Translations under genes and position numbers: made by a program
Notes under the pieces: model-generated
What the model was told of the DNA's origin: nothing
The model's database searches: none
What the model saw: the letters and a program-made list of their open reading frames with translations, nothing else
Part shown: positions 1 through 64,000 of the stretch, in pieces
How the letters are laid out: every line of letters starts with the position of its first letter
Numbering within the stretch: position 1 is the first letter of the stretch
Origin: Polynucleobacter sp. 73C-SIWE
GTDB lineage: Bacteria > Pseudomonadota > Gammaproteobacteria > Burkholderiales > Burkholderiaceae
NCBI RefSeq assembly: GCF_018882465.1
Contig: NZ_JACVOK010000001.1
Span: forward strand, 372,001 to 436,000
Reading direction: 5' to 3'
DNA: 64,000 nucleotides

Positions 1-1
1 T

Positions 2-166
2 GCAACAGTAAATGCAGGTCGCATTGCGGGCGCCCCTGGTGCCGGGATGATCATCAATTCATCTAGAGCTATTTTGTACGCAAGCACTGGCCATGATTTT
101 GCCCAGGCCGCAAGAGCAGTAGCGCAAAGCACGCGTGATGCACTCAGAGCTGCAGCTGCTAAATAA
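2..166 (+). CDS. pyrF: Orotidine 5'-phosphate decarboxylase, C-terminal fragment (window-edge partial)
   Basis: Reading from base 2 gives 54 codons up to TAA at 164-166. The residues include [20 protein letters not shown] followed by an alanine-rich helix. The 'SSRAILYAS' stretch is typical of the C-terminal barrel strand and phosphate-binding region of the longer (type 2) OMP decarboxylases, which convert OMP to UMP in the last step of pyrimidine synthesis. The start lies outside the window. The gene is convergent with mtgA, 26 bp apart, and I see no convincing hairpin between them. The family call rests on this short tail alone. Confidence 0.75.
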
Positions 167-192
167 GCTAGCACCCTAATTTATTTGTCTCG

Positions 193-936
193 TTATTTAC
201 TATTTTTAGGCGTTGGGTAAGGCGCTAAAGCAACTCGATCCATATTTTCTAAGATGAAGTCTTGGCGAGTTGGAAAGTGAATATTAGACTTACGACAATA
301 CTGAGGTTTGTCAAAACACTTGGGTGACGGTAACGCGGAACCTAAAGCAGCAGCCTGATCGCGCCCCAATACTGCTGGAGTCGTTGCGTAATAATAATGA
401 GCTGCAGCACCAATACCAAAGATGCCCTCGCCCCACTCTACTGAATTGAGATAAATCTCAAATAAGCGCTCTTTGGAAAGCGTGAGCTCTAGAAGTCCAG
501 CAATCATGAACTCTTGACCTTTGCGCAAATAATTTTGTTCAGAAGAAAGAAATAGGTTTTTAGCCAGCTGCTGGGTAATAGTTGAACCACCACGCAATGC
601 AGTCTTAGAGCTACTTCCTGACTGAGCCTTTTGCTGATTCTTTTCCCAGGCTTTTTTCATATCCTCAATCCGAAAGCCTTTGTGCTGAAAAAAGATATCG
701 TCCTCGCTAACCAATACCGCGCGCTTGAGATTATTAGAAATTTGCTTATAAGGCGTCCACTCTGAATAAACCGGGCACGACCAATACCATGAACACAAAC
801 GCCAACGTTCAGCCCTTTGAAACGAAGTGCTAGCAGGATTAAACACAATCCATAGAGCAATCTGAAGCGCAAAGTAAATCTGCATTGCTAAAAAACCAGC
901 GAGCAGGCATTTAACTAAATAAGTGAGCCAACGCAT
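193..936 (-). CDS. mtgA: Monofunctional biosynthetic peptidoglycan transglycosylase
   Basis: This 247-residue GT51 glycosyltransferase polymerises lipid II into glycan strands on the periplasmic face of the inner membrane. A single N-terminal membrane anchor spans roughly residues 8-32. The catalytic-Glu motif is SEDDIFFQHKGF at about 77-88, and the second signature GGSTITQQLAKN lies at about 116-127. No transpeptidase domain follows, which separates it from class A PBPs. The length is normal for MtgA. The start is the ATG at 936. The gene lies 24 bp downstream of aroE on the same strand, a pairing I recall from many betaproteobacteria. Confidence 0.95.
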   Translation of the reverse strand: MRWLTYLVKCLLAGFLAMQIYFALQIALWIVFNPASTSFQRAERWRLCSWYWSCPVYSEWTPYKQISNNLKRAVLVSEDDIFFQHKGFRIEDMKKAWEKNQQKAQSGSSSKTALRGGSTITQQLAKNLFLSSEQNYLRKGQEFMIAGLLELTLSKERLFEIYLNSVEWGEGIFGIGAAAHYYYATTPAVLGRDQAAALGSALPSPKCFDKPQYCRKSNIHFPTRQDFILENMDRVALAPYPTPKNSK

Positions 937-960
937 CAGAAATTATACTTAGCAGGCAAG

Positions 961-1866
961 TTAACTACGGAGTTTAGCCAATACTGCGCGGGGATCAATC
1001 GCTGTGGCTAAAGCTTGACCTCGCCACAATAAGAAAGCATCAGCAGCCTGTTCTACCAACATGCCTAAGCCATCGCTCACGCGGGCACCCTTTTGCAAGG
1101 CCTGCTGCATAAAGGCGGTAGATTTTCCGTAAACCATATCGTATGCAAATGAACTCGGCACAAAAATATTAGCTGCAGCAGTGAGAGTCAATGGAGATTC
1201 GTCAACTAACCCAGCAGCCGTTGCATTAATCACTAAATCAAATGCATATGGAGTTCTTGCAGCATCTTCGAGCTGCGCCAACGCTCTAGACTCCAGCGCC
1301 ACTTCTTTTGTAGCCGCAAGGTCGGCAAATAACTTCACCAGCTCTTCGGCTTTTGAGCTTGATCGATTAGCAATCACCAAACACTTGGGAGATTGCTCTA
1401 GTAAAGGCCCAATCACGCCGCGGGCTGCGCCGCCAGATCCTAAGAGCAAAATTCTGGATTGCGCAATCGAAATTCCTTGGGCCAATAAATCACGCACCAG
1501 GCCTGCACCATCAGTATTGTCACCATAAATCTTGCCGTCTTTTATCCATAGTGTATTAACGGCTCCTGCCAACTGAGCACGCGCACTCAATACATCAGCA
1601 AACGCTTGTGCATCTAATTTAAACGGTACGGTGACATTCATCCCTTTGCCACCCGCAGCGAAGAAAGCTTTTGCCGCTATTACAAATGCATTGATATCAG
1701 GTTGTAAGCGGCCATAGTGCATTTTTTGCTTAGCTTGCTCTGCAAAGCGTTGATGAATAATAGGCGACTTACTATGGGCGATTGGATTACCAGCAACAGC
1801 GTAAACATCCACCCCAGAAAATACACTGGGATCAGTATGCAGATCGGCTGAGTTGGATGAATTCAT
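961..1866 (-). CDS. aroE: Shikimate dehydrogenase (NADP+)
   Basis: This 301-residue enzyme reduces 3-dehydroshikimate to shikimate in the aromatic amino-acid pathway. Visible motifs are the substrate-binding [15 protein letters not shown] near residue 27, NVTVPFK with the catalytic lysine near 77-83, NTDGAG with the catalytic Asp near 117, and the dinucleotide loop GSGGAARGV near 143. The C-terminal [14 protein letters not shown] is also typical. It sits between the TonB-like gene and mtgA in a same-strand run. AroQ, another step of this pathway, lies about 6 kb away at 7678. Confidence 0.96.
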
Positions 1867-1908
1867 GATGACTACAGAATAAGCGAATTTACGAACTATT
1901 TTTCAAAA

Positions 1909-2775
1909 TTAATGGCGCAACTCTAGGCGATCAGCGCCATCCCGCGTGAACTCAAACGTAGAAATCCAATCCAGTACATCGATCTGATTGCGCATTTCCG
2001 AGGGAAAAGGCCCAAAGGGTGCAGAGGCGCGCACGATTGCGATCGCTTGACGATCCAATTCTGGATTGCCTGAACTGCGACCGATCGATAAGCCATCCTT
2101 ACCCTGAGCATTCGTAGTAATTCGTCCCTGAGCATCCACGCTGACCACAATCACTAGGCTGCCATACAAAGGACGGCCATTGGCGCGAGGAAAAAATGCA
2201 CTCCCATAAGCCTCAATTTTTTGACGCATCGCATCGTAGTAATGTGCAAATGTCACCGCTTTGGCACTAGTACCGGTTAAGACTTTACGGCGTGGTTCAC
2301 GACCATCAGCCTGCAAACGCTTGGCTAACTCAGCTTCAAGTGAATTGAGCTGAGGCGTCATTTTCTGATCATCCCCACTCTTGCGTCCACCTGAACGAGT
2401 CCGCTGCTCATCTAACTTTGCCAACATTTGCTTTTGCTGCTTTTCTAAAACCTCAAGACGAGCCTCTGCTCCTAAGCGAGCACGGTGTAATGCAGTTGCA
2501 TCTTGATTGCTTGTTTTGCCACCGCCCTGTAAATCTGCTTGCGCTAATTTATTAGCCTCTTTAGGTGGGGATTTATTGCTGGCATTGACCAAGACGACAC
2601 TTAAGGGGGTGTTCAGGCGACGATTCTCAATCTCCCCAAAACCCCAGCGTACCGATAAAAAAATTATATGGATAAGCAACGAAACACAAAGTGCCAAACG
2701 AAAAGGGTGGTGGCGCCAAGCAGTCTGAAGGTAAAGCACCGCTTTGTTCAATTTAGGCTGTACTACCATCTTCAT
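1909..2775 (-). CDS. TonB family protein (energy transducer, TonB C-terminal domain)
   Basis: The likely product is about 288 residues. A short cytoplasmic segment is followed by one membrane helix (FRLALCVSLLIHIIFLSV), a Gln/Lys/Arg-rich coiled or disordered linker, and a C-terminal TonB-like domain. That domain carries PELDRQAIAIVRASAPFGPF and ends in an aromatic strand (WISTFEF). It probably couples inner-membrane energy to an outer-membrane receptor, but no exbB, exbD or receptor is nearby. A GTG at 2835 would extend the protein 20 codons into the upstream exoribonuclease gene. I prefer the ATG at 2775 (another ATG is at 2769), which leaves a short overlap and suggests translational coupling. 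Confidence 0.82.
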   Translation of the reverse strand: MKMVVQPKLNKAVLYLQTAWRHHPFRLALCVSLLIHIIFLSVRWGFGEIENRRLNTPLSVVLVNASNKSPPKEANKLAQADLQGGGKTSNQDATALHRARLGAEARLEVLEKQQKQMLAKLDEQRTRSGGRKSGDDQKMTPQLNSLEAELAKRLQADGREPRRKVLTGTSAKAVTFAHYYDAMRQKIEAYGSAFFPRANGRPLYGSLVIVVSVDAQGRITTNAQGKDGLSIGRSSGNPELDRQAIAIVRASAPFGPFPSEMRNQIDVLDWISTFEFTRDGADRLELRH

Positions 2776-4756
2776 CTGCACTAGGCTCAGGCGCCTCAAG
2801 CTTGGCTTCAATTTCCAATACTCTGACAGCGACACTTAATTGCAATAAATCGACATCCGTTAAAACCACTTCAGCACGAGTCATGCGTGGATGGCTTGCT
2901 AATTCTGGAATCGGGAGATGCAGCGGTACCAACTCGAGTCGAGACATGCCTTCTTTTAAATGACGCACCTGTACATTCTTTGACTCACCATCTTGAGTAG
3001 CCCAACGCAGACACCAGTATTTTTCTAATCTGTCCTGGTATTCACCATAGGTTTGATAGGAAGATTCAAAGTCGGCTGCAATACCCATTAAAGCGGCATC
3101 ACGAGGCGGAAATGGCGCCACCATCTTTGCGGTCACACCATGCTTAGCCAAGGCAATCAGTTGCCATTGGTTTACTAAATCAGAGTAGCGGCGCAGTGGT
3201 GAGGTACACCATGCGTAGAAATCTAAACCCAAGCCTTCATGTGGGCCCGGGGTTGTTTGCATCCGAGTGCGCAATGGACCCCAACCCTTCTGCGTTCTGA
3301 ATAAACCAGGCAAACCATGATCAGCCAGGAGCTGACCAGAAGCGCTATTACAGAAAATCATCCACTCAGCAACAATCGTATCGAGAATAGAACCACGCTG
3401 ACGCGGAACAATCTCAACACGCTGTACTCCATTGACATCCTGAATCTGGAAATGAAAATCCCTCGCTAAAGCATTAGGATCAATAAGGCCTAACTGTTCG
3501 GCGCGAAGGCCATTAGCAACTCTTTTTTCTTGACGCGCTGCATGAAGATGCTTAGCAGCCTTCCATAAAATCGCGAGCTCTTGACGATAAGAATAATTGG
3601 CATCCTCATCCTGCAAACTCTCTTCGCTGACGAGATGCTCAATCTCCTCTAAGCGCAAATTGGCTGCCATGGGCACCATCTCGGCGCGCATTTGCAAGGA
3701 ATCTCTATTTACAAGCCCCTCGTCATCAATATCCACATAGATCGACAAGGCTGGCCTAGGCGCACCCTCATCCAAAGAAAATTGCTCAATGACTGAGTCC
3801 GGCAACATAGTGATTTTGTCGCCGGGGAAATACACGGTAGACATGCGAGCACGCGCTACTTGATCCAAAGGATCATCTTTAGCGATCGCTAAACCAGGAG
3901 CAGCAATATGAATACCAATGCGATGACCACCGCCCTCTAAATCTGTCACCGATAAAGCGTCGTCTATCTCCGTTGTACCTGCGTCATCAATTGAGAAGGC
4001 TTTTACGTCCGCAAGCGGTAACTCTGCAATGGCAGCGGTATAGGCAGCTTGATCAACCCCAACACTTTGACTATGTGTCGCACCATTTGGGAAATGTGCC
4101 TTGAGAAACATTCCTTGGTGATACGCCAGAGGTGAATCAATTGCGCCACACCGAATCATTAACTGCGCAGGAGACTCCCCGGTCTCAGTGCACGCAGCCA
4201 TTAAAGCTTTATAGGCATTAGTATTTTTATCGGGTGAAAACAATAACTGCTGAGCAGATGATTTGAGTGCTTCCGGGAAAGCACCAGCAACCAATTCTTG
4301 TTGCCATGCGGACTGCTGTTCGAGCTCTTTTTGTTTACGCTCAAGCGCAGCTAAACCCGCCTGTAATTGTTCCAGTGGCGCCCTCTGAAAACGACCGCGG
4401 CCCTTACGACGGAAAAATACTGGGGCTCCTTGCAAAGCAATCCCCAAGGAAACTTGCTGTGGAATAGTCGCTTGCGCACCAAAGTACTCATGAGAAACAT
4501 CGACTAGACCAAACTCTTCTTCAGGAGCGCAATCCCACAGCAATTGCAAATCGATGTCTTTGGATAGAGCAGTAGCCTCATCCATTACAGCTTGAGCTTG
4601 CGGCTTGTCAAAGCGCAACCAAACTTCTTTAGCTTTGAGCTTGATCTTTTTTCCAGAAAGACTAGTCGCCTGCCAAGACTCAGCGTCACCCGAGCCTGAT
4701 CCAGACTGCACTGTGGCAATCTTGATATCGCCACCTTCTTCATATAAAAGATTCAT
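2753..4756 (-). CDS. RNB-domain exoribonuclease (RNase II/R family)
   Basis: This 667-residue 3'-5' exoribonuclease carries the RNB catalytic motif at about 256-270, IDDAGTTEIDDALSV, whose clustered aspartates bind the catalytic Mg2+. Further conserved RNB blocks are YFPGDKITMLP and the C-terminal SPLRRYSDLVNQWQL. The N-terminal 230 residues do not show an obvious cold-shock motif; they hold a helical Gln/Glu/Lys-rich segment instead. This resembles the RNB variant found in many betaproteobacteria rather than enterobacterial Rnr. It starts 2 bp below the SDR gene stop and overlaps the TonB-like gene, so co-transcription is likely. Confidence 0.88.
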   Translation of the reverse strand: MNLLYEEGGDIKIATVQSGSGSGDAESWQATSLSGKKIKLKAKEVWLRFDKPQAQAVMDEATALSKDIDLQLLWDCAPEEEFGLVDVSHEYFGAQATIPQQVSLGIALQGAPVFFRRKGRGRFQRAPLEQLQAGLAALERKQKELEQQSAWQQELVAGAFPEALKSSAQQLLFSPDKNTNAYKALMAACTETGESPAQLMIRCGAIDSPLAYHQGMFLKAHFPNGATHSQSVGVDQAAYTAAIAELPLADVKAFSIDDAGTTEIDDALSVTDLEGGGHRIGIHIAAPGLAIAKDDPLDQVARARMSTVYFPGDKITMLPDSVIEQFSLDEGAPRPALSIYVDIDDEGLVNRDSLQMRAEMVPMAANLRLEEIEHLVSEESLQDEDANYSYRQELAILWKAAKHLHAARQEKRVANGLRAEQLGLIDPNALARDFHFQIQDVNGVQRVEIVPRQRGSILDTIVAEWMIFCNSASGQLLADHGLPGLFRTQKGWGPLRTRMQTTPGPHEGLGLDFYAWCTSPLRRYSDLVNQWQLIALAKHGVTAKMVAPFPPRDAALMGIAADFESSYQTYGEYQDRLEKYWCLRWATQDGESKNVQVRHLKEGMSRLELVPLHLPIPELASHPRMTRAEVVLTDVDLLQLSVAVRVLEIEAKLEAPEPSADEDGSTA

Positions 4757-4758
4757 GC

Positions 4759-5493
4759 TTAGAGAGAGATTCCGCCGCTAGCCTCTAAAGCAACGCCATT
4801 GATATAACTAGCCTCATCACTAGCTAAGAATAGATACACATTAGCCATTTCTTCTGGGGTGCCAAGGCGCCCAAGCCAACTCCGCCTCTCAATATCTTGC
4901 AAAATATTTTCGGGCATTGCTTTCACCATCTCGGTTGCAATAAATCCGGGGCATACCGCATTTACACGAATACCTTTAGGCCCAAGCTCACGCGCCCAAG
5001 TCTTGGTAAAGCCAATGACGCCAAACTTAGTCGCAGAGTAATTGGTCTGGCCAAAGTTACCGTACAGACCAACAACACTGGAGGCATTCACAATTGCACC
5101 AGACTTAGCTTCTAACATATGCGGAACAATTAACTGCGTGCAGTTAAATACGCCTTTCAAATTGACATCAATCACCGTATCAAACTGAGCCTCTGTCATC
5201 TTCACTAAACGGGCATCTTGTGTAATACCGGCGTTATTAATCAAGATATCGATATGGCCATGCTTTTGCATCACTTGATCCACAACTGCCTGAATACTAG
5301 CGCGATCGGTCACATTCATGGCATATGCTTCTGCATTCGGAATTTGTGCAGCAGCCCCTTTTACAGACTCTAGATTCATATCAGCAATGATCACAATTGC
5401 GCCCTCCTGGGCAAAGCGTTGGGCAGTAGCAAAGCCAATCCCTTTTGCGGCGCCCGTGATGATTGCTACCTTATCTTTTAATCTATTACCCAT
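4759..5493 (-). CDS. Short-chain dehydrogenase/reductase, FabG-like
   Basis: This 244-residue classical SDR has the NAD(P)-binding GAAKGIG motif near residues 15-21, NNAG near 85, the catalytic Ser in ASSVVG and the YSATK pair near 152-156. PGFIATEM after the active site is characteristic of FabG and PhaB-type 3-oxoacyl reductases. The likely role is NADPH reduction of a 3-oxoacyl thioester. Whether the carrier is ACP (FabG) or CoA (acetoacetyl-CoA reductase) cannot be told from sequence alone, and no other fab or pha gene is adjacent. It is 2 bp upstream of the exoribonuclease gene and 40 bp downstream of mpl. Confidence 0.88.
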
Positions 5494-5533
5494 GATTTAC
5501 TCTCTGTATTTAGATTGATCCTGATCGCGCCTG

Positions 5534-6931
5534 TTAAACAGTAATCGCTTTTAATAATTTTTGATGCACTCCGCCAAATCCACCGTTACTCATAACCAAA
5601 ATATGATCGCCAGGTCTTGCTTCTTTTGCAACTGCATTGACTAAGGCATCCAGATCATCAAAAGCTTGCGCCTTACCTTGCTCTTTTGCGTTGAGTGGAG
5701 ATAAAACCTCCGCCAAATCCCAGCCTAGAGACTCTTTACCCGTATTGGCACCATAAGCAAAAACGACATCGGCTTGACTTAGGCTACCAGGAAGCTGAGC
5801 CTTCATGACACCCAGCTTCATCGTATTGGAACGAGGCTCCAATACTGCCAGAATGCGCGCTTTGCCAACGCGACGGCGTAAACCATCTACCGTGGTTGTA
5901 ATAGCGGTTGGATGATGTGCAAAATCGTCATAGACAGTAATGTCATTTGCAACACCAATTGTTTCAAGACGTCGTTTGACATTTTTAAATTCGGCTAAAG
6001 CGCGTGCAGAATCTGCTGGTGAAATACCGATGTGATTAGCTGATGCAATGGCTGCTAATGCATTGAGTTGATTGTGTCGACCCATCACCCCAGAGTCCAT
6101 AGCCCAAGTTACTTTGGCGACTTCTTTGCCGGACTGACACACAATAAATCCATCACCATCTTGAGAAATGAATGACCACTCGTTGCTAGACTCATGACCA
6201 AAATGCTCTACTGGTGCCCAGGCGCCTCTGGTAATTACATTTGCGAGTGCTGGCTCTTCGCCATTCACCACCAGTAACCCATCGCCAGGAACGGTACGAA
6301 CCAAATGGTGAAACTGGGTTTCAATGGCGGCTAGATCAGCAAAGATATCCGCATGATCAAACTCCAAATTATTTAATAAAGCGGTGCGCGGTCTGTAGTG
6401 AACAAACTTACTTCGCTTATCAAAGAAAGCTGTGTCATATTCATCAGCCTCGATCACAAAGTATTTACTCTCGCCCAGACGTGCAGAGACTGTGAAATTG
6501 AGCGGCACTCCACCAATTAAATATCCCGGCTTGTAGCCATTAAATTCAAGGATCCAAGTAAGCATAGCGGATGTAGTTGTCTTGCCATGTGTACCAGCCA
6601 CCGCTAAAACATGTCTGCCATATAAAACTTGTTCGCCGAGCCACTGGGGACCAGATATATAAGGGAGTCCCTGGTTAAGGATGGCTTCCATTAGGGGATT
6701 ACCGCGAGAAACTACATTGCCGATCACAAATAAATCAGGCATCGTCTCAAACTGCAATAATTGATCCGGTGAAAATCCTTCAATCAATTCGATGCCTTGA
6801 GCCTCGAGTTGAATACTCATTGGTGGATACACGTTAGCATCACAACCAGTTACACGATGCCCGGCTTGCCGAGCAATTGCGGCAATGCCGCCCATGAAAG
6901 TACCGCAGATGCCCAAGATATGTATATGCAT
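5534..6931 (-). CDS. mpl: UDP-N-acetylmuramate:L-alanyl-gamma-D-glutamyl-meso-diaminopimelate ligase
   Basis: This 465-residue Mur ligase attaches recycled murein tripeptide to UDP-MurNAc in the cytosol, short-cutting de novo synthesis. It begins MHIHILGICGTFMGG, which is distinctive for Mpl rather than MurC, and has the ATP loop [11 protein letters not shown] near 113-123. The central EADEYDTAFFDKRSKF and the YDDFAHHPTAI near 335-345 are also Mpl hallmarks. With ampD (17894) it indicates an active cell-wall recycling route. It is divergent from the TlpA-like gene with only 26 bp between the two start codons, so their promoters must overlap neighbouring coding sequence. Confidence 0.96.
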   Translation of the reverse strand: MHIHILGICGTFMGGIAAIARQAGHRVTGCDANVYPPMSIQLEAQGIELIEGFSPDQLLQFETMPDLFVIGNVVSRGNPLMEAILNQGLPYISGPQWLGEQVLYGRHVLAVAGTHGKTTTSAMLTWILEFNGYKPGYLIGGVPLNFTVSARLGESKYFVIEADEYDTAFFDKRSKFVHYRPRTALLNNLEFDHADIFADLAAIETQFHHLVRTVPGDGLLVVNGEEPALANVITRGAWAPVEHFGHESSNEWSFISQDGDGFIVCQSGKEVAKVTWAMDSGVMGRHNQLNALAAIASANHIGISPADSARALAEFKNVKRRLETIGVANDITVYDDFAHHPTAITTTVDGLRRRVGKARILAVLEPRSNTMKLGVMKAQLPGSLSQADVVFAYGANTGKESLGWDLAEVLSPLNAKEQGKAQAFDDLDALVNAVAKEARPGDHILVMSNGGFGGVHQKLLKAITV

Positions 6932-6957
6932 CTACGAATTTTAGCGAAGGAGTTGCA

Positions 6958-7485
6958 ATGAACCGAAGACAATTACTCACCATCTGCGGAATTAGCCTCA
7001 TTGCCTTGCTCGGTGGCGTCTTTACTTCACAATGGATTTCCAAAACCGGCCTAGCTAGTGATCCTTCAGTAAAAGCCTTTTTTGCCAATCCTTGGCAAAC
7101 TCCAGATGGAAAACCTGTCAATTCAGCCGAATGGCAAGGAAAAGTCCTAGTGGTGAACTTTTGGGCCTCTTGGTGCCCTCCATGCGTGGAAGAAATGCCG
7201 ACTTTAGACCTGCTTTCACAAGAGTACTTGCAACAAAATGTCTTATTTGTCGGTATCGGTATCGATTCTCCATCTAATATTCGTGAATTTCTGAAAAGCA
7301 CCCCTGTTTCATATCTAATCCTCATTGGCGGACTTGAAGGAAGTAATCTATCCAAGCAAATGGGCAATACCCAAGGTGCCCTGCCTTATACGGTCATTAT
7401 TGATGCTAAAGGTAAATCAACTTACACAAAATTAGGGAAGATAAGCGAAGATGAGCTCAGAAAGGCCATTAAAGCTGCTTTATAA
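6958..7485 (+). CDS. TlpA-family membrane-anchored thioredoxin-like protein
   Basis: The product is 175 residues. An uncleaved-looking N-terminal hydrophobic segment (about 6-28) precedes a periplasmic thioredoxin fold with the redox motif WASWCPPCVEEMP near residues 71-83 and a cis-Pro region ALPYTVIIDAKG near 141-152. It probably acts as a periplasmic thiol:disulfide reductant, for example in cytochrome c maturation; a CcsA-like gene is at 18716 but not in the same operon. A good ribosome-binding site (AAGGAG) sits 5 bp before the ATG. The exact substrate cannot be inferred. Confidence 0.87.
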   Translation: MNRRQLLTICGISLIALLGGVFTSQWISKTGLASDPSVKAFFANPWQTPDGKPVNSAEWQGKVLVVNFWASWCPPCVEEMPTLDLLSQEYLQQNVLFVGIGIDSPSNIREFLKSTPVSYLILIGGLEGSNLSKQMGNTQGALPYTVIIDAKGKSTYTKLGKISEDELRKAIKAAL

Positions 7486-7534
7486 GTAATTTTATTAATT
7501 TTTGAAGATGCTGACATTCCCCCTTAATGCACAA

Positions 7535-7557
7535 AAATGAGGCAATAAGCCTCATTT
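7535..7557 (+). terminator. Putative rho-independent terminator after the TlpA-like gene
   Basis: A 9-bp perfect stem (AAATGAGGC / GCCTCATTT) with a 5-nt AATAA loop starts about 50 bp after the stop codon. The 3' T-tract is short and interrupted (TTTCTT). The opposite strand reads into TTTTTG, so the element could act in either direction, but only the plus strand has an upstream gene. Confidence 0.55.
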
Positions 7558-7614
7558 CTTCCAAAAAACTTGGCTCAAGAATCCTCAAAATTCCCTTTTT
7601 CACTATTTTGAGCG

Positions 7615-7630
7615 GGTATACTGCTGATAT
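7615..7630 (+). promoter_or_regulatory. Possible promoter region for aroQ-accB-accC
   Basis: In the 192-bp gap before aroQ two AT-rich hexamers occur, TATACT (7617-7622) and TATAGC (7628-7633). The second is preceded by TGA, resembling an extended -10 element. No good -35 match is visible at the right distance, so this is only a plausible location for the operon promoter. Confidence 0.3.
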
Positions 7631-7677
7631 AGCATGTGAAGCAATTAACATCTAACTGCCTTTAAAAACAGGGATCT

Positions 7678-8127
7678 ATGTCGAAAAAAGCTTCAATTCT
7701 CGTAATTCAGGGTCCAAATCTCAACCTGCTAGGTACACGTGAACCAGAGGTTTATGGGAAAACTACCCTGGCAGATATTCATCAGAGGCTAGAAGATCTG
7801 GCTAAAGCCCAAGCGGTAGAGCTGAGCACTTACCAAAGCAATCATGAGGGCGAGCTAATCGACCGCATTCAAAAGGCCAAACTAGAAGGGGTTGATTTCA
7901 TCATCATTAATCCAGGTGCATTTACCCACACTAGCGTAGCTTTGCGTGATGTTTTGGCTGGGGTTGCCATCCCTTTTGTGGAAATCCATTTATCCAATAT
8001 TCATCAGCGAGAAGAATTCCGCAAACACTCATACCTATCTGACATTGCAACCGGGGTGATTTGTGGCCTAGGTGCGATTGGTTATGAATTAGCCCTGCAG
8101 GCAGCAGTTGCCCGCTTAAACAAATAA
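7678..8127 (+). CDS. aroQ: 3-dehydroquinate dehydratase, type II
   Basis: This 149-residue type II dehydroquinase dehydrates 3-dehydroquinate to 3-dehydroshikimate and forms a dodecamer. The N-terminal signature is [20 protein letters not shown], with the flexible-lid Arg and catalytic Tyr (YG). [11 protein letters not shown] near 60 and [16 protein letters not shown]-like sequence near 81-95 follow, then the catalytic [12 protein letters not shown] near 105-116. The length matches the family. It is the first gene of a plus-strand run aroQ-accB-accC, an arrangement common in gamma- and betaproteobacteria. Confidence 0.97.
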
Positions 8128-8163
8128 ATCTATTTAAAGAATTACAAGAGAGGAAGCACTCGC

Positions 8164-8628
8164 ATGGATCTGAGAAAACTAAAAACCTTAATCGACCTAG
8201 TTTCTGAATCAGGCATTTCAGAGTTAGAGGTTAACGAAGGTGAAGACCGTGTACGTATCGTGAACTCTGGCTCTGCGATCCCTACTGGACAAGTCGTTTA
8301 TGCAAATCCTGCGCCTGCTCCAGCCGTGCAAGCTGCTCCTCCAGCTGCCCCTGCACCAGTAGCGCCAGTAGCAGAAGTTCCTGCTGCCGAAACTGGTTTT
8401 GTTGCTCGCTCCCCAATGGTAGGCACTTTCTACCGCGCTCCAAATCCAGAGTCTCCAAACTTCGTCAACATTGGTGATACTGTCAAAGTAGGTCAAACAC
8501 TTTGCATCATCGAAGCGATGAAATTGCTCAATGAGATTGAGTCAGAGCATGCTGGTGTAGTGAAAGAGATTCTTTGTGAAAACGGTCAAGGTGTTGAATT
8601 TGATCAGCCACTGTTCATCATCGCTTAA
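8164..8628 (+). CDS. accB: Biotin carboxyl carrier protein of acetyl-CoA carboxylase
   Basis: The product is 154 residues. An N-terminal helical domain ([17 protein letters not shown]) is followed by an Ala/Pro-rich mobile linker at about 45-80 and a C-terminal biotinyl domain. The biotin-accepting lysine is in [12 protein letters not shown] near residues 117-128. The 'thumb' segment [16 protein letters not shown] is present, as expected for bacterial AccB. It carries the carboxyl group between AccC and the AccA/AccD transferase. The gene lies 36 bp after aroQ, with accC 44 bp downstream. Confidence 0.97.
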
Positions 8629-8672
8629 TTCATTAAGCCCTCTAATCCATTACTACCTAACTTAGAGCCGAC

Positions 8673-10037
8673 ATGTTCGATAAGATTCTGATCGCCAATC
8701 GGGGAGAAATTGCTCTCCGTATCCAACGCGCATGCCGCGAGTTGGGAATTAAAACTGTCGTGGTGTATTCCACTGCAGACAAAGAAGCAAAGTATGTGAA
8801 GCTAGCCGATGAAGCCGTCTGCATTGGTCCAGCACCTTCCCCGCTAAGCTATCTCAACATGCCTGCAATTATCTCTGCGGCTGAAGTAACTGATGCCGAA
8901 GCCATTCACCCCGGTTACGGCTTTCTTTCTGAGAACGCTGACTTTGCCGAACGCGTTGAGAAATCTGGCTTTGCCTTCATAGGACCAACTGCAGCATCGA
9001 TTCGCCTCATGGGTGACAAAGTATCGGCAAAACGCGCCATGATTAAAGCCGGTGTTCCGTGTGTCCCTGGATCTGAAGGTGCCTTACCCGATAACCCAAA
9101 AGAAATTATTGCCACTGCAAAAAAAGTAGGTTACCCAGTTATCATTAAAGCTGCTGGTGGTGGTGGTGGACGAGGCATGCGGGTTGTTCATACTGAGGCA
9201 GCGCTGATTAATGCTGTCAATATGACAAAGGAAGAGGCTGGTCGCGCCTTTGGCAATCCAGAGGTGTACATGGAGAAGTTTTTAGAAAAACCTCGCCACG
9301 TTGAGATTCAAATTCTGGCTGATACGCATGGCAATGCGATTTGGCTTGGCGAACGTGATTGCTCCATGCAACGCCGCCATCAAAAAGTGATTGAGGAAGC
9401 TCCAGCACCCGGTATTGATCGTCGCTTGATCGCCAAAATTGGTGAGCGCTGCGCAGAAGCCTGCCGAAAAATTGGTTACCGCGGTGCAGGTACGTTTGAG
9501 TTCCTCTACGAAAACAATGAATTCTTCTTTATTGAGATGAATACCCGCGTTCAAGTTGAACATCCAGTGACTGAAATGATTACTGGCGTAGATATCGTTC
9601 AAGAGCAGATTCGAATTGCATCTGGTCTCAAATTATCCTACCGTCAAAAAGATATTGTGTTCCGTGGCCATGCCATTGAATGCCGTCTGAATGCTGAAGA
9701 TCCTTTCAAGTTCACACCAAGTCCTGGGAAAATTGGCTCATTCCACATGCCAGGTGGTCCCGGAATTCGTGTCGACTCTCATGCCTATAGCGGTTATGTA
9801 GTTCCTTCTAACTATGATTCCATGATTGGGAAATTAATTTCTTATGGCAATACTCGCGAACAAGCGATCCGCCGTATGCAAATTGCCCTATCGGAGATGG
9901 TGATTGATGGCATTACTACCAACGTACCCTTGCACCGTGAATTAATGCTAGATCCCAACTTCATGGAAGGTGGCACTAGCATTCACTATCTGGAGCATCG
10001 CCTAGAAGAGCAAGCCGCAAGTCGCGGAAAACCTTAA
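8673..10037 (+). CDS. accC: Biotin carboxylase subunit of acetyl-CoA carboxylase
   Basis: This 454-residue ATP-grasp enzyme carboxylates the biotin on AccB, the first half of the committed step of fatty-acid synthesis. Visible features are the N-terminal [20 protein letters not shown], the glycine-rich ATP loop [12 protein letters not shown] near 158-170, the [18 protein letters not shown] block, and [18 protein letters not shown] near 288-305. The length is typical for AccC. It is coupled to accB upstream, and prmA follows after 16 bp. Confidence 0.97.
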
Positions 10038-10053
10038 TTAATGCGAGTGCCTT

Positions 10054-11583
10054 ATGTCTTATCGTGAACTAGTCTTCACGGTAGTTGCTGAAACAGCAGA
10101 ACCATTAGGTGATGCGCTACTGGAATTAGGCGCGCTATCTGTCACGGTAGAAGATGATGCGGCTGGTGGATACGATGAGAACCCGCTCTACGGAGAGCCT
10201 GGTCTATCCCCCGAAGTACAGGCCTGGGATAGATCCTCGGTAACCGCCCTCTTTAATCCCGATATTGATGCTTCAGCTAGTGCAAACTTTATCCCTGAAT
10301 TACTTGCCTCCCTAAAAGAGGCTGGCTTTAAGTTATCAGCTCCCCAGGAAAAAATCGTTGAAGAACAGGATTGGGTCAGACTTACCCAAAGCCAATTTGC
10401 TCCTATTCCCATTGGTAAACGAATTTGGGTTGTACCCTCTTGGCATGACGCTCCCACCGATCCAAATGCAATCTGCTTGGCTGTTGATCCAGGTTTAGCT
10501 TTTGGTACTGGTAGTCACCCCACTACCCATTTGTGTTTGTTATGGCTCGAAGAACATGGCAATCTAAATAAGCAAAGTTTGCTCGATTACGGTTGCGGCT
10601 CGGGCATTCTTGCCATTGCCGCTGCAAAACTTGGTTGCAATCCGGTTGTAGGAACCGATATCGACCCTCAAGCGATGGTTGCAGCACGTAGCAATGCACA
10701 AATCAATAACACCGTCATTCAGTTTGTTTTGCCTAATGAAGATGCGCCAGAACTTGCCGCAGAAACTAAATACGACATTGTGATGGCCAATATCTTGGCT
10801 AACCCGCTACAAGTATTGGCTCCAGCATTGGTTAACAAAATGCGTTCAGGCGGACAAATTGTTCTGTCTGGAGTACTTGCACGCCAAGCGGACGAAGTGA
10901 TTGCCACCTATAGTCAATGGCTCAAACTCTCTGTCTGGAAAGAAAATGATGGATGGGTTTGCTTGCACGGAACCCTATCAAAAGATAAGGACGTCAGCAA
11001 GACCACTCTTTTAGATACGCCTGCGCAAAAAAAAAGAGTTAAGTTAGCTCTACTAGGCTGCTTTTTTGTTCTGCTGCTGGTATTTGGTGAGCATCTGGCA
11101 AGAAATTCTTTGCTTCCCGCATTAGCACCTCGGGTTGATGGCACATCAAATGCTTTTTTAGTAAATTCATTTACTGTTTTGCAGAACTTTGATGAAAAAA
11201 TTTGTCGCGCGCTAGGCTGCGTAAACCGCCCTGTAAGCGATTTTGCTGCGTGGAAAATAACTTCAGCCGCCTTATCACCTGAAAACGCACGAGAGGGCCT
11301 TAAAAGCGGCGCAAATCAATCAATACTGCAAGTTGAAATACAAAATCGTCTTGCACTCTCTGTTTTAGCCCCAAATTTAGAAATTTCCCTCACCGATGCA
11401 GAAGAGGCTGAGATCAAATCTCTCCAATTCTCACCAAAAGAATGGTTACCTACTGCTTGGCAAGAGTCTCATCCTGATTTTTTGCGCATAGGTATCGCCT
11501 CAGGGGAGCAAATACAAACTTCATTAGCAATTCAATTGCCGCAGAATGCTGCAGGCTATCGAGTAAGAGTTGTTTACCCCTAA
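10054..11583 (+). CDS. prmA: PrmA ribosomal protein L11 methyltransferase fused to a membrane-anchored DUF3426 domain
   Basis: This is a 509-residue two-part protein. Residues 1 to about 308 are a full PrmA: AVDPGLAFGTGSHPTT near 143-158, the SAM-binding LLDYGCGSGILAIAAAKLG, and the N6-methyltransferase-type motif MANILANPL near 243. They trimethylate L11 in the cytosol. After a short polar linker, one membrane helix (LALLGCFFVLLLVFGEHLA, about 332-350) leads to a 160-residue domain with DUF3426 features. In related genomes I recall a separate zinc-ribbon/TM/DUF3426 gene directly after prmA; here the zinc ribbon is absent and the rest is in frame. The junction contains nine adenines (11027-11035). 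The methyltransferase call is firm; the functional meaning of the fusion is open. Confidence 0.88.
   Translation: MSYRELVFTVVAETAEPLGDALLELGALSVTVEDDAAGGYDENPLYGEPGLSPEVQAWDRSSVTALFNPDIDASASANFIPELLASLKEAGFKLSAPQEKIVEEQDWVRLTQSQFAPIPIGKRIWVVPSWHDAPTDPNAICLAVDPGLAFGTGSHPTTHLCLLWLEEHGNLNKQSLLDYGCGSGILAIAAAKLGCNPVVGTDIDPQAMVAARSNAQINNTVIQFVLPNEDAPELAAETKYDIVMANILANPLQVLAPALVNKMRSGGQIVLSGVLARQADEVIATYSQWLKLSVWKENDGWVCLHGTLSKDKDVSKTTLLDTPAQKKRVKLALLGCFFVLLLVFGEHLARNSLLPALAPRVDGTSNAFLVNSFTVLQNFDEKICRALGCVNRPVSDFAAWKITSAALSPENAREGLKSGANQSILQVEIQNRLALSVLAPNLEISLTDAEEAEIKSLQFSPKEWLPTAWQESHPDFLRIGIASGEQIQTSLAIQLPQNAAGYRVRVVYP
11027..11042 (+). other. A9 run at the PrmA/DUF3426 junction, phased as a slippery site with immediate out-of-frame stops
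   Basis: Zero-frame codons are CAA AAA AAA AGA GTT AAG. A -1 slip on A-AAA-AAA gives AAG AGT TAA, ending at 11042. Loss of one A gives GAG TTA AGT TAG. So every single-nucleotide change of frame stops within four codons, just beyond the methyltransferase domain. No strong downstream stem or upstream Shine-Dalgarno-like stimulator is evident. It could equally be a mutable homopolymer. Confidence 0.6.
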
Positions 11584-11648
11584 TGCCTATCTCATTTTTC
11601 TTTATTCTTGATCCTAATTCATATTTACCCCATTACAGAAAGTAACTT

Positions 11649-12608
11649 ATGGCTAGCTTGATCTGTGGCTCTATTGCCTACGACACCATCATGAACTTTG
11701 AAGGCAAATTTGCCGACCAAATCCTGCCTGAGCAGATTCATATCCTGAATGTGGCCTTCTTAGTCCCAACGATGCGCCGAGAATTTGGTGGTTGCGCAGG
11801 CAATATTGCATACAACCTGAAGCTTTTAGGTGGCGATCCCATCATCATGGCAACTGTTGGCGGCGATGCTACCCCCTACATGAAGCGTCTTGAGCAGCTG
11901 CAGATTGATGCTAGCCACATTCGTCAAATTGACCAGTCTTTCACAGCCCAAGCGATGATCACAACCGATCAAGCCAATAATCAAATTACCGCTTTTCATC
12001 CGGGCGCCATGGGTGAATCCCACTTAAACAAAGTATCCGCAGTAATAGCTGAGCGCAGCAAAAATACTAAAGGTGCAGCTAAATTCGGAATCGTTGCCCC
12101 AGATGGTCGTCAGGGGATGTGGGAGCACTGCCATCAACTAGCAGAAGCCAATATCCCTTTTATTTTTGATCCAGGCCAAGGCTTACCCATGTTTAATGGG
12201 CCAGAACTTCTTGAGTTGGTTGATATTGCCAGCTACCTCGCGGTTAATGACTATGAAGGCGAAATGCTTTCTCAAAGAACCGGACTGAGTCTGGGTAAAG
12301 TGGCTGAACGGGTAAAAGCATTGATTGTTACCAAGGGTGCTGAAGGTGCGGACATTTACTCCGCTGGTAAATGTATTTCTATTCCGCCAGTACCTGCGGC
12401 AAAAGTAATAGATCCAACTGGATGTGGGGACGCATTCCGCGGTGGCTTAATTTTTGGACTAGAAAGAGGCATGGACTGGGAGACTACTGGTCGCCTGGCA
12501 AGTTTGATGGGCTCAATCAAAATTACCCATCAGGGACCACAAAATCACCAATTAAGCCAAACTCAGATTGCGGAGCAATTTAAAGCAGCATTCGGCTTTA
12601 GCTACTAA
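11649..12608 (+). CDS. PfkB-family carbohydrate/nucleoside kinase (adenosine-kinase-like)
   Basis: This 319-residue ribokinase-fold kinase has the N-terminal GCAGNIAYNLKLLGGDP motif near 47-63 (PfkB signature 1 region). The C-terminal anion-hole/catalytic-base motif DPTGCGDAFRGGLIFGLERG lies near 255-274, with Asp in GCGDAF as catalytic base. The substrate cannot be read from sequence; betaproteobacterial members at this locus are usually annotated as carbohydrate or adenosine kinases. It is 65 bp after the prmA fusion on the same strand and ends 29 bp before the hairpin at 12638, which it may share with the histone-like gene. Confidence 0.82.
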   Translation: MASLICGSIAYDTIMNFEGKFADQILPEQIHILNVAFLVPTMRREFGGCAGNIAYNLKLLGGDPIIMATVGGDATPYMKRLEQLQIDASHIRQIDQSFTAQAMITTDQANNQITAFHPGAMGESHLNKVSAVIAERSKNTKGAAKFGIVAPDGRQGMWEHCHQLAEANIPFIFDPGQGLPMFNGPELLELVDIASYLAVNDYEGEMLSQRTGLSLGKVAERVKALIVTKGAEGADIYSAGKCISIPPVPAAKVIDPTGCGDAFRGGLIFGLERGMDWETTGRLASLMGSIKITHQGPQNHQLSQTQIAEQFKAAFGFSY

Positions 12609-12630
12609 GCGCTATCGATAAATTCTAGGC

Positions 12631-12661
12631 AATAAAAAAGGGGTCTCGTTAGAGACCCCTT
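12631..12661 (-). terminator. Rho-independent terminator of the histone-like gene (may work in both directions)
   Basis: A 10-bp perfect stem, AAGGGGTCTC / GAGACCCCTT, has a 4-nt loop (12638-12661). Read on the minus strand it is followed by TTTTTTATT, a strong terminator. On the plus strand it lacks a T-run but lies just after the kinase gene. It begins only about 19 nt beyond the -1-frame stop of the histone-like gene, but 144 nt beyond its zero-frame stop. Confidence 0.85.
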
Positions 12662-12679
12662 CTAATAACACCCGTCTGA

Positions 12680-12808
12680 TTAAGGACGTGTGCCAGTTGG
12701 GAAGGGCCAAGCAGCGGCAGGGTTCAACGCACTAGTCGCTGATGCAGCTTTCTTAGCCGCGGGCTTTTTTACAGCAGAGCCCGCTTTCTTCGCAGCAGGC
12801 TTACTTAC
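12680..12808 (-). other. -1-frame C-terminal extension of the histone-like gene (42 codons)
   Basis: In the -1 frame the sequence runs on from the A9 tract as VSKPAAKKAGSAVKK, then PAAKKAASATSALNP and AAAWPFPTGTRP, with TAA at 12680-12682. It keeps the Lys/Pro/Ala repeat pattern and ends in an aromatic/proline tail, which a random frame would hardly do. It fills most of the space to the terminator. It is reachable by a -1 ribosomal slip, by RNA-polymerase slippage adding one A, or if one A is missing from this assembly. Confidence 0.8.
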
Positions 12809-12814
12809 TTTTTT
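12778..12814 (-). promoter_or_regulatory. Candidate programmed -1 frameshift signal: A-AAA-AAG heptamer, stop codon, 7-nt spacer and stem-loop
   Basis: On the minus strand the heptamer A-AAA-AAG occupies 12814-12808 in zero-frame phase, and the zero-frame stop TAA follows at once. After the 7-nt spacer TAAGTAA, GCCTGC (12800-12795) can pair with GCGGGC (12784-12779) across a 10-nt loop, with one G-U pair and an extra A-U at the base. A competing hairpin pairs GCGGGCT (12784-12778) with AGCCCGC (12765-12759). The heptamer is the one used in E. coli dnaX. No upstream Shine-Dalgarno-like stimulator is evident. Confidence 0.65.
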
Positions 12815-13086
12815 TTTGCTACGCGCTTTTTAGCAGCTGGACGCTTCTTAGCAGCTGGCTTCTTAGCAGCGGCTTTTTTAGCAGCTGGACGCTTCTTAGC
12901 AGCTGGACGCTTCTTAGCAGCTGGACGCTTCTTAGCAGCAGGCTTCTTAGCAGCAGCTTTTTTAGCAGCTGGGCGCTTCTTAGCAGCTGGCTTCTTCTTA
13001 GCTACTTTTTTAGCAGCTGGCTTCTTAGCGGCTACTTTTTTCTTAGCAGCTGGTTTCTTTGCAGCAGGTTTTTTCTTTGTTGCCAT
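12805..13086 (-). CDS. Lys/Ala/Pro-rich histone H1-like DNA-binding protein (zero-frame product)
   Basis: The zero-frame protein is 93 residues, built almost entirely of repeats of the form KKPAAKK and KRPAAKK. It resembles the C-terminal tail of eukaryotic histone H1 and the AlgP/HC1-type bacterial proteins. The high positive charge suggests non-specific nucleoid binding. A clear ribosome-binding site (AAGGAG, 13095-13100) lies 7 bp before the ATG. The zero frame ends in AAG TAA directly after nine adenines; the -1 frame continues for 42 codons of the same composition to 12680 (separate entry), giving a 135-residue product. The annotated end may therefore be incomplete. The family call is compositional, so partners and targets are unknown. 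Confidence 0.85.
   Translation of the reverse strand: MATKKKPAAKKPAAKKKVAAKKPAAKKVAKKKPAAKKRPAAKKAAAKKPAAKKRPAAKKRPAAKKRPAAKKAAAKKPAAKKRPAAKKRVAKKK
12820..13080 (-). repeat. Tandem degenerate repeats encoding PAAKK units
   Basis: Short near-identical blocks such as TTCTTAGCAGCTGG recur through the body of the histone-like gene, encoding the (K/R)KPAAKK pattern in phase. Such internal repeats tend to expand and contract between strains by recombination or slippage, so repeat number is a likely polymorphism. They are coding, not an intergenic array. Confidence 0.8.
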
Positions 13087-13418
13087 GTGTGTTACTCCTT
13101 CACGTGAGGATTAGTACAAACTACATTAAGAAGACCCGACCATCTAATTCCGCCTGGTTTTGCAACCTTTTGGAGCTGACGAGCGAGCCATTCATCGGCG
13201 CGCGGCTTGATGCTAAGTGCTGCACGCTAATGAATCCTGGAAAAAAAGCCGTGGCCCCAAAGGACAACGGCTTCTTAAATGTGCTGGAAAAAATAGAGAG
13301 GATAACCCAGGCACCCTTGAGCAAGGGTTTTCGGATTTGAGTCTGTTTTTGCTGACTTCTTAAACTATCCAACCGTCTAATCTCCAATTTGACCGGCTGT
13401 GCGCTTACTTACTACCAA
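13087..13418 (-). other. 332-bp gene-free interval between nrdB and the histone-like gene
   Basis: The interval holds a candidate nrdB terminator (13241-13273, listed separately) and a second small hairpin, ACCCTT-GAGC-AAGGGT at 13313-13328. It also holds the upstream region and ribosome-binding site of the histone-like gene. No convincing -35/-10 pair stands out. Open frames on both strands exist here but have no start-site support or protein character. Confidence 0.6.
13241..13273 (-). terminator. Putative rho-independent terminator of the nrdA-nrdB operon
   Basis: On the minus strand AAGCCGT (13273-13267) pairs with ACGGCTT (13252-13246) across a 14-nt loop that can itself form a small CC/GG pairing. 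It is followed by a run of seven T (13247-13241). It lies about 145 nt beyond the nrdB stop, leaving a long 3' untranslated region. Confidence 0.6.
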
Positions 13419-14591
13419 CTACTCCCAACTTAGCGCACCACCAGTTTGATACTCAATAACGCGTGTCTCAAAAAAGTTTCGTTCTTTCTTAAGATCAATC
13501 ATTTCTGACATCCATGGAAATGGATTCTCTTCATTTGGGAACATCGCGTCAAGTCCTATTTGCAAACATCTGCGATTACAAATGTATCTTAGGTAGCCTT
13601 TGAACATCGGAGCGTTCAATCCGAGCACTCCTCGAGGCATCGTATCTTCGGCATAACGGTACTCTAATTCGACTGCTTTTTCGAAGATCGATTTAATCTC
13701 ATCTTTGAACGCGGAAGTCCATAACTGCGGGTTCTCCAGCTTAATTTGGTTAATCAAATCGATACCAAAATTGCAGTGCATTGACTCGTCGCGAAGGATG
13801 TATTGATACTGCTCTGCGGCACCCGTCATTTTGTTTTGACGACCCATCGCAAGTATTTGCGTAAAACCAACATAAAAGAATAAACCTTCCATCACACAAG
13901 CAAAAACAATGAGTGAACGGAGCAAAGTTTGATCAGCTTCTAATGTGCCAGTCTTGAAATTTGGGTTAGTAAGTACATCAATATAAGGAATCAAGAACTC
14001 ATCTTTAGCGCGAATCGACTCAATCTCGTTATACGCGTTGAAGATTTCGGACTGATCTAGACCCAAAGATTCCACAATATATTGGTAGGCGTGGGTATGA
14101 ATTGCCTCTTCAAAAGCCTGGCGCAATAGGTATTGGCGGCATTCTGGAGCGGTAATGTGGCGATAAGTACCCAAAACAATATTGTTGGCAGCTAAAGAAT
14201 CCGCTGTCGTAAAGAAACCAAGATTGCGCTTAATAATGCGACGCTCGTCTTCTGTCAGGCCATTTGGATCTTTCCAAAGCGCGATATCGCGGTTCATATT
14301 GATCTCTTGTGGCATCCAATGGTTTGCGCAACCAGCCAAATACTTCTCCCAAGCCCATTTGTACTTGAAAGGTACTAGCTGATTTACGTCAGTCTTGGCA
14401 TTAATCACGCGCTTATCAGCAGCATTTACACGCAAAGCTGCGCCACCAGACAAATTTGTAGCAGGTGCGGCAGCTTGTGGCGCCATTGCGACTTGATCTG
14501 GCTGCGGACGTTGTGGCTCCACTGCTACCGGCTGCGGTGCAAGACCAGCTTTCGCTAGTGCTGGAGCAACTTCCTCTTCCCAATTCAACAT
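13419..14591 (-). CDS. nrdB: Ribonucleoside-diphosphate reductase class Ia, beta subunit
   Basis: This 390-residue subunit houses the di-iron/tyrosyl-radical cofactor that starts ribonucleotide reduction in NrdA. Iron-ligand motifs are visible as EEAIHTHAY (E162, H165; Y169 aligns with the E. coli radical Tyr122) and DESMHCNFG further on. The first 60 residues are a Pro/Ala/Gln-rich extension of no recognised function. The C-terminal tail, which docks on NrdA, ends [10 protein letters not shown]. It follows nrdA by 45 bp on the same strand, with a hairpin at their junction. Confidence 0.96.
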
Positions 14592-14620
14592 AACTTTCTC
14601 CTAAATTCTTCTATTGATGA

Positions 14621-14643
14621 CCAATAAGCGAATCGCTTATTGG
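14621..14643 (-). repeat. Perfect 10-bp inverted repeat spanning the nrdA stop codon
   Basis: CCAATAAGCG / CGCTTATTGG with a 3-nt loop includes the TAA of nrdA. There is no T-run, so it is not a classical terminator. It could protect an mRNA end, be a processing site, or tune the nrdA:nrdB ratio within the operon. Confidence 0.7.
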
Positions 14644-17621
14644 CATGCTTCACATTCTTCAAAGCCAGCATCGCCTGGGCGCATTGTGCAAACTGGGCCG
14701 TCAGCTTCAACTGCACCACTAGCACCAGCAGCAGCGGCTGCATCTGTACCGTTTACGCCACCGCCACTAGAAACTGAGTTCAATTGGCCACTAGCAACTG
14801 TTGATTTCTCAACGTGTGTTGCAGCCATAGTGCGGAGGTAATAAGTAGTCTTCAAGCCACGCAACCATGCCAACTTATAGGTGTCATCCAATTTCTTACC
14901 AGATGCGCCGCCCATATAAATATTCAATGACTGGGCTTGGTCAATCCACTTCTGACGACGAGAAGCTGCTTCAACTAACCAGGTTGGCTCAACTTCAAAC
15001 GCAGTTGCGTATAAATCGCGCAAGTCTTGTGGAATACGATCGATCTTAGACAAAGTACCGTCAAAGTACTTCAAATCCGCAATCATGACTTCATCCCAGA
15101 GGCCGCGATCCTTCAAATCACGCACCAAGTACTCATTAACCACCGTGAATTCGCCGGAAAGATTGGATTTCACGAATAAGTTCTGGAATGTCGGCTCGAT
15201 ACAGGCTGAAACCCCAATGATGTTGGAAATTGTTGCTGTTGGTGCAATAGCGACGCAATTAGAGTTACGCATGCCGTGCTGCTTAATGCGAGCACGCAAA
15301 CCACTCCAATCCATAGTAGAGGAGTTATCTACCTCTACATAACCGCCACGCTCTTGGGCTAAAAGTGCCACTGAGTCTTGTGGGAGGATGCCGCGATCCC
15401 ATAAAGAACCCTTGTAAGTGCTGTACACGCCACGCTCTTCAGCCAATTCGCATGAAGCTTGGTAGGCGTAATAGCAAACTGCTTCCATCGAAGAGTCGGC
15501 AAACTTCACAGCCTCATCACTGGCGTAAGGAATACGCTGCATATGCAGGCAATCCTGGAAGCCCATAATGCCCATACCGACTGGACGGTGCTTCAAATTG
15601 GAATTGCGAGCTTTAGCAACGGCGTAGTAGTTGATATCGATAACGTTATCAAGCATACGCATAGCAGTGCGGACCGTCTTTTGGAGCTTCTCGTGATCCA
15701 AAATCATCTTGCCATTGGCATCGGTAGTCATGTGAGCAGTTAAGTTCACAGAACCCAAGTTACAGACAGCAATCTCGGTCTCGTTTGTGTTCAGAGTGAT
15801 CTCTGTGCACAAATTAGAGGAGTGGACTACACCAACGTGCTGTTGTGGGCTACGAATATTGCAAGGATCTTTGAAAGTAATCCATGGGTGGCCGGTTTCA
15901 AACAACATACCAAGCATCTTGCGCCATAACTGTTGGGCAGGAATTCTGCGGAATGGCTTCAATTCACCACGATCCGCTTTTTGCTCATAAGCAACATAAG
16001 CCTCTTCAAACGCTTTACCAAACTTGTCATGCAAGTCAGGGGTATTGGATGGGGAGAATAAAGTCCAATCGCCGTTTTCCATAACGCGCTTCATGAACAA
16101 GTCAGGAATCCAGTTCGAGGTGTTCATATCGTGGGTACGACGACGGTCGTCACCAGTGTTCTTACGCAACTCCAAGAACTCTTCGATATCCAAGTGCCAA
16201 GTTTCCAAGTAGGCACAAACTGCACCCTTACGCTTACCACCTTGGTTTACAGCAACTGCAGTGTCATTAACCACTTTTAAGAATGGCACAACACCTTGTG
16301 ATTTACCGTTAGTGCCTTTGATATGACTACCCAGAGCACGGACGTTTGTCCAGTCATTGCCCAGACCACCTGCAAACTTAGACAGCAATGCGTTCTCTTT
16401 CAAAGCTTCATAGATGCCATCAAGGTCATCATCAACTGTAGTTAAGTAGCAACTAGAGAGCTGTGGACGAGTTGTTGCTGAATTAAAGAGGGTTGGTGTG
16501 CTGGACATGAAATCAAATGTAGAGAGGATTTCATAGAACTCAATTGCACGACGCTCCCGATCCATTTCATTCAAGGCCAAGCCCATTGCTACGCGCATAA
16601 AGAATGCTTGTGGCATTTCAATACGACGCTCTTCAATATGCAAGAAATAACGGTCGTACAAAGTTTGTAAACCGAGGTAGTTGAATTGCAAATCACGGCT
16701 TGCATTCAAGGCTGCGGCCAAGCGTGGTAAGTCAAACTCGCGCATGCGTGGATCCAATAATTCTGCAGAGATACCTTCGTTGATGTACTTAGCAAAATAA
16801 GTGCTGTACTCAGCTTGAGTGTCGCCTTGCAATACTTCTTTGCCAAAAATCTCTTTACGAATTGTGTGCATCAAAATGCGAGCTGTTACTTGGCTGTACG
16901 CTGGATCTTTTTCAATCAAGGTACGGGAAGCCAAGATAGCAGAGTCATAGACTTGCGCCATTGGTACACCATCGTACAAATTCTTAATAGTTTCAGTGAT
17001 GATTGGTGTGGCATCAATATGATTGCCCAAACCTTCGCAAGCCGCCTCAATCACAGTGCGTAAAGCAGCCATATCAAGCCACTTCTCAACACCATCATCA
17101 GTCACCTTGATCCCAGTCTCACTAGCCTGGTTTGCTACTTGTGTATCTTGAGAAGCTTCTTGCTGAGCTGCACGTTCTTGATTACGTTTTTCGCGATAAA
17201 GAACATAAGCCCGAGCAACGTTATGCTCTCCGCTGCGCATCAAAGCCAGTTCAACTTGATCTTGAATATCTTCAATATGGAAAGTGCCACCATTTGGGCG
17301 GCTACGCAATAAAGCGCGCACTACAGAATGTGTCAATTGCTCAACTTGTTCACGGACGCGTGCAGAAGCTGCGCCTTGGCCGCCATTGACTGCCAAAAAT
17401 GCTTTGGTTACCGCAATTGCGATCTTGGATGGCTCAAATGCAACAACAGAGCCATTACGGCGAATGATTTTGTAATCAGACAACTGCGTTGCTTGGCCAC
17501 CACCAACGCCACCGGCCACAAAACCGGCGGAAGGAGCTTGATTAATCCCTCCAACAGGACTCATTCCTGGGTTATTGGCACCACTTGGCTGGCCTGCTGT
17601 CTGAGGATTAGCGTATGTCAT
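14637..17621 (-). CDS. nrdA: Ribonucleoside-diphosphate reductase class Ia, alpha subunit
   Basis: This 994-residue catalytic subunit reduces NDPs to dNDPs. A Gly/Pro-rich start is followed by an N-terminal ATP-cone (YKIIRRNGSVVAFEPSKIAI through ARAYVLYREKR, about 50-155) for overall allosteric control. The next 110 residues may be a second, degenerate cone. The catalytic barrel has NLCTEITLNT and the conserved CNLGSVNL block. The C-terminal redox tail CEACQ carries the cysteine pair that is re-reduced by thioredoxin or glutaredoxin. It is longer than the 761-residue E. coli enzyme because of the N-terminal cone region. Tandem NrdR operators lie upstream. Confidence 0.96.
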   Translation of the reverse strand: MTYANPQTAGQPSGANNPGMSPVGGINQAPSAGFVAGGVGGGQATQLSDYKIIRRNGSVVAFEPSKIAIAVTKAFLAVNGGQGAASARVREQVEQLTHSVVRALLRSRPNGGTFHIEDIQDQVELALMRSGEHNVARAYVLYREKRNQERAAQQEASQDTQVANQASETGIKVTDDGVEKWLDMAALRTVIEAACEGLGNHIDATPIITETIKNLYDGVPMAQVYDSAILASRTLIEKDPAYSQVTARILMHTIRKEIFGKEVLQGDTQAEYSTYFAKYINEGISAELLDPRMREFDLPRLAAALNASRDLQFNYLGLQTLYDRYFLHIEERRIEMPQAFFMRVAMGLALNEMDRERRAIEFYEILSTFDFMSSTPTLFNSATTRPQLSSCYLTTVDDDLDGIYEALKENALLSKFAGGLGNDWTNVRALGSHIKGTNGKSQGVVPFLKVVNDTAVAVNQGGKRKGAVCAYLETWHLDIEEFLELRKNTGDDRRRTHDMNTSNWIPDLFMKRVMENGDWTLFSPSNTPDLHDKFGKAFEEAYVAYEQKADRGELKPFRRIPAQQLWRKMLGMLFETGHPWITFKDPCNIRSPQQHVGVVHSSNLCTEITLNTNETEIAVCNLGSVNLTAHMTTDANGKMILDHEKLQKTVRTAMRMLDNVIDINYYAVAKARNSNLKHRPVGMGIMGFQDCLHMQRIPYASDEAVKFADSSMEAVCYYAYQASCELAEERGVYSTYKGSLWDRGILPQDSVALLAQERGGYVEVDNSSTMDWSGLRARIKQHGMRNSNCVAIAPTATISNIIGVSACIEPTFQNLFVKSNLSGEFTVVNEYLVRDLKDRGLWDEVMIADLKYFDGTLSKIDRIPQDLRDLYATAFEVEPTWLVEAASRRQKWIDQAQSLNIYMGGASGKKLDDTYKLAWLRGLKTTYYLRTMAATHVEKSTVASGQLNSVSSGGGVNGTDAAAAAGASGAVEADGPVCTMRPGDAGFEECEACQ

Positions 17622-17692
17622 GTTGCTCCTGCTTATATATAGTTATTTGGACAAAATATCGTTAAAAAACAATGGGGTATTGCTGTATTCAA

Positions 17693-17708
17693 ACACTACA
17701 TCTAGTGT
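17693..17708 (-). promoter_or_regulatory. NrdR box, promoter-distal (downstream) copy
   Basis: ACACTACATCTAGTGT is a near-perfect palindrome matching the NrdR consensus acaCwAtATaTwGtgt. Its centre is exactly 31 bp, three helical turns, from the second box at 17724-17739, the spacing NrdR tetramers need. It lies downstream of the predicted transcription start of nrdA, where bound repressor would block initiation or clearance. Confidence 0.88.
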
Positions 17709-17723
17709 CTCGAAGCGCATTAG

Positions 17724-17739
17724 GCACTAAGTATAGGGA
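17724..17739 (-). promoter_or_regulatory. NrdR box overlapping the nrdA -10 element
   Basis: GCACTAAGTATAGGGA keeps the core CTA...TAG of the NrdR consensus, with a weaker right arm. Paired with the box at 17693 at a 31-bp centre-to-centre distance, it makes a standard tandem operator for dATP/ATP-responsive repression by NrdR. No nrdR gene is in this window. Confidence 0.82.
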
Positions 17740-17758
17740 AATATTTAGTATTTGGTAA
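17730..17758 (-). promoter_or_regulatory. nrdA-nrdB promoter (sigma-70 type)
   Basis: On the minus strand TTACCA (17758-17753) and TATACT (17735-17730) are separated by 17 bp. The -10 element sits inside one NrdR box. The predicted transcription start, about 17723, lies between the two boxes, leaving a leader of about 100 nt before the nrdA ATG. Confidence 0.65.
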
Positions 17759-17857
17759 GCTTTTTCTGGCAATTACTTATTAGTATTTTTACTAATTTTT
17801 CCAGTAATTTAGGGGTGATTTTGGTGCGGAATTTTTAGTCCTTTTTAACTAAAGGCT

Positions 17858-17879
17858 AAAAAAGTGAGCGTATGCTCAC
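17858..17879 (-). terminator. Rho-independent terminator after ampD
   Basis: On the minus strand GTGAGC-ATAC-GCTCAC is followed directly by six T and then an AT-rich tract. It lies 15 nt below the ampD stop codon and insulates ampD from the nrdA promoter. Confidence 0.85.
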
Positions 17880-17893
17880 ATACATAGATTGAA

Positions 17894-18712
17894 CTAACGA
17901 GAAATCAATCCATAAGGTATTTTGTCTGGCGAAATACCTGTCTCTTTTTGGAACTTTTCCCAATCAAAATATTTTCCCGGGTCTATTTTGCGCTCTGGAG
18001 CAATATCGCTATGTCCTGCAAATTGCAAATTGGGGTAACTCTGTTGCAATTTCTGAACAAGCCTTGCTAATGATGTGTATTGAACATCCTCAAATGGGGT
18101 GTCACCGTCGCCCTCTAACTCAACGCCAATAGAAAAATCATTGCATCTCTCTCTACCCATAAAGGAGGATGCGCCAGCATGCCAGGCTCTATCTCGAGTA
18201 GAAACAAACTGAATTAAATCTCCTGCACGGGTAATCAGAAAGTGGCTTGAAACTTTTTGATCTTTAATCTCCGCAAAATAAGGATGTGCAGCTGCGTCTA
18301 ATGTATTTTGGAAAAAATTGATGATGTGTTGACTCGATGCGCGGTTTCTAAATTCACCTGGCGGCAAACTAATGTGATGAATAACCAATAAATCAGGATT
18401 GATATTTTCTGGTCGCGCATCTTTATTAGGTGACGCGCGCCAATCTGCAGCGCCAATCCAACCCTGCTGATCCAATGTATTGAGATGCTCTTTTGAGCAA
18501 TAGAACCGATCGTCATAAACGATCGCGTCCGGTTTTGGTAGGTACACTTTGCAACACTGACATTGCACCATTACTTCCGGCTCTGTCAGAGTCTGAGGCT
18601 TATTGGCCTTGGGGCTGGCTGATTGCTCACGATTAAATTTGGCTTGCTTTTTTCCCTTCAACCAAAAATATAAAAGGCCCACTCCTGCCAATAGTAAAAG
18701 CCACTTAAGCAA
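17894..18712 (-). CDS. ampD: 1,6-anhydro-N-acetylmuramyl-L-alanine amidase fused to a membrane-anchored PP0621-type zinc-ribbon segment
   Basis: The product is 272 residues. Residues 1-18 form a membrane helix; then comes a basic stretch and a small cysteine-rich module, CQCCKVYLPKPDAIVYDD and YCSKEH, at about 51-75. That module resembles the stand-alone PP0621 family protein. From about 95 onward it is an AmpD-type amidase 2 domain with the zinc ligands in LLVIHHISLP and GHSDIAPERKIDPG. AmpD removes the peptide from anhydro-muropeptides and is normally a soluble cytosolic protein of about 180-190 residues. Here the fusion would hold it at the inner membrane. In related genomes I recall PP0621 and ampD as separate genes in this region. 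The gene is 3 bp after the CcsA-like gene. Confidence 0.88.
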   Translation of the reverse strand: MLKWLLLLAGVGLLYFWLKGKKQAKFNREQSASPKANKPQTLTEPEVMVQCQCCKVYLPKPDAIVYDDRFYCSKEHLNTLDQQGWIGAADWRASPNKDARPENINPDLLVIHHISLPPGEFRNRASSQHIINFFQNTLDAAAHPYFAEIKDQKVSSHFLITRAGDLIQFVSTRDRAWHAGASSFMGRERCNDFSIGVELEGDGDTPFEDVQYTSLARLVQKLQQSYPNLQFAGHSDIAPERKIDPGKYFDWEKFQKETGISPDKIPYGLISR

Positions 18713-18715
18713 AGG

Positions 18716-19564
18716 TCATACTCTCTGAAGAATTACTTCCAACACAAAACGGCTGCCAACATATGCGAGTAGCAAAGCAGTGTAAGCGCTCAATACCCAA
18801 CGAATCGCAGCTCTACCTCGTAAGCCAACCCTCCAACGAGCAATCAGCAAACTAACAAACAAGAACCAAGAAATCAGCGCAAAAATAGTTTTGTGATCAA
18901 AGATAAAAGGTTTTCCAAATAACGCCTGGGAAAATAACAAACCAGAAAATACCGTCAGCGTTAAAAGCGCAAAGCCAACATACAGTAAGTTGAATAACAA
19001 GCTCTCCATTGTCATGAGTGGAGGAAGCTCTTCTAACCAATGGGCGGCACGACTGTTTGGAACAAAAGCGAATTGGCGATGTAAGGCGCGATCTTGAACG
19101 CTCATCAACAAGGCATGCATAGCAGCCAAACTGAGTAAGCCAACAGCAATTGTTGCCACAATGAAGTGTCCTTTAAACCAAGGATCGGAGACTGCTTTAG
19201 GCGAAATTAAAGTTCCCGGGAATAGATTGGGTAGCAAAGTGCATGCGCAAGCAAATAGCAAAGCCATCCAACGCAAACTAGAGATGGGCAAGAACCAGGA
19301 TTGAAACCAGTAAAACGCAAGGCCAACCCAGGCAATCAGCGATAAATCCTGGGCAAAGCCAAAGACAAACCCCTGGTCAGTGAAGACTGAGTCATGAAGC
19401 TCGATACCATGAACTAGTAAAGCCAGGAAAATACCCGCCTGAACAAGCCCTGCAAACAAGGGGGAATCCACGCTGCCCTTAGCTCTCAAGCCCAAAATAA
19501 GCAAAAGAACTAAGTAAAGCGCAGATGGGAGCCATCCCGAACTTGAGTAACCTAAAATATCCAT
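18716..19564 (-). CDS. CcsA/YpjD-family cytochrome c assembly-like membrane protein
   Basis: This 282-residue integral membrane protein has about eight hydrophobic helices. A histidine-containing loop, GHFIVATIAVGLLSLAAMHA near 140, and a tryptophan-containing loop, FYWFQSWFLP near 83-92, are reminiscent of the CcsA haem-handling family. It may take part in haem delivery or cytochrome c maturation, but the ffh-linked members (YpjD group) remain poorly characterised, so this is a family-level call. The ATG at 19564 is divergent from ffh, only 20 bp apart. Confidence 0.85.
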   Translation of the reverse strand: MDILGYSSSGWLPSALYLVLLLILGLRAKGSVDSPLFAGLVQAGIFLALLVHGIELHDSVFTDQGFVFGFAQDLSLIAWVGLAFYWFQSWFLPISSLRWMALLFACACTLLPNLFPGTLISPKAVSDPWFKGHFIVATIAVGLLSLAAMHALLMSVQDRALHRQFAFVPNSRAAHWLEELPPLMTMESLLFNLLYVGFALLTLTVFSGLLFSQALFGKPFIFDHKTIFALISWFLFVSLLIARWRVGLRGRAAIRWVLSAYTALLLAYVGSRFVLEVILQRV

Positions 19565-19584
19565 CTGGAAAGTCTAATCGATAA

Positions 19585-20967
19585 ATGCTAGAGAACCTCA
19601 CCGACCGTCTTTCACGCGTTGTTAAAACAATGCGGGGACAAGCCCGCCTAACCGAAGCCAATACTGCAGAAATGCTGCGGGAGATCCGTCTAGCCTTACT
19701 GGAGGCTGACGTAGCCCTGCCAGTCGTGAAATCTTTACTAGAGCAAATTAAATTTAAAGCCCTTGGTGAGGAAGTGGTTGGTAGTCTGAGCCCAGGCCAA
19801 GCTCTGGTTGGCGTAGTGCAGCGCGAACTTGCTCAGATCATGATGGGCGATACCAATCAAAGTGGTGAGCTCAATTTAGCCACCCAACCACCAGCAGTAA
19901 TTTTAATGGCGGGTTTGCAGGGCGCAGGTAAAACCACTTCCGTTGGCAAATTGGCTAAATGGTTACAAGAAAAGAAAAAGAAAAAGGTTCTGACTGTTTC
20001 TTGTGACGTCTATCGCCCCGCTGCTATCGAACAGCTAGAAACTGTAAGCAAGCAAGTCGGTGCAGAATTTTTTCCAAGTAACGTTAACCAAAAACCAAAC
20101 GATATTGCTCTTGCAGCTTTAGATTGGGCGCGCCGTCATTATTTTGATGTGGTGTTAGTCGACACCGCAGGTCGCTTAGGTATCGATGAAGCGCTCATGC
20201 AAGAAATTCAAACGTTGCATACCAGCTTGAATCCAATCGAAACCTTGTTTGTAGTTGATGCCATGCTCGGTCAAGATGCCGTCAATACCGCAAAGGCCTT
20301 CCATGAAGCATTACCACTCACAGGTGTCATTCTCACTAAGCTAGATGGTGATTCCCGCGGTGGTGCAGCCCTTTCTGTCCGTCAAGTTACTGGTGTACCT
20401 CTCAAGTTTATTGGTGTCGCCGAAAAGATGGATGGCCTTGAGGCCTTCGATGCTCAACGGATGGCCAATCGCATTTTGGGCATGGGCGATATTCTGGCGC
20501 TGGTTGAACAAGCCCAGCAACACGTTGATGTTGCTAAAGCTGAAAAATTAGCGACAAAGATTTCTAAAGGTGGATTTGATCTGAAAGACTTCCGTGATCA
20601 ACTCATGCAAATGCAAAAGATGGGTGGTATGGCGAGCTTGATGGATAAATTGCCAAGCCAAGTTGCTCAAGCAGCCACCAAAACAAATCTGAGTAATGCA
20701 GATAAACAAACTACGCGCATGCGCGGGATTATTGATAGCATGACGCCACGTGAACGAAGCAAGCCTGAACTACTCAAAGCTAGTCGCAAACGGCGCATTG
20801 CTGCCGGTGCTGGTGTAGAAGTTCAAGAAGTCAATCGACTACTGGCTCAGTTTGAGCAAATGCAAACCATGATGAAGCAATTCAAAGGTGGGAAAATGGC
20901 ACGCACCATGGCAAGCATGGCTGCTAAAGGAGCCGCCAAAGGTATTGGCGGACTCTTTAAAAAATAA
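19585..20967 (+). CDS. ffh: Signal recognition particle GTPase Ffh
   Basis: This 460-residue SRP54 homologue delivers nascent inner-membrane proteins to FtsY/SecYEG. The N-domain spans about 1-85. The G-domain has GLQGAGKTTSVGKLA near 110-124, DTAGRLG near 193 and TKLDGDSRGG near 251-260. The C-terminal methionine-rich M-domain binds 4.5S RNA and signal peptides (many Met near 340-460, with SKPELLKASRKRRIAAGAG). It is convergent with proS, 2 bp apart, with no terminator visible between them. Confidence 0.97.
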   Translation: MLENLTDRLSRVVKTMRGQARLTEANTAEMLREIRLALLEADVALPVVKSLLEQIKFKALGEEVVGSLSPGQALVGVVQRELAQIMMGDTNQSGELNLATQPPAVILMAGLQGAGKTTSVGKLAKWLQEKKKKKVLTVSCDVYRPAAIEQLETVSKQVGAEFFPSNVNQKPNDIALAALDWARRHYFDVVLVDTAGRLGIDEALMQEIQTLHTSLNPIETLFVVDAMLGQDAVNTAKAFHEALPLTGVILTKLDGDSRGGAALSVRQVTGVPLKFIGVAEKMDGLEAFDAQRMANRILGMGDILALVEQAQQHVDVAKAEKLATKISKGGFDLKDFRDQLMQMQKMGGMASLMDKLPSQVAQAATKTNLSNADKQTTRMRGIIDSMTPRERSKPELLKASRKRRIAAGAGVEVQEVNRLLAQFEQMQTMMKQFKGGKMARTMASMAAKGAAKGIGGLFKK

Positions 20968-20969
20968 AC

Positions 20970-22712
20970 TTATTGAATTGAGTTCTTCGCTGCTAGAACA
21001 GCAGCAATCACTTTTGCTTTGATCTCCGTTAGCGGAATGTTTTGGGATTCCGCATCAGTGCGGCCTTTAAATTCCACTTCAGCATTCGCTAAACCGCGGT
21101 CACCAATCACCACGCGGAATGGTGCACCAATCAGCTCCCAGTCAGCAAACATGGCACCTGGACGCTCGTTGCGATCATCCAAGATCACATCAATCCCAGC
21201 AGCAAGTAAGTCATCATGTAATCGATCACAGGCAGCCTTCACTGCCTCAGATTTGTCGTAACCCATTGGGCAAATGACCACTTCAAATGGCGCCATCGAG
21301 ATAGGCCAAATAATGCCGCGGTCATCATGACCTTGTTCAATGGCGGCACCCAACAAACGAGTGACACCAATGCCGTAGCAACCCATCACCATAGGTTGCG
21401 CTTTACCTTGTTGATCAAGGTAGGTGCAGCCCATTGCTTCTGAATAACGTGTACCCAATTGGAAGACGTGACCCACTTCAATACCGCGGCAAATATCTAC
21501 AACACCTTTGCCATCTGGAGAAGGATCGCCAATCACTGCATTACGAATATCCAAAATGAGTGGCTCTGGTAAGTCACGGCCCCAGTTCACACCTGTCAAG
21601 TGGTGACCGGCATCATTAGCACCACATACAAAATCGGACATATTGGCAACGGTACGATCTGCTACAACAGTCACATCAGCGCTTACTCCGACAGGGCCTA
21701 AATAGCCTGCAGGCGCATTACATACTTGCTTAATCTCAGCCTCAGAAGCAAAGCGTGACTCGGCCATACCTGGAATCTTGCTGGCCTTCACTTCATTCAA
21801 ATCATGATCACCACGAACTAACAACATGAAGAGTTTAGCTGGCCCTTTTTCTTGGTCAGCAGCAAACAATAATGTCTTTACCGTTTTTTCTAGTGGGATA
21901 TTTAAGAATTGAGCAACCTCTGTGCAGCTTGTCTTATCAGGCGTCGGAACCTTAGTCATTGTGGCGCTTGCTGTAACCCTTGCTGCTATCAATGCAAGAG
22001 ATTCTGCCGCCTCTAGATTTGCTGCGTACTCAGAATTTGGGCAGTAGACAATAGCATCTTCGCCAGTATCCGCAATCACATGGAATTCTTGACTACCTGA
22101 TCCGCCAATGGCGCCGTTGTCAGCAGTGACTGCACGGAACTTGAGACCCATACGCTTGAAGATACGCGTATAAGCATCAAACATTATTTGATAAGACTTC
22201 TTTAAGCCTTCAGAATCGCGATCAAATGAGTAAGCATCTTTCATACTAAACTCACGACCACGCATGATTCCAAAACGCGGGCGGCGCTCATCGCGGAATT
22301 TAGTTTGAATCTGATAAAAATTCACCGGCAGTTGTTTGTAACTCTTAATTTCATTGCGAGCTAAATCAGTAATCACTTCTTCAGAAGTTGGCTGAATCAA
22401 AAAATCTCTGTCGTGACGATCTTTAATGCGCAGTAATTCAGGGCCCATCTTTTCCCAGCGGCCAGTCTCTTGCCATAGTTCAGCAGGCTGAATCATCGGC
22501 ATCAGCAATTCAATTGCACCGGCACGATTCATTTCTTCGCGAATGATGTTTTCGACTTTACGAATCACTTTTAAGCCGAGTGGCAAATAGTTATAAACGC
22601 CAGCGCTAAGCTTGCGAATTAAACCTGCCCGCACCATCAGTTTGTGCGAAACCACCTCAGCGTCAGAAGGCGCTTCTTTTAGCGTGGCGAGAAATGATTG
22701 TGATGCTTTCAT
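20970..22712 (-). CDS. proS: Prolyl-tRNA synthetase, bacterial type
   Basis: This 580-residue class II synthetase charges tRNA-Pro. Motif 2 and 3 regions are [28 protein letters not shown]-like (near 135) and [13 protein letters not shown] (near 442). A long editing insertion between motifs 2 and 3 (about 220-400) identifies the bacterial-type enzyme, which hydrolyses Ala-tRNA-Pro. The C-terminal anticodon-binding domain follows. The length is typical. It is divergent from rppH, and the rppH -35 region overlaps its first codons. Confidence 0.97.
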
Positions 22713-22725
22713 GTATGGATATAAT
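22698..22725 (+). promoter_or_regulatory. Probable rppH promoter
   Basis: TTGTGA (22698-22703) and a perfect TATAAT (22720-22725) are 16 bp apart on the plus strand. The -35 element lies within the first codons of proS on the opposite strand. The start of transcription would be near 22732, about 30 nt before the rppH ATG. Confidence 0.55.
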
Positions 22726-22760
22726 CAAATCATTGATTTTAAAGGATTTGAGGCACGATC

Positions 22761-23360
22761 ATGCTTGACCGTGAAGGGTATCGCCCCAATGTCGGCATTG
22801 TCCTCCTTAATGGCCGTAACGAGGTTTTCTGGGGAAAACGCGTTGGGCAGCATTCGTGGCAGTTCCCGCAGGGTGGGATTCAGCATGGTGAAAGCCCTGA
22901 GCAGGCCATGTATCGCGAATTGCATGAGGAAGTTGGCTTGCTGCCGGAGCATGTCCAAATTATTGGACGAACTAGGGACTGGCTTCGCTATGACGTCCCT
23001 GAGGAATACTTGCGCCGTCAACACGCCACTCGCGTCCACCGTACCGCCTATCGCGGCCAAAAACAAATTTGGTTTCTTCTGCGCCTAGTTGGCTTAGATA
23101 GCGATATTCAACTGCGGGCCTCAGACCACCCCGAATTTGATGCTTGGCGCTGGGTCCCTTTTTGGATCCAACTAGATACAGTGATTGATTTCAAGCGAGA
23201 GGTTTATGAATTAGCACTTTCGGAGCTAGCTCGTTACCTGTCTAGAGGGATCAGAATGCAGCAGCTCGCTTGGGGCACCCCACTCGATCTCATACAGTCT
23301 TTTTATGCTGGCCATGATGATCAACACAAACCATCTACTAAATCGGATAAAGAAAAATGA
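22761..23360 (+). CDS. rppH: RNA pyrophosphohydrolase (NUDIX)
   Basis: This 199-residue NUDIX hydrolase removes pyrophosphate from 5'-triphosphorylated mRNA, opening it to RNase E. It starts [20 protein letters not shown], the RppH signature, and has the NUDIX box [20 protein letters not shown] near 38-57, ending EEVG. The region beyond residue 160 is a less conserved tail. Its stop overlaps the CNP1-like ATG by 4 bp, indicating translational coupling. Confidence 0.95.
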
Positions 23361-23908
23361 ATGCTAAGTACCGCAAAATCAGTGCCTACGCGATTAGCAT
23401 TTCAATTGGAGCTAGCTTAATGGCTTGTGCAGCCGATCCCTTGCAAAGCGGCCTTGACCCATTTGCTCCGATGGCATTTAAGGAGGGTACAACTACCATG
23501 CCTTTAAATCCACCCAATAAATCCACACTGCAGCCTTTTTATACTTCCCAAACTACGATCTTTAAGTTTGCAGTAGATACAAACTCTATTTTGGTTGGAA
23601 AAGATGGTGTTACACGCTACATAGTTGTCATTACCAATCCCAGCGGCGGGGAGCAGGTTCAATATGAAGGTATTCGTTGCGACACTTTTCAGTGGCGCCT
23701 GTATGGAACATTCGATAACAACAAGTGGAATGAAAATCCTCTAGGATCATGGGCTGCCATCAAATCCAATATCCCAAATCGTTATCAAGCAGCATTAGCG
23801 CAGGGTGCGTTTTGTAATTTGAATTCTCAAGAAACGAGTCTTAAGAACGTACTGCAGAGCCTAAATCCCAGAGCTTTTACTGGAGATCTCCCAGCCCCTG
23901 CGTTCTAA
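23357..23908 (+). CDS. CNP1-like family lipoprotein
   Basis: This 183-residue protein has a signal sequence whose lipobox-like LMAC near residues 21-24 suggests lipidation and envelope anchoring. The mature part has paired conserved cysteines ([13 protein letters not shown] near 110, GAFCNL near 154), which match the uncharacterised CNP1-like family. Function is unknown. It overlaps rppH by 4 bp (ATGA), a pairing I recall in Burkholderiales. It is convergent with proB, 6 bp apart. Confidence 0.75.
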
Positions 23909-23914
23909 AGACAA

Positions 23915-24703
23915 TTAATGCAGCTTAGGGCTCAAACAGGTGCCAATTTTCTCGCCTGATAAGAGACGAGTGAGCACATTAGGTTCTCGACCAGAAGCAA
24001 TCACAGTAGATGCTCCTGTTTGGACAGCAATCTTTGCAGCCAATACTTTTGTCAACATACCGCCTTTACTCAATTCGCTAGCTGCACCACCAGCCATCTT
24101 CTCTAAAGCAGGGTCACCCGCAATAGCATCGCTGAGCAGAGTTGCATCGGCATTTTGACGAGGATCAGCAGTAAATAAACCACCCTGATCAGTCAAAATC
24201 ACTAAAAGATCTGCGTGAACCAAGTTCGTCACCAGAGCAGCCAGGCTATCGTTATCGCCAAACTTAATTTCATCTGTGACCACGGTGTCATTTTCATTGA
24301 TGATTGGAACAACGCCCAGCTTTAGTAAAGTCTCTAAGGTTGCCTTAGCATTTGCGTTACGCTCTGGGTTTGCCAAATCAGCATTGGTTAATAAAATCTG
24401 GGCACTGCGTAAATTAAAGCGTGCAAAACAACTCTCATAAACCTGTACTAGACCCATTTGACCAACTGCAGCTGCGGCCTGAAGTTGGTGAATTTCTTGT
24501 GGGCGCTTAGCCCAACCTAAACGCTGCATACCTTCAGCAATTGCCCCCGAGCTCACCATCAATACCTCATGGCCAGACTTTAATAATGCTGCCATTTGCT
24601 CGGCCCACATACCAATTGCAGCATGGTCTAGACCCTCACCATTATTGGTGACAAGACTAGATCCTACTTTGACAACAATGCGTTTAGTTTGTTTGGCGTT
24701 CAT
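23915..24703 (-). CDS. proB: Glutamate 5-kinase lacking the PUA domain
   Basis: This 262-residue amino-acid kinase phosphorylates glutamate in the first step of proline synthesis. Motifs include [16 protein letters not shown] near 11, [15 protein letters not shown] near 50-64, [20 protein letters not shown] near 136-155 and the Lys-containing [13 protein letters not shown] near 214-226. It ends [13 protein letters not shown], just where the kinase domain ends. The C-terminal PUA domain of about 100 residues found in E. coli and many betaproteobacterial ProB proteins is absent, and no remnant follows. It lies 27 bp after obgE on the same strand. Confidence 0.93.
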
Positions 24704-24730
24704 AACAACTGTGAAATTTGAATGAATACT

Positions 24731-25819
24731 TTAATCGGGTTTTTTATCTTCTAGCTGATCTTTATAGCGAGGATCTTGGGCACGCTCATCTTGCTCATCA
24801 CGATCACGTCGAACAGAATCTAAGTAGTCCTGCAAGGCATAACAAAGCTTATCGCAGCCAAGTCCAGTGAGAGCGGAGATCTCAAACATAGGACCCTTCC
24901 ACTTAAATTTTTTCACAAAATCTGCAACTACTTTATTGCGATCCTCTTCAGGAATCATATCCACTTTATTTAGCACTAACCAGCGTGGCTTTTCCACCAA
25001 AGCTTCATCATATTTGCGCAACTCATTCACAATCGCATTTGCATCAGCCACAGGATCAACATTTTCATCAAAAGGAGCAAGATCAACTAAATGCAATAGA
25101 ACGCCTGTACGCTGAAGATGACGCAAAAAGCGATGACCCAGGCCAGCGCCTTCAGCAGCACCCTCAATTAATCCTGGAATATCTGCAATCACAAAGCTGC
25201 GTTCATTCCCCACGCGTACTACCCCCAAATTAGGATGCAAAGTAGTAAATGGGTAATCCGCAATCTTTGGACGAGCATTAGAGACAGCCGTAATCAAAGT
25301 AGATTTACCAGCATTCGGCATGCCAAGTAAACCAACGTCAGCCAACACCTTTAATTCCAATTTCAATTTACGACGCTCACCTGGCTTGCCATTGGTCTTC
25401 TGACGTGGCGCCCTATTGGTGCTGCTCTTAAAGTGAATATTGCCCCAACCACCAACGCCGCCTTGGGCAAGGCAAAGGCGTTCACCATGTGTTGTTAAGT
25501 CAGCAATCGGCTCACCAGTTTCGTAATCCGCAATGATGGTGCCAACTGGCATACGTAATTCAATATCGTCACCTGCGCGGCCATAACAATCAGCGCCACG
25601 GCCAGGTTCACCATTTTTTGCGGTATGCGTTTTAGCGTAGCGGTAATCAATCAGGGTATTGATGTTGCGATCAGCTACAGCCCATACGCTTCCACCCTTG
25701 CCGCCATCACCACCATCTGGCCCACCAAATTCAATGAACTTTTCACGGCGCATAGAAGCACTCCCGGCGCCACCCTGGCCGGCTATGACTTCAATACGCG
25801 CTTCGTCTATAAATTTCAT
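24731..25819 (-). CDS. obgE: GTPase Obg (ObgE/CgtA)
   Basis: This 362-residue ribosome-associated GTPase is involved in 50S maturation and stringent control. An N-terminal glycine-rich Obg fold ([20 protein letters not shown] to about 158) is followed by a G-domain with [15 protein letters not shown] near 165-179, DIPGLIEGA near 212 and NKVD near 282. The charged, partly disordered C-terminal tail varies between species. Its start is downstream of a strong terminator after rpmA, so it needs its own promoter or read-through. proB follows after 27 bp. Confidence 0.97.
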
Positions 25820-25823
25820 GAAT

Positions 25824-25849
25824 AAAAAAGGCCTCGCTTAGCGAGGCCT
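25824..25849 (-). terminator. Rho-independent terminator of rplU-rpmA
   Basis: AGGCCTCGC / GCGAGGCCT is a perfect 9-bp stem with a 3-nt loop. On the minus strand it is followed by TTTTTTATT. It lies between the rpmA stop (25907) and the obgE start (25819), separating the ribosomal-protein pair from obgE. Confidence 0.9.
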
Positions 25850-25906
25850 GTTCCTAAGAGTTAAATTCGGAATAAATCTGAATCAAACGAGTCTCAGTCA
25901 GGCGCC

Positions 25907-26167
25907 TTATGAACGAGGCAAGACTGAAACTTGGGCCTTCTTCAAAGCACCCTTAACGCCGAATTCCACTTGTCCGTCAATTAAGGCAAACAAAGTGTGA
26001 TCTTTACCAATGCCAACGTTAGCACCTGGATGAACACGTGTGCCACGTTGACGAATGATGATGCTGCCAGCATTAATCTGCTCGCCGCCAAATACCTTCA
26101 CGCCTAAGCGTTTCGATTCTGAGTCGCGACCATTTCGTGTTGAGCCGCCGCCTTTTTTCTGTGCCAT
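25907..26167 (-). CDS. rpmA: 50S ribosomal protein L27
   Basis: This 86-residue protein starts [20 protein letters not shown], the typical L27 N-terminus that reaches toward the peptidyl-transferase centre. It continues with [21 protein letters not shown] and [17 protein letters not shown]. The length is standard. No Firmicute-type cleavable N-terminal extension is present. It is 19 bp after rplU in the same operon. Confidence 0.98.
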
Positions 26168-26186
26168 ATCTTTCTCCTACCCTGAA

Positions 26187-26498
26187 TTAGGCTTTAATCG
26201 TGTTGATCAAAATTTCAGTGAAATTCTGACGATGGCCTTGGTGCTTTTGATAATGCTTGCGACGGCGCATCTTAAAGATTGTCACTTTATCGTGACGTCC
26301 CTGGGAGACGACAGTGGCCATCACAGCTGCACCATTAACCAATGGATCACCTAATTTCAGTGAAGCGCCTTCGCCAACGGCGAGGACTTGGTCAAGAGTG
26401 ATTTCGCTGCCGATTTCCGCTGGTATCTGTTCTATTTTCAATTTTTCGCCTGCAGCAACTTTATACTGTTTGCCACCGGTTTTTATGACCGCGTACAT
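26187..26498 (-). CDS. rplU: 50S ribosomal protein L21
   Basis: The product is 103 residues from the ATG at 26498: [20 protein letters not shown], then a central beta-rich part and a basic C-terminus ([16 protein letters not shown]). A TTG five codons further up is less likely, because GAGG lies 8-9 bp before the ATG and L21 proteins begin MYAVI. It is the first gene of rplU-rpmA, driven by a consensus promoter at 26562-26590. Confidence 0.97.
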
Positions 26499-26561
26499 GG
26501 TTTGAAACCTCAATTAATATCTACATTTAAGCTAATCCACCCTGGATAAGCTAAGCCCATT

Positions 26562-26590
26562 ATTATATATTGCATGACGAGCACTGTCAA
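26562..26590 (-). promoter_or_regulatory. rplU-rpmA promoter, perfect sigma-70 consensus
   Basis: On the minus strand TTGACA (26590-26585) and TATAAT (26567-26562) are separated by exactly 17 bp. The -35 element lies within codons 4-6 of ispB on the other strand. The predicted start near 26555 gives a leader of about 57 nt before rplU. Confidence 0.88.
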
Positions 26591-27578
26591 AATCATTGAC
26601 TTAAGCCAGATCCTGGCCCCAATTGCCTTAGATTTCAAGGCCTTAGATGGAGTAATTCGTCAGCGTTTAGCCTCAAAAGTCGCCTTAATTGACCAAATTT
26701 CCACATATATCATCCAGGCGGGTGGAAAACGGGTTCGGCCAGCCCTATTGATGCTGGTAGCCAAGGCACTTGCTACTGCGAAAGAAACCCCACACACCCT
26801 AGAAATGGCTGCCGTAGTGGAATTTATCCATACTGCCACCCTCCTTCATGACGATGTTGTAGATGAATCGACCTTAAGGAGAGGCCGAGAAACCGCAAAT
26901 GCTGCTTTTGGCAATGCAGCCAGCGTTTTGGTGGGCGATTTCCTCTATTCCCGAGCCTTCCAAATGATGATTGGCCCAAATGACTTACGGGTAATGCAGA
27001 TCCTGTCGGATGCCACCAATACGATCGCCGAAGGTGAAGTGCTTCAGCTACTGAATATGAATGACCCTGAAGTAGACGAAGCAAGCTACTTGCAAGTCAT
27101 TCGTTACAAAACCGCAAAATTATTTGAAGCTTCTACTGAGTTAGGTGCAATCCTGGCGAACGCAACAGATATTCAGCGAGAGCAGGCGGCTGCGTTTGGT
27201 CGACATATTGGTACTGCGTTCCAACTGATGGATGATCTCTTGGATTACACAGCTAATGCTGCGCAGATGGGTAAAAATGCTGGTGATGATTTGCGTGAAG
27301 GTAAGCCAACGCTACCCCTAATTTACTTACTAGAAAATGGCAGCAATGAAGAGCGTCTTTTAGTGCGCGCTGCCATTGAACAAAATCAAGATCTACCAGA
27401 AGATGTATTTGCACAAATTTTAAATGCCGTACAAACATCCGGCGCCCTGGATTACACCCAAGCTGCCGCTAAACGTGAAGCAGACCTGGCTTTAGCATGC
27501 ATTACAGACTTCCCAGCCAATGAGGCAACATCAGCATTGTGTGCCTTATGCGAATACTCTCTCGCACGCCAGACTTAA
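26574..27578 (+). CDS. ispB: Octaprenyl (polyprenyl) diphosphate synthase
   Basis: This 334-residue trans-prenyltransferase makes the side chain of ubiquinone. The first aspartate-rich motif is LLHDDVVDE near 89-97 and the second is LMDDLLDYTAN near 216-226. The GGKRVRPALLML near 49-60 is the isopentenyl-diphosphate-binding part. Chain length, octaprenyl versus another, cannot be proven from sequence. The position beside rplU-rpmA-obgE matches ispB in many proteobacteria. It is convergent with the GrdB-like gene, 3 bp apart. Confidence 0.93.
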   Translation: MTSTVKIIDLSQILAPIALDFKALDGVIRQRLASKVALIDQISTYIIQAGGKRVRPALLMLVAKALATAKETPHTLEMAAVVEFIHTATLLHDDVVDESTLRRGRETANAAFGNAASVLVGDFLYSRAFQMMIGPNDLRVMQILSDATNTIAEGEVLQLLNMNDPEVDEASYLQVIRYKTAKLFEASTELGAILANATDIQREQAAAFGRHIGTAFQLMDDLLDYTANAAQMGKNAGDDLREGKPTLPLIYLLENGSNEERLLVRAAIEQNQDLPEDVFAQILNAVQTSGALDYTQAAAKREADLALACITDFPANEATSALCALCEYSLARQT

Positions 27579-27581
27579 TAA

Positions 27582-28517
27582 TTAACTCCCAACGCTTTTC
27601 ATTCTTAGCTCACGTGCGGTAATGCGCACCTTCTCTGCCTCTTCTCTTAAGCGCGAAGCCTCCTCTGAGGATAATTTTTCTAGATTTGAATAATCTAATT
27701 TCCAACTCGGATCAGTAGACCAAATCAAGGGGGATTGCACTGTCGTTCGCGCAGCAGGAGCACCCTCTAAAAGACTTAAGGCTAATTCAAAGTTAAGTGC
27801 TCGGGAGCCAGGATCATCAGGTCTTGCTGCTGCATTGCCAAGCGGAAAATCACTAAATAGAAATCTCGGTACGCCACAATATTCAACAATATCCTTTGCA
27901 GCACCCATCACAACAGTAGCAATCCCATTTGCCTCTAAATACCGCGCTAACAAACTTTGGCTCTGATGACATATGGGGCAATTCGGAATTAAGACTGCAA
28001 CATCGACTTTGTCAGCTTGCAGCATTTTTAGAATGAGTGGTGCATCTACCTCTAAAGTATGGCGCTGACTGCGATTGGTTGGCAAACCATAAAAATGAGG
28101 TGATAAAGCCTTCACTCTCTTGGACTGCACCGCTTGTTTGGCCGCCTCTAATGGAAACCAACAATTGCTATCTTCCATATTGGCATTTTTACGATCTATG
28201 CCCACGTGAGCAATTCTTAAATCAAAATCGGTATTCGTTGGTTTTTGATAAGGCTGATAAAACTTAGCAGCGGCGTTGTAGGAGGCGCCAGGCCCCTGCG
28301 GCCCCTTGCTGGGATCAAAAGGAACTGCTGTAGTAATCAACCCCAATACGGATTGATTCAGCGGCTTTTGTAGTGAATTAAACGGGGTCTCAATGTAATG
28401 AGCCCAAACATAGGGATTTTCATAACCCAACCCTAGGTAATAACTGCGAGTACGCTCGATATAGCGAACAGGCTGGTCCGATGCTGGCGCAAAAACGAGT
28501 TCGGCGGTTTTGGACAT
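27582..28517 (-). CDS. GrdB-like protein (glycine/sarcosine/betaine reductase selenoprotein B family), cysteine form
   Basis: The product is about 311 residues from the ATG at 28517; a TTG one codon earlier is also possible. It shows the pattern of proteobacterial GrdB-family proteins: YIERTRSYYLGLGYENPYVW near the start, LITTAVPFD, and the cysteine motif CPICHQSQSLLARYLEANG near 180-198. RFLFSDFPLGNAAARPDD follows. True GrdB carries selenocysteine and works with GrdA and GrdC in clostridial glycine reductase; none of those genes is here and no in-frame TGA is present. The actual substrate is unknown, and a thiol-based reductase is only a guess. The C-terminus is Glu/Arg-rich. Confidence 0.72.
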   Translation of the reverse strand: MSKTAELVFAPASDQPVRYIERTRSYYLGLGYENPYVWAHYIETPFNSLQKPLNQSVLGLITTAVPFDPSKGPQGPGASYNAAAKFYQPYQKPTNTDFDLRIAHVGIDRKNANMEDSNCWFPLEAAKQAVQSKRVKALSPHFYGLPTNRSQRHTLEVDAPLILKMLQADKVDVAVLIPNCPICHQSQSLLARYLEANGIATVVMGAAKDIVEYCGVPRFLFSDFPLGNAAARPDDPGSRALNFELALSLLEGAPAARTTVQSPLIWSTDPSWKLDYSNLEKLSSEEASRLREEAEKVRITARELRMKSVGS

Positions 28518-28572
28518 CAATACATCCCTGTAAGATATTGCTTGTTAAATGTTTACTTCACAGGAACTCATT

Positions 28573-29340
28573 ATGGCTCAATGGCTTAGATTTCAGCATC
28601 AAGGGAAAAGTGGTTTAGGACAGGTACAAGGCGAGCAAATCACTGTGTACTCAGGAGACTTATTTCAAGATCCAAAACCCACTGGGGAAACGCTCAAATT
28701 GGCAGATGTCACGATTGATATCCCATGCACCCCATCCAAAATGGTAGCAATGGTTGATAACTTCCATGCGCTGGTTACTAAATTAGAGCATGCGGTGCCC
28801 GCTGAACCTTTGTACTTTCTCAAAGGAAATAACTCCTTTTTAGCTGCCAATCAAGTTATTCGCACTCCTAAGTCCTACTCTGGCAAAGTAGTTTATGAAG
28901 GCGAGCTGGGAATCGTCATTGGCAAACCTATTCATGAGGGTGACGAAGCCCAAGCAGCAAAAGCAATCTTTGGCTATACCTGCATTAATGATGTGACCGC
29001 CATTGAGATTCTTAATCGAGATCCTGGTTATGCACAGTGGACTCGCTCTAAGAGCTTTAATACTTTCGGTGTCTTTGGTCCTTATATCGCTACCGATGTA
29101 GATCCAAGTAAATTGACCATCAAAACCATTCTCAATGATCAAGAGCGTCAAAACTATCCAATAGCAGATATGATTTTTGCACCAGCAAAATTAGTTAGCT
29201 TGATCTCACAAGACGCTCCTTTAGAGCCGGGCGACATTATTGCCTGCGGCACTTCAGTAGGCGTTGGCTCCATGAAGCCTGGCAGTAACGTCAGCATCAT
29301 TATTGATGGTGTTGGTCGATTAGATAATCGCTTCGAGTAA
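28573..29340 (+). CDS. Fumarylacetoacetate hydrolase (FAH) family protein
   Basis: The product is about 255 residues from the ATG at 28573, which has AGGAAC upstream; a more distal ATG at 28549 is less favoured. The FAH catalytic core shows the metal-binding pattern YEGELGIVIGKPIHEG near 107-122, YTCINDVTAIEILNRDPGYA near 137-156 and KSFNTFGVFGPYIAT. Later parts, PGDIIACGTSVGVGSM, also fit. Members hydrolyse or decarboxylate beta-diketo acids in aromatic or sugar-acid degradation. The specific substrate cannot be assigned. It is divergent from the GrdB-like gene and ends at a strong terminator. Confidence 0.85.
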   Translation: MAQWLRFQHQGKSGLGQVQGEQITVYSGDLFQDPKPTGETLKLADVTIDIPCTPSKMVAMVDNFHALVTKLEHAVPAEPLYFLKGNNSFLAANQVIRTPKSYSGKVVYEGELGIVIGKPIHEGDEAQAAKAIFGYTCINDVTAIEILNRDPGYAQWTRSKSFNTFGVFGPYIATDVDPSKLTIKTILNDQERQNYPIADMIFAPAKLVSLISQDAPLEPGDIIACGTSVGVGSMKPGSNVSIIIDGVGRLDNRFE

Positions 29341-29358
29341 ATCTACCGCTCCAAAACA

Positions 29359-29393
29359 AAAACCCTTGCTATGTTGAGTAGCAAGGGTTTTTT
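29359..29393 (+). terminator. Rho-independent terminator between the FAH-like and PanE-like genes, probably bidirectional
   Basis: AACCCTTGCT / AGCAAGGGTT forms a 10-bp stem with a 9-nt loop, flanked by A-runs on the left and TTTTTT on the right. That gives a U-tract on both strands, suiting the convergent genes on either side. Confidence 0.9.
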
Positions 29394-29407
29394 AATACTA
29401 AAAAATT

Positions 29408-30427
29408 TTAGTAACCTGAAACAGATGGTAGCGCCAAGCTACCTTTGGAAGCTTGAACGTTCTCATCCAAATACTTTGTTAAAGCAAAGACTGTATTTAA
29501 GCAAGGTGTAGGTGTTTGGGTAATTTTGCCAAGCTCGATTACAGAGCCTAAGAGTGCATCGATCTCTAAACTACGGCCAGCCTCTAAGTCCTGCAACATC
29601 GAAGTCTTGTGTTTACCGACTTTTTCAGCGCCCGCAATACGACGCTCAATATCAACTCGGAAAGTAACACCAAGCTTTTCAGCAATAGTTTGGGCTTCCG
29701 CCATCATATTGCGCGCTAACTCTTTGGTTAATGGGTATTGGCAAATGCCTTCCAAGGTTCCATGAGTCAAAGAGCTAATTGGATTAAAAGTCATATTACC
29801 CCAAAGCTTGAGCCAAATCTCAGAGCGAATATCGTCAAGGATTGGTGATTTAAAGCTGGCTGCACTCATCATCTCAGACATCTTCTGAATACGATCAGTA
29901 GACTTACCATCTAACTCACCCAACGGGAAGCGATTTCCTTCTACGTGACGGATCACACCAGGAGCTTGAGTAAAGGTTGCTGGGTAAACAACGCACCCAA
30001 TAATATTGTTTGGGTTGATTGTTTTTTTCGCAACGCCGCCAGCGTCAACTGTCTCAACCGAGTGATCTTGATACTCGCCACCGAGCTTTTGGAAATACCA
30101 CCAAGGAATACCATTTTGCATAGGGATCAAAATAGTTTCTGGGCCCATGATGGCGGCCAAGTCATCGATGATTGGCTCAACTTGATGCGCCTTGACTGCC
30201 AGGATCACGACATCTGGAGCTTCAGCATCTGTAATTTTTTCAACTGCTTTGACTTCGGCTACTAGTGGCTCAGGTTGGTCATCCATGATTAATGCCAAAC
30301 CACGCTCTTTAATTGCAGCTAAAGTTGCGCCACGCGCAACAACAGTTACGTCATTGCCCGCTCGCGCCAGCATGACAGCTAGGTAGCCGCCAATAGCACC
30401 GCCCCCTCCGATTACACAGATTTTCAT
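29408..30427 (-). CDS. Ketopantoate reductase family protein (2-dehydropantoate 2-reductase-like)
   Basis: This 339-residue NADPH-dependent reductase has the N-terminal Rossmann loop MKICVIGGGGAIGGYLAVML and ILAVKAHQVEPII near 97-108. The catalytic-Lys/Asn region is LKLWGNMTFNPISSLTHGTL near 207-226, with the C-terminal KHKTSMLQDLEAGRSLEIDA. PanE reduces ketopantoate in coenzyme A synthesis, but this family has many paralogues acting on other 2-oxo acids, and the neighbourhood holds no other pantothenate gene. The true substrate is uncertain. Confidence 0.83.
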   Translation of the reverse strand: MKICVIGGGGAIGGYLAVMLARAGNDVTVVARGATLAAIKERGLALIMDDQPEPLVAEVKAVEKITDAEAPDVVILAVKAHQVEPIIDDLAAIMGPETILIPMQNGIPWWYFQKLGGEYQDHSVETVDAGGVAKKTINPNNIIGCVVYPATFTQAPGVIRHVEGNRFPLGELDGKSTDRIQKMSEMMSAASFKSPILDDIRSEIWLKLWGNMTFNPISSLTHGTLEGICQYPLTKELARNMMAEAQTIAEKLGVTFRVDIERRIAGAEKVGKHKTSMLQDLEAGRSLEIDALLGSVIELGKITQTPTPCLNTVFALTKYLDENVQASKGSLALPSVSGY

Positions 30428-30493
30428 AGGAACCCCATCAGAATAAAAATATTTGTATTAGTGCAATATTAGATGAGAACTTTAGATGAAAAC

Positions 30494-30510
30494 TTGTTGC
30501 GGTGCAACAA
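30494..30510. repeat. 7-bp inverted repeat between the symporter and PanE-like genes
   Basis: TTGTTGC-GGT-GCAACAA lies 34 bp below the symporter stop and 67 bp above the PanE-like start. On the minus strand it reads into GTTTTC, a weak terminator context; it could alternatively be an operator for the PanE-like gene. Confidence 0.4.
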
Positions 30511-30543
30511 TATTAATTGCCTAATTTTTAAGCAAGTAATGGG

Positions 30544-31959
30544 CTAAACTGCTTTTAAAAGGTCTTTTGACACTAGACTGCCCAAAATCATACCGGCAAT
30601 ACTTGCAAATAAGCCCGCTAATTGAGGCGGCAAAATAGCCTTTGGAGCCAGAATTTCACAACTAATCCAAATAGTAAGGCCGCAGACCACTGAGAGTAAG
30701 CCGCCTAAGGAGTTGGCTCTTGACCAGTACACCCCAAACGCTAAAGGTACAAATGCGGCAACCAAGGTCACCTTATAAGCACTCTCGACCATCTTAAAAA
30801 TAGAGAGCTCAGAATTGATTGCAAAGAAAGTAACAACTACCGCAAAACACAATACTGTGATGCGCATAATTTTGAGTAAGTCTTGATCTGAAAGATGCTT
30901 AAAAAATCCTCTCACAATGTTTTCCGCAAATGTAACTGAAGGCGCAAGCAAGGTAGCGCTTGCACAACTCTTAATAGCTGAGAGTAAGGCGCCAAAGAAC
31001 ATTATCTGCGCAATGATCGGTGCATGGTTCATGATGAGTTTAGGCAAAATCATTTGCGGGTCATTGTCAAGATACTCCTTGACTAAGTCTGGACTAATTA
31101 AGGTTGCTGAGTAAGCCAAATACATTGGTACGAAAGCGAAAATAAAGTACAGCACTCCACCCAAGATCGCTGCTTGCACAGCAATATTGACATTCTTCGA
31201 AGAGGTAATGCGTTGGAAGACATCCTGCTGAGGGATTGAACCTAACATCATGGTGCAGAGAGCGGCAACAAATCCCAAGATAGAGGCAAGATTCATGTCC
31301 GGCCAAAAATTACTAAATTGCCCGGCGGCGGCTGCATGCTCAAGCACTACGGCAATTCCACCAGTTTGCGTGGTCATTTCGCCGCCGATATACAACATGC
31401 CGATCACTATGATGATCATCTGAATGAAATCCGTGATCGCTACAGACCACATACCTCCGAACAAGGTGTAAATCAAGACACTGCCAGCCCCAATCAACAT
31501 GCCACCTGTTTGAGAAATGCTGCCCTCTGACACCACATTGAAAACTAAACCAAGGGCTTTAATCTGCGCGGCAACCCAGCCCAAATAGGAAACAACAATA
31601 CAAAGAGTTACCAAGACCTCAACCGTACGCCCATATTTTTCACGGAAGAAGTCGCCAATCGTTAACATGCGGCGGTTATAGAGATGGCGCGCAAAAAATA
31701 GGCCGACTAAAATTAAACACAAGGAAGAACCAAAGGGATCAGAGACCACTCCGCCTAAACCTTCCTTCAGAAAAGTAGCCGGAATACCCAAAACTGTTTC
31801 GGAACCAAACCAGGTAGCAAATACCGTGGCTGTAACAATTGGCAAGGGGAGGCTATGACCGGCAGCAGCAAAGTCAGCTGTATTTTTTACGCGCAGCGCA
31901 GCCCATAGGCCAATACCCACAGACACCACCCAGTAGATGATGACGAACCAAATCAGCAC
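30544..31959 (-). CDS. Sodium:solute symporter (SSS family)
   Basis: This membrane transporter has about 13 hydrophobic helices. The SSS-type ATVFATWFGSETVLGIP near the first helices, LIYTLFGGMWSVAITDFIQM and the C-terminal FVPLAFGVYWSR are family features. An ATG at 32070 would give 508 residues, but it lies 9 bp from the divergent gene and adds a non-hydrophobic leader. I prefer the GTG at 31959 (471 residues): AGGGGG lies 9 bp upstream and a perfect TATAAT is about 30 bp upstream. The substrate is unknown; family members carry sugars, amino acids, pantothenate, acetate or proline. Confidence 0.82.
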   Translation of the reverse strand: MLIWFVIIYWVVSVGIGLWAALRVKNTADFAAAGHSLPLPIVTATVFATWFGSETVLGIPATFLKEGLGGVVSDPFGSSLCLILVGLFFARHLYNRRMLTIGDFFREKYGRTVEVLVTLCIVVSYLGWVAAQIKALGLVFNVVSEGSISQTGGMLIGAGSVLIYTLFGGMWSVAITDFIQMIIIVIGMLYIGGEMTTQTGGIAVVLEHAAAAGQFSNFWPDMNLASILGFVAALCTMMLGSIPQQDVFQRITSSKNVNIAVQAAILGGVLYFIFAFVPMYLAYSATLISPDLVKEYLDNDPQMILPKLIMNHAPIIAQIMFFGALLSAIKSCASATLLAPSVTFAENIVRGFFKHLSDQDLLKIMRITVLCFAVVVTFFAINSELSIFKMVESAYKVTLVAAFVPLAFGVYWSRANSLGGLLSVVCGLTIWISCEILAPKAILPPQLAGLFASIAGMILGSLVSKDLLKAV

Positions 31960-31989
31960 GCCCAATTTCCCCCTGAAGAATTTGGTGAA

Positions 31990-31995
31990 ATTATA
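31990..31995 (-). promoter_or_regulatory. Perfect -10 hexamer upstream of the symporter gene
   Basis: TATAAT on the minus strand lies about 30 bp before the GTG at 31959. The matching -35 (TTACTA, 18-bp spacer) is weak. Its position inside the longer reading frame argues for the shorter symporter start. Confidence 0.5.
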
Positions 31996-32094
31996 TGACC
32001 TTGTCACTTTTACTAGTAAGGGAATTTGTATCAACTTGGCGCGCCAGATAGCACAAGCCCACTCTGACATAATTCAAGGGTGAATTCATTTCAA

Positions 32095-33057
32095 ATGAGC
32101 CCAAGCGAGAACCCTAGCACTGACCTGGCTTATCAAAAAGCTATCTTGAGCTCAGTCTCCCGCACCTTTGCTCTGACAATCCCACTATTACCCTCGATCA
32201 TTGAAAAAGTGGTGGGTAATACCTATTTACTGTGCCGAATTGTTGACACTATTGAGGATGCTGCAGAATTAGATCCACAAACCAAACAAAAACTCTCTCA
32301 ATTGTTTTTAGATGCGGTACTAGAAAAGGTGCCCGTTGAGTTTTTTGTAGAGCCCTGTCTTGAAGCTCTGAATCATTATGGCAATCAAGATGAGCTAGAT
32401 CTCATCGCACATACCCCCACCGTCTTGAGAATTTTGCATACTTGTTCTAGGGATGATCGTGTGGCAGTGAGTCGCTGCGTCTCCATCATGTCAGAGGGCA
32501 TGTCCTACTTTCACGGGAAGCAGACTCAAGCAGGTCTGCAGAATTTGCAGGAATTTGAGAAATACTGCTATGTGGTTGCAGGCGTTGTAGGAGAGCTTCT
32601 CACCACTATCTTCAGTAAGCACTCCGCTGAATTTGCAAAGCGTATTCAGGGCCATGAAGACCTCGCCATAGCCTTTGGTCAAGCCCTACAAATGACCAAC
32701 ATCCTGAAAGATTCACCTGAAGATCGCGCCCGCGGGGTATCTTGGAAGCCAGTCGGCATGAGTCAGCAGCAACTCTTAGCAATTGCTGATGAAAAACTCC
32801 AGGACTCACTCAACTACATACTTCTCATTCCCAAAGAGGAGCTTGGAATACGGCGCTTTTGTTTCCTGGCTTTTGGCTTAGCGGTAATGACGCTCGCGAA
32901 GATTGCCAAACAAAAGGAATTTAGTGACAAGGAAGAAGTGAAGCTTTCTAGAAAAACAGTCATGGCGTTTTATACCTTCACAAAATTTGCAGTAAAAAGT
33001 GACGCGCTCATGCGGATTTTCTTTAATCGATTTTCTAAATCCATTAAAGTAATTTGA
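32095..33057 (+). CDS. Squalene/phytoene synthase family protein
   Basis: The product is about 320 residues from the ATG at 32095; a GTG at 32080 would add five codons, and AAGGGTGA could serve as ribosome-binding site for the ATG. The first prenyl-diphosphate Asp motif is CRIVDTIEDAAELD near 42-55 and the second is ALQMTNILKDSPEDRARG near 198-215. The family condenses two prenyl diphosphates head to head to make squalene, presqualene diphosphate or phytoene. No squalene-hopene cyclase, desaturase or hpn gene is nearby, so the product cannot be named. It is divergent from the symporter and convergent with ogt. Confidence 0.85.
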   Translation: MSPSENPSTDLAYQKAILSSVSRTFALTIPLLPSIIEKVVGNTYLLCRIVDTIEDAAELDPQTKQKLSQLFLDAVLEKVPVEFFVEPCLEALNHYGNQDELDLIAHTPTVLRILHTCSRDDRVAVSRCVSIMSEGMSYFHGKQTQAGLQNLQEFEKYCYVVAGVVGELLTTIFSKHSAEFAKRIQGHEDLAIAFGQALQMTNILKDSPEDRARGVSWKPVGMSQQQLLAIADEKLQDSLNYILLIPKEELGIRRFCFLAFGLAVMTLAKIAKQKEFSDKEEVKLSRKTVMAFYTFTKFAVKSDALMRIFFNRFSKSIKVI

Positions 33058-33059
33058 AT

Positions 33060-33572
33060 CTATAGAGCGCCCTCGTGCTGCAAAAGCCACATCTTGATTT
33101 GGCGATACAAACCTGGCGCGTTCTCTTTCATGAAACCACCAATACCTTGTGCAGAAACAACGCGATGACAAGGTGCAATTAAAGGATAGGGGTTGGCACC
33201 GCATGCCGTCCCCACTGCGCGCGGGCCACTTTTGATTTTGCTTGCAATCTCGCCGTAGGTTTTGGTTTTACCAACGGGAATCATCTGAATGCTTTTCCAA
33301 ACCCTTTGCTGGTGTTCGGTCCCTGATGGCTTCATGGGTAAATCAAACTGGTGATGAGGATTCTGAAAATACGCTTTAAGCTGCTTTTCTGCCTCTTTTG
33401 CCAATTGATTTCTAGGATTTACTAAAGCTGTTGATATTGGTAAATACTCAATTCTGGACAACATCAAACTGCCATCCACCAGCTCAGTCAAAATCCCCAG
33501 CCTCCCAAAAGGGGCTGCAACAACACAATATTGAGCACTATCTGAGACAACTTGTTTTTTGGCTGAGGTCAT
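33060..33572 (-). CDS. ogt: Methylated-DNA--protein-cysteine S-methyltransferase
   Basis: This 170-residue suicide DNA-repair protein transfers the alkyl group from O6-methylguanine to its own cysteine. The active-site PCHRVVSAQGIGGF lies near 141-154, preceded by GKTKTYGEIASKI (helix-turn-helix part) and the conserved GTACGANPYP. The single-domain layout with an N-terminal beta-rich part fits Ogt rather than the Ada fusion. It is 2 bp from the stop of the convergent synthase gene. Confidence 0.93.
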   Translation of the reverse strand: MTSAKKQVVSDSAQYCVVAAPFGRLGILTELVDGSLMLSRIEYLPISTALVNPRNQLAKEAEKQLKAYFQNPHHQFDLPMKPSGTEHQQRVWKSIQMIPVGKTKTYGEIASKIKSGPRAVGTACGANPYPLIAPCHRVVSAQGIGGFMKENAPGLYRQIKMWLLQHEGAL

Positions 33573-33691
33573 AGGAGGTGATTCTCACATAATTAGAGGC
33601 CAAAGACGACAGGCCTTTCTTCCACATCTATAGCTTGTGAAATGCTACTTTGCTATATTGATTCATCCTTACTTTTTTGCAGGCAGACCTC

Positions 33692-34981
33692 ATGGATACC
33701 TTTTTTGACGATTGGCCTTTTTACTGGCAAGTTGCTCTCGTCCTTTTTTTACTTGCTCTTTCTGGCTTTTTCTCGATGGCCGAAACTAGCATGCTCTCAT
33801 CAAATCGCCATCGTCTACGAGCCATGGCAACTAGTGGCAATTCAGGGGCTGCCTTAGCCGAGCGACTCTTAAAACGTATTGATTCCCTTTTATCAGTACT
33901 CTTAATTTCTAATAATCTCATTAATACCATTCTGCCTATTCTAGTGACGGGCATCGCTTTACATATCTTTGGAGATAGTGGTCTCGTACTTTCAATTGCC
34001 ACTTTAGTAGTGGCTTTACTGATCATTATTTTTAGTGAAATTACCCCGAAGGTTATTGGGGCAGCCTTCCCAGAAAAAATCGCTTCTCGAGTAGGCTGGT
34101 TCATTCTGCCGCTGACTTTTTTACTAAAACCCTTGCTGTGGTTTATTAATAGCTTTGTCTCTGGACTGATGAAGTTTTCTGGTCTGCAGTCCTCTTCAGA
34201 TAGTAGAACGATGAGCACAGAGGAGTTACGTAGCTTGGTTCTAGAGTCCAACCGCTTTGTATCAACCCATCATCGCAATATTTTGCTAAACCTCTTTAAT
34301 CTAGAAAATATTACAGTCGATGATGTGATGACTCCAAGATCGAAGATTGAAGTTCTAGATCTATCGCGACCCATTGATGAAGTCGTTCAACAATTAGAAA
34401 CTTGCTATCACAACAAGCTACCCGTCTGCGATGGTGATCCTGACCGCATAGTAGGTATTTTATCGGTCAAGAAGGCACTGTCCCTACTTGGTGATACAGA
34501 CTTAAAACATGCAGACTTTCAATCTTTATTGAATGAGCCTTATTTCATTCCCAGTGGTACGCCTGTGCTACAGCAGATGCAATTCTTTCAAGATAACCAA
34601 CAGCGCTTAAGTCTGGTTGTAAATGAATATGGTGAAGTCTTAGGCCTCGTAACCTTTGAAGACATTGTTGAAGAGCTCATTGGTGAGTTCACAACCTCTT
34701 TCTCCAATCTCTCAATCGATCCCCATTGGCTGGCTGATGGGACTTACTTAGCTAGCGGTACTGCATCACTTAGGGACCTAAATCGCTTGCTGAACCTCAA
34801 TTTACCTTTAGATGGTCCTCGCACCTTAAATGGGCTCATTCTTGAGAAGCTTGAGGCGATACCAGATCATGATGTCAGCATTCGAATTGCGGGCATCGTA
34901 ATGGAAATAATGCAGTTTGATGATCAGGGCGTGAAGACTGTCAAACTCTACCGCCCCACCCTTAATCAAGAGCAAGATTGA
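33692..34981 (+). CDS. HlyC/CorC (TlyC) family transporter-like protein with CNNM and CBS domains
   Basis: The product is about 429 residues from the ATG at 33692; a TTG five codons earlier is also open. The N-terminal CNNM transmembrane domain (about 10-180, beginning with ALSGFFSMAETSMLSSNRHR) is followed by a CBS pair beginning ENITVDDVMTPRSKIEVLD. A C-terminal CorC/HlyC domain carries VVNEYGEVLGLVTFEDIVEE. Members are linked to Mg2+/Co2+ efflux or resistance. Its stop overlaps the TTG start of the PilB-like gene, suggesting coupling into the pilus genes. Confidence 0.9.
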   Translation: MDTFFDDWPFYWQVALVLFLLALSGFFSMAETSMLSSNRHRLRAMATSGNSGAALAERLLKRIDSLLSVLLISNNLINTILPILVTGIALHIFGDSGLVLSIATLVVALLIIIFSEITPKVIGAAFPEKIASRVGWFILPLTFLLKPLLWFINSFVSGLMKFSGLQSSSDSRTMSTEELRSLVLESNRFVSTHHRNILLNLFNLENITVDDVMTPRSKIEVLDLSRPIDEVVQQLETCYHNKLPVCDGDPDRIVGILSVKKALSLLGDTDLKHADFQSLLNEPYFIPSGTPVLQQMQFFQDNQQRLSLVVNEYGEVLGLVTFEDIVEELIGEFTTSFSNLSIDPHWLADGTYLASGTASLRDLNRLLNLNLPLDGPRTLNGLILEKLEAIPDHDVSIRIAGIVMEIMQFDDQGVKTVKLYRPTLNQEQD

Positions 34982-36057
34982 GCAGCACCCATGATGACTC
35001 ACTTATTATTCGCACCTGGCATGAAATCGCAGTCAATGCGCTTCAATCTAGAGCGAGTGATATCCATATCGAGGCTGGGTCACAAGGTACTCTAGTCCGC
35101 ATTCGAGTGGATGGCTTGCTACAAGTGCAGGCGCAATTTGATATTCAATTCCATGAGCGATTAATTACTCGCATCAAAATATTGGCACGACTGGATATTG
35201 CCGAAAAGCGTCTTCCTCAAGATGGACGCCTCTTAATTGGACTTAATTTTGTAAACCCCAATATCGACTGCCGTGTCTCAATCCTGCCGACTCTATATGG
35301 CGAAAAAGCAGCGATCCGGGTTTTGCCCAGCTGCATAAACGAACTTGCTATTGAACAAATCGGCTTACTTCCAGAACAGTTGGAGATATTTAAAACCGCC
35401 CTCAACCAAGTAAATGGTTTGATATTGGTAACAGGCCCTACCGGTAGCGGAAAAACCAGAACCCTCTACAGCTGCTTAAGAACCCTGAACCAAAGCCATC
35501 GCAATCTTTGTTCTATAGAGGATCCCATTGAGATTCGCCTACCAGGAGTGAATCAAGTGGCGTATCACCCTCGCTCGGGTTTAGATTTTCCGACGATTAT
35601 CCGTGCACTATTACGTCAAGATCCAGACGTAATCATGATTGGTGAAATTCGAGATAGCGCTACTGCCGAACTTGCCATTCAAGCGGCACAAACTGGCCAT
35701 CTTGTTTTGAGCACCCTTCACACTCGCAATGCTCGAGGGGCATTAAATCGATTAAAGAGCTTAGGACTTGATCAGGGAGCTCTCGAATCTTGTTTGCGTA
35801 GCGTTAGCTCACAACGCTTAGTTCGCAAGATATGTCGGCAATGTTCGGGTGGGGACATCAACAAAGGTAATAAATGCGCAAGTTGCAACGGATCTGGGTA
35901 TCACGGACGCATTGGGGTGCATGAAGTTTTAAGTGCGGCACATATATTTGACCTGTCTTTTCAATACTGCACCATGCATGAGGCAGGAATTCACCATGTA
36001 AAAGCGGGATTGATTAAGGAATCTGATCTACTGAATGAGGTCGGTACATGGCAGTAA
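34978..36057 (+). CDS. Short GspE/PilB-type secretion ATPase
   Basis: This 359-residue hexameric ATPase powers type IV pilus or type II secretion. Walker A is GPTGSGKT at 153-160 and Walker B is VIMIGEIRD near 218-226. A four-cysteine zinc motif (CRQC...CASC) lies near 286-305, followed by GRIGVHEVL. The N-terminal GspE-N/MshEN domain of normal PilB (about 560 residues) is missing; the protein begins directly in the N2 domain (ASDIHIEAGSQGTLVRIRVD). TTG is the apparent start and overlaps the upstream stop. The pilC-like gene overlaps its end by 10 bp. Confidence 0.88.
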   Translation: MSSTHDDSLIIRTWHEIAVNALQSRASDIHIEAGSQGTLVRIRVDGLLQVQAQFDIQFHERLITRIKILARLDIAEKRLPQDGRLLIGLNFVNPNIDCRVSILPTLYGEKAAIRVLPSCINELAIEQIGLLPEQLEIFKTALNQVNGLILVTGPTGSGKTRTLYSCLRTLNQSHRNLCSIEDPIEIRLPGVNQVAYHPRSGLDFPTIIRALLRQDPDVIMIGEIRDSATAELAIQAAQTGHLVLSTLHTRNARGALNRLKSLGLDQGALESCLRSVSSQRLVRKICRQCSGGDINKGNKCASCNGSGYHGRIGVHEVLSAAHIFDLSFQYCTMHEAGIHHVKAGLIKESDLLNEVGTWQ

Positions 36058-37094
36058 ATAAGCTAGAGCAACTCACCTTTGCTCAACAACTTTTGTCACT
36101 ATTAACTGCTGGCCTTCCGCTACTCAATGCGATGGAGCTGATTCGGCTATCAGCACCAAAGTACTGGCAAGGGTGCTTAAGTCATTTGTGCGGCCAATTA
36201 AAACAGGGCGAAAGCTTTTCTCAAGCCTTGCAGGCAGAGCGAAATCGGTTTTCTGCAGAATTTATTAATCTCATTCGGGTCAGTGAGCGCACCGGCAATA
36301 TTGAATTAGCGCTACAAACTATTTGTCGGCAACTTGAGTCACAAATTGAATTAAGACGAAAGGTCCAGCAGGCCTTGAGCTACCCCGCTATCACGCTGGT
36401 CAGCTCCTTACTGCTGATTCTAGTAATGATGATTTGGGTTGTACCAGTATTTAAGGATGTCTTTGCTCACTTTCAGGCTGAGTTACCAGCACCCACTAAA
36501 GCGCTGATTCAACTATCGACAGTTATTGAACATTTCTTCTTTGAGATGGCCGCACTACTTATCAGTACTACTGGTTTATTTCTATTTGCATGGCTAAAAC
36601 TGCCTGGCTTACAAAAAAGGTGTGATGAGCTGAGTTTTTGCATTCCTATATTGGGTCAATTATTTCGCCTAGCAACCCTCACCCACTGGTGTAGAACCTT
36701 GGGGCATTTATTGGACTCTGGCTTAGCCCTACCTGATGCATTGCGCGTAACAGCCCAATCCTCCAACCACTGGCTTAGTCATGATTTGAGCGCAGAGATC
36801 TTCAAACATCTCACTCGGGGCTGGCCACTGGGGGATGCCTTGATTCGTGCAGACCCCAAACACGTCCTGTTTGATATTGAAACTTGGCAATTACTGCGTA
36901 TCGCCTCAGAAAGTGGATCCCTTCCCCAAATGCTGGGTAAACGAGCGAATGCACTAGGCTCCCAACTCAGTAATCTCCTAAATACTTTGAGCCAGAGCTT
37001 AGAGCCCTTACTCATCATTTTTGTTGGGATTGTGATTGGTAGTCTTGTCATAATCCTATATCTTCCAATCTTTAATCTAGGACAGATTGTGTAA
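36048..37094 (+). CDS. Type II secretion/type IV pilus inner-membrane platform protein (GspF/PilC family)
   Basis: This 348-residue polytopic protein has two GspF domains. The first, near 10-130, begins FAQQLLSLLTAGLPLLNAME. The second, near 205-330, includes THWCRTLGHLLDSGLALPDA, and helices lie between and at the C-terminus (LIIFVGIVIGSLVIILYLP). It serves as the platform between the ATPase and the pseudopilus. At 348 residues it is shorter than typical PilC (about 400). It overlaps the ATPase gene and, by 1 bp, the peptidase gene. Confidence 0.9.
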   Translation: MAVNKLEQLTFAQQLLSLLTAGLPLLNAMELIRLSAPKYWQGCLSHLCGQLKQGESFSQALQAERNRFSAEFINLIRVSERTGNIELALQTICRQLESQIELRRKVQQALSYPAITLVSSLLLILVMMIWVVPVFKDVFAHFQAELPAPTKALIQLSTVIEHFFFEMAALLISTTGLFLFAWLKLPGLQKRCDELSFCIPILGQLFRLATLTHWCRTLGHLLDSGLALPDALRVTAQSSNHWLSHDLSAEIFKHLTRGWPLGDALIRADPKHVLFDIETWQLLRIASESGSLPQMLGKRANALGSQLSNLLNTLSQSLEPLLIIFVGIVIGSLVIILYLPIFNLGQIV

Positions 37095-37594
37095 TGGGCC
37101 ATCTAGAACTGATCGACCTTATTCGGCTTTTTCTAATTCTCATATTGATTTATTTGGCTTATGTTGACTTGCGAACATTTCGGCTGCCTGATGTCATTAC
37201 CATTCCCCTCATCTTGGCTGGACTTTGCTTCAATAGTTTCTCAAGTCTCAGATTGATTACCCCTCAAGAGTCTATTTTTGGTGGACTACTGGGCTATTTA
37301 CTACTTTGGCTCTTAAATCGCCTATATCGATACATTAAGAAACAAGATGGGATTGGCATGGGTGATGCCAAACTCTTATCTGCTCTAGGAGTCTGGCTTG
37401 GCTGGGTCGCCCTACCCAACATCCTATTACTGGCGTCCGTCTCTGGAATCATTGGTGGCCTGATTTGGCTTAAATTAAACAAACAAAATCATGGCTCAGC
37501 CTTTCCTTTTGGACCTTTTCTGATCTTTGCTGGCATCATGGAGTTGTTATGGCCACAGCTTCTTCAAAACCTACTACTGAGCAATCTGAGCTAA
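37094..37594 (+). CDS. Prepilin peptidase (A24 family) without the N-terminal methyltransferase domain
   Basis: This 166-residue integral membrane aspartyl protease cleaves prepilin leader peptides. Its two catalytic aspartates are in [11 protein letters not shown] (D25) and GMGDAK (D91). The PilD N-terminal cysteine-rich methyltransferase domain is absent, so the protein is about half normal length. It closes the pilB-pilC-pilD-like set. The last 46 bp overlap the start of coaE. No prepilin or secretin gene is within the window. Confidence 0.9.
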
Positions 37595-38211
37595 GCGCAC
37601 TCAAGGGTCGCATACCCCTGATTGGCCTGACCGGTGGAATTGGCTCTGGGAAAACTGCCGTGAGTGATTTACTGGCTAAGCTAGGGGCTGGTATTGTGGA
37701 CACAGATCTGATTGCCCATCAAATCACAGCGCCTCATGGCGCAGCAATTTCAGCGATTGAGAAACATTTTGGCTCTGACTTCATTGCAGCCGATGGTTCA
37801 CTCGATAGAGAGAAAATGCGCACTCTGGTTTTTACAGACCCAGCAGCCAGAAAATCTCTTGAGGCAATCACTCACCCGCTGATCCGCACAGAAACTATCA
37901 GACAGGCCTCACAGTTAGAGAGAGATGGGGTGCAATACCTGGTCTTCGTAGTGCCCTTACTACTCGAGTCCGGGTCCTGGATGACTCTCATTGACCTTCT
38001 AGTGGTAGTGGACTGCCCTGAAGAGACCCAAATTCAGAGGGTGATGCAGCGCAGCAATTTACCCCGAGAAGATGTGGAGAGAATTTTGATGGCTCAAGCC
38101 AGCAGAGCAGAACGTCTCAAGCATGCCGATATGGTGATTGAAAACCAAGGAAGTCTTCAGGACTTAGAGGTAGAGGTGCAAAGCTTGCACCAAAAAATCC
38201 TACAGATTTAG
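37549..38211 (+). CDS. coaE: Dephospho-CoA kinase
   Basis: This 220-residue P-loop kinase phosphorylates dephospho-CoA in the last step of coenzyme A synthesis. The loop [11 protein letters not shown] lies near 26-36, [11 protein letters not shown] near 52 and the lid region [16 protein letters not shown] near 164. An N-terminal polar stretch of about 20 residues precedes the usual family start. The ATG has GGAG 5 bp upstream and overlaps the peptidase gene, a strong sign of coupling. Confidence 0.95.
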
Positions 38212-38246
38212 AAACATTAGCGCAGTTCGTCATAGAATATGGGCTT

Positions 38247-38999
38247 GTGATTGTCTACGAATACCCCTTTAACGAATTAGTTCGAAGCATGCTTCGACTG
38301 GAGTATTTGTTCGCCCGCTTCAATCAGTTTCTTCGCTCGGATGAACCAGAGCTTCACCACAATGCAATCTCCATTTTGTTTGAGCTTGGTGATATTGGCG
38401 CTAGGGGTGATATTAAGTCTTTGTTACTCAAAGAATTTGAGCGTCAAAAATATGCCCTTAATGGCCTGAAGTCGTCACAAAAGGTAGATCAAGAGGCTTT
38501 ATCCCAAACGCTTTCTGAAATCGATGCTGTTGCCAGTAATATCAATCAATCTACTGGTAGACCAAATTCTGCTATCACTGAGAGCGAGTGGCTTAATGCG
38601 ATTCGTACTCGACTGAATATTCCTGGTGGAACAAGTCCAATTGATTTGCCTAGTTATCACGCTTGGAAAAATAGCCCCTCAATTGAGCGACGCAAACTTT
38701 TAGAAAATTACATCCATCCGCTTTTGCCATGGCAAGAAGCATGTCAATTATTTTTGCGTTTATTGCGTCAATCGGGTGAAGCAAAAGAGGTGCTTGCTCA
38801 TAATGGTTCGTTTCAGCAAGCACCGTCCGGCAAGGTTTACCAATTGATGCGTATTACCTTGGAAGATGACACACTCTTCTCGGAAATCAGCGCCAACAAA
38901 TATCTACTCTCTGTACGCTTTCTAAAGGCTGATCGGGATAAAAAAGCGCAGCTTATTAATGCAGATGTGCCCTTCAAGCTGACGCTCTGTCAGTTCTAA
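38247..38999 (+). CDS. zapD: Cell division protein ZapD
   Basis: This 250-residue FtsZ-ring-associated protein bundles FtsZ filaments. It starts with GTG and reads MIVYEYPFNELVRSMLRLEY, the hallmark ZapD N-terminus. It continues as a mainly helical protein, with NIPGGTSPIDLPSYHAW near 127-143 and a beta-rich C-terminal part. The stop overlaps that of the convergent mutT-like gene by 4 bp. The small yacG gene often found after zapD is absent here. Confidence 0.95.
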   Translation: MIVYEYPFNELVRSMLRLEYLFARFNQFLRSDEPELHHNAISILFELGDIGARGDIKSLLLKEFERQKYALNGLKSSQKVDQEALSQTLSEIDAVASNINQSTGRPNSAITESEWLNAIRTRLNIPGGTSPIDLPSYHAWKNSPSIERRKLLENYIHPLLPWQEACQLFLRLLRQSGEAKEVLAHNGSFQQAPSGKVYQLMRITLEDDTLFSEISANKYLLSVRFLKADRDKKAQLINADVPFKLTLCQF

Positions 39000-39412
39000 G
39001 CTAAAAACCTTTTGAGGCACTCCAGCATTGGCCAGGCGGCTGGCAATAAAGGCTCGACACTTGGTTTTTCGGCACCAATCGGCTCCCAAGATAGGGCTTG
39101 TCCCTCGCAGCCTATTGGAGTGCCAGTCCAATCACGAATGATGCTGACATATAAACGAACATAAGCATGTGGATAGTCATGCTCAAGAACCGTTAATTCT
39201 TCGCTAGACCGAATATCAATCCCCAGCTCTTCCTGCAATTCACGCTGCAAGGCCTGAAAAACGGTTTCGCCCTTTTCCACTTTTCCACCTGGGACTTCCC
39301 AATAACCGGCATATGGTTTGCCTGCAGGTCTCTGACCTAAGAGATAGCGATTCTCAGAATCTATCAATATTCCCGCGGCAACAACGGTAATGGGACGATT
39401 TATTTCATTCAT
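38996..39412 (-). CDS. MutT-type NUDIX hydrolase (8-oxo-dGTP diphosphatase-like)
   Basis: The product is 138 residues from the ATG at 39412; a TTG one codon earlier is also open. The NUDIX box is GGKVEKGETVFQALQRELQE near 43-62, continuing EELGI. The domain order fits MutT, which removes 8-oxo-dGTP from the nucleotide pool. A role on other dinucleotides cannot be excluded. It is the last gene of a minus-strand run from argJ, with the DUF815 gene 9 bp upstream. Confidence 0.9.
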   Translation of the reverse strand: MNEINRPITVVAAGILIDSENRYLLGQRPAGKPYAGYWEVPGGKVEKGETVFQALQRELQEELGIDIRSSEELTVLEHDYPHAYVRLYVSIIRDWTGTPIGCEGQALSWEPIGAEKPSVEPLLPAAWPMLECLKRFLA

Positions 39413-39421
39413 CAAATCAGA

Positions 39422-40279
39422 TTAAGCATGAGTGCCTGCCCAATATTTTGCAAACTGCCAAGCAACGCGGCCTGAGCGTGAGCCACGCTCTAATGCCCAA
39501 ACTAATGCTTCTGAACGAGCGTCTTCAATTTGTGCTGCACTTAAACCAAAATGATTAAGCCAATGCGCAACAATAGCTAGATATTCATCTTGCTTGGGTG
39601 GATAAAACGATAGCCACAATCCAAAGCGCTCAGACAAAGAAATCTTTTCTTCGACCACTTCACCCGGATGAATTTCACCATCATCGCTATGCACATAACT
39701 CTCATTCTCTTTCATGTACTCGGGCAATAAATGACGTCGGTTAGAGGTGGCATAAATCAAAATATTATCGACCTGGGCAGAAACCGAACCATCTAAGGCG
39801 GATTTCATGGCTTTATAACCCGACTCACCATCTTCAAAGGACAGGTCATCGCAAAAGATGATGAAACGCTCAGGTCGCTCAGCCAATAGCTCAGTGATAT
39901 CGGCCAAATCAGCCAAATGTTCTTTCTCGACCTCCACCAAGCGTAAACCTTGACCAGCAAACTCATGAAGGCTTGCCTTAATCAGAGAGGACTTACCGGT
40001 TCCCCTGGCACCAGTCAGCAAAATATTATTGGCTGGCTTTTTCTGGATGAAATTCTTAGTGTTGTCCCGAATAGCATCTCGTTGACGGTCAATATTCTTG
40101 AGGTCCTCAAAGGTAATATCCGAGACATGCTTCACAGGTTGTAGAAAGCCAATGCTGCCAAAAATACTATCGCGGCGGCGCCATCTAAATGCAATTGAAG
40201 AGTTCCACTGCTCATCACTTAAAGGTTTCGGTAAAAAAGTTTCGAGATGACTTAGGAGCTGGTCTAATTTTTCATTCAT
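39422..40279 (-). CDS. DUF815-family AAA-type ATP-binding protein
   Basis: The product is about 285 residues from the ATG at 40279. Walker A is LLTGARGTGKSSLIKA near 88-103 and the Walker B-like segment is RFIIFCDDLSFEDGESGYKA near 140-159. An arginine-finger-like stretch is ATSNRRHLLPEYM. The DUF815 group is widespread in proteobacteria but has no agreed function. It sits 13 bp downstream of argJ and just upstream of mutT, the place where I recall it in other betaproteobacteria. Confidence 0.88.
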   Translation of the reverse strand: MNEKLDQLLSHLETFLPKPLSDEQWNSSIAFRWRRRDSIFGSIGFLQPVKHVSDITFEDLKNIDRQRDAIRDNTKNFIQKKPANNILLTGARGTGKSSLIKASLHEFAGQGLRLVEVEKEHLADLADITELLAERPERFIIFCDDLSFEDGESGYKAMKSALDGSVSAQVDNILIYATSNRRHLLPEYMKENESYVHSDDGEIHPGEVVEEKISLSERFGLWLSFYPPKQDEYLAIVAHWLNHFGLSAAQIEDARSEALVWALERGSRSGRVAWQFAKYWAGTHA

Positions 40280-40292
40280 CAATCAAAAACCT

Positions 40293-41528
40293 TTATGAGC
40301 GATAGTCCGCATTAATCGAAACATAATCATGAGATAAATCGCAAGTCCACATGGTTTGGGTAGCATTTCCACGGCCCAAATCAATCTTGACCGTAATCTC
40401 CGGAGCCTGCATCACCCTTTGGCCATCAGCCTCTTGATAGCCGGGATTGCGGCCACCATCCTTAGCAACCAATACATCACCAAGCCACATCTGAACGCAA
40501 CCGACATCTAAATCGTTAATCCCTGCATAACCAATTGCCGCCAAAATACGGCCTAAGTTTGGATCACTAGCGAAGAAAGCAGTTTTGACTAAAGGAGAAT
40601 GGGCAACTGCCTCAGCAACCAAACGGCACTCCTCTTGATTCTTGCCACCAAGTACATCGATGGTTATGAACTTCGTTGCGCCTTCACCATCACGCACAAT
40701 CATTTGCGCTAACTCTCTAGCAAGACCAATCAAAGCCTCTCGTACAACCGCATAACTTGGATCTGTTGCTGACTTAATCTGCACAGGAGACTGGCCAGTT
40801 GCCATGATGATGAAAGAATCGTTTGTTGAAGTATCACCATCAATGGTGATCGCATTAAAAGAAAGGTCAGCAATTTCACGAGTAAGGTTAGCCAATAGGC
40901 CTGGAGCAAAACCAGTATCAGTAGCAATAAAGCCCAACATCGTTGCCATATTTGGATGAATCATGCCGGCACCTTTACAGATACCGGTAATCACGACTTG
41001 CCCCGCTGGGGTTAATACCGTCACTGAGCTTGCCTTGGGCTGAGTATCAGTGGTCATGATCGCCTGGGCAGCATCAAACCAATTGTCCTCACCCAAATTC
41101 GATACCGCCTTTGGTAAAGCGCTAACAATCTTTTCAATTGGTAGAGGCTCGAGAATTACGCCTGTTGAAAACGGCAAAATTTGCTCTGGATTAATCTTGA
41201 GATCTTTCGCTAAAGCAGCACATGTCTCTAAGGCATGCTTCATACCTGATTCACCTGTACCAGCATTAGCATTACCAGTGTTTACTACTAAAGCACGGAT
41301 TTCGCCATTGCGGCCTTCTTGTGCTAAATGATCACGGCAAACCTGAACAGGCGCCGCGCAAAAGCGATTCAAAGTAAATACGCCAGCAACCTGAGATCCC
41401 GGCGCCAAAGTCATTACCAATAAATCTTTGCGATTTGCTCTCTTAATACCGGCTTCAGCGATGCCCATCTCAAAACCTTTCACTGGCTTGAGATCAGCTT
41501 TTTGGGGGAGGGGGAGGTTAACTGTCAT
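40293..41528 (-). CDS. argJ: Bifunctional ornithine acetyltransferase / N-acetylglutamate synthase
   Basis: This 411-residue precursor self-cleaves before a nucleophilic threonine in [20 protein letters not shown] (the MATML motif near 198). The two halves form the active enzyme, which recycles acetyl groups in arginine synthesis. [14 protein letters not shown] near 283 and [19 protein letters not shown] near 320 are further family blocks. The length is normal. A possible internal cleavage site is preserved. No other arg gene is near. Confidence 0.96.
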
Positions 41529-41589
41529 GGTCTGACAATTGTAGATGAGGGTTTAAAGGGTTGCTAGCAAGCCATCCTTTAAAAGGTGC

Positions 41590-44355
41590 TTAGCTTAAAG
41601 CGCCGCAGCAATTCTTATATTTTTTACCGCTGCCACAACTGCATGGGTCATTACGACCAATCTTAGGACCAGTTCGCATAGGCGCCGGAACAACCTGAAT
41701 CGAAGCACCATGGTCGCCTGTTGATCCAGAAACTTCTTTTTCAGGATCAGCGTGGTGATATTGGACGCCCGCTAATTTAGCCAGGTCCTCAGTCATAGAT
41801 TCAGATGCTTCATCTAACTCACTGGCGCTTCCGATCTTGACAGTCATGATGCTTTTCACAACATCATTCTTAATAACGCCTAGTAGTTCACCATACAACT
41901 CAAAAGCTTCGCGACGGTATTCTTGTTTTGGATCTTTTTGGGCATAGCCACGCAGATGAATACCTTGACGCAAATGATCTAAGGCTGCCAAGTGCTCACG
42001 CCAGTGGGTATCTAAGCTGTAAAGAAGCACAGAGCGTTCAAATCCTGCAAAAGACTCGCGACCCGATAACTCAACCTTTGCGTCATAGGCTTCTTTAGCG
42101 GCTTGCAACACACGATCCACAATCTCAGCATCATCAACAGTCTCAGCGCTTTCAACCCAACTACGTAAATCAATCGTCAAGCCCCAATCACTTGCTAAAA
42201 CATTCTCGAGTCCAGCCAAATCCCACTGCTCTTCCATAGACTCAAGAGGTACATAGAGAGAACAAACCGAACGCAAGACATCTTCACGTAAATTAGCAAT
42301 TAAATCACCGATGTCTTGACTTTCAAGCACTTCATTTCGGAGACGATAAGTTTCCTTACGCTGATCATTTGCGACATCGTCATATTCCAACAGCTGCTTA
42401 CGAATATCAAAGTTACGGCCTTCAACCTTACGCTGCGCTGACTCAATCGAACGAGTTACCATGCCAGCCTCAATCGGCTCACCATCAGGCATCTTTAAGC
42501 GGTCCATCACAGCACGCAAACGATCGCCAGCAAAAATACGCAAGAGCGAATCATCTAAAGAAAGATAGAAACGGGAGGAACCTGGGTCACCTTGACGGCC
42601 AGAGCGGCCTCTTAATTGGTTATCAATACGGCGACTCTCATGACGCTCAGTACCAATAATGTGCAAACCACCAACAGCAAGCACATGATCATGAATTCCT
42701 TGCCACTCATCTTGCAGCGCTTTAATCTTGCTTGCTTTGTCTGCAGCAGAGAGTGTGGCATCTGCCTCAATCAAATGAGACTGCTTACCTACGTTTCCAC
42801 CAAGGACAATGTCCGTTCCGCGACCCGCCATGTTGGTAGCAATGGTGATCATTTTTGGACGGCCCGCTTGCGCAATAATTTCCGCTTCTCGTGCGTGCTG
42901 CTTAGCATTTAAAACTTGGTGCGGTAATTTACGTTGATCGAGTAATTTAGCAATCAACTCAGAATTTTCAATCGAAGTAGTACCCACCAACACTGGCTGA
43001 CCACGCTCGTAGCAATCTTCAATGTCTTTAATAACGGCGTCATAGCGCTCGCGAGACGATTTGAAGATTTGATCTTGACGGTCTTTGCGCTGACTAATTC
43101 TGTTAGGTGGAATGACTACTGTTTCAAGGTTGTAAATTTCCTTGAACTCATACGCTTCAGTGTCAGCAGTACCCGTCATACCAGACAACTTGCCATACAT
43201 GCGGAAGTAATTCTGAAAAGTAATCGTGGCTAAGGTTTGATTCTCATTCTGAATCGGTACACCCTCTTTGGCTTCTACTGCCTGATGCAACCCATCAGAC
43301 CAACGGCGACCCTGCATCAACCGACCAGTGAACTCATCAACAATAATGACTTCTTTATTTTGTACAACATAGTGTTGATCACGGTTGTACAAGCAGTGCG
43401 CACGTAATGCTGCATAAACGTGATGCATCAAAGTAATGTTTTGCGGAGCATAGAGAGAGGCACCATCATTTAAGGCGCCCAACTGTACCAAGATTTCTTC
43501 CGCCTTATCGTGACCTCGCTCGGTCAAATAAACCTGCTGTGACTTTTCATCTACCCAGTAATCGCCAGGCTTTTCAACACCAGTGCCATCTGCTTTTTCT
43601 TCGCCGATTTGACGCTCTAAGTGCGAAGGAAGCGCATTAATCTTGATGTATAGATCAGTGTGATCTTCAGCTTGACCAGAAATAATGAGCGGTGTACGCG
43701 CTTCATCAATCAGAATGGAGTCGACTTCATCGACGATTGCATACGCTAAGCCACGTTGAACACGTTGGTCCAAATCTTGAACCATATTGTCACGCAAATA
43801 ATCAAAACCAAACTCGTTATTAGTGCCGTATGTAATATCTGCGGCATAAGCTTCTTGCTTTGTCTTGTGATCCATCTGAGATAGATTCACACCAACCTTC
43901 ATGCCCAAGAAGTTATATAAGGTTGACATCCACTCAGCATCACGCTGAGCCAAATAATCGTTCACGGTAACAACATGAACACCTTTACCAGTCAAAGCAT
44001 TTAAATAAACTGGGAGTGTTGCTGTTAAGGTTTTTCCTTCACCTGTTCCCATTTCGGCAATCTTGCCCTGATGCAGAGCAAGTCCACCCATAATCTGCGC
44101 ATCGAAGTGCCGCATCTTCATCACGCGAACACTGGCTTCTCTCACCACAGCAAACGCTTCGGCAGAAATATCCTCCAATGACTCTCCGCTAGCCAGACGA
44201 GTCTTAAACTCTGCGGTTTTAGCAGCAAGGGCAGCATCATCCAAAGATTGCAGGCTAGGCTCAAAAGCGCCAACCTTAGCAACGACTTTGCGATACTGTT
44301 TTAAGAGGCGGTCGTTACGACTGCCGACCAGGGTTTTAAGAAGACCGATTACCAT
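41590..44355 (-). CDS. secA: Preprotein translocase ATPase SecA
   Basis: This 921-residue motor pushes unfolded preproteins through SecYEG. Features in order are Walker A GTGEGKT near 103, a DEAD-like [20 protein letters not shown] near 210, the NBD2 region [16 protein letters not shown] near 505, the helical scaffold, and the C-terminal zinc motif [13 protein letters not shown] that binds SecB and lipid. The length is normal. The opposite-strand dciA-like gene starts 54 bp away. Confidence 0.98.
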
Positions 44356-44409
44356 GGGATATTGAAGAAAATTAAGTCCTTGAGTTTATCACCCGCAACC
44401 CCATTTTTT

Positions 44410-44910
44410 ATGAACTTTGCCCGCAAACCATCACGCAATCATTCCGCCCATGACTGGATGGAATACCTGCGAGAGTCCAATGGTCTTGGGGGGATCTTGG
44501 CTAAAACAGAAGATCTAGCCAAACTCAAGACTAAGCTCCATAAGGCATTAGAGAGCTTGGATTTAGGTCACTTAAGCCCAAAAATTGAGGCTGGATGGCG
44601 TTCCGGAGCGCAGAATGAGCTCTTTTTACTAGTTAGCAGCGCCAGCATTGGAACTCGACTACAGCAGATTTTACCTAGCTTAATCAATGAGTTATCGAAT
44701 ATTGGGCTCAGTTGTAAGGCTATAAAGATCAAAGTAAAGCCAGCAAGTCCAGACTGGGAAGTCAAGCCAAGGCAAAACCCCGGAAACATAAGGCCTAAAG
44801 GCTTAAATGAGGTGGCCAAACAGTCATGGCAAGACCTCCTGGAAAAACTACCACCAGACTCTGATCTTCGTGAGGCGGTAGAACGCCTCCTACAAAATAA
44901 ATCTAAATAG
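44410..44910 (+). CDS. DUF721-domain protein (DciA-like)
   Basis: The product is about 166 residues from the ATG at 44410; an earlier TTG at 44362 would add 16 residues but falls almost at the secA start. The DUF721 core shows LKTKLHKALESLDLGHLSPK near the N-terminus and the central LFLLVSSASIGTRLQQILPS. DciA is the ancestral loader of replicative helicase DnaB in many bacteria, which have it in place of DnaC. The C-terminal third is Lys/Pro-rich and variable. The position between secA and lpxC is shared by related genomes as I recall. Confidence 0.75.
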   Translation: MNFARKPSRNHSAHDWMEYLRESNGLGGILAKTEDLAKLKTKLHKALESLDLGHLSPKIEAGWRSGAQNELFLLVSSASIGTRLQQILPSLINELSNIGLSCKAIKIKVKPASPDWEVKPRQNPGNIRPKGLNEVAKQSWQDLLEKLPPDSDLREAVERLLQNKSK

Positions 44911-44916
44911 AACGCC

Positions 44917-45831
44917 CTAGAAAAAGAGGGGCTGACTTTCCTGAGAATAGGCTTCAGGAGCCTTAGCTTCTGCAAAAGACTCAATTGTGTAAGAACTGGG
45001 GTCTTCTAAAAGCTTACGCAAAAGAGCGTTATTGAGTGCGTGGCCAGACTTCTCGGCTACATACGCACCCACAATTGGATGGCCTACTAAATACAAATCA
45101 CCAATCGCGTCCAAAATTTTGTGGCGCACAAACTCATCTTCGTAACGCAGTTCTTCATTGTTTAAGATGCGGTGCTCATCTAAAACAATAGCATTATCTA
45201 AACTACCGCCGCGAGCTAAACCCATTTCACGTAAAGCTTCTACCTCATGCGCAAAACCAAATGTCCGCGCACGGCCAATCTCACTGCGATAGGCATGCTC
45301 TGCAAAATCCACAATAAAACGTTGGCCAGTCTTATCAACTGCTGGATGCTTAAAGTCAATTGTGAAGTCTAATTTAAATCCGAAGAAAGGCTCTAAGCGC
45401 GCTAGCTTATCGCCCTCGCGAACTTCGACGGGTTTTTGAATCACGACAAATTGACGTGGCGCATCTTGTTCAATAATTCCAGCAGATTCAATTAAAAACA
45501 AGAATGAGGCAGCGCTGCCATCCATGATAGGAACTTCTTCATCATCAAGCTCTATCAATAAGTTATCTAAACCTAAGCCAGCGCACGCTGATAGCAAATG
45601 TTCAACTGTAGAGACTCGCACACCATCCTTCTGAATGACTGACGCAAGCCTTGTGTCGCAGACAGCCAGGGCAGTAGCAGGTACAACTGACTGCTCTGGC
45701 ATATCGACACGAACAAACTGAACTCCTGAATTTACCGGTGCAGGCTTAATAGAAATTGTCACCTTACGACCAGAATGCAAACCAATGCCCACAGTTTTCA
45801 CTGGAGTAGCAATAGTTCTTTGTTTCATCAT
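44917..45831 (-). CDS. lpxC: UDP-3-O-acyl-N-acetylglucosamine deacetylase
   Basis: This 304-residue zinc enzyme catalyses the committed step of lipid A synthesis. It begins [20 protein letters not shown] and has [13 protein letters not shown] near 107-119. The zinc/active-site [19 protein letters not shown] lies near 233-251, with [20 protein letters not shown] near 190. The start is one of two tandem ATGs. The C-terminal tail is short. It is the downstream-most gene of the envelope/division run, 49 bp beyond the peroxiredoxin gene. Confidence 0.97.
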
Positions 45832-45880
45832 GGTGATATCTCTAAAATTCAGGGAGTATTACTGACTGAGTGAATGCGAA

Positions 45881-46381
45881 TTACAGTTTTTTCAAAATAG
45901 AAGCAGCATCGCTTACTTCAAATTTTCCAGGTGCTTCGCGATCTAAAGACTTCACTACACCATCTTCAACAATCATGGCGTAACGATCTGAACGCACACC
46001 CAAACCACGAGCCGTTAAATCTAACTCTATGCCCATCTTCTTGGTGAACTCAGCACTACCATCACCCATCATACGAATCTTTTTTCCAACCTTTTGATCA
46101 CGTCCCCAAGCGCCCATTACAAATGGATCATTTACGGAAATACACCAAATTTCGTCAACACCTTTTGCTTTGATCGCATCGTAGTGTTCAACATATCCAG
46201 GTACATGCTTTGCAGAGCAAGTCGGTGTAAATGCGCCAGGCAATGCAAAGATCACAATTTTTTTGCCAGCTACAAGCTTCTCAACTTCAAAGGCGTTTGG
46301 CCCTAAGGAGCAGCCTTCGCTCTCTTCATCAAAAAATTCATAAAGAGTAGCGTTTGGTAATTTTTGTCCAACAGTAATCAT
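45881..46381 (-). CDS. Peroxiredoxin (Prx5-like)
   Basis: This 166-residue thiol peroxidase reduces H2O2 and organic peroxides. The peroxidatic cysteine lies in ALPGAFTPTCSAKHVPGY near 47-64, the PxxxTxxC Prx5 motif, and RYAMIVEDGVVKSL is near 133-146. I see only the peroxidatic cysteine and two others, so the resolving thiol is uncertain. It lies between ftsZ and lpxC in the division cluster, a location I recall in other Burkholderiales. A long inverted repeat precedes its ribosome-binding site (GGAG, near 46386). Confidence 0.93.
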   Translation of the reverse strand: MITVGQKLPNATLYEFFDEESEGCSLGPNAFEVEKLVAGKKIVIFALPGAFTPTCSAKHVPGYVEHYDAIKAKGVDEIWCISVNDPFVMGAWGRDQKVGKKIRMMGDGSAEFTKKMGIELDLTARGLGVRSDRYAMIVEDGVVKSLDREAPGKFEVSDAASILKKL

Positions 46382-46390
46382 GACATCTCC

Positions 46391-46478
46391 AATAAGTAAT
46401 TGTTAGTAAGCATGCCAACGCAAGCGCGGGATTCGTCGTCCGGAGGGGCGCCGCGCTGGCAGTTTGCAATTACCTATT
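46391..46478. repeat. 88-bp imperfect inverted repeat with GC-rich core between ftsZ and the peroxiredoxin gene
   Basis: The outer arms AATAAGTAATTG (46391-46402) and CAATTACCTATT (46467-46478) pair at 11 of 12 positions. Inner arms TGCCA/TGGCA (46413-46417 and 46457-46461) and GCGCGG/CCGCGC (46424-46429 and 46451-46456) extend the pairing. The middle is far more GC-rich than neighbouring DNA. It fills nearly the whole intergenic space and ends beside the peroxiredoxin ribosome-binding site. It may be an RNA structure in the leader, a terminator, or a REP-like element. Confidence 0.65.
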
Positions 46479-46493
46479 GTATTGAGCAGTTAG

Positions 46494-47837
46494 TTAGTCT
46501 GCTTGCTTACGTAAAAAGGCTGGAATCTCATAGTAATCTGCCCCTTTATCCAACATGGATTTAGCCTGAGGAGAGCTATCTGCACCTAAAGTAGGTGTAG
46601 GAGTCGCCTCGCGGGAACTACGGAATACCCGTGGCAAATCATATTGGCTGTAATCAACACCGCTACTTGCTGCTGGTTGAGTTGAAACTGATGGAGTGCT
46701 ACCCGCACCCGTCAGCGCCATACCCGCACTAGTACTCAAAGCAGAATCTAAGCCAACCTTACTCATAGCAGCAGATGCGCTAGAAGGAGCAAAAGTATTG
46801 AGGTCTGCCATTGTTGGCATTGCATCACTAGTACCAGTAGCCTGTCTCCAAACTACTTCGGGTTGATTTGCTTTGCGTGCCTGAGGATTATTTAAGCCAG
46901 TGGCAACTACTGTCACGCGTAATGCATCGCCCAAGGTCTCGTCGTACACGGTGCCGAAGATTACGGTTGCATCATCAGCAGCATAACCACGAATAGCAGC
47001 CATTACTTCGCGCGTCTCAGACAATTTCAATGAGCGGCTAGCAGTAATATTTACCAATACACCGCGTGCACCAGATAAATCAACGCCTTCTAATAATGGA
47101 GAGGCCACTGCAGCTTCTGCTGCCAAACGAGCACGATCCATACCAGAAACTGTTGCTGTTCCCATCATGGCTTTACCTTGCTCGCCCATGACAGTCTTCA
47201 CATCTTCAAAGTCAACGTTAATTAAACCTTGAACATTGATGATTTCAGCAATACCAGAGACTGCGTTGTGTAAAACGTCATCAGCACAAGCAAAAGCCTT
47301 ATCAAACTCAGCATCTTCACCCATAACTTCAAAGAGCTTTTCATTGAGAACAACAATCAATGAATCAACGTAAGACTCGAGCTCTGCAGCGCCGTTCTCA
47401 GCAACCTTCAAGCGCTTTACACCCTCGAAATCAAATGGCTTACTGATAACACCAACAGTCAAAATGCCCATTTCTTTTGCGACTTGAGCAACGATTGGAG
47501 CTGCACCAGTACCGGTACCACCACCCATACCTGCAGTAATGAACACCATGTGAGCACCTTGCAAAGTATCTGCAATCCGAGCACGCGCCTCTTCGGCAGA
47601 AGCTGCGCCAATTTCTGGTTTTGCACCTGCACCTAATCCGCTAGAGCCCAGTTGCAAATTCACAGATGCTTCGGAACGCTGTAAAGCGCCAGCATCGGTG
47701 TTCATGCAAATGAACTCTACGCCATTTACTCCGCGACGGATCATGTGCTGGACAGCATTACCGCCAGCTCCACCGACTCCAACCACTTTAATAATGGTTT
47801 TGCCAGCTGTATCTTGATCTAACATTTCAAATTCCAT
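46494..47837 (-). CDS. ftsZ: Cell division GTPase FtsZ
   Basis: This 447-residue tubulin homologue forms the Z-ring. The N-terminal IKVVGVGGAGGNAVQHMI is near 15-32, and the GTP-binding signature GGGTGTGAAPIVA is near 107-119. The synergy-loop region is NVDFEDVKTVM. A Ser/Thr/Ala-rich variable linker (about 335-420) leads to the conserved C-terminal peptide YYEIPAFLRKQAD, which docks on FtsA and ZipA. It is the last division gene of the cluster, 50 bp after ftsA. Confidence 0.98.
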   Translation of the reverse strand: MEFEMLDQDTAGKTIIKVVGVGGAGGNAVQHMIRRGVNGVEFICMNTDAGALQRSEASVNLQLGSSGLGAGAKPEIGAASAEEARARIADTLQGAHMVFITAGMGGGTGTGAAPIVAQVAKEMGILTVGVISKPFDFEGVKRLKVAENGAAELESYVDSLIVVLNEKLFEVMGEDAEFDKAFACADDVLHNAVSGIAEIINVQGLINVDFEDVKTVMGEQGKAMMGTATVSGMDRARLAAEAAVASPLLEGVDLSGARGVLVNITASRSLKLSETREVMAAIRGYAADDATVIFGTVYDETLGDALRVTVVATGLNNPQARKANQPEVVWRQATGTSDAMPTMADLNTFAPSSASAAMSKVGLDSALSTSAGMALTGAGSTPSVSTQPAASSGVDYSQYDLPRVFRSSREATPTPTLGADSSPQAKSMLDKGADYYEIPAFLRKQAD

Positions 47838-47887
47838 ATACCCTCCTAGGTAAATAACTTACTACATTGACGACGACGAAAAACAAC

Positions 47888-49123
47888 TTAAAAATTTCCT
47901 GCAAACCATTCCTTCATGCGCGACATAATTCCTTGCAGTGCGCCTGATTGAGAAACACGACGACCACGCAACAACTGTGCTTGGCCTTCCATGAGCAAAC
48001 CAATGCTGGTGGCGTATCTGGGGCTACGCAATACTTCATGTAAATGCCCACGATATTCGGGTGTACCAATTCGAGCAGGTCGTAAGAAGACTTGCTCAGC
48101 TAACTCAACCATTCCTGGCATCAATGACGTACCGCCAGTGAGCACAATTCCAGAGGAGACCATGTCTTCATAGCCAGAGTCACGCACCACACCTCTCACC
48201 AAGGTAAATAGCTCTTCAACCCGCGGCTCAATCACTGCAGCAAGTGCTTGCTTAGACATTGGACGCGGGTCACGATCACCAACACCAGGTACATCAATCA
48301 TGGCGGCTGAATCAGCCATATCTTGACGAGCAATTCCATGGGCAATTTTTAAATCTTCCGCCTCAATTGTTGGAGTACGCAATGCCATTGCAATATCGTT
48401 AGTAATTTGGTCGCCGGCAATTGGAATCACGGCGGTATGACGAATCGATCCTTGGCAATAAATCGCGATGTCAGTAGTGCCGCCACCAATATCGACTAAG
48501 ACAACACCAAGTTCTTTTTCATCATCAGTAAGGACAGCTAAGCTTGATGCCAAAGGCTGCAAAATGAGATCATTCACCTCGAGACCACAACGACGTACAC
48601 ACTTCACAATATTTTGTGCAGCACTTACAGCACCAGTAACAATATGTACCTTCACCTCTAAACGTAAACCACTCATACCGATTGGCTCGCGGACATCTTC
48701 TTGGCCATCGATGATGAATTCTTGTACCAAGATATGTAAAATTTGTTGATCCGTTGGAATATTGATTGCTTTAGCAGTTTCCAATACGCGCTCAACATCG
48801 CCAGCGCCTACTTCTTTGTCTCGTATAGCGACCATACCGCTCGAGTTAAAGCTCACAATGTGATTTCCGGCAATGCCAGTAAATACTTGAACAATCTGGC
48901 GGTCAGCCATCACCTCGGCCTCTTCCAAAGCCTTCTGAATCGACTGAACAGTTGCTTCAATGTTGACTACAACGCCCTTTTTTAAACCCTTAGAGGCTGT
49001 TTGACCAACACCAACTACGTTAAATTGGCCATCAGGTGCAAGCTCTGCTACTAAGGCTACTACCTTAGAAGTCCCAATGTCTAAACCCACTAGCAGGTCG
49101 CGATTATCTTTACTCATTGCCAT
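47888..49123 (-). CDS. ftsA: Cell division protein FtsA
   Basis: This 411-residue actin-like ATPase tethers FtsZ to the membrane. Phosphate loops are GLDIGTSKVVALVAE near 13-27 and LVDIGGGTTDIAIY near 207-220. The adenosine motif GIVLTGGTSLMPG is near 342-354. The C-terminal amphipathic helix that binds membrane is visible as GIMSRMKEWFAGNF. The start could be the first ATG or the third codon. It is 3 bp after ftsQ. Confidence 0.97.
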   Translation of the reverse strand: MAMSKDNRDLLVGLDIGTSKVVALVAELAPDGQFNVVGVGQTASKGLKKGVVVNIEATVQSIQKALEEAEVMADRQIVQVFTGIAGNHIVSFNSSGMVAIRDKEVGAGDVERVLETAKAINIPTDQQILHILVQEFIIDGQEDVREPIGMSGLRLEVKVHIVTGAVSAAQNIVKCVRRCGLEVNDLILQPLASSLAVLTDDEKELGVVLVDIGGGTTDIAIYCQGSIRHTAVIPIAGDQITNDIAMALRTPTIEAEDLKIAHGIARQDMADSAAMIDVPGVGDRDPRPMSKQALAAVIEPRVEELFTLVRGVVRDSGYEDMVSSGIVLTGGTSLMPGMVELAEQVFLRPARIGTPEYRGHLHEVLRSPRYATSIGLLMEGQAQLLRGRRVSQSGALQGIMSRMKEWFAGNF

Positions 49124-49126
49124 TCC

Positions 49127-49984
49127 TCATTGCTTCAGCTCACTTTTTTTGCCATCTACATCACTCTTTTTCAAACTTCCAGATGCAAGATGCACTGCGA
49201 AACCATTTGCATAACGTAGATCTACTGCATCCACTCGATTAGCCCATTTCTCTTGCACCTGAGGCCAATACTTAAATAGACGTGCAACACGTTCTTCTGT
49301 TAAGTTTTTGTCCGAACTCTCTTCATCCCGTCCAAATTCGACTTTCATGCCATTGGATAACTTGACGTGCCAGGCATAACGCTCAGTTAATGCCAAGCTC
49401 ACTACCTGAGCATTCCAAGGTTTAAACCAGTTATTAGCTTTTTCATAAAGGCTCATTACCTCTTTACCAGCATCGTCTGGTCCAGAAAAATCTAATAAGT
49501 GTTTGTCATCAACTAGCTCTGAAACACGGCCAGCAAATAGCTCACCATGTGTATTCATTAAAGTATTGCTACTCTCACTACCCCAAGTAGCAAAAGCCTT
49601 CTGCTCTTCAATATTCACTATCAAACCATTGGGCCAAACACGACGAACATTAGCGTGGCGCACCCAAGGCATACTTTCAAAGCCACGCTTCACATCTTCT
49701 AAACGCACACTGAAGAAGTTGCCTTGCACGGTTTCCATTACCTGACGCTTCACGAGAGATTTATTAATGTGTTTCAGTGTTTGACCAGCAACCGGCTCAA
49801 CCTGAATTTGTCTCAAAGTAAAAACAGATCTCTGGCTTAACCAAACCAGAATCCCAACCACCAACATCACAGCAAAGCAGCGCATCAAGAAACGACTAAG
49901 CTTTTGCATCCGCTCTGGATGATTCCAAAGCGGAGACATGATGACGGAGAAAATATCTCCGAAGCGGTCTAAGAGTGTGCTCAT
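49127..49984 (-). CDS. ftsQ: Cell division protein FtsQ
   Basis: The product is about 285 residues from the ATG at 49984, which overlaps the ddl stop (ATGA). A longer version would read back into ddl. A short cytoplasmic part is followed by one membrane helix ([20 protein letters not shown]). The periplasmic POTRA domain ([20 protein letters not shown] and so on) and the FtsQ beta domain with [20 protein letters not shown] near the end complete it. It links early and late divisome proteins (FtsB/FtsL). Confidence 0.94.
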
Positions 49985-50994
49985 GTAATAGCACCTTCTT
50001 TTTGTTGCAAAGTTTGGCTTAGTAACCACAGCACGAGGTCTGCATAAGGAACGCCAGCTGCTTTAGCTGCCATCGGCACTAAAGAGTGAGAGGTCATACC
50101 TGGTGAGGTATTCATCTCTAATAAATAGGGCTTACCAGTTTTCTGATCGAGCATGACATCTGCACGACCCCATGTGCGGCAACCTAGGGCCTTGTATGCA
50201 GCTAAGGCCAACTCTTGAACGCGCTCATTAATCTCAACCGCAAGTCCAGTTGGGCATAGGTATTGAGTCTTGTCTGAGAAATATTTATTATGGAAGTCGT
50301 AGTTAGCTTCCGGTGGGATAATTTTGATCACAGGCAATGCTTCTGCTGTATCACCTTGACCAACTAGCGGGCAAGTGAGCTCATCTCCAATGATGCAAGT
50401 CTCAGCAATCACTTTTTTATCTAATCCCGCAGCAAGCTTATAGGCTGCTGGTAATTCATTGACAGATTTCACCTTGGTTAAACCTAGTGAAGAACCTTCA
50501 TGCGCTGGTTTCACTATCAAAGGCAGACCTAAATGCTCGACGACTGCATTCCAGTCGCTATTTGCAGTTAATTCTTCAAACTCTGGGGTCGCCAGACCAT
50601 TGCTAATCCAAACTTGCTTAGTCACAATCTTGTCAATTGCTAAAGCAGAAGCTAATACACCACTACCGGTATACGGCAGATTCAATAAGTCTAATAAGCC
50701 TTGGATAGTTCCATCTTCACCGTAACGACCATGTAAGGCGATAAAAATACGATCAAATTTTTCTTTTGCTAACTCTGTTGGGCAGCGTAAGCCAGTATCA
50801 AAAGCATGTGCATCCACACCTTTAGAGAGCAAAGCCTCCAAAACACCATTGCCTGACATGAGAGATATTTCTCGCTCACCCGAGCGCCCACCTAAGAGAA
50901 CACCAACCCGACCAAACGATTTCACATCTAGCTTGGATATCTGAGACTTCACACGATCGCCCCACATGCCGAGGCTTGTATCTAACTTAGACAC
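49981..50994 (-). CDS. ddl: D-alanine--D-alanine ligase
   Basis: The product is about 337 residues from the GTG at 50994. That start has a full GGAGG six bases upstream, inside the end of murC, and overlaps the murC stop by 8 bp. This ATP-grasp enzyme makes the D-Ala-D-Ala dipeptide. Motifs are [19 protein letters not shown] near 29-47, [14 protein letters not shown] near 162, and [20 protein letters not shown] near 295-314. It fits the DdlB group, which sits in the dcw cluster. Confidence 0.96.
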
Positions 50995-52423
50995 TCTTTG
51001 CCTCCGCCAAGGTATGAGGCAGTGCAGAGATTGATCCTGCACCCATTGTGATTAAGACATCGCCATCTTTTAATACTTGAGATAACTTTTCTGGCATCTC
51101 TGCAATATTTGCTGCGAATGCCACCGCCGCAGAATTTAAGGAGCCTTTTGTATGCTTCTCCTCTGCAAGTGCTGCCTTCATCAAACTCTTACCATCTGCA
51201 CCCGGAATCTTTGCCTCGCCGGCTGGATAAACCTCGGTCAATACCAATGCATCAAAATTTCGGAGGACTTGCACAAACTCTCCAAAACAATCCCGTGTTC
51301 TTGTAAAGCGATGTGGCTGGAATGCCAACACTAAACGGCGTTCTGGGAACGCACCTCGAGCTGCTGCTAAGGTCGCAGCCATCTCTACCGGATGGTGGCC
51401 ATAATCATCAATCAAGGTAAAACTTCCACCAGAGGCAAGTGGAATCTCACCATAGCGCTGGAAGCGTCGACCAACGCCACTAAATTCTGAGAGTGCTTTT
51501 GTAATTGCTTCATCGCCAACACCCAACTCAGTGGCAATACCAATTGCAGCTAGAGCATTACGCACATTATGCAACCCAGGTAAGTTCAATGTGATATTAA
51601 GAGGGCCTGGTCTATTACCATGCCTGCGAACGGTGCGGCGATCCACAGTAAAGTGCATACGCGTGCCATCAGCACGAATATTGCTAGCTCTAATATCTGC
51701 ATCTTCAGAGAGGCCATAACGCAAGACGGGCTGAGATACAAATGGAATGATGTCACGTACATTGGCATCATCAATACACAATACTGCTACCCCATAAAAA
51801 GGCATGCGCTGAATAAATTGCACAAAGGCTTGCTTCAATCTCGCCATATCGTGCTGGTAGGTGTCCATATGATCTGCATCAATATTAGTAACCACTTCCA
51901 TTGCCGGGAAAAGCTGTAAGAAAGAAGCGTCAGACTCATCAGCTTCAACCACAATGAAGTCGCCGCGACCCAAACGCGCATTGGCACCAGCAGAGTTAAG
52001 CTTTCCACCAATGACAAAAGTGGGATCGAGACCACCCTCAGCCAGGACCGAAGCAACTAAACTAGTTGTAGTGGTCTTGCCATGTGTGCCAGCAATAGCG
52101 ATGCCTTGTTTTAGGCGCATCAACTCACCCAACATCACTGCTCGCTGAATGACTGGAATCTTTGCAGCACGCGCTGCAAGAACTTCGGGATTATTTCCAG
52201 CTACTGCAGTAGAAATAACCACTGCTTCTGCAGTACCAATATTTTTAGGATCATGGCCAATATGAATCACCGCGCCTAACTCTTTTAGGCGCTTCGTTAC
52301 AGGGCCTTCAGCTAAATCAGATCCAGATACTTGATAGCCTAGATTCAGTAAAACTTCGGCTATGCCGCTCATACCAGCACCACCAATACCAACGAAATGA
52401 ATTTGCTGAACAATATGCTTCAT
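50987..52423 (-). CDS. murC: UDP-N-acetylmuramate--L-alanine ligase
   Basis: The product is about 478 residues from the ATG at 52423, which overlaps the murG stop (ATGA). It adds L-Ala to UDP-MurNAc. The N-terminal [20 protein letters not shown] and the P-loop [14 protein letters not shown] near 115 are MurC features. [14 protein letters not shown] near 173 and [20 protein letters not shown] near 349 are also typical. It shares ancestry with mpl but not the MHIHI start. Confidence 0.97.
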
Positions 52424-53493
52424 ACACCTACCCCCGCACAATCAGCGCAAACCTCAGCTACTCGCTGGGTTGCATGTGGTTTAGCTAAAGCATGCGCACG
52501 CAAAGCCATTTCCTTTAGGTCCGCACGATTAAAACTTTGAATCATGGATGCCAAATCGTGTGGATTCAGGTCTTGCTGGGGCAATAAGATTGCAGCATCT
52601 GCATCAGCTAAAAATTTTGCATTAGCAGTTTGATGGTCATCAATTGCATATGGAAAGGGAATTAAGCAAGAAGCAACGCCACAAGCTGCTAATTCTGAAA
52701 CTGTCATTGCACCTGCGCGACAAATCACAAGATCTGCTTGTGCATACGCGGAGGGCATATCGTCAATAAAGGGACGAATATCTGCTTCAATACCTAGCTC
52801 GGCATAATGCTTTTGCAAATCAGCTAAATGCTTATCGCCCGCCTGGTGAATGACCTGAGGACGCACATCTTTAGAGAGTAGCGCCAAAGCTGCAGGAATA
52901 TTTTCATTTAAAGCGGCCGCGCCTAAACTACCACCCACGACCAATATAGATAAAGGTCCTTGACGCTGTTCGTAGCGCAATGCAGGCGCCGAAATATGAT
53001 CAAACTCTTCACGAATAGGATTACCTACCCACTCGGCATGCGCCATCGTATTTGGGAAGCCAGTTAATGTACGCATTGCAATTTTGGCAAGCGCACGATT
53101 TGCACTCCCTGCTACAGAATTTGCTTCATGTAGTACTAAAGGACGGCTTAACAACTTAGTTACTAAACCCCCAGGGAAAGAAATATAGCCACCCATACCT
53201 AAAACCACAGATGGTTTTAGACGACGCATAATCTTCCAACTTTGAACACAAGCGCGTATTAAATTAAATGGCAACATCAGTTTGGTCTTGAGGCCTTTGC
53301 CTCGTAAACCGCCAAACTCAACTGCTTCAAACGGAAAATCACAAGACTTTACTAAGCGATATTCCATGCCATTTTGGTTACCCAACCATGACACATTCCA
53401 ACCGCAGATCCGCAGATATTCAGCAATAGCAAGGCCTGGGAAGATGTGCCCGCCAGTACCACCAGCCATCACCAAAATTGAGGGTCTTGTCAC
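52420..53493 (-). CDS. murG: UDP-GlcNAc:undecaprenyl-pyrophosphoryl-MurNAc-pentapeptide transferase
   Basis: This 357-residue peripheral inner-membrane glycosyltransferase converts lipid I to lipid II. It starts with GTG, overlapping the ftsW stop (GTGA). Glycine-rich loops [19 protein letters not shown] near 9-27 and [12 protein letters not shown] near 187 bind substrate. [17 protein letters not shown] near 265 binds UDP-GlcNAc. The length is normal. Confidence 0.97.
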
Positions 53494-54761
53494 AGCTTCC
53501 CTCCGCGCATCAGAATACGATTCTCATAATCAATTCGGAGGAGCATGGCAATTGCCACGACATTCATCAAAATTGCAGATCCACCGTAACTTACTAATGG
53601 CAATGTCAAACCCTTGGTTGGTAATAAACCGAGGTTCACACCTATATTAATAAAGGCTTGCCAGCCAATCCAAATTGCTACGCCCTTGGCTGCAAGACCA
53701 GCAAAACTACGGTCTAACTGCAAAGCGGTACGCCCAATTAAGAAAGCACGTCGGACGATCCAATAAAACAAGAAGATCATCACAACCACGCCAACGAAGC
53801 CAAGTTCTTCACCAATTACTGCCATGATGAAATCAGTATGAGCTTCTGGCAGGTAATGCAATTTCTCTACGCTGCCACCAAGCCCAGTACCGAACCACTC
53901 ACCACGACCAAAGGCCATTAAAGAATGTGTTAGCTGATAACCTTTATTTGCAGCGTTATCCACTTGCCATGGATCCATAAAAGCAAGCATGCGGCCGCGA
54001 CGGAATGGCGAGAGCGCAATCATCGCAGCGCCACTCATTAAGCCAACAGCAATCAAACCACCAAATAACTTGGCATTAATACCGCCCAAGAACAAGATAC
54101 CAAATGCAATTAAGGCAACCACTACGAATGCGCCCATATCAGGCTCTGCCATTAATAGGCCGCCAACCAATGCCACTGCAATACCCATTGGCAACATGCC
54201 CTTAACAAATGAGTGCAAGTATTCTTGACGCTGCACGGTATAACTTGCAGCAAAAATGATGGCTGCAAACTTCATTAACTCAGATGGTTGGAAGTTCATT
54301 AAGCCCAGCGGAATCCAGCGTCTAGCTCCATTCACACCCTTACCAACACCTGGGATGAGAACCGCGATCAAGAGCAGCACGGTAAATCCAAAAATCAATG
54401 GTGAATATCGATCCCACACCTTTGTTGGAATCTTGAAGACCCAAATACCTACCCCAATCGCAATCACCAAGGAAATCATGTGGCGAATTAAGAAAAAGTT
54501 ACTGCTGTAATTGGCGTACTTAGGGCCATCTGCCAAAGTAATCGATGCTGAATACACCATTACCAAACCGATCAACATCAGAGAAAGGACTGCCCATACG
54601 AGCAGTTGATCGTATTCCATCATGCGCGAGCGAGTTTGCTCAACTCCCGATACAGCGTCTCTTAAGCCAGTGCGGAAGTTATCAATCCCACCTCTAGAAA
54701 AATTCCAGAAGCGATCTAGGCTTAAACGGTTGTCAGGAAAAAGTTTATCTTTTAGATTCAC
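53490..54761 (-). CDS. ftsW: Lipid II polymerase / cell division protein FtsW
   Basis: This 423-residue SEDS protein has about ten membrane helices. It polymerises septal peptidoglycan with FtsI. Recognisable blocks are LVMVYSASITLADG near 62-75, INGARRW-like VNGARRWIPLGLMNFQPSEL near 142-161, and the C-terminal LPTKGLTLPLVSYGGSAILM near 379-398. A polar N-terminal extension of about 50 residues is present. It overlaps murD (ATGA) and murG by 4 bp each. Confidence 0.96.
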   Translation of the reverse strand: MNLKDKLFPDNRLSLDRFWNFSRGGIDNFRTGLRDAVSGVEQTRSRMMEYDQLLVWAVLSLMLIGLVMVYSASITLADGPKYANYSSNFFLIRHMISLVIAIGVGIWVFKIPTKVWDRYSPLIFGFTVLLLIAVLIPGVGKGVNGARRWIPLGLMNFQPSELMKFAAIIFAASYTVQRQEYLHSFVKGMLPMGIAVALVGGLLMAEPDMGAFVVVALIAFGILFLGGINAKLFGGLIAVGLMSGAAMIALSPFRRGRMLAFMDPWQVDNAANKGYQLTHSLMAFGRGEWFGTGLGGSVEKLHYLPEAHTDFIMAVIGEELGFVGVVVMIFLFYWIVRRAFLIGRTALQLDRSFAGLAAKGVAIWIGWQAFINIGVNLGLLPTKGLTLPLVSYGGSAILMNVVAIAMLLRIDYENRILMRGGKL

Positions 54762-56392
54762 GCTTGAGCTCCTTCAAAACGCATTCCTAATTCTTCCACT
54801 TCTTCAACAAATGCTTGGGCACGCGCAACATAATCTTTAAACTGATCAAAACTTGCGCAAGCAGGAGAGAGTAAGACCAAATCCCCAGATTGGGCCTGTT
54901 GTGCGGCTGTTTTGACAGCTGACTCCAAGGTGCCGCTAATCGTGCAAGAAACATCATTGCCAATAGCCTCACCAATAGCAGCGCCATCTTTACCAATCAA
55001 GAAAATACCTTTAACAAAACGTAAAGCGGGCTCACGTAATGGACTAAAGTCTTGTCCCTTACCATCACCACCAGCGATTAACCAAATTCTCTTGCCGGAT
55101 TCATTGCTTCCTAGACCATTCAGGGCTGCTACCGTTGCACCTACATTAGTACCTTTGCTGTCATCGACATACTCAACATCATTTACAACTGCGACGCTCT
55201 GAACACGATGAGGCTCGCCGTGATAATCACGCAAACCATGTAGGAGAACATTCATTGGTAAGTTAACCGCCCTTGCTAATGCCAATGCAGCTAATGCGTT
55301 CAATGCATTATGGCGACCACGAATTCTGAGTGCGTCAGCTGGAATTAAGCGTTTTAATCTCAGCGGCTCGTCTTCTGCAATTACAGCTGATTTACGACGA
55401 CGCTTAGGCTCAAGATCCTCATCTACCTCTGCCCATACAAGCCAATCAATTCCGCCAGCTCGTAAATCATGCTCAATGCCGAAAGCACCTTGCTCATCTG
55501 GTCTATTAGAACCAAAAGTCACAATCGACTTTTCTGTCTTTTGATCCCCAGAAAGCAAACTCATCACCAAAGAATCGTCGCGATTCAAAATACAAAGTGT
55601 GTCTGCGCCAAATATCTTTGCTTTTGCATCTGCATACGACTGCATATCGCCATGCCAATCCAAATGATCTTGGGTGATATTCAGAACAGTGGCAGCAGTA
55701 GCATTGAGGGTATACGTATAAACCAATTGGAAGCTGGACAATTCAAGCACCCAAATATCGGGCATATCCTCAAGTTGGTCAGCGTCATTCAGACAACTCA
55801 TCAACTTGTTTAATGCAGCAGGGCTAATATTTCCAGCTACAGCAACTTTTTTCCCGGCGCGCTCGCAGAGTTGGCCGGTTAATGCAGTAGTAGTAGTTTT
55901 TCCATTGGTTCCGGTGATCGCCAATACTGCCGCTTCATAGCTCGATTCAGCCACTTGGGCCATGCGACTTAATGCTGCAATGGCGCGCGCAAAGAACTCG
56001 ATCTCACTCCAAACATCAATTCTGTCTTTTCTAGCCTTAGCTAAGAATGATTGAGTAGGTTCCTGAAATGGAGATAGGCCAGGACTAATACCAATCACAT
56101 CAATATCAAGCAATAACTCATCTTTTAAGGGTCCAAACTGAATATCTTTCAATCCATCAATTTTTAATTCATCTAGCCAAGCATTCTGGCACTCAGAAAA
56201 TTGAGATTGATCGCGTGTATCCACCAAACGAACAATGGCGCCATTACGCAAGCACCACTTAGCCATAGCAACACCAGACTCTCCCAGACCCAAAATCAAA
56301 AAGCGGTGGGGAGCTTGATAGCCTGCATCAGCTATGAAAGCAGGATTTGCGAAGGTATTTTCTAGATTCAACATATTTACTCTTTGGCTCAC
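54758..56392 (-). CDS. murD: UDP-N-acetylmuramoyl-L-alanine--D-glutamate ligase
   Basis: This 544-residue ligase is longer than the roughly 440 residues of E. coli MurD. The N-domain has [18 protein letters not shown] near 32-49, and the P-loop [17 protein letters not shown] is near 158-174. ELSSFQL and the C-terminal [15 protein letters not shown] near 435-449 and [14 protein letters not shown] are present. Extra length comes partly from a charged insertion around 310-340 containing PKRRRK, and partly from an N-terminal extension. It starts with GTG, overlapping the mraY stop. Confidence 0.95.
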
Positions 56393-57558
56393 CGTAATTT
56401 CAGGCTAGATAAGCCAATCAATACCAATAGGATGGTGATGATCCAGAAACGCACAACCACTTGAGTCTCTTTCCAACCACCTAATTCAAAATGATGATGC
56501 AGCGGCGCCATGCGGAAAATGCGGCGCCCTTCGCCAAAATATTTCTTGGTTAACTTGAACCAAAATACTTGCAACATTACAGAGACAGTTTCTGCAACAA
56601 AAATTCCACCCATTACAAAGAGCACAATCTCTTGACGCACAATGACCGCAATAGTTCCAAGTGCGCCACCTAATGCCAGCGCACCAACGTCACCCATGAA
56701 TACTTGTGCTGGATGCGCGTTATACCAGAGGAAAGCTAAACCCGCACCACCCATGGCGCCACAAAAAATCAACAACTCACCAGCACCCGGAATATAAGGA
56801 AACAATAAGTATTTGGCGTAGATAGCGTTACCCATCACATAAGCAAATGCCCCTAAGGCTGCTCCCACCAAGATAACGGGCATGATGACCAAGCCATCGA
56901 GTCCATCGGTTAAGTTCACTGCATTACTACTACCGACGATGACCAAGTAACTCAAGATGATGAAACCCATCATGCCTAAGGGATAACTTACCTCTTTAAT
57001 AAAGGGTAGTAGTAAATTTGTTTTTGCTGGGAGATCTAAAGCCAAACCACTCTTGAGCCATTCGTAGAAAAGTTGCAGTACCTTGAGGTTGTTGACTTCG
57101 GAAACTGAGAATGCCAAATAGATCGCTGCAAATAGCCCGATCAAGGTTTGCCAAAAGAATTTTTCTCTTGAGGCCATTCCCTTAGGATCTTTTCTGGCAA
57201 CCTTACGATAGTCGTCTACCCAGCCAATAGCGCCAAAGCCAAAGGTTACGATCATCACAATCCAGATAAAACGATTGCTTAAGTCTGCCCACAACATGCA
57301 GGACACAAAAATACCGATCAAGATCAAGACTCCACCCATTGTTGGGGTGCCAGATTTGACTAAATGTGTTTGTGGTCCATCAGTGCGAACGGCTTGACCC
57401 ATTTTCAATGCTGTTAGTTTTCGAATAACCCATGGACCAGCAGCCAGACCAATCAACAAGGCAGTCACCGTTGCCATCACCGCTCTAAACGTGATGTAGT
57501 TAAAGACTCGGAAGAAGCCAAAATCATCCTGTAGCCATTGCGCCAAAATTAAGAGCAT
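56389..57558 (-). CDS. mraY: Phospho-MurNAc-pentapeptide translocase
   Basis: This 389-residue polytopic enzyme makes lipid I from UDP-MurNAc-pentapeptide and undecaprenyl phosphate. Conserved cytoplasmic loops include [13 protein letters not shown] near 72-84, [15 protein letters not shown] near 105-119 with the catalytic aspartates, [14 protein letters not shown] near 214-227, and [14 protein letters not shown] near 288. The MAPLHHHFE motif lies near 351. It overlaps murF by 10 bp and murD by 4 bp. Confidence 0.98.
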
Positions 57559-58997
57559 GTTTTAGCCTCCTCTAACAAGGCCTGCACTACACGCTCCATG
57601 CGCATAAAACGTGAACCCTTAACCAAAATATTTAAATGCTCATTACTACCGGTTGACTGAGCATGCAATGCATCTCTTAACTGCTCAATCAAGCTATCCA
57701 TTTCAGCAAAATGTTTTGCACTAGGATTGGGTAATCCATTTTTTTGGACATCATCGAATCCTTGAATAGCAAATTGACATTGCTCGCCCAGAGCAAATAA
57801 TTTATTAACCCCCTGTTCAGCAGCGTAAGCACCAACCTCACGATGAAACTCGGGCCCTTGATTACCTACTTCACCCATATCACCCAAAACCAACCAGGAG
57901 ATTTTGCCTGACTGCTTGAGAGCATCAATTGCAGCTCTGACTGAATCTGGGTTAGCGTTATAGCTGTCATCAATTAAGGTGTGATTAGGATCAATTTTCT
58001 TAGCTTGCATACGTCCATTAACCGGGGAGAATGCCTCCAAGCCTTGCTTAATATTTTCGAGGCTAAGGCCAGCTGCTACAGCAACAGCGCTAGCAGCCAA
58101 TGCATTACGCGCATTGTGGCTGCCCAAAGTATTTAACTGAATCTCTATCGAACCCAAGTCTGTTTGCACATGCACGTGGCCATTATTTAATAAGCGCCCC
58201 ATGACTGCAGCCTGCAGTGTTGACTGACCAGATTGCAAAACAAAATCAATGATCTTGCGTCCAGCTGCGGCTTCATGCCAAACGCTTGCAAATTCAGAAT
58301 CCGCTGGAAATACCGCTATTCCATCTTTCGGTAAGGCTCTGATAGCATCAGAGTGCTCCTGGGCTACTGCAGCTACAGTAGCCATAAACTCTTGATGTTC
58401 GCGCTGCGCATTATTAATCAAGGCAATATTTGCCTGAGCAATATCAGCAAGCTGCGCAGTCTCTCCAGGATGATTCATCCCTAACTCAACTACAGCAAGT
58501 CGATCGGTTGAGCTAAGCTTTAATAATGTCAGCGGTAGGCCAATATCATTATTCAAGTTCCCTTTAGTCACCAAGGTTTGCGCTTCACCAACGGCCGTCC
58601 TAAAAATAGAGGCAATCATTTCTTTCACAGTAGTTTTGCCATTGCTACCAGTCACCAAAGCCAGTGGAATGGGATGATTAGCGCGCCAGGCTTTTGCAAA
58701 TACTCCTAGGCCAATACGAGTATCAGCAACGCAAACTGCAGGCAAACTTCCAGGGCATTTATCTTGATTACTAATCAGTACTCCAGTTGCTCCTGCTTTA
58801 GCAACATCTGATAAAAAATCGTGGGCATCAAAGCGATCACCAGTTAAAGCCACAAATAATTCTTTGGCATCAATCTGCCGACTATCGCTGCCTACTCTGG
58901 AAATACTTGCTAACTGAGCAGCTTCTGGGGAAATATTGATCAAAGCACTTCCAGGTAGCATGGCATGCACTTGAGCAAGTGTGGTCATAACAGACAT
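57549..58997 (-). CDS. murF: UDP-N-acetylmuramoyl-tripeptide--D-alanyl-D-alanine ligase
   Basis: This 482-residue ligase adds D-Ala-D-Ala made by Ddl to the UDP-MurNAc tripeptide. Key parts are [20 protein letters not shown] near 37-56, the P-loop [17 protein letters not shown] near 116-132, ELGMNHPGE near 170, NALAA near 285, and [16 protein letters not shown] near 340. Its ATG shares one base with the murE stop (TGATG). The length is slightly above E. coli MurF (452). Confidence 0.97.
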
Positions 58998-60547
58998 CAG
59001 GCCATTCCCCCAGCAGCCAAACGAATATGCTCTTGATCAGAGAAATCAAATTTCTTGCCATTAATATCTTGAGTGGTTTCGTGACCTTTTCCTGCTACCA
59101 AAACAATATCTTGGGAATCGGCATTACGCACGGCAGCCATAATTGCCGCGGCACGATCAACAATCATCTGCACTTCTGAAGATTTCTGATTGATACCCGT
59201 GCGAATCATTTCCATGATGGTTTGCGGCTCTTCAGATCTTGGGTTATCACTAGTAATAATGATTTGATCAGCAAACTTTTGGGCTACTGCACCCATTTGT
59301 GACCGTTTACCAATATCTCGATCACCGCCGCACCCAAATACACACCAAATTTTTCCACTGCGTTGCTCTGCAATTGGACGCAAAGCTTGTAAAGTCTTCT
59401 GAAGGGCATCAGGCGTATGAGCGTAATCAACCACTACTAATGGACCTTCTGATTTTTGCTGCTTACCTACTTGAATTAATTCCATACGACCGAGCACGGG
59501 ACGTAATTGACTTACTCGCTTGCTTGCCTCATCACAAGTTAAGCCTTGACTAAGTAATACAGCCCATACAGCAAGTGCATTACTTAAATTAAATTCACCC
59601 AATACAGGAATATGCACGCAATTGCTGCCAACCCCCTCATATATAAATAGGGAGTCATACCCCGTACCATTCAGTACGCTATCTTTTGCAAAAACACGAT
59701 GCAAGCGATCACCAAATTTTTCAAATCCCTTTAGGGATTCTTGATTTATGGTGAATGCCCAAACCTGAATGTGGCCTCGAGCTAAAAGCTTTATAGCGAT
59801 CTCACGACCAAAGGCATCATCAAAATTAATGACAGCATGCTCTAATCCCGCCAGCTCAAATAGCTTTGCCTTCGCTTCCGCATACTCAGCCATGCTGTTG
59901 TGATAATCCAAATGATCTTGCGTCAGATTTGTAAATACTGCGCAGTTAAGATGAGTACCCAGTACTCGACCTTGATGCAAAGCATGTGATGACACTTCCA
60001 TTGCTACCTGCTTAGCACCAGCATTGAGTAACTCTTGAAGTTGAGTCTGCAACTTCGGTGCATCTGGAGTTGTATATCCAGTTTGTACTAAAGAGCCTGG
60101 GAAGCCATTACCTAAAGTACCTAGTACTGCTGTTCGGTAGTTGGGCTCGTCCAAGGCTTGAGCTAACCACTGCGTAATACTCGTTTTACCGTTAGTGCCT
60201 GTTACACCAATCACCTTTAATTGCTTACTTGGATAGCCATACCATTGTGCAGACAGTTCACCAACCTGATCTGCAAGGTTTTCAACAGCAATACATTGTG
60301 GATGATCTAGGTATTGAGCACCAGCTCCGGCAGGATCAAATACAACAGCTGCCACACCTTTCTCCAATGCGGCATTAATAAACTGACGGCCATCTCTTAA
60401 CGCGTTTCCATGACCAACAGGATAGGCAAAAAAGATATCGCCAGATTCAAGCTGGCGACTATCGGCACTTACCTTAGCAGTACTGTTTGCTAGGCTGTGC
60501 AAGTGGTCAATCAGATGATTGGGATCTATATTCAATGCCATCCTCAT
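58997..60547 (-). CDS. murE: UDP-N-acetylmuramoyl-L-alanyl-D-glutamate--2,6-diaminopimelate ligase
   Basis: This 516-residue ligase adds the third amino acid. The N-terminal SADSRQLESGDIFFAYPVGH is near 26-45, the P-loop GVTGTNGKTSITQWLAQAL is near 114-132, and YAHTPDALQKTL is near 370. The conserved DNPRSEEP near 428 marks meso-diaminopimelate specificity, as opposed to lysine. The start ATG overlaps the ftsI stop (ATGA). A short DNA stretch on the other strand is open but shows no coding features. Confidence 0.97.
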   Translation of the reverse strand: MRMALNIDPNHLIDHLHSLANSTAKVSADSRQLESGDIFFAYPVGHGNALRDGRQFINAALEKGVAAVVFDPAGAGAQYLDHPQCIAVENLADQVGELSAQWYGYPSKQLKVIGVTGTNGKTSITQWLAQALDEPNYRTAVLGTLGNGFPGSLVQTGYTTPDAPKLQTQLQELLNAGAKQVAMEVSSHALHQGRVLGTHLNCAVFTNLTQDHLDYHNSMAEYAEAKAKLFELAGLEHAVINFDDAFGREIAIKLLARGHIQVWAFTINQESLKGFEKFGDRLHRVFAKDSVLNGTGYDSLFIYEGVGSNCVHIPVLGEFNLSNALAVWAVLLSQGLTCDEASKRVSQLRPVLGRMELIQVGKQQKSEGPLVVVDYAHTPDALQKTLQALRPIAEQRSGKIWCVFGCGGDRDIGKRSQMGAVAQKFADQIIITSDNPRSEEPQTIMEMIRTGINQKSSEVQMIVDRAAAIMAAVRNADSQDIVLVAGKGHETTQDINGKKFDFSDQEHIRLAAGGMA

Positions 60548-62316
60548 CGTTTTAAAACCACATGCTGAGTCTGTACATTTGCAGTTCGAATCTCCTCAGG
60601 ACTCTTATCTTGCAAAACCATTTGCTTCACTTTGTTATCAGGGAGCACATTGAGAGTATTGAGTGTTTCACTCACAATGGTTGAGAACACCGGTGCTGCA
60701 ACCTCACCACCGTAATGACCACCAACGGTTGGTTCATCAATCATGACTGCAACCACAATTCTCGGGGCGCTGATTGGCGCTAAACCAGCAAAGTAAGCGC
60801 GATACTTATTGCCATACCCTTTACCAACTAATTTATGTGCTGTTCCTGTCTTACCACCAACCCTAAAGCCTTCAGCCTGGGCCTTGATTGCAGTACCACC
60901 AGGCTCGGTCACAGTCTCAAGCATGGAACGCATTTCAATCGCAGTCTTTGCAGAGAGGACTCTCGTGCCTGGTTTGAAATTTGGACTACGCTCAATCGTG
61001 AGTGGCACTAACTCACCATCACGCGCGAATACCGTGTAGGCCTGCGCTACCTGAAAGAGTGATGCAGAAATGCCGTAACCAAATGCAATACGAGCTTGAT
61101 CGGTTGGCATCCATTTTTTAAATGGATGTACTGTCCCGGCTACAGCGCCAGGAAAACCAATTTTTGGTGACTGCCCAAAACCAACCGCAGCGTAAAAATC
61201 CCACATCTCTTCTGCCGAGAGACTATTTAATGCAATCTTTGCGGTGCCAATATTGCTGGATTTCTGAATAATCTGTGCAACAGTTAAATTGCTATATGCG
61301 TGAGTATCGGTAATAGGTTTAGGTCCAACTAAATACTTTGCGCCAATCACCATATTGGTATCAGGATGGATTACACCCTTTTCTAAAGCAATGGCAACTG
61401 TCAATGGCTTCATTGTTGAGCCAGGCTCAAAGGTATCCGTCAACACGCGATTACGTAACTGTTCACCCGTGAGAAATTTACGATCATTGGGGTTATAGCT
61501 TGGATAATTTGCTAAGGCTAAAATTTCACCAGTTTGAGTATCTAAAACTACTGCGCCACCAGCTTTTGCACGATGTTTTTCAACCGCATCTTTTACGGCG
61601 TTATACGCTAAGAACTGAATCTTGCTATCAATCGATAGATTTAAATCTTTACCGTTTTGCGGTAACTGCAAGATTGCCATCTCTTCAACTACACGGCCCA
61701 AGCGATCAACCACAACACGCCTTTGACCAGGATGACCCGCAAGCTCTTTCTGCCTCGAGAGCTCCATACCCTCTTGACCACGATCTTCCACATTTGTAAA
61801 GCCAACTACGTGTGCCATCGCCTCACCTTCTGGATAGAAGCGGCGATATTCATTATTTAAACCAATGCCTGGAATTTCTAATTGCTTAATTTGCTGTGCA
61901 ATTGCCGGCTCAACCTGACGCTTTAAGAAAATCTGCTTGCGATCTTCCTTGAGTTTTTTCCTAAGTTCAGATTCGCTAATTTGTAAAAGACTGGCGAGTT
62001 TTTTTACTTTTTCTGCAGCCAAATCATCTGGAACTGTATCGTTATAGGCGATCACAGACTTTGCCTCCAGACTAGTAGCAATGACTTGGCCATTACGATC
62101 CAAAATTTTTCCACGACTTGCTGGTAACTCCAGCTCACGCTGAGTACCGCGCACACCTTTAGCTTCATAGAATGCATTTCCAGGACCTTGAATCCAAAAT
62201 GCGCGCAGCAAAAGCATCATAAAAACAAAGAACAAGAGGAATAGCATTAAGCGCGAACGCCACATTGGCAAACGCAATACTAAATTTGGCGTAGTAGAAA
62301 AACCAACCGGCCTCAT
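60544..62316 (-). CDS. ftsI: Septal peptidoglycan transpeptidase FtsI (PBP3)
   Basis: This 590-residue class B penicillin-binding protein has one N-terminal membrane helix (LMLFLLFFVFMMLLLRAFWI), a pedestal domain and a transpeptidase domain. The active-site motifs are SxxK in PGSTMKP near 300, SSN in QKSSNIGTAKI near 353 and KTG in VGGKTGTAHK near 490. It crosslinks septal glycan made by FtsW and is activated through FtsQLB. It overlaps ftsL (ATGA). Confidence 0.97.
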   Translation of the reverse strand: MRPVGFSTTPNLVLRLPMWRSRLMLFLLFFVFMMLLLRAFWIQGPGNAFYEAKGVRGTQRELELPASRGKILDRNGQVIATSLEAKSVIAYNDTVPDDLAAEKVKKLASLLQISESELRKKLKEDRKQIFLKRQVEPAIAQQIKQLEIPGIGLNNEYRRFYPEGEAMAHVVGFTNVEDRGQEGMELSRQKELAGHPGQRRVVVDRLGRVVEEMAILQLPQNGKDLNLSIDSKIQFLAYNAVKDAVEKHRAKAGGAVVLDTQTGEILALANYPSYNPNDRKFLTGEQLRNRVLTDTFEPGSTMKPLTVAIALEKGVIHPDTNMVIGAKYLVGPKPITDTHAYSNLTVAQIIQKSSNIGTAKIALNSLSAEEMWDFYAAVGFGQSPKIGFPGAVAGTVHPFKKWMPTDQARIAFGYGISASLFQVAQAYTVFARDGELVPLTIERSPNFKPGTRVLSAKTAIEMRSMLETVTEPGGTAIKAQAEGFRVGGKTGTAHKLVGKGYGNKYRAYFAGLAPISAPRIVVAVMIDEPTVGGHYGGEVAAPVFSTIVSETLNTLNVLPDNKVKQMVLQDKSPEEIRTANVQTQHVVLKR

Positions 62317-62579
62317 TTAGCCTCCCTTAAGTACAAGGTACGCTCAGGAGAAATTGGGGACATCCGTAATTGATTGCGGGCAACATCACGAATACGTGCT
62401 GACTTTGAAAGATTACGTTGCTCATACTCCAGACGTAACCATTCTTGATTTAATTTACGCTCTTCAATCTGAGCACGCTCTTGAGCAATAAATAATTTAC
62501 GCGCACGTTGTTGGGCTGCCACTAGCGATAAAGCGCAAATCAATAACAAAGTAAGCAAGGTCAAGGTAGCGCGATTCAT
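62313..62579 (-). CDS. ftsL: Cell division protein FtsL
   Basis: This 88-residue bitopic protein has one N-terminal membrane helix ([17 protein letters not shown]) followed by a periplasmic coiled coil rich in Arg, Gln and Glu (about 25-65) and a short tail with [13 protein letters not shown]. It acts with FtsB and FtsQ to recruit and activate FtsW/FtsI. Its start overlaps the rsmH stop by 4 bp. Confidence 0.93.
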
Positions 62580-63526
62580 GCGGGTGCCTCCATCCGCTTC
62601 TCTGCAACCCGCATGATGGCTGAACGAGCCCTTGGGTTTTCTAAAACCTCTGCTTCACTTGGTTTAACGCGGCCAATGATTTCTAAAGCGCTTTGAGGTA
62701 AGTCTTTTTCACGTACCGGTAGGCCACGAGGCACTTCCACTTTTGCGTGCGCCTGGAGAAACTGCTTCACGATGCGATCTTCTAATGAATGAAAGCTAAT
62801 CACAGCAAGTCGTGCACCCGGCTTCAATAAATTGATGGCGGCTTTTAACCCAATCTCTAAGTCTTCTAATTCGCGGTTGATAAAAATACGCAATGCCTGA
62901 AATGTTCTAGTAGCAGGATCTTGACCAGCTTCACGTGTTCGCACCACACTAGCAACCAAACTTGCTAGTTGAGTCGTCGTTTTTGGAGACAAGCCTTCTT
63001 CTCGCTTTGCCACAATGGCTTTAGCAATCTGAAATGCAAAACGCTCTTCCCCGTAAGTCTTAATCACGTGTGTGATTTCCTCCTGCGGCGCTTGCTCTAA
63101 CCATTCTGCAGCCGTCATTCCTTGACCTGTATTCATCCGCATATCTAGGGGACCTTCGCGACGAAAGGAGAAGCCCCGATGCGCTTCGTCCACTTGCGGC
63201 GAACTGATTCCCAAGTCCAACAAAATTCCATCGGCTGATTCTGCTTGCGCATACTGATCCATATTTGCAAAGCTGTCGTGCACGATGGTTAAACGTGGAT
63301 CGTTGATTTTCTGCGCCACTGCGATTGCGTCCAAATCCTTGTCGAAGGAAATCATGCGCGCAGACTGAGGAAGCTGTTGGAGCAAAGCCTGCGTGTGACC
63401 TCCGCGTCCAAATGTTCCATCGATTACCAAAATATTGTTTGCTACGTTTTGTTTTTGAATGAGCGGACCACTGATTAGCGCCGTCACCGCCTCGGCCAGC
63501 AACACTGGGCGATGAGTTATGTTCAT
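62576..63526 (-). CDS. rsmH: 16S rRNA (cytosine(1402)-N(4))-methyltransferase
   Basis: This 316-residue SAM-dependent enzyme (formerly MraW) methylates C1402 in the decoding centre. It begins [14 protein letters not shown], with the SAM loop [16 protein letters not shown] near 35-50, [20 protein letters not shown] near 99-118, and the C-terminal [16 protein letters not shown] near 243-258. It lies 12 bp after mraZ and overlaps ftsL, as in nearly all dcw clusters. Confidence 0.98.
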
Positions 63527-63538
63527 AGCACCCTGTCA

Positions 63539-63970
63539 TCAAAAATTAAATTGCTTGAGTGCTTCAGGCATGCCTAGTGCAATTGCAGCCTGTTCTTTTG
63601 CAGCGTATGTAGCTGCGTCCCACAATTCCAAGTGACTGCCCATACCAAGCAAGATCACTTCTTTTTCGATTCCAGCTGCTGCACGCAATTCCGGACTAAC
63701 CAAAATTCGTCCGGCATTATCCAGATCAATTTCCGCAGCATTACCCAAAAAAATTCTGCGCCACCAATGTGCGTCCATTGGAAGCTGGGCAACCCGCGCT
63801 CTAAAACTTTCCCATTCTGGTCTTGGGAAAAGCAAAAGGCAGCCATCTGGATGTTTTGTGAGCGTGAGGCGGCCATCACCTTGAACTAACAAGGCGTCAC
63901 GATGCTTTGCCGGAACTGACATTCGGCCTTTTGCATCTAAATTGAGAGCTGACGCACCTTGAAACACCAT
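63539..63970 (-). CDS. mraZ: Transcriptional regulator MraZ
   Basis: This 143-residue protein has two AbrB-like SpoVT motifs. The first starts [20 protein letters not shown]; the second contains [20 protein letters not shown] near 80-99. MraZ oligomers bind repeated TGGG-type sites upstream of their own gene and usually repress the dcw promoter. It is the first gene of the cluster, and the operator adjoins its start codon (63974-63998). Confidence 0.97.
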
Positions 63971-63973
63971 TTA

Positions 63974-63998
63974 CCCCACTTTTTCACACTTCCTCCCA
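63974..63998 (-). promoter_or_regulatory. MraZ-type operator: three direct repeats next to the mraZ start codon
   Basis: On the minus strand TGGGA, TGTGA and TGGGG are each separated by exactly five bases, and the last ends 3 bp before the mraZ ATG. This fits the TGGGN-N5 spacing of known MraZ sites; the middle repeat is one base off. Further repeats and the promoter would lie beyond the window edge. Confidence 0.75.
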
Positions 63999-64000
63999 CT

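What the first reader, a model, noticed from the sequence alone, without database searches (positions are those of the whole stretch)
12680..12830. Candidate programmed -1 frameshift in the histone H1-like gene
Seen directly: the minus-strand zero frame ends AAA AAA AAG TAA. The heptamer A-AAA-AAG (12814-12808) is correctly phased, and the stop follows at once. The -1 frame continues for 42 codons with the same PAAKK composition and ends in an aromatic/proline tail at 12680, just before the terminator. Seven bases after the heptamer a 6-7 bp GC-rich stem (12800-12795 with 12784-12779) can form. Known: the same heptamer directs about half of dnaX translation into -1 in E. coli. Inference: two forms, 93 and 135 residues, would differ in C-terminal tail. 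A missing A in the assembly or transcriptional slippage explains the same data.
Basis: partly seen in the sequence, partly recalled or inferred. Interest (0 to 1): 0.85.

Follow-up and report, generated by a model that had tools for sequence, protein, structure and literature searches.

The report
Conserved frameshift site in bacterial histone gene
In the freshwater bacterium genus Polynucleobacter, a gene for a histone-like DNA-binding protein is interrupted by a stop codon right after a run of A's in most species examined, in a way that predicts that cells make a short and a long form of the protein from one gene.

Summary
The minus-strand H1-like ORF ends AAA AAA AAG TAA, and its C-terminal tail lies in the -1 frame. 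In 142 of 173 same-genus loci (172 genomes; Polynucleobacter by named relatives) A_AAA_AAG sits in phase directly before a stop, with the tail in -1 (L143's tail is further broken). In other Burkholderiaceae genera with the tail it is mostly the in-frame end of a long ORF. In 138 of these genes no upstream A-run exceeds 7, while the site has 8-10. Sixteen loci keep an A10-A11 run at the equivalent place in frame; 15 scored have stops in both other frames: default long instead of default short. So this looks like a conserved recoding site giving two products. I favour ribosomal -1 frameshifting (heptamer kept where the run is shortened; one tRNA-Lys, UUU), but RNA polymerase slippage on A9 is nearly as likely (run length conserved beyond the heptamer; a second conserved A9 in the neighbouring prmA-DUF3426 ORF). 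Stem evidence is weak. No expression data were available. The kind of system is known; I found no report for this gene in the open library searched.

The parts
12805..13086 (-). Histone H1-like gene, zero frame (93 aa, lysine/alanine-rich PAAKK repeats), default short product
   Evidence: NCBIfam NF038053 hist_H1_lk_Burk E 1.2e-13 for the 135-aa recoded reading, 51.8 bits, below that model's curated cut-off of 80; Pfam HC2 below cut-off
13095..13100 (-). Shine-Dalgarno-like AAGGAG, 8 nt before the ATG
   Evidence: read directly
12809..12817 (-). A9 run
   Evidence: at the equivalent place a run of 8 or more in 140 of 142 frameshifted loci
12808..12814 (-). Slippery heptamer A_AAA_AAG in zero-frame phase
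   Evidence: directly before the stop in 142 of 142 frameshifted loci (these were defined by an A-run, G and a stop with the tail in -1)
12805..12807 (-). Zero-frame stop TAA, followed by GTAAG which puts a second TAA in the third frame
12680..12808 (-). -1 frame extension (42 codons and stop), ending LNPAAAWPFPTGTRP
   Evidence: matches in 169 of 186 genus genomes, 172; third-position changes are the largest class
12778..12801 (-).
12759..12784 (-). Competing stem S2: 12784-12778 with 12765-12759, shares the central arm GCGGGC
   Evidence: the double change in L050 keeps S2 and breaks S1
12634..12660 (-). Terminator-like inverted repeat AGGGGTCTC-TAAC-GAGACCCCT running into a T-run
   Evidence: read directly; no terminator scan was run
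11027..11035 (+). Second conserved A9 run, in frame, at the junction of PrmA and DUF3426 in ORF 10054-11583
   Evidence: related observation, not part of the H1 gene

Best explanation
The gene carries a programmed recoding site. Most readings end at the TAA and give the 93-residue H1-like protein. A fraction shift by -1 on the A-run and read on into the tail, giving a 135-residue protein with the C-terminus that is standard in relatives. I favour ribosomal -1 frameshifting: two tRNA-Lys(UUU) re-pair on A_AAA_AAG, and the stop directly behind it and a short GC-rich stem 6-7 nt downstream help, as in E. coli dnaX. RNA polymerase slippage on the A9 run probably adds to it and could be the main route. 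Shown by comparison: conservation of site, stop and tail. Inferred: that both products are made, the level, the machine that slips, and a role of the ratio in DNA packing. The confidence figure is for recoding as such; for the ribosome as the main slipping machine I hold about 0.5.
For: Same architecture in 142 of 173 same-genus loci (sorted). 138 of 140 scored loci end WPFPTG(T/S/A)RP; of the other two, one (L040) has a residue more and one has WPFPTVTRP. In the three tail-length classes compared (118 of 140 loci), third codon positions hold 53 of 99, 42 of 84 and 14 of 27 changes. The tail ORF lacks ATG, GTG and TTG in 28 of 140 loci and holds only GTG or TTG in the 112 others, so a separate start is not a general route. 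nrdB lies beside the gene in outgroup loci too, which supports orthology. On the nrdB tree the frameshifted state lies on both sides of the deepest split of the genus, and the in-frame no-run cases L165, L189, L348 and L349 are nested within it. For the ribosome: heptamer and stop are kept in nine A8 loci and in two loci with only A6 at the stop, L048 and L148; L148 also has an A10 run upstream. One tRNA-Lys, anticodon UUU, among 38 tRNAs.
Against: No expression data. Run length is conserved beyond what the heptamer needs: the codon before the three lysines is NNA in 129 of 138, though GCA is only 278 of 2117 Ala codons before Lys upstream; this also fits polymerase slippage. 21 other in-phase heptamers occur in 138 of the genes. 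No SD-like stimulator upstream in 140 of 140. Covariation of S1 and S2 does not exceed shuffles. Folding against synonymous random versions is only modestly lower: z from -2.1 to +0.3 in 17 of 18 loci tried, -3.5 and -1.0 in L148. Two loci (L008, L049) have lost one A and cannot reach the tail by a simple -1 shift, and L143 has an extra A that breaks its tail frame. 13 loci are a single in-frame gene without the arrangement, so the short form is dispensable there (L133 of these is judged at a contig edge). The CCC Pro codon of the S2 arm (116 of 140, against 0 of 1134 upstream) is weak support, because 129 more CCC lie elsewhere in the same tails.
Confidence: 0.85

Rival explanations
1. Programmed transcriptional slippage: RNA polymerase adds an A on the A9 template, so a fraction of mRNAs carries A10 and is read straight through into the tail. 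In the A10 class slippage does the opposite and makes short products.
For: Run of 8-10 A at the site in 140 of 142 loci while upstream runs never exceed 7 in 138 genes. NNA codon kept before the three lysines in 129 of 138. A10 class: 15 of 15 scored loci have GCA AAA AAA AAA and a stop in both other frames 3-4 codons on, and 0 of 9 other KKK there are AAA AAA AAA. A second A9, without an in-phase A_AAA_AAG in its usual context, is conserved in prmA-DUF3426. L008 and L049 (A8) keep the tail, which loss of one A could reach. Nine as the length where selection against slippage is evident in a large proportion of bacterial genomes is stated in PMC1088944 (abstract and passages seen).
Against: Nine loci have A8 through GCT and two have A6 at the stop, all with heptamer, stop and -1 tail kept. 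A downstream stem cannot act on a polymerase that has not yet made it (recalled), but the stem itself is not proved. The third Lys codon is AAG in 142 of 142, where AAA would lengthen the run; but that G is also the first base of the -1 Val codon.
Confidence: 0.38
2. Missing A in the assembly; the real gene is a plain 135-residue ORF.
For: The tail is the normal in-frame C-terminus in other genera. Single loci such as L008, L049 and L143 may be such errors.
Against: 142 of 173 loci agree, many from one-contig genomes, and in nine the run is A8 by a base substitution that keeps the frame. No in-frame A10 version occurs with the TAAGTAA context among the 172 loci scanned.
Confidence: 0.02
3. Relic: the frameshift is a tolerated or decaying mutation; only the short protein is made and matters, and the tail is a remnant.
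For: 13 loci show that the two-frame state can be dispensed with. L143's tail frame is broken. My loci were found by the tail, so genomes that lost it would be missed: 14 of 186 genus genomes gave no tail, among them G134 (99% complete) and G161 (92%); the other 12 are at most 87% complete.
Against: The tail is kept with third-position bias and the same ending in 138 of 140, which a remnant would not show over this many species.
Confidence: 0.06
4. The tail is a separate small protein started on its own, by reinitiation after the stop.
For: TTG or GTG codons exist in the tail frame in 112 of 140 loci.
Against: None of the three start codons in 28 of 140; as first start the commonest is a TTG 6 codons before the Trp (52 loci), in the Leu of LNPAAAW, and no ATG is seen.
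Confidence: 0.02

Closest known systems
E. coli dnaX -1 programmed ribosomal frameshifting (tau/gamma)
   Same: Same heptamer A_AAA_AAG in phase, single tRNA-Lys, possible downstream stem, two products with a common N-terminus. The heptamer, the sole tRNA-Lys and the 50% level were seen in passages of PMC5009743 and PMC3711429.
   Different: Here the shift lengthens the protein instead of shortening it, the stop is the next codon, and no SD-like stimulator is seen. This genome's dnaX ORF has no A6 run.
Thermus thermophilus dnaX transcriptional slippage on A9
   Same: A9 run, stop close by, two products (passages of PMC1088944 and PMC3711429). The in-frame A10 class is closest to this arrangement.
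   Different: In the main class the default frame gives the short form, and an in-phase A_AAA_AAG is present.
GeneTack and heptamer surveys of conserved frameshifts (PMC3711429, PMC4066793)
   Same: Conserved frame transition with A-rich heptamer; PMC4066793 says the GeneTack clusters lead to longer products (passage).
   Different: 'histone', 'nucleoid' and the name searched (Polynucleobacter in the first, Burkholderia in the second) do not occur in the held main texts. Their supplements were not readable here, so a listing there cannot be excluded.
NCBIfam NF038053 histone H1-like DNA-binding protein
   Same: The recoded 135-aa reading aligns to profile 56-195 of 195, the C-terminal end included.
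   Different: Score 51.8 is under the curated cut-off of 80; in other genera the gene is one frame, about 113-265 residues in the examples seen.

Membership tests
-1 programmed ribosomal frameshifting, dnaX type | Slippery X_XXY_YYZ heptamer in zero-frame phase, conserved | tested here: met
   A_AAA_AAG directly before the stop in 142 of 142 frameshifted loci, 142 of 173 in all
-1 programmed ribosomal frameshifting, dnaX type | Downstream stem or pseudoknot at about 5-9 nt (recalled) | tested here: inconclusive
   S1 core at 7 nt pairs in 96.2% of cells but covariation equals shuffles and it competes with S2; one double change for S1 (L112), one for S2 that breaks S1 (L050); pseudoknots not tested
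-1 programmed ribosomal frameshifting, dnaX type | Upstream Shine-Dalgarno-like stimulator | tested here: not met
   none of AGGAG, GGAG, AGGA, GAGG, AAGG about 5-18 nt upstream in 140 of 140; this element is not needed in all cases (recalled)
-1 programmed ribosomal frameshifting, dnaX type | Single tRNA-Lys(UUU) reading AAG | tested here: met
   own genome: 38 tRNA genes, one Lys, UUU. Pattern scan of 38 genus genomes: UUU in 36, additional CUU in 2 of these, no match in 2
-1 programmed ribosomal frameshifting, dnaX type | Both products made with unedited mRNA | not testable with these tools
   needs protein and cDNA data
Programmed transcriptional slippage | Homopolymer of about 9 or more, conserved | tested here: inconclusive
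   9 or more in 131 of 142, 8 in nine, 6 in two
Programmed transcriptional slippage | mRNAs with differing A number | not testable with these tools
   needs RNA reads
Histone H1-like DNA-binding protein NF038053 | Score over the curated cut-off | tested here: not met
   51.8 against 80 bits; Pfam HC2 32.8 against 40
Histone H1-like DNA-binding protein NF038053 | Shared gene neighbourhood and C-terminal tail with the genes of other genera | tested here: met
   nrdB found beside the tail in outgroup loci (150 of 170 loci in all); LNPAAAWPFPTG.RP ending in the 30 loci of other genera printed

The most novel reading that the evidence does not exclude
In this genus long A-runs act as ratio-setting elements. 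The H1-like gene keeps an A9 or A10 run so that two lengths of a DNA-packing protein are made, but the default flips between lineages: short in most, long in the A10 class. The neighbouring prmA-DUF3426 fusion uses a second conserved A9, mostly with near stops in the other frames, to release PrmA alone. Recoding by homopolymer would then be a shared strategy of the genus and not a one-gene curiosity.
Probability: 0.35. Interest if true: 0.75.

Novelty: new member of a known kind. Interest (0 to 1): 0.62.

Why it matters
If true, a bacterial chromatin protein would have its C-terminus set by recoding across most of a genus, with two frame states and several single-frame cases available as natural experiments. 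It gives a clean comparative test of ribosomal against polymerase slippage. A gene finder that reads one frame would report this protein without its conserved tail (inference).

Tried and rejected
Assembly error: rejected as the general cause (142 of 173 loci). Separate start for the tail: judged unlikely. tRNA-Lys(CUU) gain explaining the in-frame class: tested. CUU was seen in G144 (in-frame A10 class) but also in G015, which is frameshifted; of the other in-frame genomes scanned G156 and G119 gave no match and the rest showed UUU only, so I see no link. Covariation as proof of a stem: not achieved; a 4-bp base helix for S2 reached its score in 33 of 500 shuffles. dnaX as an internal comparator: no A6 run within the ORF. 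Papers: searches listed no report of this site that I recognised; subscription papers and supplements were not readable. Pseudoknots were considered by eye only. Structure prediction was not used because the protein is low-complexity.

Counting rules: one search scored 150 loci (122 at -1, 12 in frame, 2 at +1, 13 without a zero ORF by my filter, 1 without tail by my regex). One search scored 172 loci and gave 140 frameshifted. I then removed L260 (A10 class, its upstream frame broken) and added L095 and L143 (dropped by the filter) and L048 (missed by the regex because of F to S in the tail); one search recounts the 142. Counts 'of 140' (endings) still include L260. The stem alignments hold 90 of the 91 distinct site sequences (71 in A2, 9 in A3, 10 in A4; L260 left out). 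One search compared 118 of 140 tails. One search examined 50 loci of the prmA junction: 11 were not parsed, 39 were, and of these two (L377, L378) are wrong frames.

Full report
What is there. The minus-strand gene 13086-12805 is a lysine/alanine-rich H1-like protein of 93 residues that ends GTA GCA AAA AAA AAG TAA; the -1 frame runs on for 42 codons to a stop at 12680. The recoded reading aligns through to the last position of the NCBIfam model for a histone H1-like DNA-binding protein, though below its cut-off. In a family search 137 of 299 genomes matched the tail, 13 of 25 genera, own-genus genomes included. Outside the genus the listed matches mostly lie in open frames of 146-265 residues; the exceptions are G213 (123), G385 (99), G421 (95), G251 (80), G192 (74), and G322 and G310 (30 and 17, at the first bases of their contigs). 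The 30 loci of other genera printed end LNPAAAWPFPTG(S/T/N)RP.

How widespread. A 40-residue tail query found 169 of 186 genus genomes, and one search added three (G143, G144, G156). Many named contigs with the locus are Polynucleobacter, among them P. hirudinilacicola, P. yangtzensis, P. alcilacus and P. sphagniphilus; others of the 80 loci kept are unnamed MAGs or other genera. On the nrdB tree the sister of the window is L008, which by contig and coordinates is P. hirudinilacicola L174 (inference). I fetched 173 loci for 172 genomes and sorted them. 142 have A_AAA_AAG in phase directly before the stop with the tail in -1: 140 with AAA AAA AAG TAA, L048 with GCA AGA AAA AAG TAA, L148 with GCA AAA AAG TAG. 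L143, one of the 142, carries a further A in the tail that breaks its frame. Two (L008, L049) have lost one A. 13 are one in-frame gene without the arrangement (L086, L114, L131, L133, L134, L135, L139, L142, L144-L147, L149), L086 still with A9 and L114 with A7; L133 is cut by a contig edge. 16 have the long run in frame, A10 in 15 and A11 in L262; one of them, L260, has a broken upstream frame. Fourteen genomes gave no tail in either search: 12 are at most 87% complete, but G161 is 92% and G134 99%.

Signs of selection on the site. In 138 frameshifted genes, 1231 upstream A-runs of five or more are never longer than seven, while the site has nine in 130 of 142 loci, ten in one, eight in nine and six in two. 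KKK elsewhere is coded AAA AAA AAG in 0 of 429. The codon before the three lysines is NNA in 129 of 138, though among Ala codons before Lys upstream GCA is only 278 of 2117. Third codon positions of the -1 frame are the largest class of changes in the tails compared, which translation in that frame predicts. These loci share ancestry, so the counts are not independent events.

The opposite state. In 15 of 15 scored loci of the in-frame A10 class the site reads GCA AAA AAA AAA (G/A)TA GTT AAR, the other frames stop three to four codons later, and 0 of 9 other KKK in those genes are AAA AAA AAA. There the default would be the long form and slippage would give short ones. On the nrdB tree (103 rows, quick method, 33 of 100 inner branches under 80% support) the two-frame state lies on both sides of the deepest genus split and at least eight changes of state are needed; 12 of the 13 A10 rows form one clade, and L165, L189, L348 and L349 (in frame, no run of eight or more except L189, the P. 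sphagniphilus locus corresponding to L086) are scattered inside frameshifted clades, while L344-L347 group beside the A10 clade and L350. Because loci were found by the tail, this sample cannot show tail loss. The two-frame state has been kept over deep divergence although a one-base gain in the run would remove it (inference).

Mechanism. For the ribosome: exact retention of heptamer and stop where the run is shortened (nine A8, L048, L148); [quoted passage not shown] coli (passage of PMC5009743); one tRNA-Lys, UUU; and a GC-rich stem 6-7 nt downstream. For the polymerase: conservation of run length beyond the heptamer, the A10 class, the A8-deletion loci, and a second A9 nearby. The RNA structure evidence is mixed. 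L050 changes both sides of an S2 pair and breaks S1; L112 changes both sides of an S1 pair (A2); L109 and L116 have double changes in S2 (A4). RNAalifold predicts S2, not S1, on A2. In the small clade of A3 the consensus differs again. Energies against synonymous random versions gave z from -2.1 to +0.3 in 17 of 18 loci, and -3.5 and -1.0 by the two models in L148.

Second A9. The + strand ORF 10054-11583 is PrmA fused to DUF3426 (Pfam), with CAA AAA AAA AGA at the junction and stops within 4-6 codons in the other frames. One search found A9 in 28 of 28 parsed of 30 loci. One search, over 50 loci, parsed 39 and found a run of nine in 34 (three had six, two were misparsed), 30 of them in the context CAA AAA AAA AGN although the neighbouring residues vary; near stops in both other frames are usual but not universal (L373 and L415 are exceptions). 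Most of the 11 unparsed loci are from the more distant genomes, so the reach across the genus is not known. There is no expression evidence.

Literature. I saw search listings, and passages of PMC3711429, PMC1088944, PMC4066793, PMC9227772 and PMC5009743; only the first 300,000 characters of PMC5009743 are held. My terms found no passage on this gene. PMC9227772 discusses chlD frameshifting and names P. duraquae, a different gene. The rest on frameshifting is recalled.

Noticed in passing
window 11027-11035 (+), ORF 10054-11583: A9 run in frame at the PrmA-DUF3426 junction, present in 34 of 39 parsed genus loci (50 examined), mostly with near stops in the other frames: a possible second recoding site that would release PrmA alone.
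   Followed up: partly
L048 (G033): The A-run is interrupted (GCA AGA AAA AAG TAA) but the heptamer is intact. The tail has F to S, and the prmA match of the same genome is split with a TAG inside one piece, so this may be a decaying genome.
   Followed up: partly
L143: Tail frame broken by one extra A (A7 where its relatives have A6) downstream of an intact A9 site; sequencing error or real is not known.
   Followed up: no
L364: The dnaX ORF of the window's genome has no A6 or longer run, so it does not seem to use the dnaX heptamer.
   Followed up: no
L343 (G144) and G015:C4:215162-215181: tRNA-Lys with anticodon CUU in two genus genomes (G144 confirmed by ARAGORN; G015 by pattern only); the window's genome has UUU only.
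   Followed up: no
L222, L224, L208: H1-like genes outside the genus with A-runs of 9-10; frame use there was not examined.
   Followed up: no
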